Shown: in pieces, positions 1-64,000 of the stretch
How the letters are laid out: every line of letters begins with the position of its first letter
Numbering within the stretch: the first letter of the stretch is position 1
Source of the DNA: Lachnospiraceae bacterium
GTDB lineage: Bacteria; Bacillota; Clostridia; Lachnospirales; Lachnospiraceae
NCBI GenBank assembly: GCA_021202635.1
Contig: JAJQCQ010000013.1
Span: 1 to 64,000, forward strand
Length of the DNA: 64,000 bases
Reading direction: 5' to 3'
Position numbers and translations under genes: made by a program
The notes under the pieces: model-generated
Seen by the model: the letters and a program-made list of their open reading frames with translations, nothing else
What the model was told of the DNA's origin: nothing
Database searches by the model: none

Positions 1-52
1 ACTTGGCGTGGCTTTTAGATTCATCTACTCTGGCTAGGGTGTGACCTGTAAC
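1..52 (-). repeat. Family A dispersed element, partial, cut by window start
   Basis: agggtgtgacctgtaac at 36-52 matches one end of the copies at 10348, 29030, 30122 and 62477; the other half diverges or lies outside the window. Confidence 0.45.
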
Positions 53-90
53 TTTCACTTAATTTTTTTCCAGAAAAATCAACATTTCAT

Positions 91-119
91 TTGACAATGC
101 CAAAAAGTTATGCTAGAAT
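91..119 (+). promoter_or_regulatory. Sigma-70-type promoter for tRNA-Thr
   Basis: TTGACA (91-96), 17 nt spacer, TAGAAT (114-119). Confidence 0.65.
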
Positions 120-144
120 AACAAACCGTAGCGAGCAGCTACGT

Positions 145-217
145 GCTGATGTGGCACAGTCGGTAGCGCACCTCATTGGTAGTGAGGAGGTCACGAGTTC
201 GATTCTCGTCATCAGCT
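145..217 (+). tRNA. tRNA-Thr (anticodon GGT)
   Basis: 7-bp acceptor stem GCTGATG/CATCAGC, anticodon arm CCTCA-TTGGTAG-TGAGG, T-arm ACGAG-TTCGATT-CTCGT; no encoded CCA. Confidence 0.93.
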
Positions 218-230
218 TATCATTTTGTGA

Positions 231-273
231 CAGGAACCCCGATTTAAGCGGAAATCGGGGTTCCTGTTTTTTC
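231..273 (+). terminator. Rho-independent terminator after tRNA-Thr
   Basis: CAGGAACCCCGATTT ... AAATCGGGGTTCCTG followed by TTTTTT. Confidence 0.9.
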
Positions 274-360
274 TGATCTTCAGCTTAGTTCTGAGCAGTC
301 AGAAAACAAGAATGTATCTTAATCACGCTATCAAATATTCAACGCAGAAAAATCAATTCA

Positions 361-413
361 TTGTCAACTTTTTCAACATTTCAGTTGACAATTATCTTCT
401 CCCGTGGTAAATT
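361..413 (+). promoter_or_regulatory. BirA-like operator overlapping the bioY promoter
   Basis: Perfect inverted repeat TTGTCAAC-N15-GTTGACAA (361-391); the right half contains -35 TTGACA, with -10 TAAATT at 408-413. Confidence 0.75.
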
Positions 414-471
414 AGCACCTGGCAGGAAACCTGCCTTACATGCTCTGTTTCAAGCGAGAAGGGAGATTATT

Positions 472-1041
472 ATGACATCAATGACAACAACACAAAACAA
501 ACAGACCGGCCTGCGGACCATTGACATGGTTTACATCGCTTTCTTCGCGGCGCTGATGGCCATCTGTTCGTGGATTTCGATCCCGGCTACGGTGCCGTTT
601 ACCATGCAGACGTTTGGCGTCTTTATCGCGGTCGGTATTCTGGGCGGAAGAAGAGGCACCCTGGCGGTTCTGGTCTATATTTTGCTTGGGGCGATTGGGC
701 TCCCGGTTTTCGCGGGCTTCTCAGGCGGGCTCGGTTCCCTGCTTGGAAGCACGGCCGGCGGATATATCATTGGATTTTTCTTTTCCGCACTCTCGATGTG
801 GCTGATTGAGAAGACTTTAGGAAAGAGTGCGCCGATACAGATTTTTTCGATGATCGTCGGCCTGATTGTCTGCTACGCGTTCGGTACGGTATGGTTTATG
901 GTCGTCTATACCAGCCAGACTGGGGCTGTTGGCCTGCTGACGGTACTTGGATGGTGCGTTTTTCCGTTCATCATTCCGGATCTGCTGAAAATCGTGCTGG
1001 CATTTGTATTATCAAACCGGCTGCGGAAATTTGTGCCGTAA
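472..1041 (+). CDS. bioY: Biotin transporter BioY
   Basis: BioY-like sequence (PFTMQTFGVFIAVGILGGRRGTLAVLVYILLGAIGLPVFAGF); ATG at 472 preceded by GGGAG. Confidence 0.9.
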   Translation: MTSMTTTQNKQTGLRTIDMVYIAFFAALMAICSWISIPATVPFTMQTFGVFIAVGILGGRRGTLAVLVYILLGAIGLPVFAGFSGGLGSLLGSTAGGYIIGFFFSALSMWLIEKTLGKSAPIQIFSMIVGLIVCYAFGTVWFMVVYTSQTGAVGLLTVLGWCVFPFIIPDLLKIVLAFVLSNRLRKFVP

Positions 1042-1090
1042 ATCGGCTGCATCGTTCCCATACCAGCCTGAGCAAAAAATCCTCCCATAG

Positions 1091-1132
1091 AAAAACTGCG
1101 GTCCCTGTGAAAGGATTCCGCAGTTTTTCATT
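1091..1132. terminator. Bidirectional terminator between convergent bioY and hydrogenase genes
   Basis: AAAAACTGCGG ... CCGCAGTTTTT. Confidence 0.8.
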
Positions 1133-1137
1133 TTCTT

Positions 1138-3021
1138 CTATTCTTCCCCTGGCATTTTCCACGCATGGTGATCGGTGTGCAGCAGCTCATGCGCCTTGTG
1201 CGAGAGCGGCGCTCCGAGATAGTCCTGATAACACTGCTTCACGGCCGGGTTCTCATGCGAGTAACGCAGCTGGTTCCCTTTGTCAAGCGCATACAGCACT
1301 TCGCCGCGCTCTGCCGCCAGCTCTTCGCCGTCTTTGATCGGCTGCCCGCCGCCGCCGGCACAGCCGCCGGGACAGGCCATGACTTCGACAAAATGATAGC
1401 TCACTTCGCCTCTGCGGAGAGCTTCGATCAGTTTGCGGGTGTTACCAAGACCGCTCACCACAGCGACCTTCAGCTGGGTTCCGGCAAGGTTAAACTCTGC
1501 TTCCTTCCAGCCTTTATTTCCTCTTACCTTTTTAAACGCGTCCGGATCGGGGTTTCTGCCGGTCACCAGATAGTAGGCGCTGCGCAGGGCGGCTTCCATT
1601 ACGCCGCCGGTTGCGCCGAAGATGACGCCCGCGCCGGAGCCGACGCCAAGCGGCATATCAAACTCTTCTTCCGGAAGAAGCGCAGGACGAATCTGCTCCG
1701 CACGGATCAGACGGTCTACCTCACGGGTGGTCAGTACCACGTCAACATCCGGGACGGATGCCTGCTCGGACGGTTCCAATTGCCCCAGTTTCTCTTTGTC
1801 TCCACCGGACTGTGCCAAAACCTCCTTTTCCCTGTCTTCCCGGCTTACCCGCGCTCCGTCCTCCATACCCGGTATCGCACACTCATGCTTTTTCGCAAGA
1901 CAGGGCATGATGGAAACACAGTAAATTTTCGAAGGGTCTACACCCAAAAGCTGCGCATAGTAGGATTTCGCGACCGCGCCGAACATCTGCTGCGGAGATT
2001 TCGCGGTGGAGAGCTGATCTACCATATCCGGATACTGTGATTTCAGAAAACGTACCCAGCCCGGACAGCAGGAGGTAAAGAGCGGGAATTTTTCTGCTGA
2101 TCCCTGAGCGCCTGCTTCATCTGAGGAAGGGTCTGCTCCTTTCGCGTCAACTGCAGCGCTCCTCTTTAATTTTTCAAGGAACTCACTTCCCTCTTCCATA
2201 ATCGTCAGATCGGCGCTGAAGTTTGTGTCAAAAATATAGTCAAAGCCCATCTGCCGCAGGGCGGCCACCAGGCGTTTTACTGTGGCAAATTCTCTGGAGA
2301 GGCCAAACGGTTCTCCCCAGGCCGCGCGCACAGCGGGAGCCACCTGCACAACGGTGATTTTCTCCGGATCCGCCAGTGCATCCAGAACCTTGTCAATGTC
2401 GTCCCGTTCCCGCAGCGCGCCAACCGGGCAGTGTGTGATACACTGACCGCAGAGAGCACAGTCGGATTCTTTGATCATCCGGTTCCGGGAAACATCCACC
2501 GTGGTGCGCGATCCGGTGCCGGAAACATCCCAGATATTCAGCCCCTGAACCTTGTCACAGATCTGCACACAGCGCATGCACTTAATGCATTTTCCTTCAT
2601 CACGAATCAGCGGAAATTTCATCGGCCATTCCGCTTTTGCCACTTTTTTCCGAAACGGCAGATCTACAATTCCCAGATCATTGGCAATCGTCTGCAGCTT
2701 ACAGTTTCCGCTGCGGACACAGGTGGAGCACTCGCCGTCGTGCTGAGAAAGAATCAGTTCCACCGTATTTTTGCGGCTCTCGCGCACACGGGGACTGTTC
2801 GTATGTACCACCATGCCATCCCAGACCTTGTTGTTGCAGGCCGCTACCAGCTTCGCGCATCCTTCGACCTCCACCATACAGACACGGCAGGCCCCGATGT
2901 TATTGATGTCTTTTAAGTAACAGAGGGTAGGAATGTAAATACCGACCGATGCGGCAGCGTCCAGAATCGTAGAGCCGTCTTCTGCTTTGTACTGTTTTCC
3001 ATTGATTGTCACATTTACCAT
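1138..3021 (-). CDS. [FeFe] hydrogenase catalytic subunit (NADH/GltD-linked type)
   Basis: 2Fe-2S and 4Fe-4S N-terminal domains; H-cluster motifs FTSCCPGW, MPCLAKKHE, EVMACPGGCAGGGGQP. Confidence 0.93.
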   Translation of the reverse strand: MVNVTINGKQYKAEDGSTILDAAASVGIYIPTLCYLKDINNIGACRVCMVEVEGCAKLVAACNNKVWDGMVVHTNSPRVRESRKNTVELILSQHDGECSTCVRSGNCKLQTIANDLGIVDLPFRKKVAKAEWPMKFPLIRDEGKCIKCMRCVQICDKVQGLNIWDVSGTGSRTTVDVSRNRMIKESDCALCGQCITHCPVGALRERDDIDKVLDALADPEKITVVQVAPAVRAAWGEPFGLSREFATVKRLVAALRQMGFDYIFDTNFSADLTIMEEGSEFLEKLKRSAAVDAKGADPSSDEAGAQGSAEKFPLFTSCCPGWVRFLKSQYPDMVDQLSTAKSPQQMFGAVAKSYYAQLLGVDPSKIYCVSIMPCLAKKHECAIPGMEDGARVSREDREKEVLAQSGGDKEKLGQLEPSEQASVPDVDVVLTTREVDRLIRAEQIRPALLPEEEFDMPLGVGSGAGVIFGATGGVMEAALRSAYYLVTGRNPDPDAFKKVRGNKGWKEAEFNLAGTQLKVAVVSGLGNTRKLIEALRRGEVSYHFVEVMACPGGCAGGGGQPIKDGEELAAERGEVLYALDKGNQLRYSHENPAVKQCYQDYLGAPLSHKAHELLHTDHHAWKMPGEE

Positions 3022-4850
3022 TGCTCGGTCCTCCCTCCTTTAAATGATCCATATCCAAAATGGTCGCACCGCAGGCATCGTCTCGCTTCCTGATTGGCCT
3101 CCTCACAGGTCATGCCGCACTCAACCAGTTCAAAATCCTTCGCCCGGTCTGCTGCCTGGCGCTCTTTCATATTAATCCGCGCGCAGTTCTTCCGATCGTC
3201 CAGCCGCACCTGCGGAAGCTCTACGTCCACGGAAATCAGATGCTGGTATCCCAGAAATTCGTCAATATTCGCCGCCGCGACCTTCCCTGCCGCAATCGCA
3301 CGGATCACCGTCGCCGGGCCGGTCACACAATCGCCGCCCGCAAATACACCGGTGATATCTTTTGCGTTCACACCGCTCCAGTTCAGGGCGTCAATCACAC
3401 CGCGTTTCACCGGAATGCCCTGTTTTTCGAAGAGTCTGGAGTCAATGCCCTGACCAATCGCTACCAGGACGATATCACAGGCGAGCCGCACCTCCTCTGA
3501 GGAATTTTCCGGCGTCGGACGCCCGTTTTTCATCGGGCCGATAATCTGCGGCTGTACCCAGAGAGCCGCCACATTGCCATCCGCGTCCTTCTCAATGCGA
3601 AGCGGCGCGTGCAGGTCGAGAAGTTCACAGCCCTCTTCTACCGCCCCTTCGACTTCCTCCGGCATCGCAGTCATGTCGACCGATCTTCTGCGGTACGCGA
3701 TGCGCACACGTTCCGCGCCGAGGCGAACCGCCGAGCGGGCCACATCCATCGCCACATTTCCACCGCCGATGACGACAATGCTCTTTCCGGTAAAGTCCGG
3801 CATCTCGCCGTCGCCAATCCCACGGAGCAGCTCTACGGCAGAAATCACACCCTTCGCGTCCTCGCCTTCAATCCCAATCTTGCGGTCGGTATGTGCGCCG
3901 ATGGCGATATAGACCGCGTCATATTCTTTTCTCAGATCCACAATACTCGGAGATTCACCGACCGTCACACCGGTCTGCACCGTAATCCCCAGGCTCAGAA
4001 TCTGCTCAATCTCCCGGTCAAGCTCTTCTCTGGGCAGACGATAATTTGGAATTCCATAGCGAAGCATGCCGCCGAGCTTCTTCCGCTGCTCAAAAATCGT
4101 CACCTGGTGCCCCATCAGTGTCAGGTAATAAGCCGCGCTGAGTCCGCCGGGGCCGCCGCCGATCACAGCGACCTTTTTCCCGGTTGGCGCCGCCGGTACC
4201 GGAAGCGGAACATCACCCGCGTGGTCTACCGCAAACCGTTTCAACCCGCGGATATTGACCGGATCATCAATCAGGGTTCTGCGGCAGCGCACCTCGCACG
4301 GATGCTCGCAGATCAGCCCGCAGACCGCAGGCAGCGGGTTGTCCTTGCGGATCAGCCGGACTGCGTCGCCGTAGCGCCCTTCCGCGACCAGAGCCACGTA
4401 TCCCGGAATGTCCACGCCTGCCGGACACTGTGATACGCAGGGCACCGGCTGGTACAGCTCGCACTTACAGCGGTGGCGCAGCACATGCTCTTCAAAATCA
4501 TCGCGGAAGCCGCGCAGTCCTTTTAAGACCATGTTCGCCGCCTCGTAGCCGATCGCGCAGTCCGCCGAATAAAAAATATTCTTTGCTGTCTTCTCGATCA
4601 AATCAATGGTCTCCAGCGTTCCCTCGCCGTCGAGCACCATCTCCAGCAGATCCTGCAGCTGTCCCAGCCCAATCCGGCATGGAACGCACTTTCCGCAGGA
4701 CTGTGAGTGACACAGCTTTAAAAACGAAGACGCCAGATCCACCGGACAAAGCCCAGGCGGACTGGCACTGATCCGCCGTTCCAGATCCTTGTAGAGCGAC
4801 TCCACCGTAGTCTGGGCTTTGTTGCTCGTGATAATACTCAGTCTACTCAT
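3015..4850 (-). CDS. NuoF C-terminal Fe-S domain fused to GltD-like FAD/NAD(P) oxidoreductase
   Basis: SCGKCVPCRIGLGQL NuoF-type motif, then CPAGVDIPGY / IGGGPGGLSAAYYL / IGGGNVAMDVARSA GltD-like domains; start at MSRLS with AGGAG upstream. Confidence 0.88.
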   Translation of the reverse strand: MSRLSIITSNKAQTTVESLYKDLERRISASPPGLCPVDLASSFLKLCHSQSCGKCVPCRIGLGQLQDLLEMVLDGEGTLETIDLIEKTAKNIFYSADCAIGYEAANMVLKGLRGFRDDFEEHVLRHRCKCELYQPVPCVSQCPAGVDIPGYVALVAEGRYGDAVRLIRKDNPLPAVCGLICEHPCEVRCRRTLIDDPVNIRGLKRFAVDHAGDVPLPVPAAPTGKKVAVIGGGPGGLSAAYYLTLMGHQVTIFEQRKKLGGMLRYGIPNYRLPREELDREIEQILSLGITVQTGVTVGESPSIVDLRKEYDAVYIAIGAHTDRKIGIEGEDAKGVISAVELLRGIGDGEMPDFTGKSIVVIGGGNVAMDVARSAVRLGAERVRIAYRRRSVDMTAMPEEVEGAVEEGCELLDLHAPLRIEKDADGNVAALWVQPQIIGPMKNGRPTPENSSEEVRLACDIVLVAIGQGIDSRLFEKQGIPVKRGVIDALNWSGVNAKDITGVFAGGDCVTGPATVIRAIAAGKVAAANIDEFLGYQHLISVDVELPQVRLDDRKNCARINMKERQAADRAKDFELVECGMTCEEANQEARRCLRCDHFGYGSFKGGRTEQW

Positions 4851-5141
4851 TTGTTCTCCTTTCTTTTTCCTGACACCGTACCCGCTCAGTTTCACGCAAA
4901 AATTCTGACAATTTCAAAAAAATGCGCCAGAACCTTTTTCGTGTTTCTCCTTTTCTGTCCTCAATATCACAATTACGAATTGTCATTTTTCTTTTACAAA
5001 GAATCTATATAATTTACTATAGCACATACATTATGGGTTTGTCACGACTAATTTTCTGAAAATGTCATCATACATATCTGTTTGAAGCCGATGTTCCATT
5101 ATAATGAGCCTTAAGACATAACAGAGAAAACTGGTATTTTG

Positions 5142-5178
5142 AAAAAGCCAGAGGATTTTCTCCCCTGGCTTTCTTTTT
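5142..5178 (-). terminator. Terminator downstream of livF
   Basis: AAAGCCAGGGG ... CCTCTGGCTTTTTC read on the minus strand. Confidence 0.75.
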
Positions 5179-5299
5179 ATGCGCAGGACTGCGTAAGGAA
5201 ATTTTCCGGCTGATGCCGGACGCAGCCCGCGCAGGCGAGCAGAAAGCGAAAGAACCGCCTCCTGCTCGATCACACAATCGCACATAGAATTTTGGCAGC

Positions 5300-6004
5300 T
5301 TATTTTCCCAGGTAAGCCGCCCGGACCTTCTCATCCGCAAGCAGGCTTGCTCCGCTGCCGGTCATGGTAATGCGGCCGGTCTCCATCACGTAGCCGATAT
5401 CTGCGGTGCGCAAAGCCATGTTCGCGTTCTGTTCGATCAGCAGAATGGTCACACCTTCCTTGTGAATCTGCCGGATGATGTTGAAGATTTCCTGCACAAT
5501 CAGCGGTGCGAGGCCAAGGGACGGTTCATCCATCATCAGCAGCTTCGGCCGGCTCATCAGGGCGCGCGCAACGGCTAGCATCTGCTGCTCGCCGCCGGAA
5601 AGCGTACCGCCGGCCTGCCAGCTGCGCTCCTTCAGGCGCGGAAACAGGCTGTATACCCATTCCAGATCGGCACTCAGATCATCTTTTCGCATATAGGCAC
5701 CAATTTTCAGGTTTTCCAGTACCGTCAGGTCCGGGAAAATCTTACGCCCCTCCGGTACCAGTGTGATTCCCTTCGATACGATGACGTCCGTATCCTGCCC
5801 GGTGATATTCTCACCATTGAAGGTAATCGTGCCGGAGGCCGGTTTTTCCAGGGATACGATGGAGCGCAGCGTAGTGGATTTCCCCGCGCCGTTTGCGCCG
5901 ATCAGCGTGACGATGCTGTTCTCGGGCACCTCAAAGCTGATTCCCTTTACGGCTTCGATCCCGCCGTAATTCACTTTCAGATCCTGTACTTTAAGCATCT
6001 TCAC
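5300..6004 (-). CDS. livF: Branched-chain amino acid ABC transporter ATP-binding protein LivF
   Basis: Walker A GANGAGKST, LSGGEQQMLAVARALM; operon context. Confidence 0.92.
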   Translation of the reverse strand: MKMLKVQDLKVNYGGIEAVKGISFEVPENSIVTLIGANGAGKSTTLRSIVSLEKPASGTITFNGENITGQDTDVIVSKGITLVPEGRKIFPDLTVLENLKIGAYMRKDDLSADLEWVYSLFPRLKERSWQAGGTLSGGEQQMLAVARALMSRPKLLMMDEPSLGLAPLIVQEIFNIIRQIHKEGVTILLIEQNANMALRTADIGYVMETGRITMTGSGASLLADEKVRAAYLGK

Positions 6005-6845
6005 TCACCCCCAGATATGCCTCGATGACGCGCGGATCGTTCTGCACGACTTCCGGCGTACCTTCTGTGATCAGCTTTCCGAAATCCAGCACATACACGC
6101 GGTCGGAAATCTGCATGACGAGATCCATATGGTGCTCAATCATAAAAATTGTCATATCATACTCATCGCGAATCTGACCGATGAAATCCGTCAGCTCCTG
6201 CGTCTCCTGCGGGTTCATGCCGGCGGCAGGCTCATCGAGCAGCAGCAGCTTCGGCTCCGTCGCCAGCGCACGCGCGATCTCCAGGCGCCGCTGAATACCA
6301 TAAGGAAGCGAACCGGCAATTTCATCCTTTAAATGCGCCAGGTTCTGCATTTCCAGAAGCTCCAGCGCTTCCTTACGCATCCGCTGCTCCTCCGCGTGAT
6401 TCAGACGGAAGGTCGCGGTAAACAGATTCTGTTTCGCGCGCATATGCTTCGCGATCAGTACGTTTTCAAACACCGTCATAGAGGAAAAGAGACGGATATT
6501 CTGGAACGTCCGCGCAATACCGGCCTTAGTAATTTTATCCGGCGTCTGCACCAGACGCTTCGAATATTTCCCCGCATTCTCGCCCTTATAGGTCTTTTTC
6601 ATTTTGCCGTGCGGATAGCTTTCCACGAGCTCCTGCCCGCAGAATTCCACACGGCCGTTGGTCGGTTCATACACACCGGTGATGCAGTTGAACGCCGTCG
6701 TCTTTCCGGCGCCATTCGGCCCGATCAGCGCAACGATTTCATGTTCATTTACCTCCAGGGAGAGGTTGTCTACCGCGACGACACCGCCAAACTGCATCGT
6801 AACATTTTCTACACGGAGAACGTTTTTCATGGAGTCGGTACTCAT
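5991..6845 (-). CDS. livG: Branched-chain amino acid ABC transporter ATP-binding protein LivG
   Basis: GPNGAGKTTAFNCITGVY, GIARTFQNIRLF; ATG overlaps the livM stop (ATGA). Confidence 0.92.
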   Translation of the reverse strand: MSTDSMKNVLRVENVTMQFGGVVAVDNLSLEVNEHEIVALIGPNGAGKTTAFNCITGVYEPTNGRVEFCGQELVESYPHGKMKKTYKGENAGKYSKRLVQTPDKITKAGIARTFQNIRLFSSMTVFENVLIAKHMRAKQNLFTATFRLNHAEEQRMRKEALELLEMQNLAHLKDEIAGSLPYGIQRRLEIARALATEPKLLLLDEPAAGMNPQETQELTDFIGQIRDEYDMTIFMIEHHMDLVMQISDRVYVLDFGKLITEGTPEVVQNDPRVIEAYLGVSEDA

Positions 6846-7924
6846 TTCGCAGCCTCCTCCTTTCCGGCGTCTTTTTGCCCTCGTTTCTTTTTCCACCAGT
6901 TGTACACGCGGGCAGGCGAAAACTCTTTGTCACCCATGATACCCTTGCGGTAAAACAGCACAACAATCATCACGATGACCGCAAACACAACCTTGCGGAA
7001 ACCGCTGCGCAGAAGCGGAACCTTGAAGCTTCCGATGTAGGTCTCCGTATCCAGAAAACGCAGCCACCACTCGGAGCAGGCAATGTAAAGGAAGGATGCC
7101 AGACAGCTTCCTGTCACAGAGCCCAGTCCGCCGATAACAACGATCAGCAGAATTTCGTAGGTCATCGCTGATTTAAACGTTGAAGCCTGAATCGAAGTCT
7201 GATACATCGCCAGCAGACCGCCGCCGATCCCCGCGAAAAAGGAGGAAATACAGAACGACATCCGTTTGTGCTTTGCCAGATTGATTCCCATCGCCTCTGC
7301 CGCGACCTCGTCGTCCCGGATGGCACGGAACGCCCGCCCATAGGAAGAATGAATCACCAGCACCATGACCGCAATACAGATTCCGCAGACAATTAATGGG
7401 AACAGAACGGAATTAAAGGTCGGGAACTTGCGCAGCAGGTTCGAACCATTTGTGATCACCCCCAGCTTGTCCCACTGGAAAATCGCACGGATAATTTCGG
7501 CAAAGCCGAGGGTCGCGATCGCCAGATAATCGCTTTTCAGACGCAGCACCGGCAATCCGATCAGCCAGGCAAAAATCGCCGCCACGACACCGGCTGCCAG
7601 CAGACCCACAATGACTGGTACCGAAAACTGAATCAGACCGCCGTCATAATACTGATAAACCGAAGCGCGGGCCTCGACCGGAATCGTCAGGACACCATAG
7701 GTATACGCGCCGATCAGCATAAAACCCGCCTGTCCTAAAGAAAAGAGGCCGGTAAAGCCGTTCAGCAGGTTCATCGACACCGCGACGAGCGCGTAAATGC
7801 AGCTCTTTTTCAATACCGTCAGCGCAATATGCGTCGAGGGCAGAATCTGCTCCAGCAAAAAGACGAAGGCGCACAGCGCCAGAAGGAGCACTGCGGAAAT
7901 AATGGTATTTGTTTTCTTACTCAT
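6842..7924 (-). CDS. livM: Branched-chain amino acid ABC transporter permease LivM
   Basis: LivM-like membrane protein (LKSDYLAIATLGFAEIIR); operon position. Confidence 0.92.
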   Translation of the reverse strand: MSKKTNTIISAVLLLALCAFVFLLEQILPSTHIALTVLKKSCIYALVAVSMNLLNGFTGLFSLGQAGFMLIGAYTYGVLTIPVEARASVYQYYDGGLIQFSVPVIVGLLAAGVVAAIFAWLIGLPVLRLKSDYLAIATLGFAEIIRAIFQWDKLGVITNGSNLLRKFPTFNSVLFPLIVCGICIAVMVLVIHSSYGRAFRAIRDDEVAAEAMGINLAKHKRMSFCISSFFAGIGGGLLAMYQTSIQASTFKSAMTYEILLIVVIGGLGSVTGSCLASFLYIACSEWWLRFLDTETYIGSFKVPLLRSGFRKVVFAVIVMIVVLFYRKGIMGDKEFSPARVYNWWKKKRGQKDAGKEEAAK

Positions 7925-7938
7925 ACAAGCGCCCCCTC

Positions 7939-8823
7939 TCAGACCTTATCTGTGGCTTTTTCGCCAAACAGACCGGTCGGTTTTACAAGAAGGACAACGA
8001 TCAGCAGGGCAAACGTAAACGCATCTGAAAACGTTGTCCAGCCAAGTCCCTTGATGATGTTTTCACAGATACCGATGATAAATGCCCCGATCACCGCGCC
8101 CGGGATCGAGCCAATCCCGCCGAATACGGCCGCCACAAATGCCTTCAGACCAGGCATTGCCCCCGAGGTCGGTACCACGGACGGATAGTTCGTAAAATAC
8201 AAAAGCGCGCCGATCGCCGCCAGAAACGAGCCGATCATAAAGGTCGTACTGATGACGGAATTGATCTTGATGCCCATCAGGCGGCTTGTCTCGAAATCAT
8301 CTGCCACCGCGCGCATCGCCATACCGATTTTGGTATGATTGATCAGCTGCATCAGAACCACGACAAGCACAATCGTCAGAATCGGCGTCACGACCGTCAC
8401 AACCTTCGTCGTCGCACTCCCAATCTTAATCGTATCGGAAATCACCGGAATTGACGGTACCACCTGTGCCAGGCCGCCGGTCACATAAAGCGCCAGGTTC
8501 TGCAGCAGATAGGAGACACCGATTGCCGAAATCATAACTGACATCCGCGGTGCACTGCGCAGCGGCTTATACGCCACGCGCTCCACCAGAAAGCCCAGCG
8601 CCACGGTCGCCACGATTGTCAGCGGAATAGACAGATACAGCGGCAGGGACGCTGACGCATAGACCAGCACCAGCGCGGCCACCATAAAAATATCGCCGTG
8701 CGCAAAGTTAATCAGCCTTAAAATGCCGTACACCATCGTATATCCGATCGCGATCAGGGCATACTGTCCGCCGACAGAGATACCGGCCAGCAGGTAAGGC
8801 AGGTTTCTGTTAATAAAATCCAT
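7939..8823 (-). CDS. livH: Branched-chain amino acid ABC transporter permease LivH
   Basis: LivH-like (YALIAIGYTMVYGILRLINFAHGDIFM); start MDFIN with AGGAAAACC upstream. Confidence 0.92.
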   Translation of the reverse strand: MDFINRNLPYLLAGISVGGQYALIAIGYTMVYGILRLINFAHGDIFMVAALVLVYASASLPLYLSIPLTIVATVALGFLVERVAYKPLRSAPRMSVMISAIGVSYLLQNLALYVTGGLAQVVPSIPVISDTIKIGSATTKVVTVVTPILTIVLVVVLMQLINHTKIGMAMRAVADDFETSRLMGIKINSVISTTFMIGSFLAAIGALLYFTNYPSVVPTSGAMPGLKAFVAAVFGGIGSIPGAVIGAFIIGICENIIKGLGWTTFSDAFTFALLIVVLLVKPTGLFGEKATDKV

Positions 8824-8886
8824 GTAGGTTTTCCTCCGAATCATATGATACCCGCGGATTTCTTCGCACTTCGTACGCTCGAATCT

Positions 8887-8932
8887 CCGCTTCGGTCGGC
8901 GCTTATCGAATGTTTACCGGACATCCGGCTCC
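8887..8932. repeat. Diverged copy of the shared hairpin module (module C)
   Basis: ctccgcttcggtcggcgctta... resembles 23335-23381 and 30207-30262. Confidence 0.5.
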
Positions 8933-8945
8933 CCTGGCATCATCA

Positions 8946-8976
8946 TGTAAAAGAGGCTGCAACGTGTGCAGCCTCC
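8946..8976 (-). terminator. Attenuator/terminator between livJ and livH
   Basis: Minus-strand GAGGCTGCA-CACGT-TGCAGCCTC-TTTT. Confidence 0.7.
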
Positions 8977-9056
8977 CTGCGCCATATATTTATTCTACCG
9001 GGAAAATCAATTGCTCTGTTTTGAAAACTCTCACAATTGATGACGCCTCTCCGCGT

Positions 9057-10220
9057 TTACTGTACGCCCTGCTCCGCTACGAAATCCCATGCTACGGTCT
9101 CGGTATTCGCTACCTTTACGTATGCGGTATCACGGTTCGCGTCGCCGTTTTCAGATTCGAAAGAGATCTCGCCGGTTACGCCGGTGTAAGTCGTGGTCCA
9201 GAGTGCTTCGTTGACAGCAGCCGCATCAGTGGAACCGGCATTCTGCAGTGCCGCAAGCGCTACATAGTAAGCGTCATAACCCATAGCCGTAACAGCCGCT
9301 ACGGTATCATCGCCGCCATTGTTTGCCAATCTGGTACTGTCTTCGTTGATCCACGCCTTGATGTTGGTATCAAATTCTTCGTTCGCACCTTCCTGATAGA
9401 AGGTCGTTACATATACGCTAAGGTCCGTGCCCTCTGCCGCGTTCAGGATCACGTTGGAATCCCAGGTATCGCCAGCCAGGAGCGGAACTTCCACGCCCTG
9501 TGAAGCGGCGGTCGCAATGATCAGCTGCGCTGCCTCAGTAGAGGTCGGAGCAAAGATAACGTCTACGCCCTCATTGATCGCGGTCGTAATATAAGAAGTA
9601 AAGTCTGCAGTGCCCTCCGGGAACGTATCGGAAATCACTTCGCCGCCAAGCGCCTCAAATGCCTGCTCAAAATAATAGCCAAGGCCTACAGAGTAGTCAT
9701 CGCCAAGCTTTGTCAGCACATACGCCTTTGTCGCGCTGAAATTCTCAGAAGCAAAGTTCGCGAGAACCGTGCCCTGGAACGGATCCAGGAAGCAGATACG
9801 GAAGTAATGCGTATTGCCCTCTGTCACCTGTGGGTTCGTGCAGGTAACACCGACTACCGGAATGCCTGCCTCAGCGAAAATATCGGAAGCCGCAATGGAT
9901 ACGCCGCTGCCATAAGAGCCAAGAACAATGGATACGCCCTGGCTTACCAGCTCGGAAGCCGCGGTCGGAGCTTTTTCTGTCGAAGACTCATTGTCCACAA
10001 TCACCAGCTCTACATCATACTCCACACCGTCAATCTCTACGGTCGGCGTCTCTGCGTTCGCGTACTGGATACCAAGCGTCTCCTGCTTGCCGCCTGCTCC
10101 GTTGTCGCCCGATGCCGGCTCAAATACACCAATCTTCACGGTGTTGTCCGCCGCCGATACCGGCGCTACGCTGGCAAGGCAAAGTGCCGCACACATCGCA
10201 ACTGCTGCTAACTTTTTCAT
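9057..10220 (-). CDS. livJ: Branched-chain amino acid ABC transporter substrate-binding protein
   Basis: Periplasmic-binding family I sequence; start MKKLAAVAM with GAGGAGG upstream; signal peptide without an obvious lipobox. Confidence 0.88.
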   Translation of the reverse strand: MKKLAAVAMCAALCLASVAPVSAADNTVKIGVFEPASGDNGAGGKQETLGIQYANAETPTVEIDGVEYDVELVIVDNESSTEKAPTAASELVSQGVSIVLGSYGSGVSIAASDIFAEAGIPVVGVTCTNPQVTEGNTHYFRICFLDPFQGTVLANFASENFSATKAYVLTKLGDDYSVGLGYYFEQAFEALGGEVISDTFPEGTADFTSYITTAINEGVDVIFAPTSTEAAQLIIATAASQGVEVPLLAGDTWDSNVILNAAEGTDLSVYVTTFYQEGANEEFDTNIKAWINEDSTRLANNGGDDTVAAVTAMGYDAYYVALAALQNAGSTDAAAVNEALWTTTYTGVTGEISFESENGDANRDTAYVKVANTETVAWDFVAEQGVQ

Positions 10221-10347
10221 TTTTGTTTCCTCCTCTATTTGTTTTCGATTCATCTGCCGCCGTCCGGCGACCAAATCTGTGGTTTATTTTATACCATTTA
10301 TGTCCGTATGGCAAGGACTTTTGTCTTTTTAATTCAGATTTTTATAT

Positions 10348-10407
10348 TTTTAGGCCACACCTGCAGAGGTTGAAATAACGTAAATCTGGTCATGTGTGAC
10401 CTGTAAC
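10348..10407 (-). repeat. Family A dispersed element
   Basis: Reverse complement GTTACAGGTCACACATGACCAGATTTACGTTATTTCAACC... aligns with the copies at 29030, 30122 and 62477. Confidence 0.75.
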
Positions 10408-10411
10408 TATT

Positions 10412-11590
10412 TTAGTCCGCCATAAGAACCGCATTCAGATAAAATGGCACCGCATCATCCTCGTGCGTCTCGATCAGCCGAACCTCGATCCGATGCGTTC
10501 CTTCCGGCATATGCTCTGTAACGGTCAGCAGATCCAGCTTGTCGCCCCAGGTCTCATCAAAATTCGCATCCAGGATTGTGCGTGTCGCCGGATCATCGTC
10601 TACAAGAATCTCTGCGACTGGTGCCGGCTGATTCACGGAACGGCGAAACTGTACGGAAACACCGGTCCCTTCCAGTGAAAACACAATATGCGCGCCCTGT
10701 GCGGAAGCTTCCCAGCCATTTTTAAAGATATCGGTGCTCCCATTCTGCTCCCGGGTATCCTTCGCAAAGCCTTCCACCTCTACGGGAATGCCATTCTTAT
10801 TGTTATAGCGGATGCTGTGCTCATAAGTATTGGCGGTCAGAGGCGCAGGCAAACCATCTGCCGGATCCGTTACGTTCGCGTTCTCCACATACACAGACGA
10901 ATGATTTTCACAAACCGCCCTGTTCTGACCGCCGGATGCTTCCATTCTCTCCCGCACAGTTTCCAGATAGCAGGTAATCACGGACGCCACCAGTTCATGC
11001 CCCGCGTCATTCGGATGCAGATCGTCCGGCGTGATCGCGCGATTTTCAATCCGCCCCGCAAGCAGCTCCGGATAGATGGAGCTCTGCATACTGATGCCCG
11101 GAAGATCATAATGCCGTCCCACCTTCGCGTGCATCAGCTGCGCACTCGCACCGTTGTCATAGCAGACATTATAGATCAGAACAACAGCCGGGGCTGTCTC
11201 ATCAGAGAGCACTCTTCTTACCAGACCCTCGTAAGTCTCCAGAAAATGCGCATTGCTCCCGTCATTGACCGAAAACTCAAGAAACACGACATCCGGTTTA
11301 TAAGAAAGCAGATCTTCGCCGACACGCGCCGCGCCAAACTGTGATGTCGTCGCCCCAATCCCGGCGTTCACATAGGAAACGTCTGCCATCGGGAAATTCT
11401 CCTTCCACCAGGAATACACCAGATACGCATAGCAGGTCTGGGGAGTACTGGAAAGAGACCCCTGCGTAATCGACCCGCCGAGAAAGCCAATCGTCAGCTT
11501 CCCGCCGACGGATGCGCGCCTCATGGCATTTTGCAGCCGCGCATCGTTTCCCTGATTTACTATCCCTGCTGCTCTGTTCATTTCAAACAT
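10412..11590 (-). CDS. SGNH/GDSL-family hydrolase
   Basis: IGFLGGSITQGSLSS block I, LEFSVNDG, DDLHPNDAGHELVA block V. Confidence 0.82.
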   Translation of the reverse strand: MFEMNRAAGIVNQGNDARLQNAMRRASVGGKLTIGFLGGSITQGSLSSTPQTCYAYLVYSWWKENFPMADVSYVNAGIGATTSQFGAARVGEDLLSYKPDVVFLEFSVNDGSNAHFLETYEGLVRRVLSDETAPAVVLIYNVCYDNGASAQLMHAKVGRHYDLPGISMQSSIYPELLAGRIENRAITPDDLHPNDAGHELVASVITCYLETVRERMEASGGQNRAVCENHSSVYVENANVTDPADGLPAPLTANTYEHSIRYNNKNGIPVEVEGFAKDTREQNGSTDIFKNGWEASAQGAHIVFSLEGTGVSVQFRRSVNQPAPVAEILVDDDPATRTILDANFDETWGDKLDLLTVTEHMPEGTHRIEVRLIETHEDDAVPFYLNAVLMAD

Positions 11591-11670
11591 ACTCGTTCTC
11601 TCCTGCTGTCCTTTTCAAATTATTTGAGGCACAGGCTTTTCTGCCCGAATGCCTCTTTATCCTCTGCATT

Positions 11671-11699
11671 CGTAACGGTTCCGTCTATTCGCAGTTACG
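11671..11699. repeat. Family D short hairpin element
   Basis: CGTAACgGTTCCGTctattcgCaGTTACG, 21 bp from the stop of the 11720-12514 gene. Confidence 0.5.
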
Positions 11700-11719
11700 A
11701 AATACATCGATTTCTATCC

Positions 11720-12514
11720 TTACTCCTCATACGCCAGAATCTCCCGGAGCAGGCCAAGTGTCAGCTCTTCATGCTTCACCGACCCGGAAATCCCGACAAT
11801 CACGTCAATCCCCTCCGGATACCAGTCCATCTCACCAAGCCATCCCTCATCCTGAGAAAGACGGATCCCTGCAAGAATGGTCTTGCCCGCGTTCGAACCC
11901 TCCATCGGCTCCCCATCCTCATCCTCGTTCACCGTGACATAGACGAGCGAATCCTCATCCAGCGAGGCGATCTCCTCTTCTGTCAGATAATCCTCGAGAT
12001 TATTGACATAATCCATCGCCGCCATCGACAGGAAATAATCGTTATCCGCGAAAAAAAGATCCACCTCCTGCGCCGCAAACAGGGTGTAAATGGTCTGCAC
12101 ACTGGTCACGCTCATGGAGTCGGAAGAGCTGGCATCCACCGTAATGGAGCGGTTCACACTCGCCTCATATTTCGAGGTATCGATGCCGTTTCTTTCCAGA
12201 AAATCATTGAGATACTCCTCTTCAAATTCCTCGTTTCCATCACTGTAAGCATTCACCGCCAGGATGTTCAGCGCATATTCGTTGGTCGTGACATAATTAT
12301 AAACAAAATAGATGCATACCACAGCGATCACGGTGACAGCCAGCACCATCTTCGCGTAATATTCCTTAAAAAACTCCCATTTCTCTTTCCCGCGCAGCCC
12401 GGCCATCTGTTCTTTGCCGCTCTTCTGCTCATGATGCTGATAAATATAGGCGTCATCCCCCAACGCACTTTTGAATTTATCCGCATTTTCCGTATGATTA
12501 TGCAATTCTGCCAT
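11720..12514 (-). CDS. Uncharacterised single-pass membrane protein
   Basis: ORF with one TM segment (MVLAVTVIAVVCIYFVYNYV) and an acidic extracytoplasmic domain. Confidence 0.65.
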   Translation of the reverse strand: MAELHNHTENADKFKSALGDDAYIYQHHEQKSGKEQMAGLRGKEKWEFFKEYYAKMVLAVTVIAVVCIYFVYNYVTTNEYALNILAVNAYSDGNEEFEEEYLNDFLERNGIDTSKYEASVNRSITVDASSSDSMSVTSVQTIYTLFAAQEVDLFFADNDYFLSMAAMDYVNNLEDYLTEEEIASLDEDSLVYVTVNEDEDGEPMEGSNAGKTILAGIRLSQDEGWLGEMDWYPEGIDVIVGISGSVKHEELTLGLLREILAYEE

Positions 12515-12690
12515 GAAAAACCAAATCCCCTTTCTGAAATGATTTCCCACACGTTAGCAACGGTTCCTTCCCTCCGGCTCATTTTCTCATTCTGCAGGCC
12601 ATGTTTCCCCCGCAAATATCAATACCTGTTCTGACCAGTATACTATCCTTCAAAGTAAACTGTCAATCACAAACCGGAGAACGCCATCCT

Positions 12691-13653
12691 TCAAACTACT
12701 CCGGTGCCGTCGAAGGCCGGAATAAAGCTCTCCGCGGCAGTTCCGCCTTCCTGGTAAAACCCCTGCTCCACGCCGAGCTGCGCGGCGTAATCCAGAAGGC
12801 GTTCATATTCCCGCTTTGTCACCCGGCGCGCAAGAAGCGGATCGATCGCTGAACTGTCTTCACCGTACATGCTCTGCGCAGATTGCACGGGCGGCGTGTA
12901 CTGGTTCATCAGGCTGATATAAATCTGCTTCCCATAGGTCTCCCACAGATAAGATACTACCTGCTTCGCTTCTCTGACATGCCCGGGAAGCAGCAGATGC
13001 CGCACAAGAACACCGGATGTCATCATCCCCGCTGCATCAAACCGACAGGACGGCTGTTGCCGCACCATTTCACCAAGCGCCTGTTTCGCGGCCTCCGGGT
13101 AATCCTCCGCATGAGAATAACGCATTGCCAGCTGCGGATCGAGATATTTGAAATCCGGCAGATAGATGTCCACCAGTCCTTCCAGCAGCCGCAGCGTCTC
13201 AACCGTCTCATAGCCGCTGCTGTTCCAGACAACCGGCAGGAGCAGTCCTCTCCCCTTTGCCAGACACAATGCCTCACAGACCTGCGGCGTATAATGCCCC
13301 GCCGTTACGAGATTGATATTATACGCGCCCTGCTCCTGCAGCTTCAGAAAAATCTCCGCCAGCCGCTCCACAGAAATCACCGTCCCGGCCTCCCCTCGCG
13401 AAATCGCGCGATTCTGGCAAAAGACACACCCCAGCGGGCAGCCGGAAAAAAATACCGCGCCAGAACCGGCTTTCCCATTCCGCTTCGCGCTCTGCAAAGG
13501 AGCTTCTATTCCGGAAATACATGGCTCTTCCCAAAAATGCAGCGCAGCACGTGCAACATGGATGCGGGCATCCACATGACAGCGCCCTTTTTGTCCTCCT
13601 TCTCTGTCCGCTTTGCAGGCGCGCGGACAGAGGGTACACGGTTTTGCTTCCAT
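12691..13653 (-). CDS. PflX-like radical SAM protein
   Basis: CTLCPRACKADRE and radical SAM GCPLGCVFCQN; start MEAKPC preceded by GGAGG. Confidence 0.82.
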   Translation of the reverse strand: MEAKPCTLCPRACKADREGGQKGRCHVDARIHVARAALHFWEEPCISGIEAPLQSAKRNGKAGSGAVFFSGCPLGCVFCQNRAISRGEAGTVISVERLAEIFLKLQEQGAYNINLVTAGHYTPQVCEALCLAKGRGLLLPVVWNSSGYETVETLRLLEGLVDIYLPDFKYLDPQLAMRYSHAEDYPEAAKQALGEMVRQQPSCRFDAAGMMTSGVLVRHLLLPGHVREAKQVVSYLWETYGKQIYISLMNQYTPPVQSAQSMYGEDSSAIDPLLARRVTKREYERLLDYAAQLGVEQGFYQEGGTAAESFIPAFDGTGVV

Positions 13654-13694
13654 CAGGCTTTCCTCCGGCATCCGGCTTTTCACAGCCGCCACAA

Positions 13695-14612
13695 TCAAAA
13701 TTTTTTCTCCGCTCTCTTCTTTTCCGGGACCGCCAGGACAAACACAGTGGCCACAATCAGCACAAATCCCAGAAGATCCATCCCGACAAAGGTTTCCTTC
13801 ATACAGACAACCGACAGCACAGTGGCCGCCACCGGCTCCACACAGGCAAACAATCCGGCCTGTACCGGGCCGATCAGTTTTACGCTGTGCAGATAAAGGG
13901 AAAAGCTGGTCATCGTACCGAAAATAATAATCACAAGCAAAACTCCGATCAGCTGTGCATCCGGCAGGGGCATATGCCGCCACGGCTGCATCAGCCCCGT
14001 CAGCACAATCCCGCCAACCAGCATTCCCCAGGCCAGGATGAGGGGCGCCGGAAACTGCGTAAGCAGCCTTCTCGGCTTCACCGTATAGATCACGAGAGCT
14101 ACCGCAGAGAGCAGTCCCATACCCAGAGCCTTCTGAGAAAGGGCGAGCGTACCGGGTCTGCCGTGCGTCGCAATCAGAAAAATGCCGCTAAGGGCCAGAA
14201 GAACAGCAAGCACCTCTTTTCGTTTCGGCCTCTGCCGTTCCGAAACACACACATAGACGACCGTCATCGCCGGTCCGAGATATTGAATGACCGTCGCCGT
14301 CCCCGCATTCGACCACTCAATCGTCTGAAAATAAGAATACTGACAGAGCATCATGCCTGCGATCGCATAAACCAGAATATCCGCCGCGTTGCGGCGCTCC
14401 TTCCAGACCGACAATGCCCTTTGACAATCCCGAATCAGAAAATACAGCAGCAAAAGGGTTCCGGCACCCGTCAGCCGGATCGGCACCAGCCAGCTCGCCG
14501 TCACATCCTTATGCTGAAATAAAAACTGCCCGCATACACCGGAAATCCCCCACAGCACGCCGCCGGTCAGCGCGCACACGATTCCCTTAATTCTTGTTTT
14601 TTTCGAATCCAT
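13695..14612 (-). CDS. EamA/DMT-family transporter
   Basis: About 10-TM DMT-like sequence; start MDSKK with GGAGAGG upstream. Confidence 0.8.
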   Translation of the reverse strand: MDSKKTRIKGIVCALTGGVLWGISGVCGQFLFQHKDVTASWLVPIRLTGAGTLLLLYFLIRDCQRALSVWKERRNAADILVYAIAGMMLCQYSYFQTIEWSNAGTATVIQYLGPAMTVVYVCVSERQRPKRKEVLAVLLALSGIFLIATHGRPGTLALSQKALGMGLLSAVALVIYTVKPRRLLTQFPAPLILAWGMLVGGIVLTGLMQPWRHMPLPDAQLIGVLLVIIIFGTMTSFSLYLHSVKLIGPVQAGLFACVEPVAATVLSVVCMKETFVGMDLLGFVLIVATVFVLAVPEKKRAEKKF

Positions 14613-14655
14613 TTTCCTCTCCACGTTGCCTTCCTTTGTTGTCATTTCACAGCCC

Positions 14656-14682
14656 GTAACTGTTCCGTACCTTTACAGTTAC
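14656..14682. repeat. Family D short hairpin element overlapping a stop codon
   Basis: GTAACTGT-TCCGTACCTTT-ACAGTTAC, perfect 8-bp inverted repeat. Confidence 0.6.
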
Positions 14683-15599
14683 CGCTGTTTTCCTTTCTCT
14701 TTTTCCGGCAGCTGCGCCAGGATAATTGCCGCGAACATCAGCACACAGCCGGACAGCTCTCTTGGGGCGAGACTCTGCCCGAGGAGCAGCCAGCCAGACA
14801 GCACAGAAAACACCGATTCCAGACTCAGAATCAGAGAAGCGACCGTCGGATCCATCCCTCTCTGCGCCACAATCTGAAGCGTATAGGCCACGCCGCAGGA
14901 AAGAACCCCCGCATAACCAATCGGGAGCCGCGCCTGCCAGATTGCATCCGGAGACGGCGTCTCAAACAGAAGCATTGCCACTCCGGAGAGCAGCCCGCAG
15001 ACAAAAAACTGAATGCAGGACATCCGCACACCATCTGCCAGCGGAGAAAAATGATCAATTACCAGAATATGTACCGCGAAAGCGGCAGCGCACAGCAGCA
15101 CCAGCAAATCGCCGCCTCCGACCGTAAACCCTTCCGTAATACAGAGCAGATAAAGCCCTGCCACCGCGAGCAGGACACACAGCCAGAGCCTTCCCCCTGC
15201 TTTTTTCTTCAGAAAAATGCCAAAGACCGGCACCAGAACGATGTACATGGCTGTGATAAACCCGGCCTTGCCTACCGTTGTATACTGAATCCCGATCTGC
15301 TGCAGAGCACTCGCCACAAAAAGAGCCACGCCACAGCAGACTCCGCCGAGTAAGAGCGTATGCCGACCGGCCGTCTGCCGGGAAAAATCGGCAGGAGCTT
15401 GCCCGCCCGCCTTCTTTTTCTGCCCATCCAGAAATAAGATACATGGCAGCAGCACAATCCCGCCGATAATGCTCCGCGCAAAATTAAACGTAAATGGTTC
15501 TACATAATCCATGCCGACGCTCTGTGCCACAAACGCGGCGCCCCAGATCGCCGCTGTCAGAAACAGAAGCAGCGGATTGCGCAGGGATGTCTTTTTCAT
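14679..15599 (-). CDS. EamA/DMT-family transporter
   Basis: TAAIWGAAFVAQSVGMDYVEPFTFNFAR DMT signature; start MKKTS with GGAG upstream. Confidence 0.82.
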   Translation of the reverse strand: MKKTSLRNPLLLFLTAAIWGAAFVAQSVGMDYVEPFTFNFARSIIGGIVLLPCILFLDGQKKKAGGQAPADFSRQTAGRHTLLLGGVCCGVALFVASALQQIGIQYTTVGKAGFITAMYIVLVPVFGIFLKKKAGGRLWLCVLLAVAGLYLLCITEGFTVGGGDLLVLLCAAAFAVHILVIDHFSPLADGVRMSCIQFFVCGLLSGVAMLLFETPSPDAIWQARLPIGYAGVLSCGVAYTLQIVAQRGMDPTVASLILSLESVFSVLSGWLLLGQSLAPRELSGCVLMFAAIILAQLPEKEKGKQR

Positions 15600-15680
15600 C
15601 ACATCTGTCTCCTCTCCCCTTCTCTCATCCTGCCGAAACAGCTCCCCGTGACAGGCCAGACGGTCTTCCACCTGCCGCTT

Positions 15681-17015
15681 TCATCCCAGCTCACGGCTGC
15701 GCTCCAGAAGATAGCTTTTCGTATTATGCTCCGGAAATTCCAGGACATCAAAAAGAAGCTCCCGCAGCAGAACGCCCAGCGCTGGTCCCGGCTTTCTTCC
15801 GTCCGCGATCAGATCACTCCCGGAAATCGCCAGCTCTTTCATCGAAAGGCAGTCCCCATGTAGCTTCACATCCCGCCAGATATGCTCCACTTCCTTTAAA
15901 TAATCCAGCTTCTGTCCGATCACATCCGGGTGCTGTGCCAGAACGTCCGAACGCTTCACCTGCAGAAAAAGCTCAAACAGCTCCCTCCCGCCGATCTCAT
16001 AGGCCGTCCTCCTCACGTCATGGGCATTTAGCTTCGGGTAACGGGAATGATTGCGCACCAGGGCACAAACCTGATTCGTTGTCTCATTGTCAAACTTCAG
16101 ACGTCTCATGATCCTTCTGGCAATCACTTCACTGTGCGCCGCGTGCCCGTGAAAATGGTCAATCCCCCGCTCGTCCGTCTCGAAAACCTCCGGCTTTCCC
16201 ATGTCATGGAAAAGCATCGTCAGACGCAGCACCTTGTCTGCCGCAATATTCTGCATAGCGACCAGGGTGTGCTCCCCTGTCGTATAGGCATGATGCGGGT
16301 TATGCTGGCGCTGTACCATAATCCGATCAAATTCCGGCATAAACACAGCCGTAAGTCCACACTCATAGGCCAGCCGGAGAATGTGTGGCTTCGGCGCGGT
16401 CACCATTTTCACCAGCTCCGCCTGGATCCGCTCCGCGCTCACCTTTGCCAGCGTGGGAGAAAGCTCCCGCATGGCTCCTCTTACTCCGTCGGATACCGTA
16501 AACCCAAGCTGCGCCGCCAGACGCACCGCCCGCATCATACGAAGTGCATCCTCTCCAAACCGCTCGGCCGGATTTCCCACACACCGAATCACACCCGCGC
16601 GCAAATCCTTCAGCCCTCCAAAAAGATCTACCAGGCCAGACTCCGCAGAAAACGCCATTGCATTGATCGTAAAATCGCGGCGCTTTAAATCCTCCTCCAG
16701 GCTTGATGTAAACATGACCTCCTTCGGATGCCGCCCATCCTCATAGGCCCCGTCGATCCGGTAAGTCGTCACCTCAAACCCTTCTTTTTCGTCCATCACA
16801 GTCACGGTACCGTGCTGAATGCCGGTATCAATCGTCCGCGCGAACAGCTGCTTCACCTGCGACGGGGATGCCGATGTCGTAATATCCCAGTCCTCCGGCC
16901 TTCGCCCCAGCAGGGAATCCCGTACACAGCCTCCTACCACATACGCCTCATATCCATTTTCATGTAAAACCCGAAGAATCCGCTCCGCTTTCGTTGGAAT
17001 CTCAATTGTTGTCAT
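15681..17015 (-). CDS. cca: CCA tRNA nucleotidyltransferase with HD domain
   Basis: YVVGGCVRDSLLGRRPEDWDITT, RRDFTINAMAF, HD region LFHDMGKP. Confidence 0.92.
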   Translation of the reverse strand: MTTIEIPTKAERILRVLHENGYEAYVVGGCVRDSLLGRRPEDWDITTSASPSQVKQLFARTIDTGIQHGTVTVMDEKEGFEVTTYRIDGAYEDGRHPKEVMFTSSLEEDLKRRDFTINAMAFSAESGLVDLFGGLKDLRAGVIRCVGNPAERFGEDALRMMRAVRLAAQLGFTVSDGVRGAMRELSPTLAKVSAERIQAELVKMVTAPKPHILRLAYECGLTAVFMPEFDRIMVQRQHNPHHAYTTGEHTLVAMQNIAADKVLRLTMLFHDMGKPEVFETDERGIDHFHGHAAHSEVIARRIMRRLKFDNETTNQVCALVRNHSRYPKLNAHDVRRTAYEIGGRELFELFLQVKRSDVLAQHPDVIGQKLDYLKEVEHIWRDVKLHGDCLSMKELAISGSDLIADGRKPGPALGVLLRELLFDVLEFPEHNTKSYLLERSRELG

Positions 17016-17071
17016 GGCGTCTCCTTATGTCTTTCCTTATCCTATGACCTTTTGCCGCTTATATCATAATC

Positions 17072-17127
17072 CGTAACGATTCCGAACAGCCTGCCTTTTC
17101 ATTTTGATGCTGTTCTGAACGGTTGCC
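17072..17127 (-). repeat. Family B dispersed element
   Basis: CGTAACGATTCCGAACAGC ... GCTGTTCTGAACGGTTGCC. Confidence 0.65.
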
Positions 17128-17396
17128 ATAATCATATCACAAGCGCGATTTTAAGAAAAGACAAAAGTAAAAAAACTGTGATTCCGCGGAAAATCCATTT
17201 ACTTTCCCGATTTTCGATGTTATAGTATGTTTGGTTTTTGTTCCTGTCTCAGCACATATTTCGACAGACAGAGACAGGCTTCTACATGAAAATAACTCTG
17301 CGAAGACGTGATCCGCTTATACGGACTGCTTCCTTTGTGCTTCGGTATCTGTTGCAAAAACCATCACCGGTTTTTCAGAAAGGAAGGTTTTTTAAT

Positions 17397-18683
17397 ATGA
17401 AGAGAAAAATATTCTACCCATTGCTTGGTCTGACCGCGGCGCTGCTGCTTACCGCATGCGGCAGCAGCGATACCGGCTCCGATTCTTCCGGCAGTACCAG
17501 CTCCGATTCTACCGTAACAGAAGCGGAAACCGCGACAGAGGCGCAGACCGAGGTCTCCATTTCCTCTGTCGTTCCATCCGACTATCTGGTGGAAAATGCA
17601 GCCGATTATATCACAGCAGACGGATTGGAAGGCCTGGAAGTCACCCAGTATACGTATGAAATCACGGATGAAATGGTACAGGAGCAGATAGATTCGATTC
17701 TTGCCCAGATGAGTGAGGAGACAGATGTTGACCGTGCGGCCGAGATGGGAGATCTGGTCTACGTAGATCTTTCCTGCACGGTAGAAGGCAGCAGCGGCTC
17801 ATATACAGAAGACACCTACTTTACCCTCGGTGAAGCAGACTACGGGGAGGAATTTGACGCTGCCCTCGTGGGCGCGGCAGCTGGCGACACTGTGACCTTT
17901 GACATCACCTACGAGGAGGACGCTGCGGACGACACCCTGATTGAAGAAGACTGGGCCGGACAGACCGTCAGTTTTGAAATAAAGATCTCCTCTGTCTGCG
18001 AAGTCACTACCCCGGACTACAACGATGACTGGGTAGCAGAAAACACCGAATACTCCACGACGGAAGAATACGAGACCGCCCTGCGCGAAACCCTGGCAGA
18101 AGAATACGAGGAACAGAGCTACGCCGATGTCCTGGATGAGCTTCTTACCCTGGCTCTGACGAACTGTGAGATATCCGAAGTTCCGGACGATCTGTACGAC
18201 TCCTGCCGCGAAGAAACGCTCAATGATTACGCGTCCTTCACCAATTCCACCAAAGAAGCAGACATTCTCGCAGAATTTGACATGACAGAAGACGACCTGG
18301 AATCCGAAGTGCAGACACTTGCACAGCGCCGTCTGCTGATCAGCTACATCTGCGAGGAAAATGACATCACGCTTTCCAATTCCGACTATGTCGCCTATCT
18401 GGAAGAATACGCGGCGTATTACGGCTATGACAGCGCGGAAGAATTCGAGGAAGAATGGGGCCGTTCTTATCTCGTATGGAGCCTGTACGAAAGCGAAACC
18501 GCAAAAATACTTTACAGCTCCGCAAACATCACCACAAAAGCCTATGAGCAGATCCTCCTGACGGATGAAGAAGCAGACGAACTGGAGGCAGAAACTGCCT
18601 CTGCAGCGGATGAAAATCCGGACACTGCAGAGGCGGAAGACAGCGCTGCAGCAGAGGAAGCGATTCCGGAAAACGAGACCTGA
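17397..18683 (+). CDS. Lipoprotein with FKBP/trigger-factor-like PPIase and C-terminal domains
   Basis: Lipobox LLTACGSS; FKBP-like segment (GDLVYVDLSC...YFTLGE...FDAALVGAAAGDTVTFDITY) and trigger-factor C-like region. Confidence 0.82.
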   Translation: MKRKIFYPLLGLTAALLLTACGSSDTGSDSSGSTSSDSTVTEAETATEAQTEVSISSVVPSDYLVENAADYITADGLEGLEVTQYTYEITDEMVQEQIDSILAQMSEETDVDRAAEMGDLVYVDLSCTVEGSSGSYTEDTYFTLGEADYGEEFDAALVGAAAGDTVTFDITYEEDAADDTLIEEDWAGQTVSFEIKISSVCEVTTPDYNDDWVAENTEYSTTEEYETALRETLAEEYEEQSYADVLDELLTLALTNCEISEVPDDLYDSCREETLNDYASFTNSTKEADILAEFDMTEDDLESEVQTLAQRRLLISYICEENDITLSNSDYVAYLEEYAAYYGYDSAEEFEEEWGRSYLVWSLYESETAKILYSSANITTKAYEQILLTDEEADELEAETASAADENPDTAEAEDSAAAEEAIPENET

Positions 18684-18711
18684 AAAGAGTAAAAATTTTT
18701 CCTTAATTTGC

Positions 18712-18739
18712 TTGACACCCCTACATATTGTGCTATAAT
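18712..18739 (+). promoter_or_regulatory. Promoter for the cold-shock gene
   Basis: TTGACA (18712-18717), 16 nt spacer, TGcTATAAT (TATAAT 18734-18739). Confidence 0.8.
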
Positions 18740-18768
18740 GATCAGTGCTAAAGGATTGACAGGATAAG

Positions 18769-18837
18769 ATTTCACTAGCTGTTATAGATTATGAAATGTG
18801 CCGCCTTGTAATCTATAACAGTTAGTGAAATTTTTTT
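18769..18837 (+). promoter_or_regulatory. 23-bp leader hairpin with U-run (terminator-like) in the cold-shock gene 5' UTR
   Basis: ATTTCACTAGCTGTTATAGATTA / TAATCTATAACAGTTAGTGAAAT, one G-U, followed by T7; lies between promoter and CDS. Confidence 0.8.
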
Positions 18838-18872
18838 CCGGTTAAATAGCAATATTTTGAGGAGGTACCGAG

Positions 18873-19073
18873 ATGAATAAGGGTACAGTGAAATGGTTCA
18901 ACGCAGAGAAGGGTTACGGCTTTATTACAGGAGAAAACGGATCCGATGTATTCGTACATTTTTCTGCAATCCAGGGCGAAGGCTTCAAGACCCTCGAAGA
19001 AGGACAGGCAGTTTCTTATGATTTGACAGAAGGCGCTCGCGGAATGCAGGCTGCTAACGTGGTAAAGCTTTAA
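18873..19073 (+). CDS. Cold-shock protein (CspA family)
   Basis: [41 protein letters not shown]. Confidence 0.96.
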
Positions 19074-19087
19074 GAATATTGGTTGCC

Positions 19088-19126
19088 AAAAAAGCGCTGT
19101 CGCGTGACAGCGCTTTTTCTTTTTTT
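19088..19126 (+). terminator. Terminator after the cold-shock gene
   Basis: AAAAAGCGCTGTC-GCGT-GACAGCGCTTTTTCTTTTTTT. Confidence 0.92.
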
Positions 19127-19297
19127 GTAACAGTTCAGAACAGCATCGAAATGAAAAGACAGACTGTGCAGGTTTACCTGCTAAAGGCTGTATTTTCATT
19201 TCGGGATGGGCGGAACGCCCATCAAGCCACAGACATATGACGCGTTAGCGGCATATAGCCTGCATCGCAGGCGGTCTGCGGCCTGCTGTTCTGAATA
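19127..19297. repeat. Family B dispersed element, long composite form (about 170 bp)
   Basis: GTAACAGTTCAGAACAGC ... GCTGTTCTGAAT, with nested inverted repeats inside. Confidence 0.7.
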
Positions 19298-19316
19298 GAT
19301 ACCTTTTTTTATGCAC

Positions 19317-19739
19317 TTACAGCTCCTTCGCCAGCTTCTCGCCCAGCGCCGTCAATGCCTGCTCTGCTTCGTCGTCCGGCGCGTCGGCGCAGATCACGCC
19401 CTCCCCGTTCACTACTACAGCACCCGCTTTCTCCATACGGTCAACCCAGCTGCGCATCCACTCGCCGTCTCCCCATCCATAGGAGTCAAACAGGCCGATT
19501 GTCTTACCGCTCACATTCTTCTCAAGCTCTGCCACAAACGGTTCTACGATGGTCTCTTCCAGTTCTTCATCTCCCATCGCCGGACAGCCAAGTGCAAATG
19601 CTTTTTCATCCGCAAGATCTGCCGGAGTAATATCTTCCATCGATATTGCCTTCGCATCCCCGGCTCCTTTTACCACAAAATCTGCCATAGACTCTGTGTT
19701 GCCTGACCCGCTCCAGAAAACTACTTTTAACTCTGCCAT
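19317..19739 (-). CDS. Flavodoxin
   Basis: VVFWSGSGNTESMADFV FMN-binding loop, GLFDSYGWGDGEWM. Confidence 0.92.
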   Translation of the reverse strand: MAELKVVFWSGSGNTESMADFVVKGAGDAKAISMEDITPADLADEKAFALGCPAMGDEELEETIVEPFVAELEKNVSGKTIGLFDSYGWGDGEWMRSWVDRMEKAGAVVVNGEGVICADAPDDEAEQALTALGEKLAKEL

Positions 19740-19758
19740 TTTTTTATCCTCCTAATTG

Positions 19759-20340
19759 TTATATACAGGCACCGGCCATCCGAAAGTCTTTCCAGATGTC
19801 GGATATCCTCATCCCCTGACTGCATAAGTCCAGCGCCTTTTTCCGCGCTGCCTCATACAGTTCAAAAACACGGCTCGCATAAGCCACATCATCGTATACC
19901 TTCCAATAACCAGACAGTTTAAAATTCTGTCCTTTATTTTCAACAAATCCCCTCACATCCGGGAGCGGATACCCGAAAAAAAGACCCATTTCATGCGGAA
20001 ATTCCCCATTTTCATCCTTATAGCACCGAAACCGCCGCGCGAGAAAAGACAGAACCAAATCCAGCGGATGCGTTTCCACACCATAACCACATTCCCTCAG
20101 ATAGGCCTTCTTCCCGGCATCCGAAAGTATCTGCTCCAGCTCCTCCGGCTCATATAAAAGCCAGTAATCCTTTTGGGCCGAGGTATACAAAAGATACGCA
20201 CACAAACTCGTCCCTTTTAACACATGTGCCAGCCGCTTCTGGTTGCCCTTCTCCAAAATCAGCAGATTGGATGGTTTGATTCCGGCAATCACTGGGGCAC
20301 ACTGCTGTCCAAGCACATAACCCATTGCTTCAGTTCCCAT
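19759..20340 (-). CDS. DUF3793-family protein
   Basis: CAPVIAGIKPSNLL...HPLDLVLSFL...EMGLFFGYPLPDVRGFVENKG. Confidence 0.8.
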   Translation of the reverse strand: MGTEAMGYVLGQQCAPVIAGIKPSNLLILEKGNQKRLAHVLKGTSLCAYLLYTSAQKDYWLLYEPEELEQILSDAGKKAYLRECGYGVETHPLDLVLSFLARRFRCYKDENGEFPHEMGLFFGYPLPDVRGFVENKGQNFKLSGYWKVYDDVAYASRVFELYEAARKKALDLCSQGMRISDIWKDFRMAGACI

Positions 20341-20399
20341 GAATGATTCCCTCCTTCTCTCCTTCTGCACTTTAACAGCCGCTTATACTCCAATACATT

Positions 20400-20690
20400 T
20401 CAAAAGCTGTGTGAAATATGCTCGTTGAGCAGGTCTTCCAGTGCCGTCGCGCTGCTGGAATGACAGCGGAGCACCGGTATCCTGTTCCGCTTCGCTTCCT
20501 GCAGGGTACTGCGCACCATCTTATGCGACACTGTATTCGTAAATAAAATAAACATATCCGGAGTCCCCAGCTTTTTCCGGATTGCGCCGCTTTCCTTCGC
20601 AAAAACCTTCGCCTTACAGCCATAATCTCTGCAAATCCCTTCATACTGACAAACCATGCCCTCATTGCCGCCGATAATCACAACACTCAT
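20400..20690 (-). CDS. DUF2325-family protein
   Basis: SVVIIGGNEGMVCQYEGICRDYGC...TNTVSHKMVRS. Confidence 0.8.
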   Translation of the reverse strand: MSVVIIGGNEGMVCQYEGICRDYGCKAKVFAKESGAIRKKLGTPDMFILFTNTVSHKMVRSTLQEAKRNRIPVLRCHSSSATALEDLLNEHISHSF

Positions 20691-20953
20691 ATGTATCCTC
20701 CTGTATCCAGATTCATGATAACGAAATTCGACCTTTTTCCCACATCCGCATTCAATCCTGTTTCTAAAGTGATTCGATGGTAAGGTATTCGTAACTTTTA
20801 ATTGTCGTTTGAAACATGAGTTAGGTTTCGCTAACCACTATAGCATCCCATATCCTGTTTGTCAAGAAAAAAACAAGGATGTTTTTCTTGCCATTCACAA
20901 CACACAATGTTAGAATGGCACTATAAAACAAAGGAAAGAGCAGAGGTGCCCTT

Positions 20954-23296
20954 ATGGCCGGATACATCGTTAAAGTTACCATTGAATATACACACCCGCC
21001 TGTCTGGCGGCGGATTGTCCTGCCAGAGGGCATTTCCTTTTATAGCCTGCACCGGATTCTTCAGACGGTCTTCGGATGGGACGATGAACATTTACATGAT
21101 TTCCGGACTTCGGACGGCATCTGCATTTCCCTTCCGGAAGCCAAAACCAGTGGAGACGAGTTAAGTGAAAATACAACAACGGTCGACGAATTTCTGAAAT
21201 CCGGCAGATGGATCCGTTATACCTACGATTTCGGCGATGACTGGCGGCATAAGATTGTCTTCGAAAAGGAAGACCCGATTTACGAGAAGAGATATGCGAC
21301 CGTCCTCAAGGCAAAGGGAGACAATTTTATGGAAGATACTCCTTGGGATGAGGTCGACTCCAACCGCAGCCCTTTCTCGATCGAGGCTGCAAACGCCGCG
21401 CTGGAGAAAATGCAAGTTTCCAAAAAAAAAGCCACCAAAAAACAGACCGAGGCTATGCAGCTTAAAGATGATCAGAAAAAAATCAAAGACACCCTTGCAG
21501 CAGTTCAAAAGCTCTACAGGGAAAATGGGAAAGCTCCAAAATCCAACTATGATATCATTCGGGAAATTTACAGCGGTACCTTTGACATAAACGAACTGTT
21601 CCCGGAAAAAAACACAGAAACCGTAGAAATCCGGAACGGTTCAACCGATACAAGAATCGATTCCGCTGTAAAAACATGGGGTGTGTTTGCGTCTGCCATG
21701 CAAGAAATGGAATCCACCTCGTCCGGCAACAAAACATCCAGGAAAAAAGCTTCATCAAAGCCCGTCAATGGCTATGTCCAGATGACACTTCCGGGATTCG
21801 ATGAACAGAAACCGGAACGCACAAAAGCAGTCGACAGCAGCTTTCCGCCGGAAGGATATCGGATTGATGTAACCCAGTCTGAAAAAACAGCTCAGGAAAT
21901 TCTCTCCCGCGAAGACGAGAAAAGGCTGCGGGAATTCTGTAAGTTTTCCGCCGTGGAGTCATCCTCCTTACGTGGAAATGTCAGCAAGCGGAAAATAGCC
22001 GGACTGATCCTCGATGTTTTCCGGGAACACCCGGAATGCCTGTTTTATATTTTTTCGATTGACCAGTATAAATGGGTTCATCTGAATTGCTTCTCAAATG
22101 CGACGAATGTCCCGCTTCCTGAGAGCTTTGATGCAGTTGGCAAGCTGCTCAGTCTCGGATTTGCCGAAATCCAGTATTGGATGGAAGGCGGAATAAAAGT
22201 CGCGGAACTTTCCATAGCCGCAGACCTGGCTTCTATTCTGCCATATGAAAAAGGGAAAAAATTAAAAAGATCCTATAACCTGATCGAAGCCAATGCCAGA
22301 AAATTAAATGATCTGCTGACACTTTATGGTGGTGCAAAAACAGACGAACTCTTTCGTCTCTACCCAAATCATTTTGAGCGCTGTAATACGCTGCAGGATT
22401 TTCTCCGCTTTGTATACTGGCACTGCCGCTATAATGGCTTTTTATTTACCGGAACCAACGAGCGTGGGGAAGCCTTCATGATTCACCCCGTTTTTGAACC
22501 ATCCGCTATCATAATGCAATCTCTGAAGCACCCGGAGATTCCCTGCAAAATCTTCTCAAATGAGGAGCTTGGGGATATGAACAGCGGATACTGTTGTTTT
22601 TCTGCTCCCTGGGGAGCTTATTTCGCAAGCCTCACCCTGCACCTTCAGGATCAGCCGGCAGGCGAGATCGATTCCCGCATTACAGACACACTGCGGAAAG
22701 TCATGGAAGGAAGCACGCTGAATGAAATCCTCGCAAGCTGCCGCAAGCACCTGGGCATTCCAGATCACACCGGCATGGATGATGAAATCAGCCTTTGGGG
22801 AACCTCAATGGAGCTGGCGATGGAGACGCCGCTGCCGCGCTTCCATGGCTATAGCCGGTATGAAGCAATGGCGCAGTGGGACATTGACATAAACGGAATT
22901 GCCCTTTTCCCTGCCCAGGGAAAAAAGAAAAAGATCACAAAAAACACTGCCCTTACAGAACTGTCGCCCGAACAGCAGCTGGAATTATACAGCTTATATT
23001 ATGAGGATGATACCGAGCCTGAAGACTACGACCAGTTTATGAAAAAAATCGGATGCTCGAATTATTCGATTCGTTATCTGAAAATTGAAGAGCAGATGCT
23101 CAGAGGCGACTTTATAAAAGCGGAAGCAGAGACAAAGCTTCTGATCAAAGAAAGCGGACACCAGGAGTTCGCTGTACTGCTCGACGAAATGAAAGAATAC
23201 CGCGAGCTGGCGGCGGAGGATTATGAGGAAAGCGGCGCTTTCTCAGACACAGAGCTTGATGCGCTAATCGAAGAACTGTTCCGCCATCCGCATTGA
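20954..23296 (+). CDS. pRiA4b ORF-3-like domain protein with a long uncharacterised C-terminus (780 aa)
   Basis: N-terminal YTHPPVWRRIVLPEGISFYSLHRILQTVFGWDDEHLHDF and YTYDFGDDWRHKI; long intact ORF. Confidence 0.82.
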   Translation: MAGYIVKVTIEYTHPPVWRRIVLPEGISFYSLHRILQTVFGWDDEHLHDFRTSDGICISLPEAKTSGDELSENTTTVDEFLKSGRWIRYTYDFGDDWRHKIVFEKEDPIYEKRYATVLKAKGDNFMEDTPWDEVDSNRSPFSIEAANAALEKMQVSKKKATKKQTEAMQLKDDQKKIKDTLAAVQKLYRENGKAPKSNYDIIREIYSGTFDINELFPEKNTETVEIRNGSTDTRIDSAVKTWGVFASAMQEMESTSSGNKTSRKKASSKPVNGYVQMTLPGFDEQKPERTKAVDSSFPPEGYRIDVTQSEKTAQEILSREDEKRLREFCKFSAVESSSLRGNVSKRKIAGLILDVFREHPECLFYIFSIDQYKWVHLNCFSNATNVPLPESFDAVGKLLSLGFAEIQYWMEGGIKVAELSIAADLASILPYEKGKKLKRSYNLIEANARKLNDLLTLYGGAKTDELFRLYPNHFERCNTLQDFLRFVYWHCRYNGFLFTGTNERGEAFMIHPVFEPSAIIMQSLKHPEIPCKIFSNEELGDMNSGYCCFSAPWGAYFASLTLHLQDQPAGEIDSRITDTLRKVMEGSTLNEILASCRKHLGIPDHTGMDDEISLWGTSMELAMETPLPRFHGYSRYEAMAQWDIDINGIALFPAQGKKKKITKNTALTELSPEQQLELYSLYYEDDTEPEDYDQFMKKIGCSNYSIRYLKIEEQMLRGDFIKAEAETKLLIKESGHQEFAVLLDEMKEYRELAAEDYEESGAFSDTELDALIEELFRHPH

Positions 23297-23303
23297 TTTA
23301 TTT

Positions 23304-23446
23304 GTAACGATTCAGAACAGCAGGCCACAGGTCTACGCTTCGGTCGGTGCTAAGCGAACGTCCACTGGACGTTCAGCGCCGCCTTCTTCGAAGGCTATAT
23401 GCCGCTTACTCGTCATCTGTCTGAGGCTTGATGTTTTGAATTGTAC
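23304..23446. repeat. Family B composite element containing module C
   Basis: GTAACGATTCAGAACAGC start; GAACGTCC-ACT-GGACGTTC hairpin; inverted segment shared with 19127-19297. Confidence 0.7.
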
Positions 23447-23536
23447 CATTTATTTAACAAAGTTCACACCCGGCGCCAGCAAAACACATCTGGCACCAGT
23501 GTATATAAAACAAAGAGAAGGAAAGGAATCAAAACA

Positions 23537-24058
23537 ATGGCACAGAATCCAATTGTAACAATTACCATGGAAAACGGAGATGTGATGAAGGCGGAGCTGT
23601 ATCCGCAGATCGCTCCGAACACGGTAAATAACTTCATCAGTCTCGTAAAGAAAGGTTTTTATGACGGCCTGATCTTTCACCGCGTGATCAAGGGCTTTAT
23701 GATCCAGGGCGGCTGCCCACAGGGGACAGGCACGGGCGGACCAGGCTATTCCATCAAAGGAGAATTTGCTCAGAACGGCTTTGTCAACCAGTTAAAGCAT
23801 GAACCAGGCGTCCTCTCCATGGCGCGCGCCATGCATCCGAGCTCCGCCGGCAGTCAGTTTTTCCTGATGCATAAGGCTGCCCCGCACCTGGACGGCGCGT
23901 ATGCAGCATTCGGAAAAGTGACCGAAGGCATGGAGATCGTCAATAAAATCGCCGAGACTCCGACCGATTTCCGCGACCGCCCGATGACCCCGCAGCGCAT
24001 CGCTACCATGACCGTGGAGACCTTTGGCGTGGATTATCCGGAACCGGAGAAGATGTGA
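23537..24058 (+). CDS. Cyclophilin-type peptidyl-prolyl isomerase
   Basis: FYDGLIFHRVIKGFMIQGGCPQGTGTGGPGYSIKGEF; SAGSQFFLMH. Confidence 0.95.
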   Translation: MAQNPIVTITMENGDVMKAELYPQIAPNTVNNFISLVKKGFYDGLIFHRVIKGFMIQGGCPQGTGTGGPGYSIKGEFAQNGFVNQLKHEPGVLSMARAMHPSSAGSQFFLMHKAAPHLDGAYAAFGKVTEGMEIVNKIAETPTDFRDRPMTPQRIATMTVETFGVDYPEPEKM

Positions 24059-24132
24059 GAAGTGCGCAAAACACAGACCAGATCTTTCCTGACCGTTCAG
24101 AATCAAAACGAAGATCCGTGACCTGCTATTTT

Positions 24133-24190
24133 GTTAACAGTTCAGAACAGCGAAGCGTAGACCTGTGGCCCGCTGTTCTGAATCATTACA
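24133..24190. repeat. Family B dispersed element
   Basis: GTTAACAGTTCAGAACAGC ... GCTGTTCTGAATCATTAC. Confidence 0.7.
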
Positions 24191-24203
24191 TTTTCCGATA
24201 CAA

Positions 24204-25130
24204 TCATCTGATCTCTACTGTCCACGTGTTTTTATAACTCCCGCTTCCATCCAGGCCGATCAAGTCCGCCTGGCAGGAAATATCCTCAATAATCCCATCA
24301 CGAGACGGCAGCGACGTCCATGGCTCTACGCACACATAGGGCGCCTCTTTTCCGGTCGCATGCCAGAATCCGATATAAGCAAAATCCGGATAGTGAACGG
24401 TAACACTGTGTTTCCCCTTATCGCTTGCGATCTTCACGGTCTTTGGCGCGTGCTTCAAAACCACGGCGTCATGATCAAACAGCTCGTGATGGAGCGGGAT
24501 CCTCCGGTCGTTCTCCAACAGATACAGCTGATCCTGACCGGTCAGAAAACAGGTATCGGTAAAACCGACCCTGTATGGATGAGATGGACGGTCAAATTCA
24601 AGATAATAGTCCTCAAATGCCAGCCCTTCTTCCAGCGGCACACGAAAACCGGGATGCCCGCCGACGCCAAAATACATACGCTCCGTCCCTGTATTTTCAA
24701 CTGTGTTCGTAATCATAAGCGTGCTGCCCCTAAGCGCATAAGTAATGCGGTAGACAAAGTCAAATGGATACTGTCCCCTGGTCTGTTCGTTACTTTCAAA
24801 ACGAAAGGTCATTTCATCCGCCGTAAGAAGCACTTCGTTCTCCTCCGCGCTCTGTACATAGCAGGCCGGCGTTTCCATCACCAGAGAATAATATTTAACC
24901 AGCCCGTGCCGTTTCATATGGTAGGATTCTCCATTCAACGTGAAGGTCTCATTGGTCAGTCGGGCAATGTATGGAAACAGGTTCGGTGCCTTTCCGCTCC
25001 AGATGGCAGGATCCGCCTGCCACAGATATTCCAGGCCCTCCGCGCTCCTGATCGACTGCAGCTCGCCCCCCCCCGCGTCGCTGGCAGTCACCGTGAGATA
25101 CTCGTTTTTGATCGTGTAATTCATCATCAT
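24204..25130 (-). CDS. Aldose 1-epimerase-family protein (LacX-like)
   Basis: GVGGHPGFRVPL, PNLFPYIARL, VCVEPWTSLPSRDG. Confidence 0.85.
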   Translation of the reverse strand: MMMNYTIKNEYLTVTASDAGGGELQSIRSAEGLEYLWQADPAIWSGKAPNLFPYIARLTNETFTLNGESYHMKRHGLVKYYSLVMETPACYVQSAEENEVLLTADEMTFRFESNEQTRGQYPFDFVYRITYALRGSTLMITNTVENTGTERMYFGVGGHPGFRVPLEEGLAFEDYYLEFDRPSHPYRVGFTDTCFLTGQDQLYLLENDRRIPLHHELFDHDAVVLKHAPKTVKIASDKGKHSVTVHYPDFAYIGFWHATGKEAPYVCVEPWTSLPSRDGIIEDISCQADLIGLDGSGSYKNTWTVEIR

Positions 25131-25277
25131 TCCTCCTCAAACATGTTTTTTCATTCTACCGGCCTTTCTCCACTTTCCGAAATCAAAAGAGTACAGTCGG
25201 CCTGTTCCTATCCCGTTTTTCAGTTCTGTTTTTTACTAAAAGGGAAGCTTCGTCCCCCGCATCCGCATTATAATCTG

Positions 25278-26525
25278 TCAGGAAAGCTTCTCTAACAGGA
25301 CATACACCCGCTCCCTCGTCAGCTCTGCTCCCGTCGTATTTTCCACATAGGGCTGCATGGTACCGCCTTCAAACTCGGCTCCCGCAGCGGCGATCTCACT
25401 TTCCTTTTCCGAAATCCAGGCAATCTCCTCTTCGGTCAGCGCAGCCATCTCTTCCTCCGGCAGACTGTCCTTCAGATAGCCCCACAGGACATTCAGAATA
25501 TCATCCCAGATCTGGTACATTTCATAGGAAAGCTGATTCAGCTCACTCTGAGAGAGCGGATCATTATCCAGCTGATCAGCGATCGCTTCTGCCTCCGCGC
25601 TGGCCGCTTCCACTTCCTCAATGGCCTGTTGTTTCAGTGCAGAGACCGTCTCAGCCACGCCTGGCTTCTCTGCCACCTCTGACAAAGCTGTATACGAGAT
25701 TTCCAGATATTCATGAGAATTTAATATAGCAGATGCTTCCTCCTGCGAGATGGGAGTGCTGTGATCCTCCCATTCGTCTGTGGTACTGTAAAAATAAGGA
25801 TTCTCTTCATCTTCCCACGCATCGTAGAGAACAGCTTCTGTCAGCTCCAGTTCTGTACCTGTAAAGGTATAAAATGCGTTAGACGAACAGAACGCACCCG
25901 AAGGGCCTTCATAAGCAATTACTCCATCCATGCACAGATAGAAACGCCCTCTCTCCGCACTGGCAGTGACCTGCACCAGTTCCTCTTCTTTTATCGTATA
26001 AAAATCATAAAACATCCCCTGACAGACGTCCTCTTCCTCACTCACCTGCCCGACCAGTAATTCTTCTGTCCCATCGCCATCCACGTCTATCAGAAAATAT
26101 CCGAGTTCATCCGCGGAAGACAGATATCCGGCAAGATAGCAGAGGCCATTCTCGTCAAACCCGGAAGCATCCCACCCGGCATTCAGGCCGGTAAGGTAAA
26201 GCTGCAGGATTTCATCATACCGGGCAAGGCCCGTAACGGAGGTTTCACTGCTTTCCTCATTGTCTTCCCCACCGGATGCCTTCTCAGATGCTTCTGTCTC
26301 CTCACTTCCTATTACAACAACGCTCTCTTCTGTCTGTAACGGATCGCTTTCGTTTTTCTCACTTTCTTCATCCACGATCAATATTCCCAGCAAATCCTCC
26401 GCCTGCACTGTGAGTACGGCTGCGTCTGAGATGCGCGCAGGGAGAACTCCTGTATTCCCCTGCGATACTGCAAGCACGGCGCCAGCCACAGCCACAGCTG
26501 CTGTCACTGCCTTTTTTCTTTTCAT
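25278..26525 (-). CDS. Secreted protein with possible LprI-like (DUF1311) C-terminus
   Basis: Signal peptide MKRKKAVTAAVAVAGAVLAVSQ; FLIDVDGDGTEELLVG; C-terminal EEIAWISEKESEI...ELTRERVYVL resembling LprI/DUF1311 without Cys. Confidence 0.55.
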   Translation of the reverse strand: MKRKKAVTAAVAVAGAVLAVSQGNTGVLPARISDAAVLTVQAEDLLGILIVDEESEKNESDPLQTEESVVVIGSEETEASEKASGGEDNEESSETSVTGLARYDEILQLYLTGLNAGWDASGFDENGLCYLAGYLSSADELGYFLIDVDGDGTEELLVGQVSEEEDVCQGMFYDFYTIKEEELVQVTASAERGRFYLCMDGVIAYEGPSGAFCSSNAFYTFTGTELELTEAVLYDAWEDEENPYFYSTTDEWEDHSTPISQEEASAILNSHEYLEISYTALSEVAEKPGVAETVSALKQQAIEEVEAASAEAEAIADQLDNDPLSQSELNQLSYEMYQIWDDILNVLWGYLKDSLPEEEMAALTEEEIAWISEKESEIAAAGAEFEGGTMQPYVENTTGAELTRERVYVLLEKLS

Positions 26526-26824
26526 ACACGCTTCGCTGTTCTCACACAGGTTTCTCCTCCTGTGTGAATCCGCTCCTCCTTCCCATTTCACCGGACGGCA
26601 GGTCCTTTTGAACCCCGTTTTCGTCCTGCGGACGGAATATTTCCCGCACACATAACCCTGTTTTTTTCTGCGTGAACCTGCCAGACCATATATAAGCCGA
26701 GTATAGCAATAATCTTTTTGTATTGCAACGAAGAAACCCTTAAGTTTTTCTCAAATTCACGCAATTTTCTCCCTTTTTTACAAAAAATTAATGAATTTAA
26801 TTTTTTCTTTGGAACTATCTTTGA

Positions 26825-26854
26825 TTGACAATTTGGCACCGGCAATCATATAAT
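26825..26854 (+). promoter_or_regulatory. Promoter for amt
   Basis: TTGACA (26825-26830), 18 nt spacer, TATAAT (26849-26854). Confidence 0.7.
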
Positions 26855-26869
26855 ATCTTCAACAACGAA

Positions 26870-26899
26870 GGCGTTGGAGATTTTTCTCCGGCGCCTTTT
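26870..26899 (+). promoter_or_regulatory. Terminator-like hairpin at the start of the amt leader
   Basis: GGCGTTGGAGA-TTTT-TCTCCGGCGCC-TTTT about 10 nt downstream of the predicted +1. Confidence 0.6.
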
Positions 26900-27135
26900 C
26901 TGTTGTCCGAATTCCGGGCGGCTGGCTTTTATGATTCATAACTGTCTTTTGAAATTCTACAGACAACATAATCTTCTTGTCTGTATGCATATGCCGCTGC
27001 AATTGGATTTCAGCTGCCGGGAAAAACGGACAGCAGTGCCGGTGTTTCCGCCAAAGATCTGGCCAGGCGGAGGCTTCGGACGGAAACAGCGCAAAGGGCG
27101 GTCATGCCCGCGCATCGAAAAGAGGAGGAGATATT

Positions 27136-28878
27136 ATGACAGAAGAAATTTTAAGTGCCATTAACGGAGAAGTATTTGGCGTCTGGTTTCTGATCGGCGC
27201 TGCGCTTGTATTCTGGATGCAGGCCGGCTTCGCGATGGTAGAGGCAGGATTTACACGCGCGAAAAATACCGGTAACATCCTCATGAAGAACCTGATGGAT
27301 TTCTGTATCGGAACCATTATGTTCATCCTGATTGGTTTTGGATTGCTGCTTGGCGAAGATATGATGGGACTGATCGGAAAACCCGGATTTGATATCTTCA
27401 CAAGCTATGCAGATTTCGACTGGTCGAACTTCGTATTCAACCTGGTATTCTGTGCGACGACCGCTACAATCGTTTCCGGAGCCATGGCAGAACGTACCAA
27501 GTTCTTATCTTATTGCATTTACTCAGCGGTTATTTCCGCGCTGATCTACCCGATCGAAGCGCACTGGATCTGGGGCGGCGGCTGGCTCTCTCAGCTGGGC
27601 TTCCATGATTTTGCCGGTTCCTGTGCCATCCATATGGTTGGCGGTATCTCCGCTCTGATCGGCGCGAAGATTCTTGGACCGCGTATCGGAAAATTTGAAA
27701 AGGACAAATCCGGTAACATCATTAAGGTAAACGCGTTCCCCGGACACAACCTTCCGCTCGGCTGCCTCGGCTGCTTCATCCTCTGGCTCGGCTGGTATGG
27801 ATTTAACGGCGCGGCCTGCACGAGTGTAGAACAGCTCGGCTCTGTATTTCTGACCACCACGGTCGCTCCGGCTACCGCAACAGTCGTATGTATGATTTTT
27901 ACCTGGATCAAATATGGCAAACCGGATGTTTCCATGTGCCTGAACGCTTCTCTGGCGGGCCTGGTGGCGATCACCGCTCCCTGCGATGTGACCGACTGCT
28001 TCGGCGCTCTGGTTATTGGCGCAGTTGCCGGACTGCTCGTTGTATTCGGCGTATGGCTTCTTGACAATAAGCTTCGCATCGACGATCCGGTCGGCGCAGT
28101 TGCGGTGCATATGATGAACGGCATCTGGGGTACGATTGCGGTGGGTCTGTTTGCCACCACCTCCGCTCCGGGCAATGACACGCTCACTGGTCTGTTCTAC
28201 GGCGGCGGCTTTGGCCTCCTTGGAACTCAGCTGATCGGTTTTGTGGCCGTAGCAGCCTGGACCGCGGTAACCATCACGATTACCTTCTCCATTATCAAAG
28301 CCATCGTTGGTCTCCGTGTTTCGGAAGAAGAGGAAATCCTTGGTCTGGACGCGACCGAGCATGGTCTGCCGAGCGCATATGCGGGCTTCAGTATTATGGA
28401 TGTTTCCAATACTTCCATGAGCGTCAATGCCAATACACAGCTTGGCAGCGACGACTATGTGACCGCTTCTCAGGCACAGAAGGACGCAGCTGTCAAAGTG
28501 GTCAAGGCACCGGCTTCCGAAACCGGTATTTACAAGGTATCCATTATCGCCAGACTGTCCCGTTATGACGTGCTGAGAAAGGCGATGAACGACATCGGCG
28601 TGACCGGCATGACGGTGACACAGGTCATGGGCTGCGGCATCCAGAAGGGTGCGGGTGAAAAATACCGTGGCGTTGAGCTTGATGCGACACTGCTTCCGAA
28701 GGTCAAGGTCGAGATTATCGTCGGCAACCTGCCGGTGGATACAGTCATTGAAACGGCTAAGAAAGCACTTTACACCGGCCACATTGGCGATGGCAAGATT
28801 TTCGTCTATGGCGTAGACCGGGTGGTGAAGGTTCGCACCGGTGAAGAAAACCTGGCGGCGCTCAATGATGTAGAATAA
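27136..28878 (+). CDS. Ammonium transporter fused to a C-terminal PII domain
   Basis: Amt signature (FWMQAGFAMVEAGFTRAKNTGNILMKNLMDF; IEAHWIWGGGWL) followed by PII (GVTGMTVTQVMGCGIQKG...IGDGKIFVYGVDRVVKVRTGEE). Confidence 0.93.
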   Translation: MTEEILSAINGEVFGVWFLIGAALVFWMQAGFAMVEAGFTRAKNTGNILMKNLMDFCIGTIMFILIGFGLLLGEDMMGLIGKPGFDIFTSYADFDWSNFVFNLVFCATTATIVSGAMAERTKFLSYCIYSAVISALIYPIEAHWIWGGGWLSQLGFHDFAGSCAIHMVGGISALIGAKILGPRIGKFEKDKSGNIIKVNAFPGHNLPLGCLGCFILWLGWYGFNGAACTSVEQLGSVFLTTTVAPATATVVCMIFTWIKYGKPDVSMCLNASLAGLVAITAPCDVTDCFGALVIGAVAGLLVVFGVWLLDNKLRIDDPVGAVAVHMMNGIWGTIAVGLFATTSAPGNDTLTGLFYGGGFGLLGTQLIGFVAVAAWTAVTITITFSIIKAIVGLRVSEEEEILGLDATEHGLPSAYAGFSIMDVSNTSMSVNANTQLGSDDYVTASQAQKDAAVKVVKAPASETGIYKVSIIARLSRYDVLRKAMNDIGVTGMTVTQVMGCGIQKGAGEKYRGVELDATLLPKVKVEIIVGNLPVDTVIETAKKALYTGHIGDGKIFVYGVDRVVKVRTGEENLAALNDVE

Positions 28879-28945
28879 GCAAAGCGATATGAATGACAGA
28901 CACTTGTAAAAAGCAATACCTGTGCACAGCCCCCTTGCGCACAGT

Positions 28946-28980
28946 AAAGGCTCCGGCATAAAAACCGGAGCCTTTCTTTT
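28946..28980 (+). terminator. Terminator after amt
   Basis: AAAGGCTCCGG-cataaaaa-CCGGAGCCTTTCTTTT. Confidence 0.92.
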
Positions 28981-29029
28981 ATTCATACAACCGCGTACAG
29001 AATTTCAAAGTTGCACATCCACACACAGC

Positions 29030-29090
29030 GTTACAAGTCACACCCTAACCAATTCACATTATTTCAACCACTACAGGTGTAACCTGTAAC
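29030..29090 (+). repeat. Family A dispersed element
   Basis: GTTACAAGTCACACCCTAACCAATTCACATTATTTCAACCACTACAGGTGTAACCTGTAAC. Confidence 0.8.
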
Positions 29091-29102
29091 AGCATCCGGC
29101 AG

Positions 29103-29984
29103 CTACGCATTCAGCTCCGTCGCCGCCCCGTAAAAAATCATCGACAACATTCCCGGTCCGGTGTGTGCACCGATCACCGGACAGAGCATGGTAATGCGCA
29201 CATCCGCGTCCGGATTGATTTTCAATACCATTTCTTTGAGCTCCGCCGCTGCGTCCTTGCAGTCTGCGCAGCAGATATAAGCCGCATTGCCAAATTTGGA
29301 ATCATATCGATCCTTATAATAGTCCGCCAGGGCGCGCATCGCCTGACGGCTGCCCCGTTTTTTCGCCACGGATACCAGTTTACCCTGCGCGTCGATGGTC
29401 AGCAGCGGCTTGATGTTCAGCGCGGAGCCGACAATCGCTGTCGCCGCCGAAATGCGTCCGCCGCGGCGCAGATAAACCAGGTCTTCTACCATAAACCAGT
29501 GATTGAGATACGTGAGGTTCTCCCGCAGCCAGGCCGCGTTCTCCTCCAGCGTCATCCCTGCCTCCCGGTTTTTCGCCGCTGACTCTGCCAGCATCCCCAT
29601 GCCGCCGGTCGCGGAGAGACTGTCTATCACCTCAATATTCACGTTCTCATACTGCTCTTTCATCGTCTCCGCCGCCAGCAGCGCGGACTCATAAGTCTTA
29701 CTGAGGCCGCTCGAAAGCGCAATGTACAGAATGGAAGTTCCATCTTTCAAATACGGCCCAAAGGTTTCCTCATACTGATAGGGCGTGATCTGGCTGGTCT
29801 TTGTCGCTACATTCTGGCGCATGCTTTCATAAAAATAATGCATCCGCTCATCGCTCTCCGGACCTGTTGCGAGAAAGGTCTCGCTGCCGAGCACATATTC
29901 CATCGGGACAAAACGGATCCCATAATGTTCCGCTATTTTCGGATCAATATCCAGGGACATATCTACAAAAATCTCATAATTCAT
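29103..29984 (-). CDS. DegV-family protein
   Basis: FVDMSLDIDPKIAEHYGIRFVPM; TSQITPYQYEETF; YIALSSGLSKTYESA. Confidence 0.92.
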   Translation of the reverse strand: MNYEIFVDMSLDIDPKIAEHYGIRFVPMEYVLGSETFLATGPESDERMHYFYESMRQNVATKTSQITPYQYEETFGPYLKDGTSILYIALSSGLSKTYESALLAAETMKEQYENVNIEVIDSLSATGGMGMLAESAAKNREAGMTLEENAAWLRENLTYLNHWFMVEDLVYLRRGGRISAATAIVGSALNIKPLLTIDAQGKLVSVAKKRGSRQAMRALADYYKDRYDSKFGNAAYICCADCKDAAAELKEMVLKINPDADVRITMLCPVIGAHTGPGMLSMIFYGAATELNA

Positions 29985-30121
29985 ATTCTTTTCCTCTCGC
30001 TGGTATTTACTCTGCCTGCCAGAATCACTGTCATTTCATCCAGCGCAGGCGGCTCCTTATGCTGCCCTCACTATACTATATCTCAAATCTTCTGTCAACG
30101 GTACTGCTCCGTGCCTTCCCG

Positions 30122-30183
30122 ATTACAGATCACACCCTGACCAATTTACCTTATTTTTTTCCTCTACAGGTGTGACCTATAAC
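30122..30183 (+). repeat. Family A dispersed element
   Basis: ATTACAGATCACACCCTGACCAATTTACCTTATTTTTTTCCTCTACAGGTGTGACCTATAAC. Confidence 0.8.
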
Positions 30184-30206
30184 AGCATCCGGCCAATTAA
30201 AATCGC

Positions 30207-30262
30207 GTCTACGCTCCGCTTCGGTCGGCGCTAAGCGAACGTCCACTGGACGTTCAGCGCCG
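30207..30262. repeat. Module C hairpin next to a family A copy
   Basis: CGGCGCTaagcGAACGTCCactGGACGTTCAGCGCCG; same module inside the family B copy at 23304-23446. Confidence 0.7.
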
Positions 30263-30293
30263 CGATGGGGTTTATGACCAGTAACCTTTCCCG

Positions 30294-33200
30294 TCAGTGC
30301 GCGGTCGCCAGCCTGCTGCTGTGCCGTCCATGCTTTTGTTCCTTTGAGGTCTTCCCGATCTCCGCCGCATGACTGTCGCCCTTCGCGTTCATGATCAGCA
30401 TCTGCAGACGATTCTCTATGTTCGCGAAGCTGACATCCGGGTCATAATCAAGCGGCAGAATCTGCGCATCCGGATAAATCTCTTTCAGCTTCTTTGAAAT
30501 ACCGCGGCCAACCACATGGTTCGGCAGGCAGCCAAAGGGCTGCAGGATCACAAAGGAGCGGCAGCCTTTCTTCGCGTGATGCAAAATCTCTCCCGGAATC
30601 AGCACCCCCTCGCCGGCATCGAACGTATGGTGAATGATCGGGTCGCTGTCGTGCACCAGCTCCGGCAGCCGCGCCGGGCGCTCATAAAGCGGATGCTCAC
30701 ACGCGATGGAATCAGAAACATTATGCGCAAAATCAAACACCTCATTCACGGTGGCCGGCCAGGCCTTCTCTGTCAGCTTCCGATCCAGCTGATACTCTTT
30801 GTTCTGAGCATCCTGATAAAAATATGTTTTCTGGATGACGTCCGTCATCTTTGCCTCGATGATCTCAAACCCGTTCTTTTCCAGATAATCCTCGATGTCG
30901 TGGTTCGCGCCCGGGTGGAAATTCAGCAGGTATTCCCCGACAATTAGTACGCGCGGCTTCGGGTGGGAACGGTCATAGTCAATGTTTTTCATGAACTCGA
31001 TTCCCCTTTTAAAGCCGTGCCGCGCCCCGTTCAGTCCATGCTTTTCCAGACCGAAGATCAGCTCATCCATCGCGGCCTCGAAAGCGCGGTTCGCGCTGCC
31101 CGGCACCTTCTCATACGGACGAATCTTGCGGAGCAGCTCCTCCAGCTCATCAATCATCGGCAGACAGAAGGCAATCTTAATCGATGCCAGCATACACAGC
31201 TTATACCCCGGATGAAGGTTGTGATAGTCTGCGTCGTCATTCGTCAGTATCGGTACATGCGAATATCCGGCGTCGTCCAGTGCCTTGCGCAGAAGGGCAC
31301 TGTAGTGGGTCAGACGGCAGTCGCCGATGTATTTCGCCATCGCGATGGTGACGTCTTTATCGTCGTATTTGCCACTTCGCAGCGCGGCGAGTGCCTCCCC
31401 GATCACGATCTGCGCCGGGAAGCAGATATCATTATGTACATACTGCTTGCCAAGATGAATCGCTTCCTCGCGGCCGATATCCAGCGGCTCTGCTTTCATA
31501 TGGTGCTGGCTCCCCATCGCAGCAGCCATCAGGCGCGCAAACGCATGGGAGGTATTGGGCACAAGCAGGATTTTTTCCCTCCGGTCTGCTTTGGTAAACT
31601 TGACCGGATATGGATCCGGCAGCTCGTGCACCCGCAGCGCTTCTTTTTTGCGGCGGCGCATCTCCACCGTCTCCACAAAAGAGCGGACACGGATGCGCAG
31701 CGGCCCCTGGATATCGCTTTCATCCACCTTCAGAACCAGAGGCGTCTTGCCGGAAATCTCCTTCATCAGACGGATAATCTCATCAGACAGATAAGCATCG
31801 TGGCCACAGCCGAAGCTGACAATCTGCACGTACTCCAGATGCTCGCTCTGCGCCGCAAGAATTGCGGTGGAAAGCATCCGCGCGTGATAATTGTTTACAA
31901 TGTCCAGACGGTTCCTGCTCAGATCTACTTTATCAATGCCAGGCACAGAATCTGCGGTCAGCACCGGAATGCCAAGGCTCGTAAACATCTCCGGCAGGTC
32001 GTGATTCACCAGCGCATCATTCTGGTAAGGGCGCGAGGCCAGCACCACCGCATAGCTTCCCTCTTTTTCCACCTGGTCGATGATCTCCTGACCAGCCTTT
32101 TTCAGCTCGCGCGAAAAGGTCTCCTGCGCTTCGTCCCCGGCCGCGATTGCCTGCATCGTCTCTTCCGCCGGAATGCCAAAAGTCTCCTCCATGTATTTCG
32201 TCAGCTGATGATTGCGGTCCGTCGTCTTATGCCAGTGGAACAATGGTGCATCAAAGGGAATCCCCCAGCGTTTTTCCGGATTATCCGAATTGCGAATCAC
32301 AATCGGATAGCCTTTCACCACCGCACACATGGATTCGCTTGTCTTCTCTGTATTTTCCGAATTTACCGTTGTAATCGAAGGCATAAAAATGCGGTCCACA
32401 GAACCGTCCTTATTTTTCCCTTTTTCCACCAGGTTCCGGATGTGTCCGTGAACCAGCTTAGCCGGGAAGCAGACGGTATCCGAAGTCACGGCGGAAAGAC
32501 CATTCTCATAAATCTTCCGTGTGCTCTTATCAGAAATGCGCACATCAAAACCGAGCGATTTCCAGAACGTTGTCCAGAACGGCATCGTCTCCCAGAAGGA
32601 AAGCACACGGGGAATGCCAATCGTAATGCCGCGTTCTTCTTTGCTTACTTTCGGATATGGATATTCGCGGAACAAAAGCTCCTCGCGCAGCCGGAACAGG
32701 TTCGGTACGCGGTCTTTCTCCGCTTTCTTTTCTTTCAGCTGTTCGCGCACGTGCACATCCTTCGGGTCGCCCAGGATCTCCCCCCGCTCGCAGCGGTTGT
32801 TCGTAATCCAGGAATTCCCGTTCGAAAAGCGGACAATCGTGCGCTTGCAGTGATTCGTACAGAACGGGCACGGAGAATTGGATTCCTGTGTATAGGAAAA
32901 CTGCTCAACCGCATCCAGACCGATAAAGGTACGCCCAAAGCCCTCTGACGCCTCACAATGCTCTTTCGTCAGCAGCGCCGCACCGATTGCGCCCATCAGT
33001 CCCGGATAAGGTGCCCTTGTCACTTCACGGCCGGTGTACTGCTCCAGTGCGCAGAGCACTGCGTCATTCTGAAAGGTGCCGCCCTGTACAACAATCGTAT
33101 CGCCGAGAGAGTCCAGATTCGATATCCGAATCACCTTTGTAAAAACATTTTCTATGATAGAACGGCAAAGCCCTGCCATGATATCGCCAGACTGCTTGCC

Positions 33201-34889
33201 GTTGCGCTGCTCTGTAACAATGCTGCTGTTCATGAATACCGTGCAGCGGCTGCCAAGAACCGCCGGCTGCTTCGAAGCAAAGGCGGTCTTCGCAATCTCC
33301 TTCACCGGAATTTGCAAAGAAGAAGCAAAGTTCTCCAGAAAAGAACCGCAGCCCGAGGAACAGGCTTCATTGACGACAATATTCGTCACAATCCCGTGAT
33401 CCACCCAGATGGCTTTCATATCCTGGCCGCCGATATCCAGAATAAAGGTCGCGTCATCCACATACTTTGCCGCCGCTCTTGCGTGCGCAACGGTCTCCAC
33501 CATATGACATTCTGTGCTCCACGCCTTTGAAAAAAGCATCTCGCCGTATCCGGTCGACCCGGCTGCAAGAATGGACAGCTCGGCTCCCGCCGCACGGTAA
33601 CGGTCCCGAATCGCAAGAAGCGCTTTTTTCGCAACCATCAGAGGCTCGCCCTCATTCGGCGAATAAAAAGAATCCAGAATATTCTCCTGTTCATCCATCA
33701 GCACAAATTTCGTCGTTGTACTGCCGGAATCAATGCCCAGATACGCGCGGACCGTCTCCCCTGGCTGCGGCTGATAAGGCGTGCACTCTTTCAGCGTATG
33801 GCGTGCCAGAAAGCGCTCCAGTTCTTCCTCTGAGGAAAAGTACGGCTTTGAAGGGTCATACGTCCCAACGGCCGCCGTCCCGGCAGAACCCCCTGCAAAA
33901 TCTCCCGGTGCACAGGAATCCGCAGCAGCTGACTTTGCCTGCCCGCCACTCTTCAGGCAGTGAACCTCCGTGGATGGAGCATCCTGCCGCTGACCGGAGT
34001 GAGCGGGCATTTCCAGCCGCTCCCGCAGCTGTCCGGGCGTGTATACCGACGTGCGGGCGGCAAACATGGTCTCCAGCGACAGTGCCGCGCCATAAGCAAT
34101 CATAATCTCCGGCCGTTCCGGGATCAAAGTCTCCTCCGGAGAAAGTCCCAGCCGCTCAGCAAATACTCCGATCAACCGCGGATTAAAGGTCAGCGGTCCG
34201 CCTTCGAAAACAACCGGTTTCTCAATATCAAGCCCCTGTGCCAGGCCGCCGATGGTCTGTTTCGCGATCGCGTGAAATGCCGAGAGCGCCAGATCCTGCC
34301 GGGAAACTCCCTGGTTCAGAAGCGGCTGGATATCCGTCTTCGCGTACACACCGCACCGCCCGGAAATATCGTAGACACAGGTCCCCTGTGCAGCGAGTGC
34401 ATTAAATTCCTCCACAGGCGTCTTCAGAACCTTCGCGATCTCATCAATAAATGCACCGGTACCGCCCGCGCAACTGCCATTCATGCGCATATCGCTCACA
34501 TTCAGCGCGCCGGTCGCCGCGTCCCGGTGAAAGAAAATCATCTTTGCGTCCTGACCGCCCAGCTCAATCGCCGTCCCTACCTCCTGATAATACACACGCA
34601 GCGCAATCGAATTCGCCACAACCTCCTGTATATAGGGAACTCCCAGGCGTTTCGCAATTTCACCGCCGCCTGAGCCGGTCAGAGCCAGCCGCAGCACGGC
34701 GTCCGGAAAATTCTCCATAAAAGCGTCGAGCGCTAGGCACACACTGTGTACCTGCGCCGCGTTATGTCGTCTGTAATCGGAATATAATATCTGCTTTGTC
34801 TCCGGATCCGTCACAACAATCTTTGTCGTCGTAGACCCTACATCAACACCAACCAGAAATGGCCGGGAACCTGATGCGTTCTTTGGCAT
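30294..34889 (-). CDS. Giant 2-hydroxyacyl-CoA dehydratase activase-like protein (two ASKHA domains plus dehydratase-like region)
   Basis: GVDVGSTTTKIVV and GIDSGSTTTKFVL; GSCAGGTGAFIDEIA and ACSSGCGSFLENFA; PCPFCTNHCKRT. Confidence 0.9.
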   Translation of the reverse strand: MPKNASGSRPFLVGVDVGSTTTKIVVTDPETKQILYSDYRRHNAAQVHSVCLALDAFMENFPDAVLRLALTGSGGGEIAKRLGVPYIQEVVANSIALRVYYQEVGTAIELGGQDAKMIFFHRDAATGALNVSDMRMNGSCAGGTGAFIDEIAKVLKTPVEEFNALAAQGTCVYDISGRCGVYAKTDIQPLLNQGVSRQDLALSAFHAIAKQTIGGLAQGLDIEKPVVFEGGPLTFNPRLIGVFAERLGLSPEETLIPERPEIMIAYGAALSLETMFAARTSVYTPGQLRERLEMPAHSGQRQDAPSTEVHCLKSGGQAKSAAADSCAPGDFAGGSAGTAAVGTYDPSKPYFSSEEELERFLARHTLKECTPYQPQPGETVRAYLGIDSGSTTTKFVLMDEQENILDSFYSPNEGEPLMVAKKALLAIRDRYRAAGAELSILAAGSTGYGEMLFSKAWSTECHMVETVAHARAAAKYVDDATFILDIGGQDMKAIWVDHGIVTNIVVNEACSSGCGSFLENFASSLQIPVKEIAKTAFASKQPAVLGSRCTVFMNSSIVTEQRNGKQSGDIMAGLCRSIIENVFTKVIRISNLDSLGDTIVVQGGTFQNDAVLCALEQYTGREVTRAPYPGLMGAIGAALLTKEHCEASEGFGRTFIGLDAVEQFSYTQESNSPCPFCTNHCKRTIVRFSNGNSWITNNRCERGEILGDPKDVHVREQLKEKKAEKDRVPNLFRLREELLFREYPYPKVSKEERGITIGIPRVLSFWETMPFWTTFWKSLGFDVRISDKSTRKIYENGLSAVTSDTVCFPAKLVHGHIRNLVEKGKNKDGSVDRIFMPSITTVNSENTEKTSESMCAVVKGYPIVIRNSDNPEKRWGIPFDAPLFHWHKTTDRNHQLTKYMEETFGIPAEETMQAIAAGDEAQETFSRELKKAGQEIIDQVEKEGSYAVVLASRPYQNDALVNHDLPEMFTSLGIPVLTADSVPGIDKVDLSRNRLDIVNNYHARMLSTAILAAQSEHLEYVQIVSFGCGHDAYLSDEIIRLMKEISGKTPLVLKVDESDIQGPLRIRVRSFVETVEMRRRKKEALRVHELPDPYPVKFTKADRREKILLVPNTSHAFARLMAAAMGSQHHMKAEPLDIGREEAIHLGKQYVHNDICFPAQIVIGEALAALRSGKYDDKDVTIAMAKYIGDCRLTHYSALLRKALDDAGYSHVPILTNDDADYHNLHPGYKLCMLASIKIAFCLPMIDELEELLRKIRPYEKVPGSANRAFEAAMDELIFGLEKHGLNGARHGFKRGIEFMKNIDYDRSHPKPRVLIVGEYLLNFHPGANHDIEDYLEKNGFEIIEAKMTDVIQKTYFYQDAQNKEYQLDRKLTEKAWPATVNEVFDFAHNVSDSIACEHPLYERPARLPELVHDSDPIIHHTFDAGEGVLIPGEILHHAKKGCRSFVILQPFGCLPNHVVGRGISKKLKEIYPDAQILPLDYDPDVSFANIENRLQMLIMNAKGDSHAAEIGKTSKEQKHGRHSSRLATAH

Positions 34890-35174
34890 ACCTTCACTGC
34901 TCCTTCAATTAAAACCCTGTTTATCCTGTCGTAATCCTGCGATCCCTGTTCCCCGTTCCCGACGGAGGAATCGCCCACTCCATGTATTTTAACATGAGGC
35001 AAAACTATGTCAAGTGAAAAAACGCTAAATTACCGCACTTGGGCGGCCGTAAAAATTTGGTTTTTTCCTGACTGCTTCATTTTACCATAACTTTACGTTG
35101 CTTTTTTCCTTATTCTGTTGTATCATACGCTCTAAAGATAAATTTACAGCATTTTAAAAAAGGGAGATGATCTT

Positions 35175-36485
35175 TTGGCATCGGATGACGCCAGTGGGCT
35201 ACTATTGATTATTTTACTTATTTTATTCTTTTTATCCGCGTTCTTTTCTTCCGCGGAAACTGCTCTGACGACCGCAAACCGGATTCGTCTGCAGTCGCTT
35301 GCGGATGAAGGAGATAAGCGTGCTCTTACTGTTCTCAAAACGGTGGAAAACCGTTCTAAGCTTCTGAGTACCCTTTTGATTGGAAATAACCTTGTGAATA
35401 ACTTTCTCTCTGCTCTGACCGCATCCCTGGCCATTAAGCTGGCGGGAGACGGTTCCGTCAGTATCGCGACCGCTGTCCTTACGATTCTGATCCTGATTTT
35501 TGGAGAGATCACACCGAAGACCATTGCTTCCAATTACCCGGAAAAGCTGGCTTTATTGTATTGTCCGGTCATCAGCGTACTGATGAAGCTGCTGACACCG
35601 GTGATTTTTATTATCAATTCCGTCTGCAGTCTGCTGCTTTTGCCATTTCACATTGATCTGAACGGTTCCATGGAACCGGTAACAGAGCAAGAGCTGCGTA
35701 CGTTTGTTGATGTCAGCCACCAGGAAGGTGTAATTGAAAAAGAAGAGCGCGAGATGATCTACAATGTCGTAGATTTCGGCGATTCTCTGGTCAAGGATGT
35801 CATGGTTCCCCGCTCAGAGGTAATCATGATCAGCGACACAGATACCTACGATGAGATTAAGCAGACATTCCGCAGTGAAAAATATTCACGGCTTCCTGTT
35901 TACCATGAGGATCCATCCCACGTCATTGGTATCCTGAACATAAAAAAATTTTTCTGCTACGACGGCGGATGGGACTTTTCTCTGGAAGAAGCCATGTATA
36001 AGCCCCATTTTTCCTACGAATTCAAAAAGACAGCCGATCTGCTGGATTCCATGCGGGAGGATTCCGCCAGCCTGTCGGTGGTACTGGACGAATATGGAGA
36101 AACCGTCGGCATCGTTTCTCTCGAAGACCTGCTCGAAGAGATCGTCGGAGATATCCGGGACGAATACGACGAGGATGAGGCAAACCAGATTCGTAAAATA
36201 TCCGACCGCGAATACCAGATCGAAGGATCGGTTAAGCTGGATGATATCAACGATACGCTTGGCCTGTCTCTGGAGTCCGAGGCCTGTGACTCGATCGGCG
36301 GCCTGGTCATCGAGCTGCTCGATGATCTTCCGGAAGAGCAGGATGCGGTCACCATGGAGAATGGCACACAGCTTCTGGTTCTGAAAATGGAGGAGAATAA
36401 AATTGAACTTGTAGAACTGCTGCTGCCGGAATCTGCGTCAGGAAAGACCGAAGAAGAAGCGTCTGCCGCATGTGATATCGGATAG
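35175..36485 (+). CDS. HlyC/CorC-family (CNNM/CBS) membrane protein
   Basis: FFSSAETALTTANRIRL, IFGEITPKTIA, MVPRSEV, CBS and CorC_HlyC domains; TTG start with AGGGAGATGA upstream. Confidence 0.9.
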   Translation: MASDDASGLLLIILLILFFLSAFFSSAETALTTANRIRLQSLADEGDKRALTVLKTVENRSKLLSTLLIGNNLVNNFLSALTASLAIKLAGDGSVSIATAVLTILILIFGEITPKTIASNYPEKLALLYCPVISVLMKLLTPVIFIINSVCSLLLLPFHIDLNGSMEPVTEQELRTFVDVSHQEGVIEKEEREMIYNVVDFGDSLVKDVMVPRSEVIMISDTDTYDEIKQTFRSEKYSRLPVYHEDPSHVIGILNIKKFFCYDGGWDFSLEEAMYKPHFSYEFKKTADLLDSMREDSASLSVVLDEYGETVGIVSLEDLLEEIVGDIRDEYDEDEANQIRKISDREYQIEGSVKLDDINDTLGLSLESEACDSIGGLVIELLDDLPEEQDAVTMENGTQLLVLKMEENKIELVELLLPESASGKTEEEASAACDIG

Positions 36486-36518
36486 GGAACGTACCCGCCC
36501 CTGTGCACGAACAGCAAA

Positions 36519-36556
36519 GCTGCCGCCAGTCCATTCAGAACCGGCGGCAGTTTTTT
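36519..36556 (+). terminator. Terminator after the CorC-like gene
   Basis: CTGCCGCC...GGCGGCAGTTTTTT. Confidence 0.85.
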
Positions 36557-36563
36557 CCATTTG

Positions 36564-38000
36564 TCATTTTCTCCACGTTCCCCGCGAGAACAGAATCAGC
36601 ATCGGATACAGTTCCAGACGTCCCGCCAGCATATCGAAAATCATTACCAGCTTCGAGAGATACGAAAACCCGCCAAAGTTTCCAGTCGGCCCGACCACCT
36701 CCAGACCAGGACCGATGTTATTCAGGGTCGCCGCCACTGCAGTGAAATTCGTCGTAAAATCATAATTATCAATCGAAACAATCAAAAGCGACAGAGCGAA
36801 CACCGCCGCGTAAGCAACCAGAAATACATTCACAGACCGCACGGTAGACTGCTCGATCACGTGTCCGTCAATCTTCTGCTTCCGGACATGATGCGGATGC
36901 ACAATCACATCAAGCTCATTTCGGATCGAGCGGACCAGAATCATAATACGCTGCACCTTAATGCCGCCGCCTGTGCTGCCCGCACACGCACCAATACACA
37001 TCAAAAGCACCAGAATCGTCTTGGAAAATGACGGCCACTGGTCAAAATCCGTGGTCGCGAAGCCGGTAGTCGTAATGATCGTAGCCACCTGAAACGCCGC
37101 CTGCTGGATGGTTTCCAGCAAACCGTCAAACATCCCATAGATATTAACCGAAATCAGAACAATCGAAGCCACAATAATCAGCAGATAAATCCGCACCTCT
37201 GTCATCCCGAACGCGGCCTTCCACTTCTTTTTCCAGAGCAGATAGTAAAAGCTGAAATTCACACCGAACAAAATCATAAACAGCGTCGTCACAACCTGCA
37301 GATATGTATTATAGCTCGCCATGCTGTCGTTTCGGATGCCGAAGCCGCCTGTGCCGGCGGTGCCGAACACTGTGATCAGGGAATCAAACAGCGGCATGCC
37401 GCCAATCAGCAAAAGAACCAGCATGAACAGGCTCAGGGCCACATACATGCGGTATAACAGCCCTGCGGTCCCCTTTACCTTCGGCACCAGCTTGCCCACC
37501 GACGGCCCCGTACTCTCTGCCTTCATCATATACATATTGCCGCCGCCTGCCAGCGGAAGAATTGACATGACAAATACCAGCACACCCATACCGCCGATCC
37601 AGTGCGTAAAGCTGCGCCAGAACAGCAGACAATGCGGCAGGGCTTCCACATCGGAAAGGATGGTGGAGCCGGTCGTAGTAAAACCCGATACCGTCTCAAA
37701 CAGCGCGTCAATGTAGTTTGGAATCGCTCCCGCAATCACAAATGGCAGTGCGCCAAACGCGCTGAGTGCAATCCAGCACAGAGAGACCGTCAGGAATCCT
37801 TCCCGGGCGTGCATCTTCTTTTTCTCGGGGCTTTTCAGCGTCAGCAAGAGTCCCGCCGCCATACAAAACCCCATCCCGGAAAGCAGGGCAAAGCCTTCCT
37901 GCTCCCAGTAAAGCAGGGCAATTACCAGAGCCGGAAGCATCAGTCCGGCCTCCAAAATCAAGACCCATCCAAGTATGTATCGGATTAATTTATAATTCAT
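36564..38000 (-). CDS. trkH: TrkH-family potassium uptake protein
   Basis: ETVSGFTTTGSTIL, GTAGTGGFGIRNDS, IGACAGSTGGGIKVQR. Confidence 0.93.
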   Translation of the reverse strand: MNYKLIRYILGWVLILEAGLMLPALVIALLYWEQEGFALLSGMGFCMAAGLLLTLKSPEKKKMHAREGFLTVSLCWIALSAFGALPFVIAGAIPNYIDALFETVSGFTTTGSTILSDVEALPHCLLFWRSFTHWIGGMGVLVFVMSILPLAGGGNMYMMKAESTGPSVGKLVPKVKGTAGLLYRMYVALSLFMLVLLLIGGMPLFDSLITVFGTAGTGGFGIRNDSMASYNTYLQVVTTLFMILFGVNFSFYYLLWKKKWKAAFGMTEVRIYLLIIVASIVLISVNIYGMFDGLLETIQQAAFQVATIITTTGFATTDFDQWPSFSKTILVLLMCIGACAGSTGGGIKVQRIMILVRSIRNELDVIVHPHHVRKQKIDGHVIEQSTVRSVNVFLVAYAAVFALSLLIVSIDNYDFTTNFTAVAATLNNIGPGLEVVGPTGNFGGFSYLSKLVMIFDMLAGRLELYPMLILFSRGTWRK

Positions 38001-38082
38001 ATCTGTACTGTCCTCTTCGGTTACTGATCATCACCCGGCTCCCACCGTGCTGCGTTAAAAACGGTTTGTAACGGTGCAGGTT

Positions 38083-39441
38083 CTACTCCAGAATGTCCTC
38101 AATATCGCCGAGTCCTTTCTCCTGCGTAACAATGATCACACTGTCGCCGGTCTGCATCTGATCCGCACCACGAGGAATAATAATTTTACCCTTGCGGTAA
38201 ATGCAGGCCACCAGAATTCCCTTGCGGATCGGGAGATCCTGCAAAGTAGTATCTGTCACGCGTGATTTCGAACGGATGATGAATTCCAGCGCCTCCACCT
38301 TCCCGTCGATGATCTTATGCAGCGTCTCCACATTGCTTCCAAATGTGTTTTTCATGGAACGCGCATAGCGAATAATCATCTCCGCCGTGATATCCTTTGG
38401 ATGGACGATCGTATCCAAGTCCAGTTCCCGGATCACCTCGTCAAAAGCAATCCGGTTGATTTTCGTGACGATTTTCCTCTGTCCCTCGATTTTCTTCGCA
38501 TACAGAGATATCAGAATATTCTCTTCATCGATATTCGTCAGAGCCGCAAATCCTTCATACTGCTCCAGTCCCTCTTCCAGAAGCAGCTCCTTATCCGTAC
38601 CATCTCCGTGAACGATCGTTGCTTTCGGAAGCATCTCGCTGAGAGCCTCACAGCGCTCATAGCTTTTCTCAATAATCTTGACCCGGATCCCGACCGCCTG
38701 CAGCAGCACGGTCAGATAATAGGCCAGCGGACTGCCACCGACAATCATAATATTTTTCACCTGATTGGAAAGAATCCCCACCTGGCGGAAAAACTGATTT
38801 GCATCCGTGCTTCCCGCTACAATCGCGATCTGATCCTTCTCCCGCAGTACAGTATTGCCATCCGGGATAATCAGCTCCTTCCCCCGCTCAATTGCGCAGA
38901 TCAGGATATTACTGTGAATCTTGCGGGACAAATCCGCAATCCGCAGTCCGTCCAGCACCGATCCCTCCCGAAGGTGGAACTTCAGAATATCCACACGGTT
39001 CTTTGCGAACGAGTCCACATCAATCGCGGACGGAAATTTCAGATTCCGCGCAATCTCCAGCGCAGCCGCCATATCCGGGTTGATAATCATGGAGATGTGA
39101 AACTTATCCCGGATAAAACCAATCTCCGAATGATATTCCGGATTGCGTACCCGTGCGATGGAATGACACTTGCCACCGTCTTCTGCCATCAGACAGCAGA
39201 GCAGGTTGATCTCATCGGACCCCGTGACTGCGATCAGCAGATCAGCGGTCTCAATCCCGGCTTCCACCTGTGTTGAATGGCTCGCGCCATTTCCTGTGAT
39301 CCCCATCAGGTCATACTGACCCGATATATCCTCCACGAGATCTTCCTTTTTGTCTATGACCGTGACATCATTTTCCTCGTCACAGAGCTCTGCGGCCAGA
39401 GCCGTACCCACCTTGCCCAGACCAATAATAATGATCTTCAT
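38083..39441 (-). CDS. trkA: Trk system peripheral subunit TrkA
   Basis: MKIIIIGLGKVGTALAAELCDE; duplicated RCK-N/RCK-C organisation. Confidence 0.93.
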   Translation of the reverse strand: MKIIIIGLGKVGTALAAELCDEENDVTVIDKKEDLVEDISGQYDLMGITGNGASHSTQVEAGIETADLLIAVTGSDEINLLCCLMAEDGGKCHSIARVRNPEYHSEIGFIRDKFHISMIINPDMAAALEIARNLKFPSAIDVDSFAKNRVDILKFHLREGSVLDGLRIADLSRKIHSNILICAIERGKELIIPDGNTVLREKDQIAIVAGSTDANQFFRQVGILSNQVKNIMIVGGSPLAYYLTVLLQAVGIRVKIIEKSYERCEALSEMLPKATIVHGDGTDKELLLEEGLEQYEGFAALTNIDEENILISLYAKKIEGQRKIVTKINRIAFDEVIRELDLDTIVHPKDITAEMIIRYARSMKNTFGSNVETLHKIIDGKVEALEFIIRSKSRVTDTTLQDLPIRKGILVACIYRKGKIIIPRGADQMQTGDSVIIVTQEKGLGDIEDILE

Positions 39442-39471
39442 CCTTCTTATCTCTCCCGTAAAAAGTTACCC

Positions 39472-39497
39472 GTAGCTGTTCCGTACCTTCCCAGCTG
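39472..39497. repeat. Family D short hairpin element
   Basis: GTAGCTGTTCCGTACCTTCCCAGCTGC, 24 bp from the stop of the aminotransferase. Confidence 0.5.
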
Positions 39498-39520
39498 CGC
39501 AAATACCCGACTGCCGTCTT

Positions 39521-40738
39521 TCAAAAAAACTCTTTGCTTAGTTTTGCAAATTCCGGCAAAGCATTCACAATCGTATCGTAGGATACGCAATACGCCAGAC
39601 GTACATAACCCGGACAGGCAAACGAGCTGCCTGGCACAATCAGAATATGGTATTTTTTCGCCGCATTCACAAACGCAGTCTCGGCAGCGACGGCATCTGC
39701 TTCACCGCCGGCATCCTTTGCAACCGGCACCTTCAGCCATAAATAGAACGCGCCCTGCGGGCGGACACAGGTAAAGCCAAGCCCGGTCAGTCCCTCATAA
39801 AGGGTCCTGCGATTTCTGTCATAAAATGCAAGATCCGCCTGGCAGTCCACGCATCTGCCCACAGCCAGCTGAATCAGAGACGGCGCATTCACACAGCCGC
39901 TGATGCGGTTCGCGATCGTTGCGGCATCAATCGTCATGGCGCTCTCTTCCAGTTCATCCGGAATCAGCACATAACCGATGCGCTCTCCGGGAAGGGAGAG
40001 CGATTTACTATAAGAATAAACCACCATCGTATTGTCATAATACTTTGTCACAAACGGAACCGTCGCCCCGTCAAACACCAGCTCCCTGTAAGGCTCGTCG
40101 GAAATCAGATAAATCGCGTGTCCGTACTCCTTCTGCTTTTCCCCGAGAATCGCCGCCAGCGCCCCGATCGTCTCTTCTGAATAAACTACGCCGGTCGGAT
40201 TATTCGGGTTATTGATAATCACCGCCTTTGTCTTTGCGGTGATCTTAGCCCGAAATGCCTCCTGGTTGATCTGAAAGGTTTCCGGATCCGGATCTGCCGT
40301 TATCAGCACACCGTCGTAATTCGTCACATACGCGCGATACTCCAGAAAATATGGTGCAAACGTGATCACCTCATCTCCAGGATTCAGCAATGTCTTCAGC
40401 GCAACATTCAGGCCGCTCCCTGCCCCTACTGTCATGATCAGATTCCGCCCGCCAAATTTCGTGCCGAACCGCTGGTTCAGATTCTCCGCGATCGCCTCGC
40501 GCACTTCCGGATAACCTGCATTACTCATATAGCCATGTACAAAAAGCGGGTCCTCCTCATCCAGAATGTCCTTAATCGCCTGATTCACCCGCTGCGGCGC
40601 CGGTACATTCGGATTCCCCAGACTGAAATCATAGACCTGATCCGCACCGTAAAGCTCCGCCATTTTCTTTCCTTCCTCAAACATCATACGGATCGCTGAA
40701 TTGTTTGCGAGGAAAGGACGCATTTTTTCTGAAATCAT
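39521..40738 (-). CDS. Pyridoxal phosphate-dependent aminotransferase (class I/II)
   Basis: NNPNNPTGVVYSEE, YSYSKSLSLPGERIGY. Confidence 0.92.
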   Translation of the reverse strand: MISEKMRPFLANNSAIRMMFEEGKKMAELYGADQVYDFSLGNPNVPAPQRVNQAIKDILDEEDPLFVHGYMSNAGYPEVREAIAENLNQRFGTKFGGRNLIMTVGAGSGLNVALKTLLNPGDEVITFAPYFLEYRAYVTNYDGVLITADPDPETFQINQEAFRAKITAKTKAVIINNPNNPTGVVYSEETIGALAAILGEKQKEYGHAIYLISDEPYRELVFDGATVPFVTKYYDNTMVVYSYSKSLSLPGERIGYVLIPDELEESAMTIDAATIANRISGCVNAPSLIQLAVGRCVDCQADLAFYDRNRRTLYEGLTGLGFTCVRPQGAFYLWLKVPVAKDAGGEADAVAAETAFVNAAKKYHILIVPGSSFACPGYVRLAYCVSYDTIVNALPEFAKLSKEFF

Positions 40739-40761
40739 TTGTAATATCCCCCTGTAAATTC

Positions 40762-40882
40762 ATAACTGTTCCGAACAGCATCCGGCCGACAAAATCGCTT
40801 CGCGAGGGGCCAGATGCCTGCAGCCTCTGCGTTTTCGCCTCCGACTGCGCAGCCGGTACGTGGTCGGGCGTAAACAGTAACG
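40762..40882. repeat. Family B-like composite element
   Basis: ATAACTGTTCCGAACAGCATCCGGCC ... AACAGTAAC. Confidence 0.5.
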
Positions 40883-40954
40883 ATGCTTTCAACTTCGGCT
40901 ATACTTTACTACAACCCTACCTCCTTTTCAAGCCTATTTTCCCGAAAATCCATT

Positions 40955-41383
40955 TTAATACCTTCCTTCTTTATCCCAGATGCCGGAAAAAAACAGCAGG
41001 CTCCCTGCCACTTTCCCGGCCGCAAGCGCAATCACCAGCCAGCTCACATTCTGCGTAATGCCCAGTCTCCTGCTGTAAACCGGAAAAATGTCGACAATCT
41101 CCGCAAGTGCCATGATCCAGCCGCCGATAAAAATTCCAATAAAAAATCCCGCTGGTACCAGCATCCACGCCCCGCCTGCCAGTTCAAAATTAAACAGGGT
41201 GACCACATCTCCGGCCATGGCCCCCAGAAAAATCGCGTCCTCATACCATAAAATCTGCCGCGCAGTATGGGAAATGCCAATAAAACGCGTCAATATTCCA
41301 AGCCCGATCATGACGGACGCCACTCCGCCCGCCACCAGAAAACCAGACGCAAATCCGACTATGACCGCCAATACCTGTCCCAT
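40955..41383 (-). CDS. spoVAB: Stage V sporulation protein AB
   Basis: Small multi-TM protein resembling SpoVAB (IGLGILTRFIGISHTARQILWYEDAIFLGAMAG); adjacent to spoVAA. Confidence 0.78.
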   Translation of the reverse strand: MGQVLAVIVGFASGFLVAGGVASVMIGLGILTRFIGISHTARQILWYEDAIFLGAMAGDVVTLFNFELAGGAWMLVPAGFFIGIFIGGWIMALAEIVDIFPVYSRRLGITQNVSWLVIALAAGKVAGSLLFFSGIWDKEGRY

Positions 41384-41412
41384 TCTTCCGGCACCTTTCT
41401 ACACTTTTTGAT

Positions 41413-41460
41413 CACCGTTCAGAACAGCAGACAGCCTGCGGCCTGCTATTCTGAATTGTG
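41413..41460. repeat. Family B element between spoVAB and spoVAA
   Basis: CACCGTTCAGAACAGCAGACAGCCTGCGGCCTGCTATTCTGAATTGTG. Confidence 0.65.
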
Positions 41461-41478
41461 GCTCTTTTGGGCAGCAAT

Positions 41479-42231
41479 TCATCCCCGCTCCTCTTTTTTC
41501 TCCTGCGTATGCTTTCTCTCATCTGCCTCAATCACCGTCGTATCGACATCGTTCTCATAAACCCGCATCTGCACCTGCAGCGGCGTTGGATCTGCCTGAT
41601 TCTTCCTGCGCGCAAAATGATGGAAAAACAGCAGAATTCCAAGACCTACTCCAATGGAATAAGAAATCTCCAGCAGCATAGCCCCGCCCGAAGACGCTCC
41701 GGTCAGCAGCTCATACAACCGTGCAAACAAATCCGTCATCCCCACATCCATATGAAATGCCATAATCGAGAAGGCCGCTCCAAAAAAGGACAGAAAACAA
41801 ATCAGCACGGTTTTAAAACTGCTCCATATCCGTTCCAGGCCTCCTTTCCCCGCAGAAGGCTTTTCCACTGTCAGGATAAAATCCGTCTCACCGAGATTAT
41901 TCACCGCAATCTTCGGATATTCCTGCCAGATGACAGGCAGCACATCCATCAGAGAATATATATAGCGCCCTGGCCCATGTACCCGTTCCGTCGGCAGCCG
42001 CAGGGTCTTCACCTTATTTTCCGTCGGTTTATCTGCGCAGCAAATCTGTGCAATTTCGCCGAGGCGGACAGCCGCCGCCCCTCCGGAAATCCTCACATTC
42101 TTATCGATTTTCAGGTAAAGCGTATCGGAAGCCCCCAAAGCTGTCCCATCTCCCTTCCAGATTTTTTTCTGCCCGCACAAGCTCCGCATTATCCGGCCGG
42201 CTTGTCCGCACCCCCATATAATACCAGGCAC
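41479..42231 (-). CDS. spoVAA: Stage V sporulation protein AA; start codon uncertain
   Basis: DTLYLKIDKNVRI...FHMDVGMTDLFARLYELLTG...ISYSIGVGLGILLFFHHF...PTPLQVQMRVYENDVDTTVIE. Confidence 0.78.
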   Translation of the reverse strand: MPGIIWGCGQAGRIMRSLCGQKKIWKGDGTALGASDTLYLKIDKNVRISGGAAAVRLGEIAQICCADKPTENKVKTLRLPTERVHGPGRYIYSLMDVLPVIWQEYPKIAVNNLGETDFILTVEKPSAGKGGLERIWSSFKTVLICFLSFFGAAFSIMAFHMDVGMTDLFARLYELLTGASSGGAMLLEISYSIGVGLGILLFFHHFARRKNQADPTPLQVQMRVYENDVDTTVIEADERKHTQEKKEERG

Positions 42232-42286
42232 AGATCACACACAGAAGCACAAGAGCCAGCACCAGCAGCAAATACCATTTCGTCAT
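42101..42286 (-). CDS. Small single-TM ORF overlapping the spoVAA start out of frame
   Basis: MTKWYLLLVLALVLLCVICAWYYMGVRTSRPDNAELVRAEKNLEG; overlaps spoVAA; may be an upstream gene or a split N-terminus. Confidence 0.4.
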   Translation of the reverse strand: MTKWYLLLVLALVLLCVICAWYYMGVRTSRPDNAELVRAEKNLEGRWDSFGGFRYALPENR

Positions 42287-42453
42287 TTTTTTCACAGGAT
42301 TGCTTTCCGTCTTAATGATTTGTCCATAGTATTCCCGGAAGTCCGAAAAAAATACACCTGCGATCGAGCCGAAGACGGAAAGGATCCTTTCTGCCATAAA
42401 GAATATCGGCAAAAAAGGATCCTTTTTCACTTCTTTCGTCTATCCAGACTTTA

Positions 42454-43122
42454 TCACTGCTGTGCTTTCGCAATTTTCACAATACGGCTCGTACCAAGCC
42501 GGGAAGCGCCCAATTCCAGAAAATGTGCCGCGTCGTCAAGGGAGGAAATCCCTCCGGCAGCCTTGATTTTCACGTCGCTGCCTACGTGTTTTGCAAACAG
42601 GGCGACATCCTCAAAGGTCGCGCCTCCTGTGCTGAATCCGGTGGATGTTTTGATAAAGTCCACACCCGCTTCCGTAACAATCTCACAGAGGCGGATCTTC
42701 TCCTCCTCCGTCAGCAGGCAGGTCTCAATGATCACCTTCAGAATTTTGCTGCCACAGGCCGCCTTCAGGGTACGGATTTCATTCAGAAGACAGTCATACT
42801 TCTGATCCTTCACCCAGCCGATGTTAATCACCATATCAATCTCGTCCGCGCCGTTCGCAAGTGCGTCCTTTGTCTCGAATTCCTTAACCGCAGTCGTCTG
42901 ATAGCCATTTGGGAATCCGATGACCGTGCAGACGGCCGGAGTATCCGCCGATGCCAGACGGTCAAAATAATCCCTGGCCTGCTTTACATAGCTCGGCGGA
43001 ATACACACAGACGCCGTTTCGTATTTCACCGCATCATCACAGATCTGCCGGATCTGTTCCCAGGTCGCGCTCTGCGAGAGCAGCGTGTGGTCTACATGCC
43101 GAAGTATTTCTTTTAATTCCAT
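42454..43122 (-). CDS. deoC: Deoxyribose-phosphate aldolase
   Basis: [47 protein letters not shown]. Confidence 0.95.
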
Positions 43123-43403
43123 TTTTGTCCCTCCTGATTTTCTTCTATTGATTGTCCTGATTCATACAATTCATCCGGACAAATATCCTGTCCATCTGGC
43201 CAGACAACCGTAAAGCCATCTGTAGAAACCCTCTTAAAATATTCAAATACTCTCAGTTTTCCATACCATTCTCCCTTGATATAAGGTTCAACATTGAATA
43301 TTTTTTTTTCACCATTATCAAATTCCACCAAAATCTGATACATACATACTGCTTCTGCATGAACTGCCGTTGGTCTGAGCATGAAATGCCTCCTTTTACT
43401 CAT
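43113..43403 (-). CDS. DUF2442-like protein
   Basis: [58 protein letters not shown]. Confidence 0.75.
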
Positions 43404-43675
43404 CGTAATGGCTCTATTTTAAAATAACCGTCTCCATCTCTTAACAGTCTCCAGTTAGCCTGCAGTTCCTCCTCATGAATAGCCATCCATGCTGCTAATA
43501 ATTTCATTTGTTTATTCGGAAAACATCCTTCTAAAACCTCACCGTCTAATCCCACTACAATTTCATAGTCACCATATAGCGCATGTACATGTGGTTTATT
43601 ATGTTTTCCGCCTCTTTCACTTTGCATTCGTACAATAATTCCAAAAAACATAGACAATGCCGGTATTTTAATCAC
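43400..43675 (-). CDS. DUF4160-like protein (GTG start or later ATG)
   Basis: MFFGIIVRMQSERGGKHNKPHVHALYGDYEIVVGLDG. Confidence 0.75.
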   Translation of the reverse strand: MIKIPALSMFFGIIVRMQSERGGKHNKPHVHALYGDYEIVVGLDGEVLEGCFPNKQMKLLAAWMAIHEEELQANWRLLRDGDGYFKIEPLR

Positions 43676-45341
43676 CTCCCATTTTTTTCTTCTTCACCGC
43701 CTGCCACAGGAAACAGAGCAGAATCAGCGCCCACACCGCAGCAAGGCCCGCCAGCAGCATCACAGAGGTCTGCGGCAGCGGTCCGAGGTCTTTTAAACCG
43801 CCGGAATCCTCATCCGTCGTCTCAATCTGATCAAGGCGATAAAGCGAAGTCACATCATCATAAAGGGTCTCAAAATAAGTGTCGTCAATGGTTTCCCCGC
43901 GTCGGGCTGATTTTGTCGTATTCTCAATCAGCTGCCCGGCCGCGCTGCGCAGGGAGGTGGAGCCGTTAAAAACCTCCGTCGTAAAGGTATTTTCAATGTT
44001 CTCCAGTAACAGCTTCGCAGCATCAATCTTCACGCTGTAGTAGGTCGAATTGTCCTCTCCTGACCGGGACAGATAGTCCTGGTACTCGTCAGACTCCTGT
44101 GCTTTTGTCGTAACCGGAAGATACCCCTCCGTCTGAGAATATCCGATCTGCACATCGTTTGTGAGAAGATACTGCGCAAACAGCCAGGACGCGAGCACTT
44201 CCTGGGAATCCTCTTTATTAAAGATACAGATGGACGGTCCCTGTGAGATCATCTGTACATTTTCCGTATCATACTGGGGAACCGCCATCACCACCGTCTC
44301 AAATTCTACCAGCTTGTCTTCGCTGATGTCAAGCAGCGGCGCATCCGTTCCCATCCAGGTAGCTCCGGCAGTCGAGTCGATGGCAAAAATACACTGCCCT
44401 GCGTTGAGGAAATTGGCCGGATATCCGGAAATCTTGAAAGTGGAAAATTCTCTTTCTTCCGCACGCGCCGCAATCTCATACAGCAGTTCCGTTGTCGTGT
44501 CATTGAAGAGCAAAACGTCCCCCTCCGCGGTCGAATACCCGGCATCCAGCTGTTTGAGCATCGTGATCATCATGTTGTCCGTGGATTTGTAAATAAACGG
44601 AATCATCACACTCTGCCCATTCACGACAAAATTTCCATCCTCGTCCTTCTCCATCGCCGCATCACAGACTTCCCAGATAAAATCCCAGGTCAGCGTCTCC
44701 GGAAGTTCAAAGCCAAGCGCCTCAACATACGTCTTATTCACATAGCAGGCTTCTGTAGACCGCATATACGGAAGCGCGTAATAATACCCGTTGATCAGAC
44801 ATTCATCCAGAAACTGCGGCACGATCTCATCCACCGTCGGGGAATCAAAAGCAAGCTCACTGCCTCCCAGTCCGTATTTCTCATCCGTCATCAGGTCATC
44901 CAGCGCTACCACCTGGTTATCACCGGTCAGGTAGGTTGCGATGTGATCCGGGTACGTAATGCAGACGTTGGGCGTCGTATCCGTCGCAATGTTCGTAATA
45001 ACGTCGTTATAAATATCCGAGTAATCCGTATACAGCCGGATATTCACCGTAATATTCGGATACAGCGCTTCAAAATCCTCAATCGCCTGCTCATAGATCG
45101 CCACCTGGCTCTTATTCGTATCATTCTTCGCCCAAAAGGTAATCTCATAGTCACGCGAAGTGTCAAACTCCTCCGGAACCTCAAAGGCCTCCTTCGTCTC
45201 CTGCGAACCGTGGCATCCAGTCAGTAAAACCATGCAAAAAACAATCAACAGCGCCGCCAGGACGCCGCGCCGCGCCCCAACGCCAGAGCCATCCTGCTTT
45301 TCCTTGCGTTTCCCTATCTGTTTCACCGTATCTCGTCTCAT
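43668..45341 (-). CDS. Carbohydrate ABC transporter substrate-binding lipoprotein with C-terminal TM segment
   Basis: Lipobox LLTGCHGS; family 1 extracellular solute-binding sequence; C-terminal SVMLLAGLAAVWALILLCFLWQAVKKKKMGGD. Confidence 0.85.
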   Translation of the reverse strand: MRRDTVKQIGKRKEKQDGSGVGARRGVLAALLIVFCMVLLTGCHGSQETKEAFEVPEEFDTSRDYEITFWAKNDTNKSQVAIYEQAIEDFEALYPNITVNIRLYTDYSDIYNDVITNIATDTTPNVCITYPDHIATYLTGDNQVVALDDLMTDEKYGLGGSELAFDSPTVDEIVPQFLDECLINGYYYALPYMRSTEACYVNKTYVEALGFELPETLTWDFIWEVCDAAMEKDEDGNFVVNGQSVMIPFIYKSTDNMMITMLKQLDAGYSTAEGDVLLFNDTTTELLYEIAARAEEREFSTFKISGYPANFLNAGQCIFAIDSTAGATWMGTDAPLLDISEDKLVEFETVVMAVPQYDTENVQMISQGPSICIFNKEDSQEVLASWLFAQYLLTNDVQIGYSQTEGYLPVTTKAQESDEYQDYLSRSGEDNSTYYSVKIDAAKLLLENIENTFTTEVFNGSTSLRSAAGQLIENTTKSARRGETIDDTYFETLYDDVTSLYRLDQIETTDEDSGGLKDLGPLPQTSVMLLAGLAAVWALILLCFLWQAVKKKKMGGD

Positions 45342-45498
45342 AATATATCCTCTGGTTTTCCTCAATTCCATTTTTCCCGCCCTTCAAAGGCCGTCCGTTC
45401 ATCGCAATTCCTGCAATGCCTCCATTTTCAGGCTATTCTGCTGCCTGCCCGTCTTTTTCAGCTTCTGCGCGCTGCTTTCATCCGCCATCCTTTGGGCA

Positions 45499-46374
45499 TT
45501 ACGCTTTCAGACCGCCACGGGATACTCCCGCCATGATCTCCTTACGGAAAATCAGAAACAGCACAATCAATGGCACGGAGATCACTACCACCGCTGCCAT
45601 CATCGCCGGAATATTTTCCCGTCCGAATCCATTTTCCCGGATCTCCTGTATTCCGTTCGACACCAGATAATAGCTCTGGTCATCCGTAATCAGCCGCGGC
45701 CATACGTAAGAATTCCAGCATTCAATCACCTTCAGAATCGTGACGGTCGTCATCGTCGGCTTAGAGATTGGCAGCATCACCTTCCACAGATACTTAAAAT
45801 CCGAAGTCCCGTCCACCTTTGCGGCATAATACAGACTGTCCGGAATCTGCTCAAAATTCTCCTTCAGCAGATAAATATAGAAGACCGACGTCACCGAAGG
45901 CAGAATCAGTCCGGCATAGCTGTTCCGCAGATTCAGATTTGTGATTGTCACAAAATTCGTGATAATCACCAGCTCATTCGGGATCATCATCAGTGAGAGG
46001 AAAAACACAAACACCAGATTCTTCCCGCGAAACTGCAGCCGCGCAAAGGCAAACGCCGCCAGCGTAATCACTGCCAGCATCAGCACCGTCGTCGCCACCG
46101 CGAAAAGCAGCGTGTTTGCCAGATAACGCGCCAGCGGCACCTCCGTAAACGCGTCCGCGTAATTCTGCAGAGTCGGCGTCAGCGTAAAAAACTTCGGAAC
46201 AGACTCCGAGCTGTACTCACTGTAGCTTTTCACCGACGTCAGCACCATCCAGTAAAACGGAAACAGCACAATCAGCGCCCACAGCGCCAGGAACACTCCC
46301 TTAACGGCGCCCAGAATGCGTGAACCGATTTTCTCCCTCCGTTCGGCCTTTCCAAAATCAAATGCACGTTCCAT
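45499..46374 (-). CDS. Carbohydrate ABC transporter permease (MalG-like)
   Basis: Binding-protein-dependent permease motif DGTSDFKYLWKVMLPISKPTM. Confidence 0.9.
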   Translation of the reverse strand: MERAFDFGKAERREKIGSRILGAVKGVFLALWALIVLFPFYWMVLTSVKSYSEYSSESVPKFFTLTPTLQNYADAFTEVPLARYLANTLLFAVATTVLMLAVITLAAFAFARLQFRGKNLVFVFFLSLMMIPNELVIITNFVTITNLNLRNSYAGLILPSVTSVFYIYLLKENFEQIPDSLYYAAKVDGTSDFKYLWKVMLPISKPTMTTVTILKVIECWNSYVWPRLITDDQSYYLVSNGIQEIRENGFGRENIPAMMAAVVVISVPLIVLFLIFRKEIMAGVSRGGLKA

Positions 46375-46395
46375 CTCGTTCCTCCATGCGTCCCT

Positions 46396-47295
46396 TCACT
46401 TTTTCTTCCTGCTCACCATCAGATTAATGCACGTAATAGTCAGTATAATCACAAACAGGATGATCGCCGCCGCGCTGGCATACGAAGGATATCCGCCGCT
46501 GTCGCCATAGAGCATATCGTATACATATCCGACGATCGTGTTCATCTCGGCCGCGTTCAGATCCGTGCCAAAGAGCGCAACCACATCGCTGTATGCCTTA
46601 AACGCACCGATGAAGCCGGTAATCACCAGGTAAAAAATCATCGGAGAAATCATCGGCAGCGTGATTCGACAGAAGATCCGGAAGCTGGAGGTGCCATCCA
46701 CCCGCGCGGCCTTATAGTAATCCTCATTGACGGAAGCGAGCGCACCCGTCAGGATCAGAATTTTGAACGGCATGACAACCCAGATCGTATAAACACACAG
46801 AACAAACATTTTTGCCCAGTACGGCCCGTCGATAAAATCTACCGCACTGCCTCCAAAGAATTTGATCAGCTGATTCACCAGACCATCGCTGTAAGCCGTC
46901 TGTTGAAATAAAATCATAAACACCAGACCAACTGCCAGCGTGTTGGTCACATAGGGCAGAAAATAAATGGTCTGCAGAAGATTCCGAAACCGTCTGATGG
47001 AGCACAGCGCCACCGAAATCAGCAGGGCGATGCCGGTCGAGAGCGGCACTGTGATAATCACAAGAATAAACGTATTTTTTACAGCCTGCATAAAATAAGG
47101 GTCATGCAGGACGTAGGAGTAATTATAAAGACCAACGCCGTAATATGTCTGAGAGGTAAAATTATACCCCTCCTCAAAAGAGTAAATAAAGACATCAACC
47201 AGCGGATATACCAGAAACACCCCCAGGAACACAATCGCCGGAAGAAGGTACAGCCAGCCCTTTATACCGTCAAAACGCCCTTTCGCCATATTCAT
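46396..47295 (-). CDS. Carbohydrate ABC transporter permease (MalF-like)
   Basis: YKAARVDGTSSFRIFCRITLPMISPM EAA loop. Confidence 0.9.
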   Translation of the reverse strand: MNMAKGRFDGIKGWLYLLPAIVFLGVFLVYPLVDVFIYSFEEGYNFTSQTYYGVGLYNYSYVLHDPYFMQAVKNTFILVIITVPLSTGIALLISVALCSIRRFRNLLQTIYFLPYVTNTLAVGLVFMILFQQTAYSDGLVNQLIKFFGGSAVDFIDGPYWAKMFVLCVYTIWVVMPFKILILTGALASVNEDYYKAARVDGTSSFRIFCRITLPMISPMIFYLVITGFIGAFKAYSDVVALFGTDLNAAEMNTIVGYVYDMLYGDSGGYPSYASAAAIILFVIILTITCINLMVSRKKK

Positions 47296-48545
47296 CGCCG
47301 CACCTCCTGTCTGTCCGTCGGTTCCGCATGCGCTGCGTCTGCCGCATCGGGACTTTCCATTTTGGCCGCATGCGCGTTTTCCGGCCTGTTATGAAAGCTG
47401 TCCGCTGCGCAGGAAGCAGCTTCTCCCAGTAATCCACACCGGATGCGCGCTTCTGTCTTTTTATCAAAGAGGAACACTTTTTCCGGCCGCAGCGCAAAAC
47501 GAACCGTCGGGCGCGACGTATCTACCCGGCTTTCTGTGCTGATGATAGAACGAACGGTCGGATTCACTGATGCCCGATTCCGGGAAAGAACACTGATGTC
47601 ACGTCCCATCACCTCAACACCGCCAAGGTCACAGACAAACGGTCCATCCTCGCGCAAAAGAAAGCCTTCCGGACGAACACCGACCCAGACCTGCTGCTGC
47701 GCATCTGTCCGCTGCCCGCTTTCCCCCTGCACCCTGAGAACCCGGTTCTCTCCAATAAAGAGCCAGCCGTCCCGCAGCCGTCCCTCGAACTCATTGATCG
47801 GCGGCGTTCCGAGAAACTTTGCGACAAACAGATTTGCCGGACTGTCATAGACCTCCTGTGGTTTTCCGGTCTGCTGTACCACTCCCTCCTTCATCACCAC
47901 AATCCGGTCTGAGATACTCATCGCCTCATCCTGGTCGTGCGTCACAAAGATCGTCGTAATACCGGTTTCCCGCTGAATCCGGCGGATCTCATCCCTCGTC
48001 TGCAGCCGCAGTCTCGCATCCAGATTCGAAAGAGGCTCATCCAGAAGCAGTACCCTTGGCTGCTTCACCAGAGCGCGCGCAATCGCCACCCGCTGCTGCT
48101 GGCCGCCGGACAGCTCCGCCGGCCGCCGATCCATCAGCTGATCGATCTGTACCAGATGCGCCGCCTCATCCGCCATTTTCCGCATCTGTTCCTTTGACAG
48201 CCGATCCTTTCCCTTGCGGTTCTCCAGTGGGAATAAGATGTTTTGCCGTACCGTCAGGTGCGGGTACAGCGCATAATTCTGAAACACCAGGCCAATCCCG
48301 CGATGCTCCGGCGCCAGGTTCGTCACATCATCTTTGCCAAAAAATATCTTTCCCTCTGTCGGCTTCAACAATCCGCTGATCAGATTCAGCGTCGTACTTT
48401 TCCCGCAGCCGGATGGCCCGAGAAGCCCGATCAGCTCGCCGTCCGGGATTGTAAACGTAAAATCATTTACCGCAACGACTTCTTCCTTCTTTTTCCGGTC
48501 GCGTCCCGGAAATTTCATCGTTAAATTCTTTAAAACAATCTCCAT
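47292..48545 (-). CDS. Carbohydrate ABC transporter ATP-binding protein (MsmK/UgpC-like)
   Basis: GPSGCGKSTTLNLISGL, LSGGQQQRVAIARALVKQP, TOBE-like C-terminus. Confidence 0.9.
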   Translation of the reverse strand: MEIVLKNLTMKFPGRDRKKKEEVVAVNDFTFTIPDGELIGLLGPSGCGKSTTLNLISGLLKPTEGKIFFGKDDVTNLAPEHRGIGLVFQNYALYPHLTVRQNILFPLENRKGKDRLSKEQMRKMADEAAHLVQIDQLMDRRPAELSGGQQQRVAIARALVKQPRVLLLDEPLSNLDARLRLQTRDEIRRIQRETGITTIFVTHDQDEAMSISDRIVVMKEGVVQQTGKPQEVYDSPANLFVAKFLGTPPINEFEGRLRDGWLFIGENRVLRVQGESGQRTDAQQQVWVGVRPEGFLLREDGPFVCDLGGVEVMGRDISVLSRNRASVNPTVRSIISTESRVDTSRPTVRFALRPEKVFLFDKKTEARIRCGLLGEAASCAADSFHNRPENAHAAKMESPDAADAAHAEPTDRQEVRR

Positions 48546-48740
48546 TGTTTCCTCCCTGCGCCCCCGTATTCTCCATCCGGGTACATACTCCGGAACTCTG
48601 CCAAAAAGAAACTCGTTTCCGGACAGCTGTTCTCTGGTTCATGATCATTATAACATTCTGTTTGAAAAAATGATACAGCAAACACAATTTTTATCCGCTG
48701 CGAATGCCTTCCAAATATATAAAATACATAAATAATAAGA

Positions 48741-48780
48741 AACGATTCAGAACAGCAGACCGCTGTTCTGAACTGTTGCC
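48741..48780. repeat. Family B minimal element
   Basis: AACGATTCAGAACAGC-agacc-GCTGTTCTGAACTGTTGCC. Confidence 0.7.
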
Positions 48781-48813
48781 AAAAAGAAAACCCCCGGATA
48801 ACCAGCTCCGGGG
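48781..48813 (-). terminator. Terminator after glyS
   Basis: Minus-strand CCCCGGA-gctggtta-TCCGGGGGTTTTCTTTTT. Confidence 0.8.
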
Positions 48814-48841
48814 ATTCTGTTCCTTTTTCGTGCAGTGGCTT

Positions 48842-50230
48842 TTACCACACAAATTTCTCCTCAAAATACGCTTTCAGGTCTTCGATCTTTATGCGCTCCT
48901 GCTCCATGCTGTCACGGTCGCGCACCGTCACGGCACCGTCTGTCTCAGAGTCAAAGTCATAAGTCACACAGAACGGAGTGCCGATCTCATCCTGTCTGCG
49001 ATAACGTTTACCGATGTTGCCGCGGTCGTCAAATTCGCAGTTATAATATTTTGAAAGCTCGGTATATACCTTCTCGGCGCCTTCGTTCAGCTTTTTGGAG
49101 AGCGGCAGCACGCCGATCTTAACCGGAGCGATGGCCGGATGGAAATGAAGCACGGTGCGCATGTCCCCGCCTTCGAGTTCTTCCTCATCATACGCGCTGC
49201 ACAAAAATGCCAGCACGACACGATCCGCACCGAGGGACGGCTCGATCACGTAGGGGATGTATTTTTCCTTCTTTTCCTCGTCAAAATAAGTCATATCCTG
49301 GCCGGATGTATTCTGGTGCTGCGTCAGGTCATAGTCGGTACGGTCTGCAATGCCCCAGAGCTCGCCCCAGCCGAACGGAAACAGGAACTCAATATCGGTC
49401 GTCCCTTTGCTGTAGAAGCAAAGCTCTTCCGGATCATGGTCGCGCAGGCGCAGCTCACTCTCATTCATGCCCAGCTTTTTCAGCCACTCAAAACAGAAGC
49501 TTCTCCAGTACTGGAACCAGTCGAGGTCCGTCCCCGGCACACAGAAAAACTCCAGCTCCATCTGCTCAAACTCACGGGTGCGGAAGGTGAAGTTCCCCGG
49601 CGTGATCTCGTTACGGAAGGACTTTCCGATCTGCGCGATGCCGAACGGCAGCTTTTTACGGGAAGTACGCTGTACATTTTTAAAGTTTACAAATATACCC
49701 TGCGCGGTTTCCGGACGCAGATAAACCGTATTCTTCGCATCCTCCGTCACACCCTGGAAGGTCTTGAACATCAGGTTAAACTGACGGATGTCGGTGAAAT
49801 TGTGTTTGCCGCAGGATGGGCAGGGAATCTTATGTTCCTCAATATAATCCCGCATCTCTTCCTGAGAAAACGCGTCAATCGGCTTGTCCAGTGTCAGCCC
49901 CTGCTCTGCACAATAATCTTCAATTACCTTATCCGCACGGAAACGCTCATGACACTCCTTACAGTCCATCAGCGGATCCGCGAAACCGCCGAGATGACCG
50001 CTGGCGACCCAGGTCTGCGGGTTCATCAGAATTGCGCAGTCCACGCCGACATTGTATGGATTTTCGCGCACAAACTTCTGCCACCAGGCCTGCTTGACGT
50101 TATTTTTAAGCTCCACGCCAAGATTCCCGTAGTCCCAGGTGTTCGCCAGGCCGCCGTAAATCTCTGAGCCCGGGTATACGAACCCTCTCCCTTTTGCGAG
50201 CGCTACGATTTTTTCCATTGTCTTTTCCAT
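48842..50230 (-). CDS. glyS: Glycine--tRNA ligase (dimeric type)
   Basis: [45 protein letters not shown]; class II motifs. Confidence 0.95.
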
Positions 50231-50310
50231 AATGTTCTCCTCTCCACTTTGTATCCCTGACTCTGCACAGGAATGAATAAAACGACTTGTTCTGCACCTT
50301 CGCAGGAACC

Positions 50311-51012
50311 TTACTCACAGATGATATATACGCGGTTCGCCTCTTTCTGTTCCGCGTACGTTGCCTCCTCGCCCTCATATACCTTGCTTGACGGAAGCAC
50401 CAGAGCCTCTGTCTCTTCCTGCTCTCCGCTCGCATTTACCGTATCGGCAGAGAGCATCTCTGCATTTGTACTGATAAAGGTCACTTCATTTTCCTCGAAA
50501 TGCACTTCCATCGGCGCCTGAACAATCACGACTGTCGCAGACATATCCTCAAACACTTTCGTGTAGCTTACCGCACTGCCGGACGCCTCTCCCTCCGTCA
50601 CCCGGTAAAAGGATACGTCAAACAGGTAACCTTCCAGCTGTGCACTGATAATCGAACCGCAATAAAACTCTACATTATTAAACTCCGCATAGTCTTCCGC
50701 CGATGAAAACCACAGCTTTAACGTCACCGCACTGCCGTCATTGTCAAATTTCTCCACCTTAATGGAATCCGCGCCATGCTCAGAATTGTATTCTGCCACC
50801 TCCGAGCTGATCATCGACTCGAGCTCCGTCACATCATAGTACGACTGATCCAGTGTCTCCTGCACAATCTCTGTTATACTCCCGTCCTCCGCTATCGAAA
50901 TCGCGTCGGAGGACTCCGGCGTCCATTCCGTCTGGTCGATCATATCACAGCCGCCAAGCAGCATCACAACTGCCATAAGCACCGCCACTGCAGCTCTTTT
51001 CTTCGCCCTCAC
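50311..51012 (-). CDS. Uncharacterised lipoprotein
   Basis: Signal peptide with lipobox LLGGCDM; no recognised domain. Confidence 0.7.
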
Positions 51013-51155
51013 TGAATTATTTCCTCCTGGTTCCTGTCAATATCAATAAAGCATTATACCGTTAAATGGCTGCTGTTTCAACTCTTTTTTCCGCCAGTTC
51101 AGAAAACAGGCGGTTTGGAGCCTGCCGTGCAAAGCAGCAGGACAGCAGCACGAAT

Positions 51156-51812
51156 TCATTCGGCAATCTGCCGCAGTATCTCCAGTGACTTGAATTTACG
51201 GTCAATTGAAATACTGTTATAATGATCCTGCACCCGACGGAATTCCGCAAAGACCTCCGGCTGTAATGTGAATCGATACAGCTTCTGCACCGGTGCGTGT
51301 ATCACATAAGAAATCGCATAACGCGTGGATTCCTGCAGAGACGGATCCGATGCCGTTTCATAGGGATATTCCCCGTTTTGTACCATTGCTTTCATCTCAA
51401 AAGTACAGCGAATCAGCTCATTGTCCGGCTCCGGCTTCGGCAGCGCGCGCAGGGTCGCATACAGCAGGTTCAGCATCTGCGAGGCATCTAGGTTTTCTCT
51501 CGTATAATAGTCCGCAAGCTCCATAAAATAGCAGGCGTAGCAGGAGGCCACAATGTCTTCGCGCACCTCGCGGAAGAAATCAGAAATCTCTGCCTGCACA
51601 AGCGTATAGGCATTTCTTCCCTCATAGACCGTAAAGGTGCCAAGCGCGAATGGGGTCGCCGCCGCCAGCAGCGGACTGTTGGGTTTGCGGGCGCCCCGCG
51701 CAAATGAAGTGATTTTCCCCCGTTCTCTGGTCAGAAGGATGGTCCGCTTATCGTACTCCCCCGCAGGTACGGCCGAAAGCACCATGCCTGTTACTTTCAA
51801 AGGGTCGCTCAT
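51156..51812 (-). CDS. recO: DNA repair protein RecO
   Basis: VTGMVLSAVPAGEYDKRTILLTRERGKITSFARGARKPNS; adjacent to era. Confidence 0.9.
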   Translation of the reverse strand: MSDPLKVTGMVLSAVPAGEYDKRTILLTRERGKITSFARGARKPNSPLLAAATPFALGTFTVYEGRNAYTLVQAEISDFFREVREDIVASCYACYFMELADYYTRENLDASQMLNLLYATLRALPKPEPDNELIRCTFEMKAMVQNGEYPYETASDPSLQESTRYAISYVIHAPVQKLYRFTLQPEVFAEFRRVQDHYNSISIDRKFKSLEILRQIAE

Positions 51813-51834
51813 TGTCACGCCATCCTTTCCGGAA

Positions 51835-52962
51835 TTATCCCAACTCTGTCTTATCGTAACCGAAATTTTTGATCATATAATCACTGTCGCGCCAGTCCTT
51901 TTTTACCTTCACCCAGAGCTGAAGATTGACTGGTTCTTCCAGCATCTGCTCAATTTCATAGCGCGCCTGCGAGCCAATTTTGCGCAGCATCGCACCCTGT
52001 TTGCCAATTACCATACCCTTGTGAGACTCTTTTTCACAGATAATCGTTGCTTCAATATCCATGATCCAGTCCGAGTTTTCACGCACATCCACCTCTGCCT
52101 GTGCGCGACGGCCAAGAGTGCCGTCCTGACCTGTCGTGTCCGCGCCGGCCTGCTCTTCTGACACTTTGCCATCTGCGTTTGTCTGGTTTGCCGCCTGTGA
52201 CTTCCCGCTTCTTCCCTCATGAATATGTTCGTGGCGGTGTTTCTTACGCACGGCGTCCGCCCGCTTCTCCCGGTGCTTCTGGCTGCCTGCAGGCCGCTCC
52301 TTCATGACTTCGATCGATACCGCGATCCCATGCGGGATCTCTTCTTCCATGCAGCGCAGGGTTTTCTCCCGGATCAGCTCCGCTACAATCTGCTTCTGCG
52401 GCTGGTCAGTCACAGTATCGTCGTCATAGTACTTCGGTCCATACGGAAGACAACGGAAAATCGCGCTGATCACCTCATCCATATGCAGTCCGCGCAGCGC
52501 GCAGACCGGTATCACGGCATCAAAGTCCAAAAGCCTGCGGTAAACGTCCAGATAGCGTGGAATCTCCTTTTTTTCCACCGTATCCATCTTATTCAAAATC
52601 AGGATGACCGGAATCTTCAGGCTGCGGAGCATCTGCGCAATGTGCTGATCGCCTCCGCCGATGGTGTTGGCCGGCTCCACCAGCCACAAAACAACATCCA
52701 CCTCCCGCAGCGTCGACTCCGCCGCCGTCACCATATATTCGCCCAGCTTATTTTTCGCTTTGTGGATTCCAGGCGTATCCAGAAAAATAATCTGTCCCCG
52801 TTCGGAGGTATAAACGGTCTGGATCCGATTTCGCGTTGTCTGCGGCTTATTTGACGTAATTGCAATCTTCTGGCCGATCAAATGGTTCATCAGTGTCGAT
52901 TTTCCAACGTTCGGCCGTCCAATCAGGGTCACAAAGCCCGATTTAAAATTTGCGTTTTCCAT
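51835..52962 (-). CDS. era: GTPase Era with an insertion before the KH domain
   Basis: GFVTLIGRPNVGKSTLMNHLIGQKIAITSNKPQTTRNRI; C-terminal KH GMVIGKQGAMLRKIGSQARYEIE. Confidence 0.95.
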   Translation of the reverse strand: MENANFKSGFVTLIGRPNVGKSTLMNHLIGQKIAITSNKPQTTRNRIQTVYTSERGQIIFLDTPGIHKAKNKLGEYMVTAAESTLREVDVVLWLVEPANTIGGGDQHIAQMLRSLKIPVILILNKMDTVEKKEIPRYLDVYRRLLDFDAVIPVCALRGLHMDEVISAIFRCLPYGPKYYDDDTVTDQPQKQIVAELIREKTLRCMEEEIPHGIAVSIEVMKERPAGSQKHREKRADAVRKKHRHEHIHEGRSGKSQAANQTNADGKVSEEQAGADTTGQDGTLGRRAQAEVDVRENSDWIMDIEATIICEKESHKGMVIGKQGAMLRKIGSQARYEIEQMLEEPVNLQLWVKVKKDWRDSDYMIKNFGYDKTELG

Positions 52963-52970
52963 GCTGCTCC

Positions 52971-55900
52971 TTACTCAGTATCTGCTCCGGCGAGCGGCCT
53001 GACAGAACCAAACAGCTCCGCCGCCCCCTTTATTTTCTCCTCATTTCCGACTACGCAGATGGCCTCTGCGTCAAGAATACTCTGTACAAGCGGTGCCAGC
53101 GCGCGGATCTGCTCCGGCGTAGCAGACAGAACCTCATCCCTCTCCCGCTGTACTTCCTCTTCTGTAATCCCCGTGAAATACGCGTTCAGAGAACGGGACC
53201 CCTTCATTGCCGGAGTCAGCGGGGTATCCATATCGCTGATCGCTCCGATCACATACTTCGTCATCTCGCGCTCATCCGCATCAAACGCACGCAGATAAGC
53301 CGGAACCCCTTCAAACACTTTATTTGTCCCGCCCAGATGCGGATCCCGGTATGAGACAAAGAAGGAATCGCCTCTTCGCTGGAACGAGCACATACATCCG
53401 TATGCACCGCCCTTTACGCGGATATTTACCCACAGATATTCATAGCTCATCAGCACCTTCAGAATCTGCAGCGTCCCTGTATACGTAAATCCCGCAGCTT
53501 TAAAGTTCCCGGCGCGCGCTACATACTGTACCTGTCCCGGTGTCGTAAATCCTTCATTCTTCTTCTCCAGAGCAAACCTCCTGCCGGATCGTCCAATGCC
53601 GCTCTCATTTATTTCCCGGCCAGCGGTCACTTCTTTCGCCTCGCCTGCATCGGCCTTCTCCTCTGAGACAGTCGCTGTTTCCGGCAAATTCTGCACAAAC
53701 GCAGACAGCGGCATACGCAGCGCCTCCAGTCCCGCCTGATCAGAAGTCACGCTGACAAACAGGTTTTCTCTTGTAAACAATTTCCCACTGAGTGTGCGCA
53801 GCTTCTCTTTGAGCGCTTCTTTCTTCTCCTCGAAATGCTTCTCGAGGTCCGCCACCAGATCATAAAACGCAATTCCGCTCACTGCATCGTTAAATGCACA
53901 CATTTCGGACAGATAGGAAAGTGCCCGTCCGGCCGCTGCCTGATGCCCGGCGGAAGCCAGCTGCATCGACAAACGTGACTCCAGCTTTGCGATAATCTCG
54001 TAGAGGCGCTTGTCATCGTCAAACCTCGAAGTAAGAATTTCCTTCGACATCTCCAGCGCATATGGGAGTTTCTCATAGAGCACCCTGGCGCGAATCCCCA
54101 TAAAGGCTTTTACCGCGGTATCCCTTTGCCTGGTTTCAGAATCTGACTGCCCGGCGGAAGCCCTCTCCTGCGAAGGCGCGGCCGGAACGGAAAATACACT
54201 GATTCCCGCAGAAATACCGCCCGTATTCATATTGATATCATTATTCAGGTCACCGTAAGTGAAATGCTCTGTGTCTACCATGCCAAGCACTGCTTTGAGT
54301 ATGCCAAGGTATCCCAGGTCATCCACAGAAACTGCATCCGCGTCAAAGAGCAGATCCAGGTAGGAAATTCCGTTGGTAAACACATCGTGATGCAGAACCT
54401 TTGTCCCGTCCCACAGCAATTCTGTATTTTCAAAAGGTGCGGCCTTCTTTCCAATATCCGCACGAGTCAGCATCGGAAGCTTTTTCAGCTCCTCCGGCGT
54501 AGACGGAGTTTCCTGAAATTCGCGCAGTCTCCCGGTGGCTGCGATCATTTCCTCAATCTGTGCATCGCTTAAGGTTGCCTTATACGCATTGAGCATTTCG
54601 CGCAGAGCCGCGTCATTCCTTGCCGTCAGTCCGCGCTCCGGAGCAAGCGTCACCAGAGACGCATGTGTATTATCCAGCAGATATTTCTGAATCAGATCCT
54701 CAAAATAGGAGGATTCCACATGTTCACGAAGCATGGCATAAACATCCAGCTGCTTCAGATAAGAAAATGCCGCATCATCGTCATACAGCCAGCTGTCAAA
54801 CGTATCCAGCCCATAAATCAGTCCCTTCGGCGCAGAACCATAATCCGCCTCACGGAATTTAAACTCCATAGAATTGATGCCCGCGTACAGCGCTTTTTTA
54901 TCAATTCCTTCTTTTACAATCTCTTCCAGCGTCTCCCGGATCACCGCAAGGAAGCGCTCGGTATCCTCTTCATTTGCATTTTTTGCAACAATGCTCATAT
55001 ACGGCTGGTAAAGTCCGCTTCCGTAATCGCCCATGACGTCATTGCCAATCCCCGCATCCAGCAGCGCCTGTTTCAGCTTCGCGCCCGGCGCAGACAAAAG
55101 AGCATATTCCAATACTGCAAACGCATTCGAAAGCTCCACCTCCGGGCCGGTTCCAATCACCACATTCCATGTGAGGTACGTATTATTTTCCAGGTCATCC
55201 TCTTCTGAAATCGGATAGCTTCTGCGCACTCTGCGCAGTTCCCCAAACGGCTCCTGCAGCGCAATTGTCGGCATTTCGCTCTTCGCATCCTGCCCCCTGG
55301 ATGGCATAGCAAAGGCACACAGATACTCCCGGTCCAGCCAGAGCAGCCGCTCCTCAATATCCATATTTCCATAAAAATAGATATAGCTGTTCGACGGATG
55401 ATAATACTTTTTATGAAAAGCCAGAAAATCCTCATACGTCAGATCCGGAATATTCTGCGGATTGCCGCCCGAATCCACACCATAGACCGTATCCGGAAAC
55501 AGGCTGTTCATAATCTCACGCTCCAGCACATCTTCCGGGGAAGAATACGCTCCCTTCATCTCGTTGTAAACAACTCCGTTGATCTCTATTTCATCCGCCG
55601 CATCCTCCAGCTGATAGCTCCAGCCTTCCTGACGGAAAATCTGCTCGTTTCGGTAAATATTCGGATAAAATACCGCGTCCAGATAGACATCCATCAGATT
55701 ACAAAAATCCTTATCATTGCAGCTCGCAATCGGATACACGGTCTTATCCGGGTAGGTCATCGCGTTCAGGAAGGTATTCAGCGATCCCTTCACCAGCTCA
55801 ACAAATGGATCCTTCATCGGGAATTTCCGGCTTCCGCAAAGTACACTGTGCTCCATAATATGCGGCACACCGGTACTATTCGTCGGCAATGTCTTAAAGG

Positions 55901-56051
55901 CAATGTCAAACACCTTATTCTCATCCTCATTCTGAAGCACCAGAATACGCGCCCCGCTCTTTTTATGGCGAAGCAGATAACCATCCGAGTGGACATCCCC
56001 AATCCACTCATGCTGCAGCAGCTCATACTGCGGAAGTAACTCCATATTCAT
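52971..56051 (-). CDS. Insulinase-family M16C protease (PreP-like)
   Basis: Inverted zinc motif HIMEHSVL, NTFLNAMTYPDKTVYP; about 1000 aa. Confidence 0.93.
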   Translation of the reverse strand: MNMELLPQYELLQHEWIGDVHSDGYLLRHKKSGARILVLQNEDENKVFDIAFKTLPTNSTGVPHIMEHSVLCGSRKFPMKDPFVELVKGSLNTFLNAMTYPDKTVYPIASCNDKDFCNLMDVYLDAVFYPNIYRNEQIFRQEGWSYQLEDAADEIEINGVVYNEMKGAYSSPEDVLEREIMNSLFPDTVYGVDSGGNPQNIPDLTYEDFLAFHKKYYHPSNSYIYFYGNMDIEERLLWLDREYLCAFAMPSRGQDAKSEMPTIALQEPFGELRRVRRSYPISEEDDLENNTYLTWNVVIGTGPEVELSNAFAVLEYALLSAPGAKLKQALLDAGIGNDVMGDYGSGLYQPYMSIVAKNANEEDTERFLAVIRETLEEIVKEGIDKKALYAGINSMEFKFREADYGSAPKGLIYGLDTFDSWLYDDDAAFSYLKQLDVYAMLREHVESSYFEDLIQKYLLDNTHASLVTLAPERGLTARNDAALREMLNAYKATLSDAQIEEMIAATGRLREFQETPSTPEELKKLPMLTRADIGKKAAPFENTELLWDGTKVLHHDVFTNGISYLDLLFDADAVSVDDLGYLGILKAVLGMVDTEHFTYGDLNNDINMNTGGISAGISVFSVPAAPSQERASAGQSDSETRQRDTAVKAFMGIRARVLYEKLPYALEMSKEILTSRFDDDKRLYEIIAKLESRLSMQLASAGHQAAAGRALSYLSEMCAFNDAVSGIAFYDLVADLEKHFEEKKEALKEKLRTLSGKLFTRENLFVSVTSDQAGLEALRMPLSAFVQNLPETATVSEEKADAGEAKEVTAGREINESGIGRSGRRFALEKKNEGFTTPGQVQYVARAGNFKAAGFTYTGTLQILKVLMSYEYLWVNIRVKGGAYGCMCSFQRRGDSFFVSYRDPHLGGTNKVFEGVPAYLRAFDADEREMTKYVIGAISDMDTPLTPAMKGSRSLNAYFTGITEEEVQRERDEVLSATPEQIRALAPLVQSILDAEAICVVGNEEKIKGAAELFGSVRPLAGADTE

Positions 56052-56800
56052 ATCATTTTTCCTTCTTTCTTTTCTTTATGATTTTTCGCAATTCCTGCCC
56101 GGCGCAATCGCCTGTACAGCACCCCTGTCAGTATTCCACCCAGGAACAAAAATAATAAAATTGCCGCGGCACAGTGCGCAAAAAACGCATCTGGTAAAAT
56201 CAGAATCACCGGGTCTGTGACCGGGTCAAACAGCCAGTAATCATTCTGAAAAAAAATCTCATGGAAACGGGTAAAAAAAGAATCCCAGTTCACAGCCGCC
56301 AGAATTCCCAGGACAACCGGAATCGCGAATGTAAAAACAGACAGCAGCTTCAGCGCTTCCATATTCGCTGCAAGCCGGGAGCTCTGATTTTTTTCTTTCT
56401 TCTCCGATGGTTTTCTTTTCGAAAATCCCTTACGCCAGACGAATGCCGCCACGCAAAACATTGCCAGAATCACACCCGTCGCGAGAAACGTCACCTGCAG
56501 CGCCACAAAAATCCGCTTTACTTCTCTGAAATGTGTCGCTGCGTTTTCTGACATTGGAAAATCCGGAAACTCCAGCTCATCCACGCCTTTGATCAGCAGA
56601 TTATAATCAATCAGCGCGTCATAATTCGCCCGGATCACTTCCTCCGAATAACCAGTCTCGCTCTCCAGATTCAGGTATCCAATATCAAAATAATAAATCT
56701 CACGCAGATTCAATACCAGAGTCACGGAAAAGCCAGTCAAAAACAGGAACCCCGCCAGCGCCAGCAAAAGATTGCCCAACGTCAGAGTTTTTTCTTTCAT
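56048..56800 (-). CDS. TIGR01906/DUF1461-family integral membrane protein
   Basis: Multi-TM with YSEEVIRANYDALIDYN and FHEIFFQNDYWLFDPVTDPVILILPDAFF. Confidence 0.82.
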   Translation of the reverse strand: MKEKTLTLGNLLLALAGFLFLTGFSVTLVLNLREIYYFDIGYLNLESETGYSEEVIRANYDALIDYNLLIKGVDELEFPDFPMSENAATHFREVKRIFVALQVTFLATGVILAMFCVAAFVWRKGFSKRKPSEKKEKNQSSRLAANMEALKLLSVFTFAIPVVLGILAAVNWDSFFTRFHEIFFQNDYWLFDPVTDPVILILPDAFFAHCAAAILLFLFLGGILTGVLYRRLRRAGIAKNHKEKKEGKMI

Positions 56801-57088
56801 GCTGCACTTCCTTTCTGTCCGTCTCCAAACCTTTCTGTCCCTGAAACCTTCCGTATCGGTTTTCGCTCCGCTGCCAATGCCATCTCCCGGTTATAGTATC
56901 ACAAAATAATTCTCTTGTAAAACAGAAATCGGACAGAATGCATACACACATTCTGTCCGATTTTCTAAACCTCTACGCGGTCATTCGTTTTCTGTCTTTC
57001 CAGGAATTTCAGCCGTCTCTGCGAACCGCGTCCCGGCAAGATTCCGTTACTGCCGTCTCTGCAGGAGTAATCCGATCGGCGCGAGTCC

Positions 57089-60001
57089 TTATCTCTCATT
57101 TTTTCTTCTGCGGATAAATACCACCAGCAGAATGACAAAGATCAGGCATGCTACAACCGCCACCGCCGCTACTGCAAAAAGCGGAGTCGAATCGCCAGTC
57201 TCAACGGATTCAAGCGAGGTCACAATATTAAATGTGACTGAGGTTGTGGAGGTCGTACCATCCGCCACCCAGGAGCTTCCGTCATAGACCTGTCTTGCAA
57301 AGGTCACATTCAGTGTATATTCCCCGGTCGACTTGATCGACATCGATGTCTCATACGGAGAAGAAGACCAGGTATTAGAAACATTGCCGATCGAATATCC
57401 GGTCGGTACAAAGCGAATGTCGCCCGGATTCGGATTGGTATTGGACATGCCGGCGCCCACCGGTGTAAAGGTCAGCTTCTCATTCGCCACATAGGACCCG
57501 CCTGACGTAATACCGCTGATATAGTTATCCGATGCGGTCGGTCCATCCTCATAAGAAGCTGAAACAGTCACATCACTGGCTGGCATTGTAAAGGTGGTCG
57601 TTGCTCTGGATGCGTCCGCGAACGTCACATTCCCGCTTGTCGCTGTCCATGTACTGAATTCCATACCGCTCGCAGGATAATTCGAGGTAATGGTAACTGT
57701 GTCGCCATAGTAATAATAGCTCTGGCTGCTGCTGCCGTTTTCAACTGTAACCGCATACTGCACCTGCTTATAAACTGCCGTCAGAGTCACATCCGCAGCC
57801 GGCATTGTGAACGTCGTCACAGAAGCGGATGCGTCTGTAAGAGTCACATTCTGCGTATCTGCCGTCCAGTAATCAAACGCATAACCCGCAGCCGGTTCAG
57901 CAGCTGTGATCGTAATCACGGTACCCGCAACGCTCTCCGTATAGTCAGCAGTACCATTTGTGAGGGTAATACTGTACGTCACACCCGTATAGTTTGCCAC
58001 AAAGGTCATATTCTCTGTAACGGTCACCGTAACCGTGGAGGAAGCTGCATCCTCGCCAAGGTCATACGCGCCGTCATTGACCGTCCAGCCGGAGAATTCC
58101 TCTCCGTTCGCACTCGCATTTGCTGTCACAGTCACCTGTGTGCCTTCCTCATAGGAATGCTCGGTGTAAGAGCCGTCCAGCAGTCCGTTGGAAACCTTCA
58201 CTGTATAAGTATTCGGAAGGCTTACATAAACCGCCGTAACTTCCACGTCGCCATCCGGCATCGTAAAGGTGGTCGTCGCTGAAGTCTCATTCGCGAACGT
58301 CACCGCCGTCGAGCCGGTACTCGACCAGTGATCAAACTCCATTCCATCCGGCGCCGTCTCAGCGGCAATGCTCACAGTACTGCCATACTCAAACGTACCG
58401 GTCGTCGCTCCTGAACCAGTCGTACCGCTGACTACCGTCACTGTATGTGTAGCCACATCAAAAATCGAAGAGAGAGAAACCTCTCCTGCCGGCATCGTGA
58501 ACGTCCATGTTCCATCGCCGGCTGCGCTCAGGGTAATCGCCGCATCGTTCGTAATCATCCAGCTGGAAAATACCGTCCCGGTGGAAGCTGCCGGCTGCGC
58601 GACTGTCACCGTGTCGCCAGCCGCGTAATTGCCAACGAGTGTTCCATCCACCGTCACCGCATAAGTCACCGCCGGTGTCTGCGTCTCGGACTCTGTCGCC
58701 GTCGTCTCAGACTCCGTCGCGGCCGTTTCAGAAGCGGTGGTTTCATCGGTCACGTCAATCACCACAATCTCATCCGAGCCATCGGCTGTATCCGCTGCCG
58801 CAGCTGTCTCCGTCGCCGCCATTGCATAGCTGCCCAGGATCGTCACATCCGCTGATGGCATCGTAAAAGTGATCGTCTGCTGCGTCAGGTCATCTAACGC
58901 CACATTCAGGGACGCCACATACCAGGATGAGAAGGTATAGCCGTCCAACTCCTCCGCAGTCAGCGTAACCGTATCGCCTTCCGCATAAGTATAAGTTTCT
59001 GTTTTCGCGTAATCATCCGCGCCTGTATCATAATTCACTGTCAGAGTCAGATAATTGATCTCTGCTGTGGCAACTGCATCCTCACCGATCACAACCACCT
59101 CTGCGGAAGCCGCAGAAGTATCCGCTGCCGTATCGGAACTGTCTGCATCTGCAGTGGTATCTGACGAATCGACAACCGTCACGTCGGAGCTGTCCGCTGT
59201 CGTTGTGTCAGCTGCAGCGTCAGCATCCGTTTCCACATTCTCATCGGCGGCAGCTGTGCCATCCTCTGCGGCTGCGTCAGCGTCTTCGCCTCCATCCTCC
59301 GCCACTTCTGCATTTTCTTCCGTCACCTCGGTGTCTTCCACAGCGCTCTCCTGATAGGTCGCAGTAACCGTAAGCTTCGTACCAGGCATGGTGATAGTCG
59401 TCTCAGAACTGGACGGATCTGCAATCACCACATCGTCCTCCGAATCGATCACCCATTCCGCAAAGACATATCCCTCATCCGGCTCCGCTGCCGTAATTGT
59501 CACAGTCTCGCCACTCTGATAATACGCCACATCCTTCTCCGGATCCTCTTCCGTCATCGCGGCTTTCTCTTCCTCCGTGAGCGTATAGTGATTCTCTGTC
59601 GTCGCCCCCTGATCCGATGTCCACGCGGACACGGATGTGCCATCAGCCACGGTCAGCACATAACCGGCCGGGGTCAGCTGGATCGAGGCGGGAGAAGTAA
59701 CGGAACCATCCTCCGCAACCACAGCCTCCGTATAAGTCACCAGATAAGCCGTGTCCTTGTCGGAAGAATTTGTCCAGGTGCCATTCTCCGCGCTGAGTGT
59801 TCCCTCTTCTGTCGTAATCGTAATCACCGTACCATCCGCAATCCCTGTCAGGCTGTCGCCCGGGAAGAGCACGGTCTTCTGCTCACTCGTGCTCACTGCG
59901 GAGGCTTCATAAGAAGTCGCTGCCATCACCTGTGCCGCCGGAACACACCCCATCACGCAGCAAAGCAGCAGGCTCAGAATCTTTCTCTGCATTTTTTTCA
60001 T
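57089..60001 (-). CDS. Surface protein with about seven InlB B-repeat-like modules and C-terminal TM anchor
   Basis: Signal peptide; repeated GDTVTITAAEPAAGYAFDYWTADTQNVTLTDASASVTTFTMPAADVTLTAVYK-type units; C-terminal TM plus RRRKNER. Confidence 0.85.
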   Translation of the reverse strand: MKKMQRKILSLLLCCVMGCVPAAQVMAATSYEASAVSTSEQKTVLFPGDSLTGIADGTVITITTEEGTLSAENGTWTNSSDKDTAYLVTYTEAVVAEDGSVTSPASIQLTPAGYVLTVADGTSVSAWTSDQGATTENHYTLTEEEKAAMTEEDPEKDVAYYQSGETVTITAAEPDEGYVFAEWVIDSEDDVVIADPSSSETTITMPGTKLTVTATYQESAVEDTEVTEENAEVAEDGGEDADAAAEDGTAAADENVETDADAAADTTTADSSDVTVVDSSDTTADADSSDTAADTSAASAEVVVIGEDAVATAEINYLTLTVNYDTGADDYAKTETYTYAEGDTVTLTAEELDGYTFSSWYVASLNVALDDLTQQTITFTMPSADVTILGSYAMAATETAAAADTADGSDEIVVIDVTDETTASETAATESETTATESETQTPAVTYAVTVDGTLVGNYAAGDTVTVAQPAASTGTVFSSWMITNDAAITLSAAGDGTWTFTMPAGEVSLSSIFDVATHTVTVVSGTTGSGATTGTFEYGSTVSIAAETAPDGMEFDHWSSTGSTAVTFANETSATTTFTMPDGDVEVTAVYVSLPNTYTVKVSNGLLDGSYTEHSYEEGTQVTVTANASANGEEFSGWTVNDGAYDLGEDAASSTVTVTVTENMTFVANYTGVTYSITLTNGTADYTESVAGTVITITAAEPAAGYAFDYWTADTQNVTLTDASASVTTFTMPAADVTLTAVYKQVQYAVTVENGSSSQSYYYYGDTVTITSNYPASGMEFSTWTATSGNVTFADASRATTTFTMPASDVTVSASYEDGPTASDNYISGITSGGSYVANEKLTFTPVGAGMSNTNPNPGDIRFVPTGYSIGNVSNTWSSSPYETSMSIKSTGEYTLNVTFARQVYDGSSWVADGTTSTTSVTFNIVTSLESVETGDSTPLFAVAAVAVVACLIFVILLVVFIRRRKNER

Positions 60002-60128
60002 AGTATACCCCTACCTTTCGTCTCATTTCATGCAAATTGTTTGGCATTTGAGATACTGCGATTATAGCATAGCGGTCTGGAAAACAAATGATGGTTTTTC
60101 TGTGATTTTCTTAAGAAATGGTTAAAAT

Positions 60129-60510
60129 GTAAGCGGGACGATAAGCCGGGTTCTGTCGTGGGTGATCATCTATCCAGGCCTGTCGTTGCCGACAGGCTCG
60201 AGCGACCTACCTGAGGCTGACGGGCCGTCTGCTCCTTCTCCCGGACACGCCGGAAAGCATGGATTTCGCCTCGTTGCGGTCTTGCTTCGGATGGGGTTTA
60301 CATATGCCGTCTCTGTTGCCAGATACGCGGTAGTCTCTTGCACTGCCCTTCCACCCTTACCGGCCCGAAGGCCGGCGGTTCATTTCTGTTGCACTGTCCC
60401 TGGAGTCGCCTCCGCCGGACGTTATCCGGCATCCCTGCCCTGTGAAGCCCGGACTTTCCTCGTCTGGTGTCTTTCAACTTCTGCCAGCCGCGATCACCTG
60501 TCCCACTTAC
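60129..60510 (-). ncRNA. rnpB: RNase P RNA (class A-like)
   Basis: Minus strand GACGAGGAAAGTCCGGGCTTCACAGGGCAGG and ACAGAACCCGGCTTAT; P1 pairing GTAAGTGGGAC/GTCCCGCTTAC closes the ends. Confidence 0.95.
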
Positions 60511-60633
60511 GTGGCGTATTCTATCACATTCTTTCTTTTTTGGCAACCGCCCGGAGCGGTATCGAACGGCAGGCAGACTCAACATTTTCGCCCGACCCCG
60601 CAGCAAGTGCGTGGTGTGAGTCTGACCAGTAAC

Positions 60634-62460
60634 TCACTTTTCAAAACACCCACCCCCGATAAATTCGCGAATTAACGAATTGTTCGGGATCGCATCGCCT
60701 GGAATCGGCAGGAAATAATCCAGAAATTTCAGCAGACGCCTGGCCTCCTCGTACTCCGGCTCCTCCGGCCGGATGGAAAAGAGGAGCGGTTCCGCGTACT
60801 GCTTCAGCACAGCGAGCTCGTAAATCAGTGTAGAATTAAAAATATAATCCGCGGATTCCTGGAAGGGAAAGATATAATTCGCCTCTCCGCGCCGCACGGA
60901 CGGCCACATGGCAATCGTGCCCCGCGCATCGGTACCGCGCATACGGGCGTCGCGTACCATCCGGCGAAGAAGCCGGCCATCCGTCGTCGGAATGCGGTTG
61001 TGCTCATCAATGTTCAGCTGCGTGAGGGCGCTGATGTAGATCTTTACCTTATGCTCCGCATCCAGACGCCAGGTCAGCTGATCATTCAGACAGTGAATGC
61101 CCTCGATAATCAGAATGTCCTGTTCTCCCAGCTTTGTAAAATTCCCCTTGTACTCACGCCGTCCGGTCTTGAAATTGAACGTCGGAAGCTCTACGCGCTC
61201 TCCCTGAAGGAGTGCCAGCATATCTTCATTCAGTTTTTCCACGTCAATGGCTTCCAGGCATTCGTAGTTCGGTTTTCCATCCGCATCAATGGGCGTGCGT
61301 TCCCGATCGACAAAATAATTGTCCGCCTCGATCGGATGCGGCTTCAGTCCATGTACGGACAGCTGCGTGGAAAGGCGGTGGGAAAACGTCGTTTTCCCGG
61401 AGGAGGACGGACCCGCGATCAGAATCACCCGCTTTTCGGGCGACGCAGCAATCTGAGCCGCCATCTCAGCGATCTTCTTTTCGTGATACGCCTCCTGAAT
61501 CATGATCAGATCCTTTGCGCGGTGGTTTACGATATAGGTATTGAGGGCACCGACAGTCGGAATCCCCAGACGCGCGCCCCATTCGATTGAGTCCTTCTGC
61601 GTCCTCCAGATCTTATGATGCGGAATATATGCAGCCCGCACCTGATCCGGAGACACTGCCCCCAGCGGCTTCTTTCCCGGTTCTGTCAGCAGCAGATTCT
61701 CCGAAAACTTCTCCGGCTCTGTCGGCGGCAGATTCTCCGAAAGCTTCTCCGGCTCTGTCGGCGGCAGATTCTCCGAAAGCTTCTCCGGCTCCATCTGAGA
61801 CGGAAAACACAAAAGGAAGCCATCCTCAAACAGACGCAGGTCAAAACAGGTCAGATAAGAGGCATTCGGGAGCATATATCCATAATAATAGTCCTCAAAA
61901 TTTTCAAGATTATAAATGTTTACCTTCGAGGAACGCCGGTAGCGGAACAGCTCCTCTTTGTCATACATCCGGTACTCATGGAATTTTTCGCACGCCTCCC
62001 AGGTCGCAATGGTTTCCTTGCGGATGGGCGCCGCCTCACGTACCAGCTTTTTCATATACTGCCTGACTTCACTTAAAAACTCTTCCGTCAGCGGAGCACG
62101 TCCCCGCATGGTACAATAATAGCTCTCCCCGACTGAAAAGTGCACGCTGACGCAGTCAATGTTCTGATTATCCCCGACTACGTAATACATACTTTTTAAC
62201 ATCAAAAGCACCAGTGAGCGGCGATAGGTCTCACAACCGGCCTTATCCTGCAGCGTCACGAAGCGCACCCTGGCGCCATTCCGGGGTGTTTTCGTAAGCT
62301 CGCGCAGCCTTCCGTTTTCACTTACCAGCACAATGGAATAGGGAAAATCCTTCTGGTGAGCGGCTGCAATCTCCCGAAACGACACTCCCGCCGGATAGCT
62401 TTCCGGCATTCCTTCTATGTATATCGTAATCCTGTTTTCCCTATATTCATCCATCTGCAT
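60634..62460 (-). CDS. Nucleoside (uridine) kinase-like protein with N-terminal TGS/ThrRS-like region
   Basis: Kinase Walker A IAGPSSSGKTTFSHRL; RRMVRDARMRGTDA; N-terminal TGS-like segment. Confidence 0.87.
   Translation of the reverse strand: MQMDEYRENRITIYIEGMPESYPAGVSFREIAAAHQKDFPYSIVLVSENGRLRELTKTPRNGARVRFVTLQDKAGCETYRRSLVLLMLKSMYYVVGDNQNIDCVSVHFSVGESYYCTMRGRAPLTEEFLSEVRQYMKKLVREAAPIRKETIATWEACEKFHEYRMYDKEELFRYRRSSKVNIYNLENFEDYYYGYMLPNASYLTCFDLRLFEDGFLLCFPSQMEPEKLSENLPPTEPEKLSENLPPTEPEKFSENLLLTEPGKKPLGAVSPDQVRAAYIPHHKIWRTQKDSIEWGARLGIPTVGALNTYIVNHRAKDLIMIQEAYHEKKIAEMAAQIAASPEKRVILIAGPSSSGKTTFSHRLSTQLSVHGLKPHPIEADNYFVDRERTPIDADGKPNYECLEAIDVEKLNEDMLALLQGERVELPTFNFKTGRREYKGNFTKLGEQDILIIEGIHCLNDQLTWRLDAEHKVKIYISALTQLNIDEHNRIPTTDGRLLRRMVRDARMRGTDARGTIAMWPSVRRGEANYIFPFQESADYIFNSTLIYELAVLKQYAEPLLFSIRPEEPEYEEARRLLKFLDYFLPIPGDAIPNNSLIREFIGGGCFEK
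61679..61786 (-). repeat. 36-bp in-frame tandem repeat, three copies (one degenerate)
   Basis: ggctctgtcggcggcagattctccgaaagcttctcc at 61715 and 61751 (identical) plus a variant at 61679; encodes EPEKLSENLPPT. Confidence 0.93.
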
Positions 62461-62476
62461 ACCCCCGTTCTGTCTG

Positions 62477-62537
62477 GTTACAGGTCACACCTTGACCAAT
62501 TTACGTTCTTTTAGACACTGCTGGTGTGACCAGTAAC
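62477..62537 (+). repeat. Family A dispersed element
   Basis: GTTACAGGTCACACCTTGACCAATTTACGTTCTTTTAGACACTGCTGGTGTGACCAGTAAC. Confidence 0.8.
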
Positions 62538-62546
62538 TCTGTCTGC

Positions 62547-63386
62547 TCAGTCTGGATTGCTTCCATTATATAACCGCAGCGCCTCCCCGATTTGCTCAAG
62601 GCTGACGCGTACCTCATTTTTCCGCACACAGGCAGCTTCGCCTCTCCCCAGTTCCAGCGACCTTAGAACATTCTCCACTGTCGCGCGTTCATGCAGCAAA
62701 AACTGATATAATACCGGGTGGCGCATTTCCAGCAGCCTTGGCCCAAACCGTAATTCTGTCTCACTCATCGCGGATGGCAAGGAAGATTGTCTGGTTTCTG
62801 CCCCGGCAGAAGGAGCGTCGCATCTCTCCGATTGCATTGATGCGGAGCATGCAGGACGCTGCCTGGCCTTCATCATCGGATAATACTTTCCGTCTTCAAA
62901 GACCATATCCTCCCGCACTATGGTCCACCCCTTCCGCTCCAGCCAGGAGCGCACCAGCGAAATTTCGGACTGAGGCTGCAGAATCAGCTCCGTCTGGCTG
63001 ATCGGGTTTCCTTCCTCCGGGTTGCGCCGCTCCCGTGCCAAAAGCAGGCCCGCCTTTCCGTCCTCTTTCATGCCATTTTCCAGAATCCGGATCGTCAGCG
63101 CACCCCCCATCCCCGCGATCACAATGCTCTGCGCCTCACCCGGTAAAAATGCCGCAAGGCCATCGGAAAGTCTGGTTTCGATCTTTCCCTCCAGCGCATG
63201 CTCCCGGATATGCGCATCGGCGCGCGCAAGTGGACCGCGGTTGACATCCGCTGCGATTGCGCGCGGAGTGATCTGCTGCTCCACCAGATAAATCGGTATG
63301 TACGCATGGTCCGTCCCGATGTCCGCAAGGACAAGTCCGGGCGTCACCATGTCCGCGACTGCCGCCAGTCGTTTTGATAACTGCAT
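62547..63386 (-). CDS. trmK: tRNA (adenine(22)-N(1))-methyltransferase TrmK
   Basis: LSKRLAAVADMVTPGLVLADIGTDHAYIPIYLVE; VIAGMGGALTIRIL; downstream of rpoD; start MQLSK with GGAGGAG upstream. Confidence 0.9.
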   Translation of the reverse strand: MQLSKRLAAVADMVTPGLVLADIGTDHAYIPIYLVEQQITPRAIAADVNRGPLARADAHIREHALEGKIETRLSDGLAAFLPGEAQSIVIAGMGGALTIRILENGMKEDGKAGLLLARERRNPEEGNPISQTELILQPQSEISLVRSWLERKGWTIVREDMVFEDGKYYPMMKARQRPACSASMQSERCDAPSAGAETRQSSLPSAMSETELRFGPRLLEMRHPVLYQFLLHERATVENVLRSLELGRGEAACVRKNEVRVSLEQIGEALRLYNGSNPD

Positions 63387-63457
63387 AAACTCCTCCATCC
63401 GTTCTATTGCGCGATAGCCCCGCAGCAAATACGAAGCAGTGTCCTGCCACACCGCTG

Positions 63458-64000
63458 TCATTCCAGATAGTCTCTCAGCTTCCGGCTGCGGCTCGGATGC
63501 CGCAGCTTGCGCAACGCTTTCGCCTCAATCTGGCGAATCCGTTCGCGCGTCACACAGAATTCTTTGCCGACCTCCTCAAGCGTCCGCGCCCGGCCATCAT
63601 CCAGACCGAAACGCAGCCGCAGCACACGCTGCTCCCGCTCGGTCAGCGTGGAAAGGACTTCCACCAGCTGCTCCTGCATCACGTTAAAGGTCGCCGCCTC
63701 CGCCGGAACCAGCGTGCGCTCGTCGCTGATAAAATCACCCAGATGAGTATCCTCCTCATCCCCAACCGGTGTCTCCAGCGACACCGGCTCCTGGGCGATT
63801 TTCAATATCTCAGCGACGCGTTCCGGCTCCATCGCGATCGCCGCGGCAATCTCCTCTGCGGTCGGCTCCCGCCCAAGCTCCAGCAGCAGTTGTCTGGAAA
63901 CCCGGCCCACACGATTCATCGTCTCTACCATATGCACCGGAATCCGGATAGTGCGCGCCTGATCCGCGATCGCGCGCGTAATTGCCTGGCGAATCCACCA
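63458..64000 (-). CDS. rpoD: RNA polymerase sigma factor RpoD, C-terminal part, truncated by window end
   Basis: [30 protein letters not shown]... [63 protein letters not shown]. Confidence 0.97.

Follow-up and report, generated by a model that had tools for sequence, protein, structure and literature searches.

The cold-shock protein (csp) gene examined here, from a gut-type Lachnospiraceae bacterium, lies behind a leader RNA that is conserved, is specific to csp and contains a terminator-type hairpin, a statement that we regard as near certain. The element was previously uncatalogued and is an RNA family new to Rfam: an Rfam scan of the leader returned no family above the gathering threshold, the cspA thermoregulator included, and the sub-threshold matches were mostly to hairpin-type microRNA models. 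Our search of the open-licence literature likewise found no description of this csp leader element. The leader probably controls the amount of cold-shock RNA chaperone made, and we see an even chance that it is an attenuator that acts in cis, with the hairpin at its core, and belongs to one csp subtype in Clostridia. The tuning of Gram-positive csp genes is unsettled; in E. coli the Csp proteins are termed antiterminators, whereas in B. subtilis they favour termination. A terminator conserved in the csp leaders of many Clostridia offers a natural substrate for asking whether termination on csp genes is controlled by the Csp proteins themselves. The element also fills a gap in annotation libraries, as an RNA family that they do not yet contain.

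Layout and fold of the csp leader

Within the window, by which we mean the whole 64,000-nt stretch of DNA that was analysed, all parts of the locus lie on the forward strand. The csp promoter (18712–18739) is of the sigma-70 type and matches the consensus at 12 of 12 positions, with a -35 TTGACA at 18712–18717, a 16-nt spacer, a TG before the -10 and a -10 TATAAT at 18734–18739. It is the top promoter-like site within 8 kb and places the expected transcription start near 18746. The 5' arm of the leader hairpin (18769–18792) is followed by a variable loop of about 15 nt (18793–18807) and by the 3' arm GTAATCTATAACAGTTAGTGAAAT (18808–18831), with a T7 tract right behind the stem (18831–18837). 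Next come a Shine-Dalgarno (SD) sequence, AGGAGG (18860–18865), which is mostly outside the predicted leader structure, and the csp open reading frame (18873–19073), which encodes a 66-aa CSD protein of the GFIT subtype (PF00313, E 2.6e-30); the leader is ~127 nt long. An ordinary GC-rich terminator (19089–19118) lies behind csp. An earlier note on this DNA had described the same succession of promoter, T7-tailed hairpin, SD and csp frame, which we confirm with a stem of 24 pairs (18769–18831).

RNAfold pairs up to 29 bp of the hairpin, which has 24 paired columns in the alignment. The leader has a folding energy of -48.1 kcal/mol, compared with -23.6 +/- 3.7 kcal/mol for dinucleotide shuffles (z -6.7), and none of 200 shuffles was as low. 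The hairpin is absent from the list produced by our terminator scan because the scanner allows loops of 8 nt at most. Across 72 distinct leaders 93% of stem cells are paired, as against 33–48% in slid-register controls; compensatory changes occur at nine of the 24 pairs, two-sided changes occupy 119 cells where shuffles predict 29, and G-U pairs are used. Covariation is free in the outer stem (AU, UA, GC and CG all occur at pair 11-68, for example), whereas the TCAC/GTG base of the stem, with TCAC invariant in the 5' arm, and an inner AGATTAT/TAATCT core, its 5' strand nearly invariant between families, hardly vary. In most lineages the core is broken by a G.G mismatch, which is replaced by a U-A pair in the window's genus. 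This two-zone pattern suggests that the outer stem needs pairing alone while the core may be recognised or used by something else.

Distribution among csp genes and genomes

The source genome contains one copy of the leader hairpin, before this csp gene; its second CSD gene is without the hairpin. Leader and gene together find a match in 55 of 60 related genomes, and congeners with a complete leader almost always have the hairpin. The earlier note had proposed a covariance-model search upstream of csp genes in relatives, and had named a lack of conservation in orthologous leaders as the outcome that would speak against its reading. In such a search the hairpin is present before csp in further genera, and both the hairpin and the T-tract are kept in orthologous leaders.

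A degenerate two-gap pattern derived from the shared core was run in one scan over 84,980 species genomes (257 Gb) and gave 62 matches in 61 stretches, all but one of them upstream of a csp gene, at a distance of 38–146 nt for 59 matches and ~300 nt for two (L113 and L114). Matches come from Lachnospiraceae, Hominisplanchenecus, Fusicatenibacter, Robinsoniella, Niameybacter, Sporanaerobium, Cellulosilyticum, Fusibacter, Proteocatella and a Tissierellia bin, among others; Hominisplanchenecus faecis, Robinsoniella peoriensis and Fusicatenibacter saccharivorans are examples of carriers in culture. The pattern had no match in viral contigs, and we set aside a phage origin. With the covariance model, more diverged versions of the hairpin, likewise before csp, were found in further families and classes within the phylum; all matches there with E < 1e-4 precede csp, except for the unrelated hairpin L049. 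Matches L052 and L137–L140 were also rejected as unrelated hairpins.

Whole-genome covariance searches return scores for no more than a dozen or so candidates in each genome, such that absence from their output says little, and for this reason we read csp leaders directly. The sample from the window's family comprised 106 leaders, mostly one per genus, of which 17 have either the element itself or a sister form whose core is TTGTAAGTCATT; hairpin scores in this sample are bimodal. The element was found with 15 of 29 csp genes of the GFIT subtype and with two of 81 of other subtypes (p 7e-9, uncorrected for phylogeny). By this comparison of sequences, the hairpin is a feature that tracks one csp protein subtype, GFIT. 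Among 60 csp loci from the wider class and phylum, the covariance model gave no convincing csp-leader match.

Relatives of Cellulosilyticum, Sporanaerobium and Niameybacter (L043, L055, L077 and L114) have tandem csp genes or leaders, each with its own promoter and hairpin; L114 is a case of a tandem leader. In Niameybacter massiliensis (L079:977-1046 onward), a copy of promoter and hairpin precedes a gene that is not csp and encodes a 257-aa protein without a Pfam match; this gene may be a second target under the same control.

Terminator signals, promoter and predicted read-through mRNA

A run of at least five T's stands behind the stem in 69 of the 72 leaders. The tail score, computed in the style of d'Aubenton-Carafa, averages 4.77 for the leader hairpins, compared with 4.02 for the hairpins that follow these csp genes and 1.44 at random sites, and the U-tract is conserved even though no A-tract faces it in most relatives. 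A promoter scoring at least 9/12 lies upstream of the hairpin in 70 of 71 leaders, and is 24–51 nt before it in 69 of 71; shuffled sequence contains such a score anywhere in 16 of 72 cases. The leader has two of the features expected of an attenuator leader, a stable hairpin between promoter and gene, and a conserved U-tract directly behind the stem. The earlier note had argued that a full terminator in this position implies conditional read-through; the part of this that stands is that a terminator-type hairpin with a U-tract sits in the csp leader, and we infer the read-through itself, conditional or partial.

The position of the promoter also bears on the suggestion, made in the same note, that the hairpin serves the upstream lipoprotein gene. 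The interval from the lipoprotein stop (18683) to the csp promoter contains no other clear terminator, and in the source genome the hairpin may stop read-through from upstream as a side effect. As a main role this is unsupported, since the csp promoter precedes the hairpin in 70 of 71 leaders. Moreover, the element goes with csp and not with any upstream gene: the upstream neighbour varies, and in ~19 genomes, as judged from the longest open frames, the upstream frame clearly points away, which argues that the element belongs to csp. We consider it extremely unlikely that the hairpin is merely a terminator for the lipoprotein gene. The lipoprotein itself (17403–18680) has a trigger-factor C-terminal match and a weak FKBP domain match, and looks like an extracytoplasmic foldase-like protein.

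A second, lower helix is formed between the first nucleotides of the mRNA and the sequence just past the T-tract. Its 5' strand, in the minimum free energy (MFE) fold, consists of TGCTA (18746–18750), TTGAC (18756–18760) and GGA (18762–18764), and spans 18746–18764; its 3' strand (TCC, GTTAA and TAGCA; 18837–18851) exists in read-through RNA only. In swap tests within the window's genus, the two strands of a leader pair better with each other than with swapped partners (p = 5e-5, 13 leaders); beyond the genus the result is marginal (p = 0.054). The predicted fold closes the 5' end in 22 of 25 leaders of the genus, and leaves the SD at most partly paired in most. Given that the lower helix is possible only in RNA that extends past the U-tract, the shape of the read-through mRNA appears to be under selection too.

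Proposed attenuation and its alternatives

Building on the conserved structure, U-tract, promoter distance, csp specificity and, within the genus, lower helix that the comparisons show, we propose the following sequence of events. Transcription would begin ~25 nt before the hairpin, and the nascent RNA would fold into a long hairpin followed by U's, forming an intrinsic terminator. Some transcripts would stop early as a short leader RNA of ~90 nt, with release predicted at the T7 tract (18831–18837), and the remainder would read through into csp. Cold or the Csp protein itself would most likely determine how much read-through occurs, so that the RNA chaperone is kept under homeostatic control. 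Transcripts that read through would, in the window's genus, fold the whole leader into a closed rod, with the 5' end paired and the ribosome site mostly free. We infer that termination takes place in vivo, that it is regulated, and which factor regulates it; attenuation in the csp leader is probably autoregulatory. Regulation by Csp is plausible by analogy with B. subtilis, where CspB and CspD change the extent of read-through at terminators and a point mutation in the 5' UTR of cspC raises its expression twofold (PMC8307031). A fuller version of this idea, with the element as an undescribed clostridial family of regulatory RNAs, seems to us somewhat doubtful: here Csp or another RNA-binding protein would bind the leader of its own gene at a putative site made up of the U-tract and the conserved inner stem, G.G mismatch included, and would thereby set the extent of termination.

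The csp leaders of B. subtilis cspB and cspC, with their cold shock boxes (PMC8307031), resemble the window leader in that a csp 5' UTR is a control region and Csp proteins affect terminator read-through; the excerpts of that paper mention no terminator-type leader hairpin, and the cold shock boxes are set beside our element by description. A terminator hairpin in a 5' leader is shared with the bacterial transcription attenuators surveyed in PMC2965389, but no sensor domain was found in the csp leader; the main text of that survey contains no mention of csp or cold shock. As a structured csp leader, the element is also similar to the E. coli cspA thermosensor (Rfam cspA family), although the window leader has no Rfam cspA match. 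The E. coli cspA RNA controls translation by refolding (cited in PMC3738593). Its leader is not known to contain an intrinsic terminator.

The earlier note had raised a temperature-responsive antiterminator. In such a riboswitch-like switch, a 5' antiterminator would compete with the terminator and prevail in the cold, and alternative pairings that form before the 3' arm can indeed be drawn in single leaders, such as ATTTCA/TGAAAT in the window and GTGGAT/ATTCAC in L065. We detected no conserved competing fold: prefix folds of 31 lineages were no better than shuffles (mean z -0.08), and pairing of upstream segments with the loop was no better than that of swapped pairs (p = 0.11). The stem is also predicted to be firmer in the cold (-32.7 kcal/mol at 37 C, -47.8 kcal/mol at 15 C), which disfavours a simple cold-opened switch, and we judge the thermoswitch quite unlikely. 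Copies of the stem base in the loop (TGAAAT and TTCACC) were rejected as a general feature, being limited to two clades, as was sequestration of the SD, since roughly half of the leaders have it paired and its partner is inconsistent. That prefix-fold and swap tests detected neither an antiterminator nor a sensor fold counts against attenuation more generally. A mutually exclusive antiterminator or sensor domain is what defines RNA-switch attenuators; protein-controlled attenuators need none. Two further points count against an attenuator: the stem is long and AU-rich with a loop of 10–20 nt, unlike textbook terminators, and the lower helix, selected in the genus, reaches beyond the U-tract and is thus a property of the full-length mRNA that is superfluous for termination.

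In the main rival to attenuation, the hairpin would be either a double-stranded leader domain that RNase III cleaves or a stabiliser at the 5' end. It would set csp mRNA stability and translation, and the U-tract would be a single-stranded Csp binding site instead of a terminator. The cspA mRNA of S. aureus has a 113-nt 5' UTR with a long hairpin whose cleavage by RNase III leads to higher stability and translation (PMC3386247). Judged by its description, that leader is like ours in gene, in length (~110–130 nt) and in having a long hairpin between the 5' end and the SD, and our hairpin is likewise near-perfect over at least 20 bp; its carrier belongs to a different class of Firmicutes from the window's bacterium. 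The lower helix keeps such a role viable, as it ties the 5' end into the rod in most leaders of the genus, with support from the swap test, and the internal G.G mismatch would suit recognition by a nuclease or another protein. However, in contrast to S. aureus, a strong U-tract directly behind the stem, needless for processing or stabilisation, is near-universal here, and the hairpin lies ~25 nt from the 5' end. The lower helix is also marginal outside the genus. We take RNase III processing or stabilisation to be possible rather than probable. An inverted repeat that binds a regulator as DNA, with an incidental RNA fold, could account for inner arms that are conserved in sequence, but not for the use of G-U pairs, the covariation of the outer arms, or a near-universal T-tract that is restricted to one side and to the csp orientation; we think it very unlikely.

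Several minor observations concern csp leaders and their surroundings. A short box, TTACAGAAA, recurs between the T-tract and the SD in leaders from Fusibacter, Proteocatella, Cellulosilyticum and Niameybacter (L068, L082, L087, L088 and L092), and is complementary to TCTGTAA of the hairpin 3' arm. A palindromic intergenic stretch behind the csp terminator (19120–19305) is a dispersed repeat with 64 matches in the source genome, ~20 of which are nearly full length at 73–99% identity; a further copy lies ~280 nt past the second CSD gene (G000:C61:9010-9193). Lastly, four loci (L145, L146, L154 and L187) have a different csp leader, with GGCCTC ~80 nt upstream as the complement of the SD region GGAGGCC and conserved sequence in between; from its sequence, this looks like another uncatalogued csp leader RNA.
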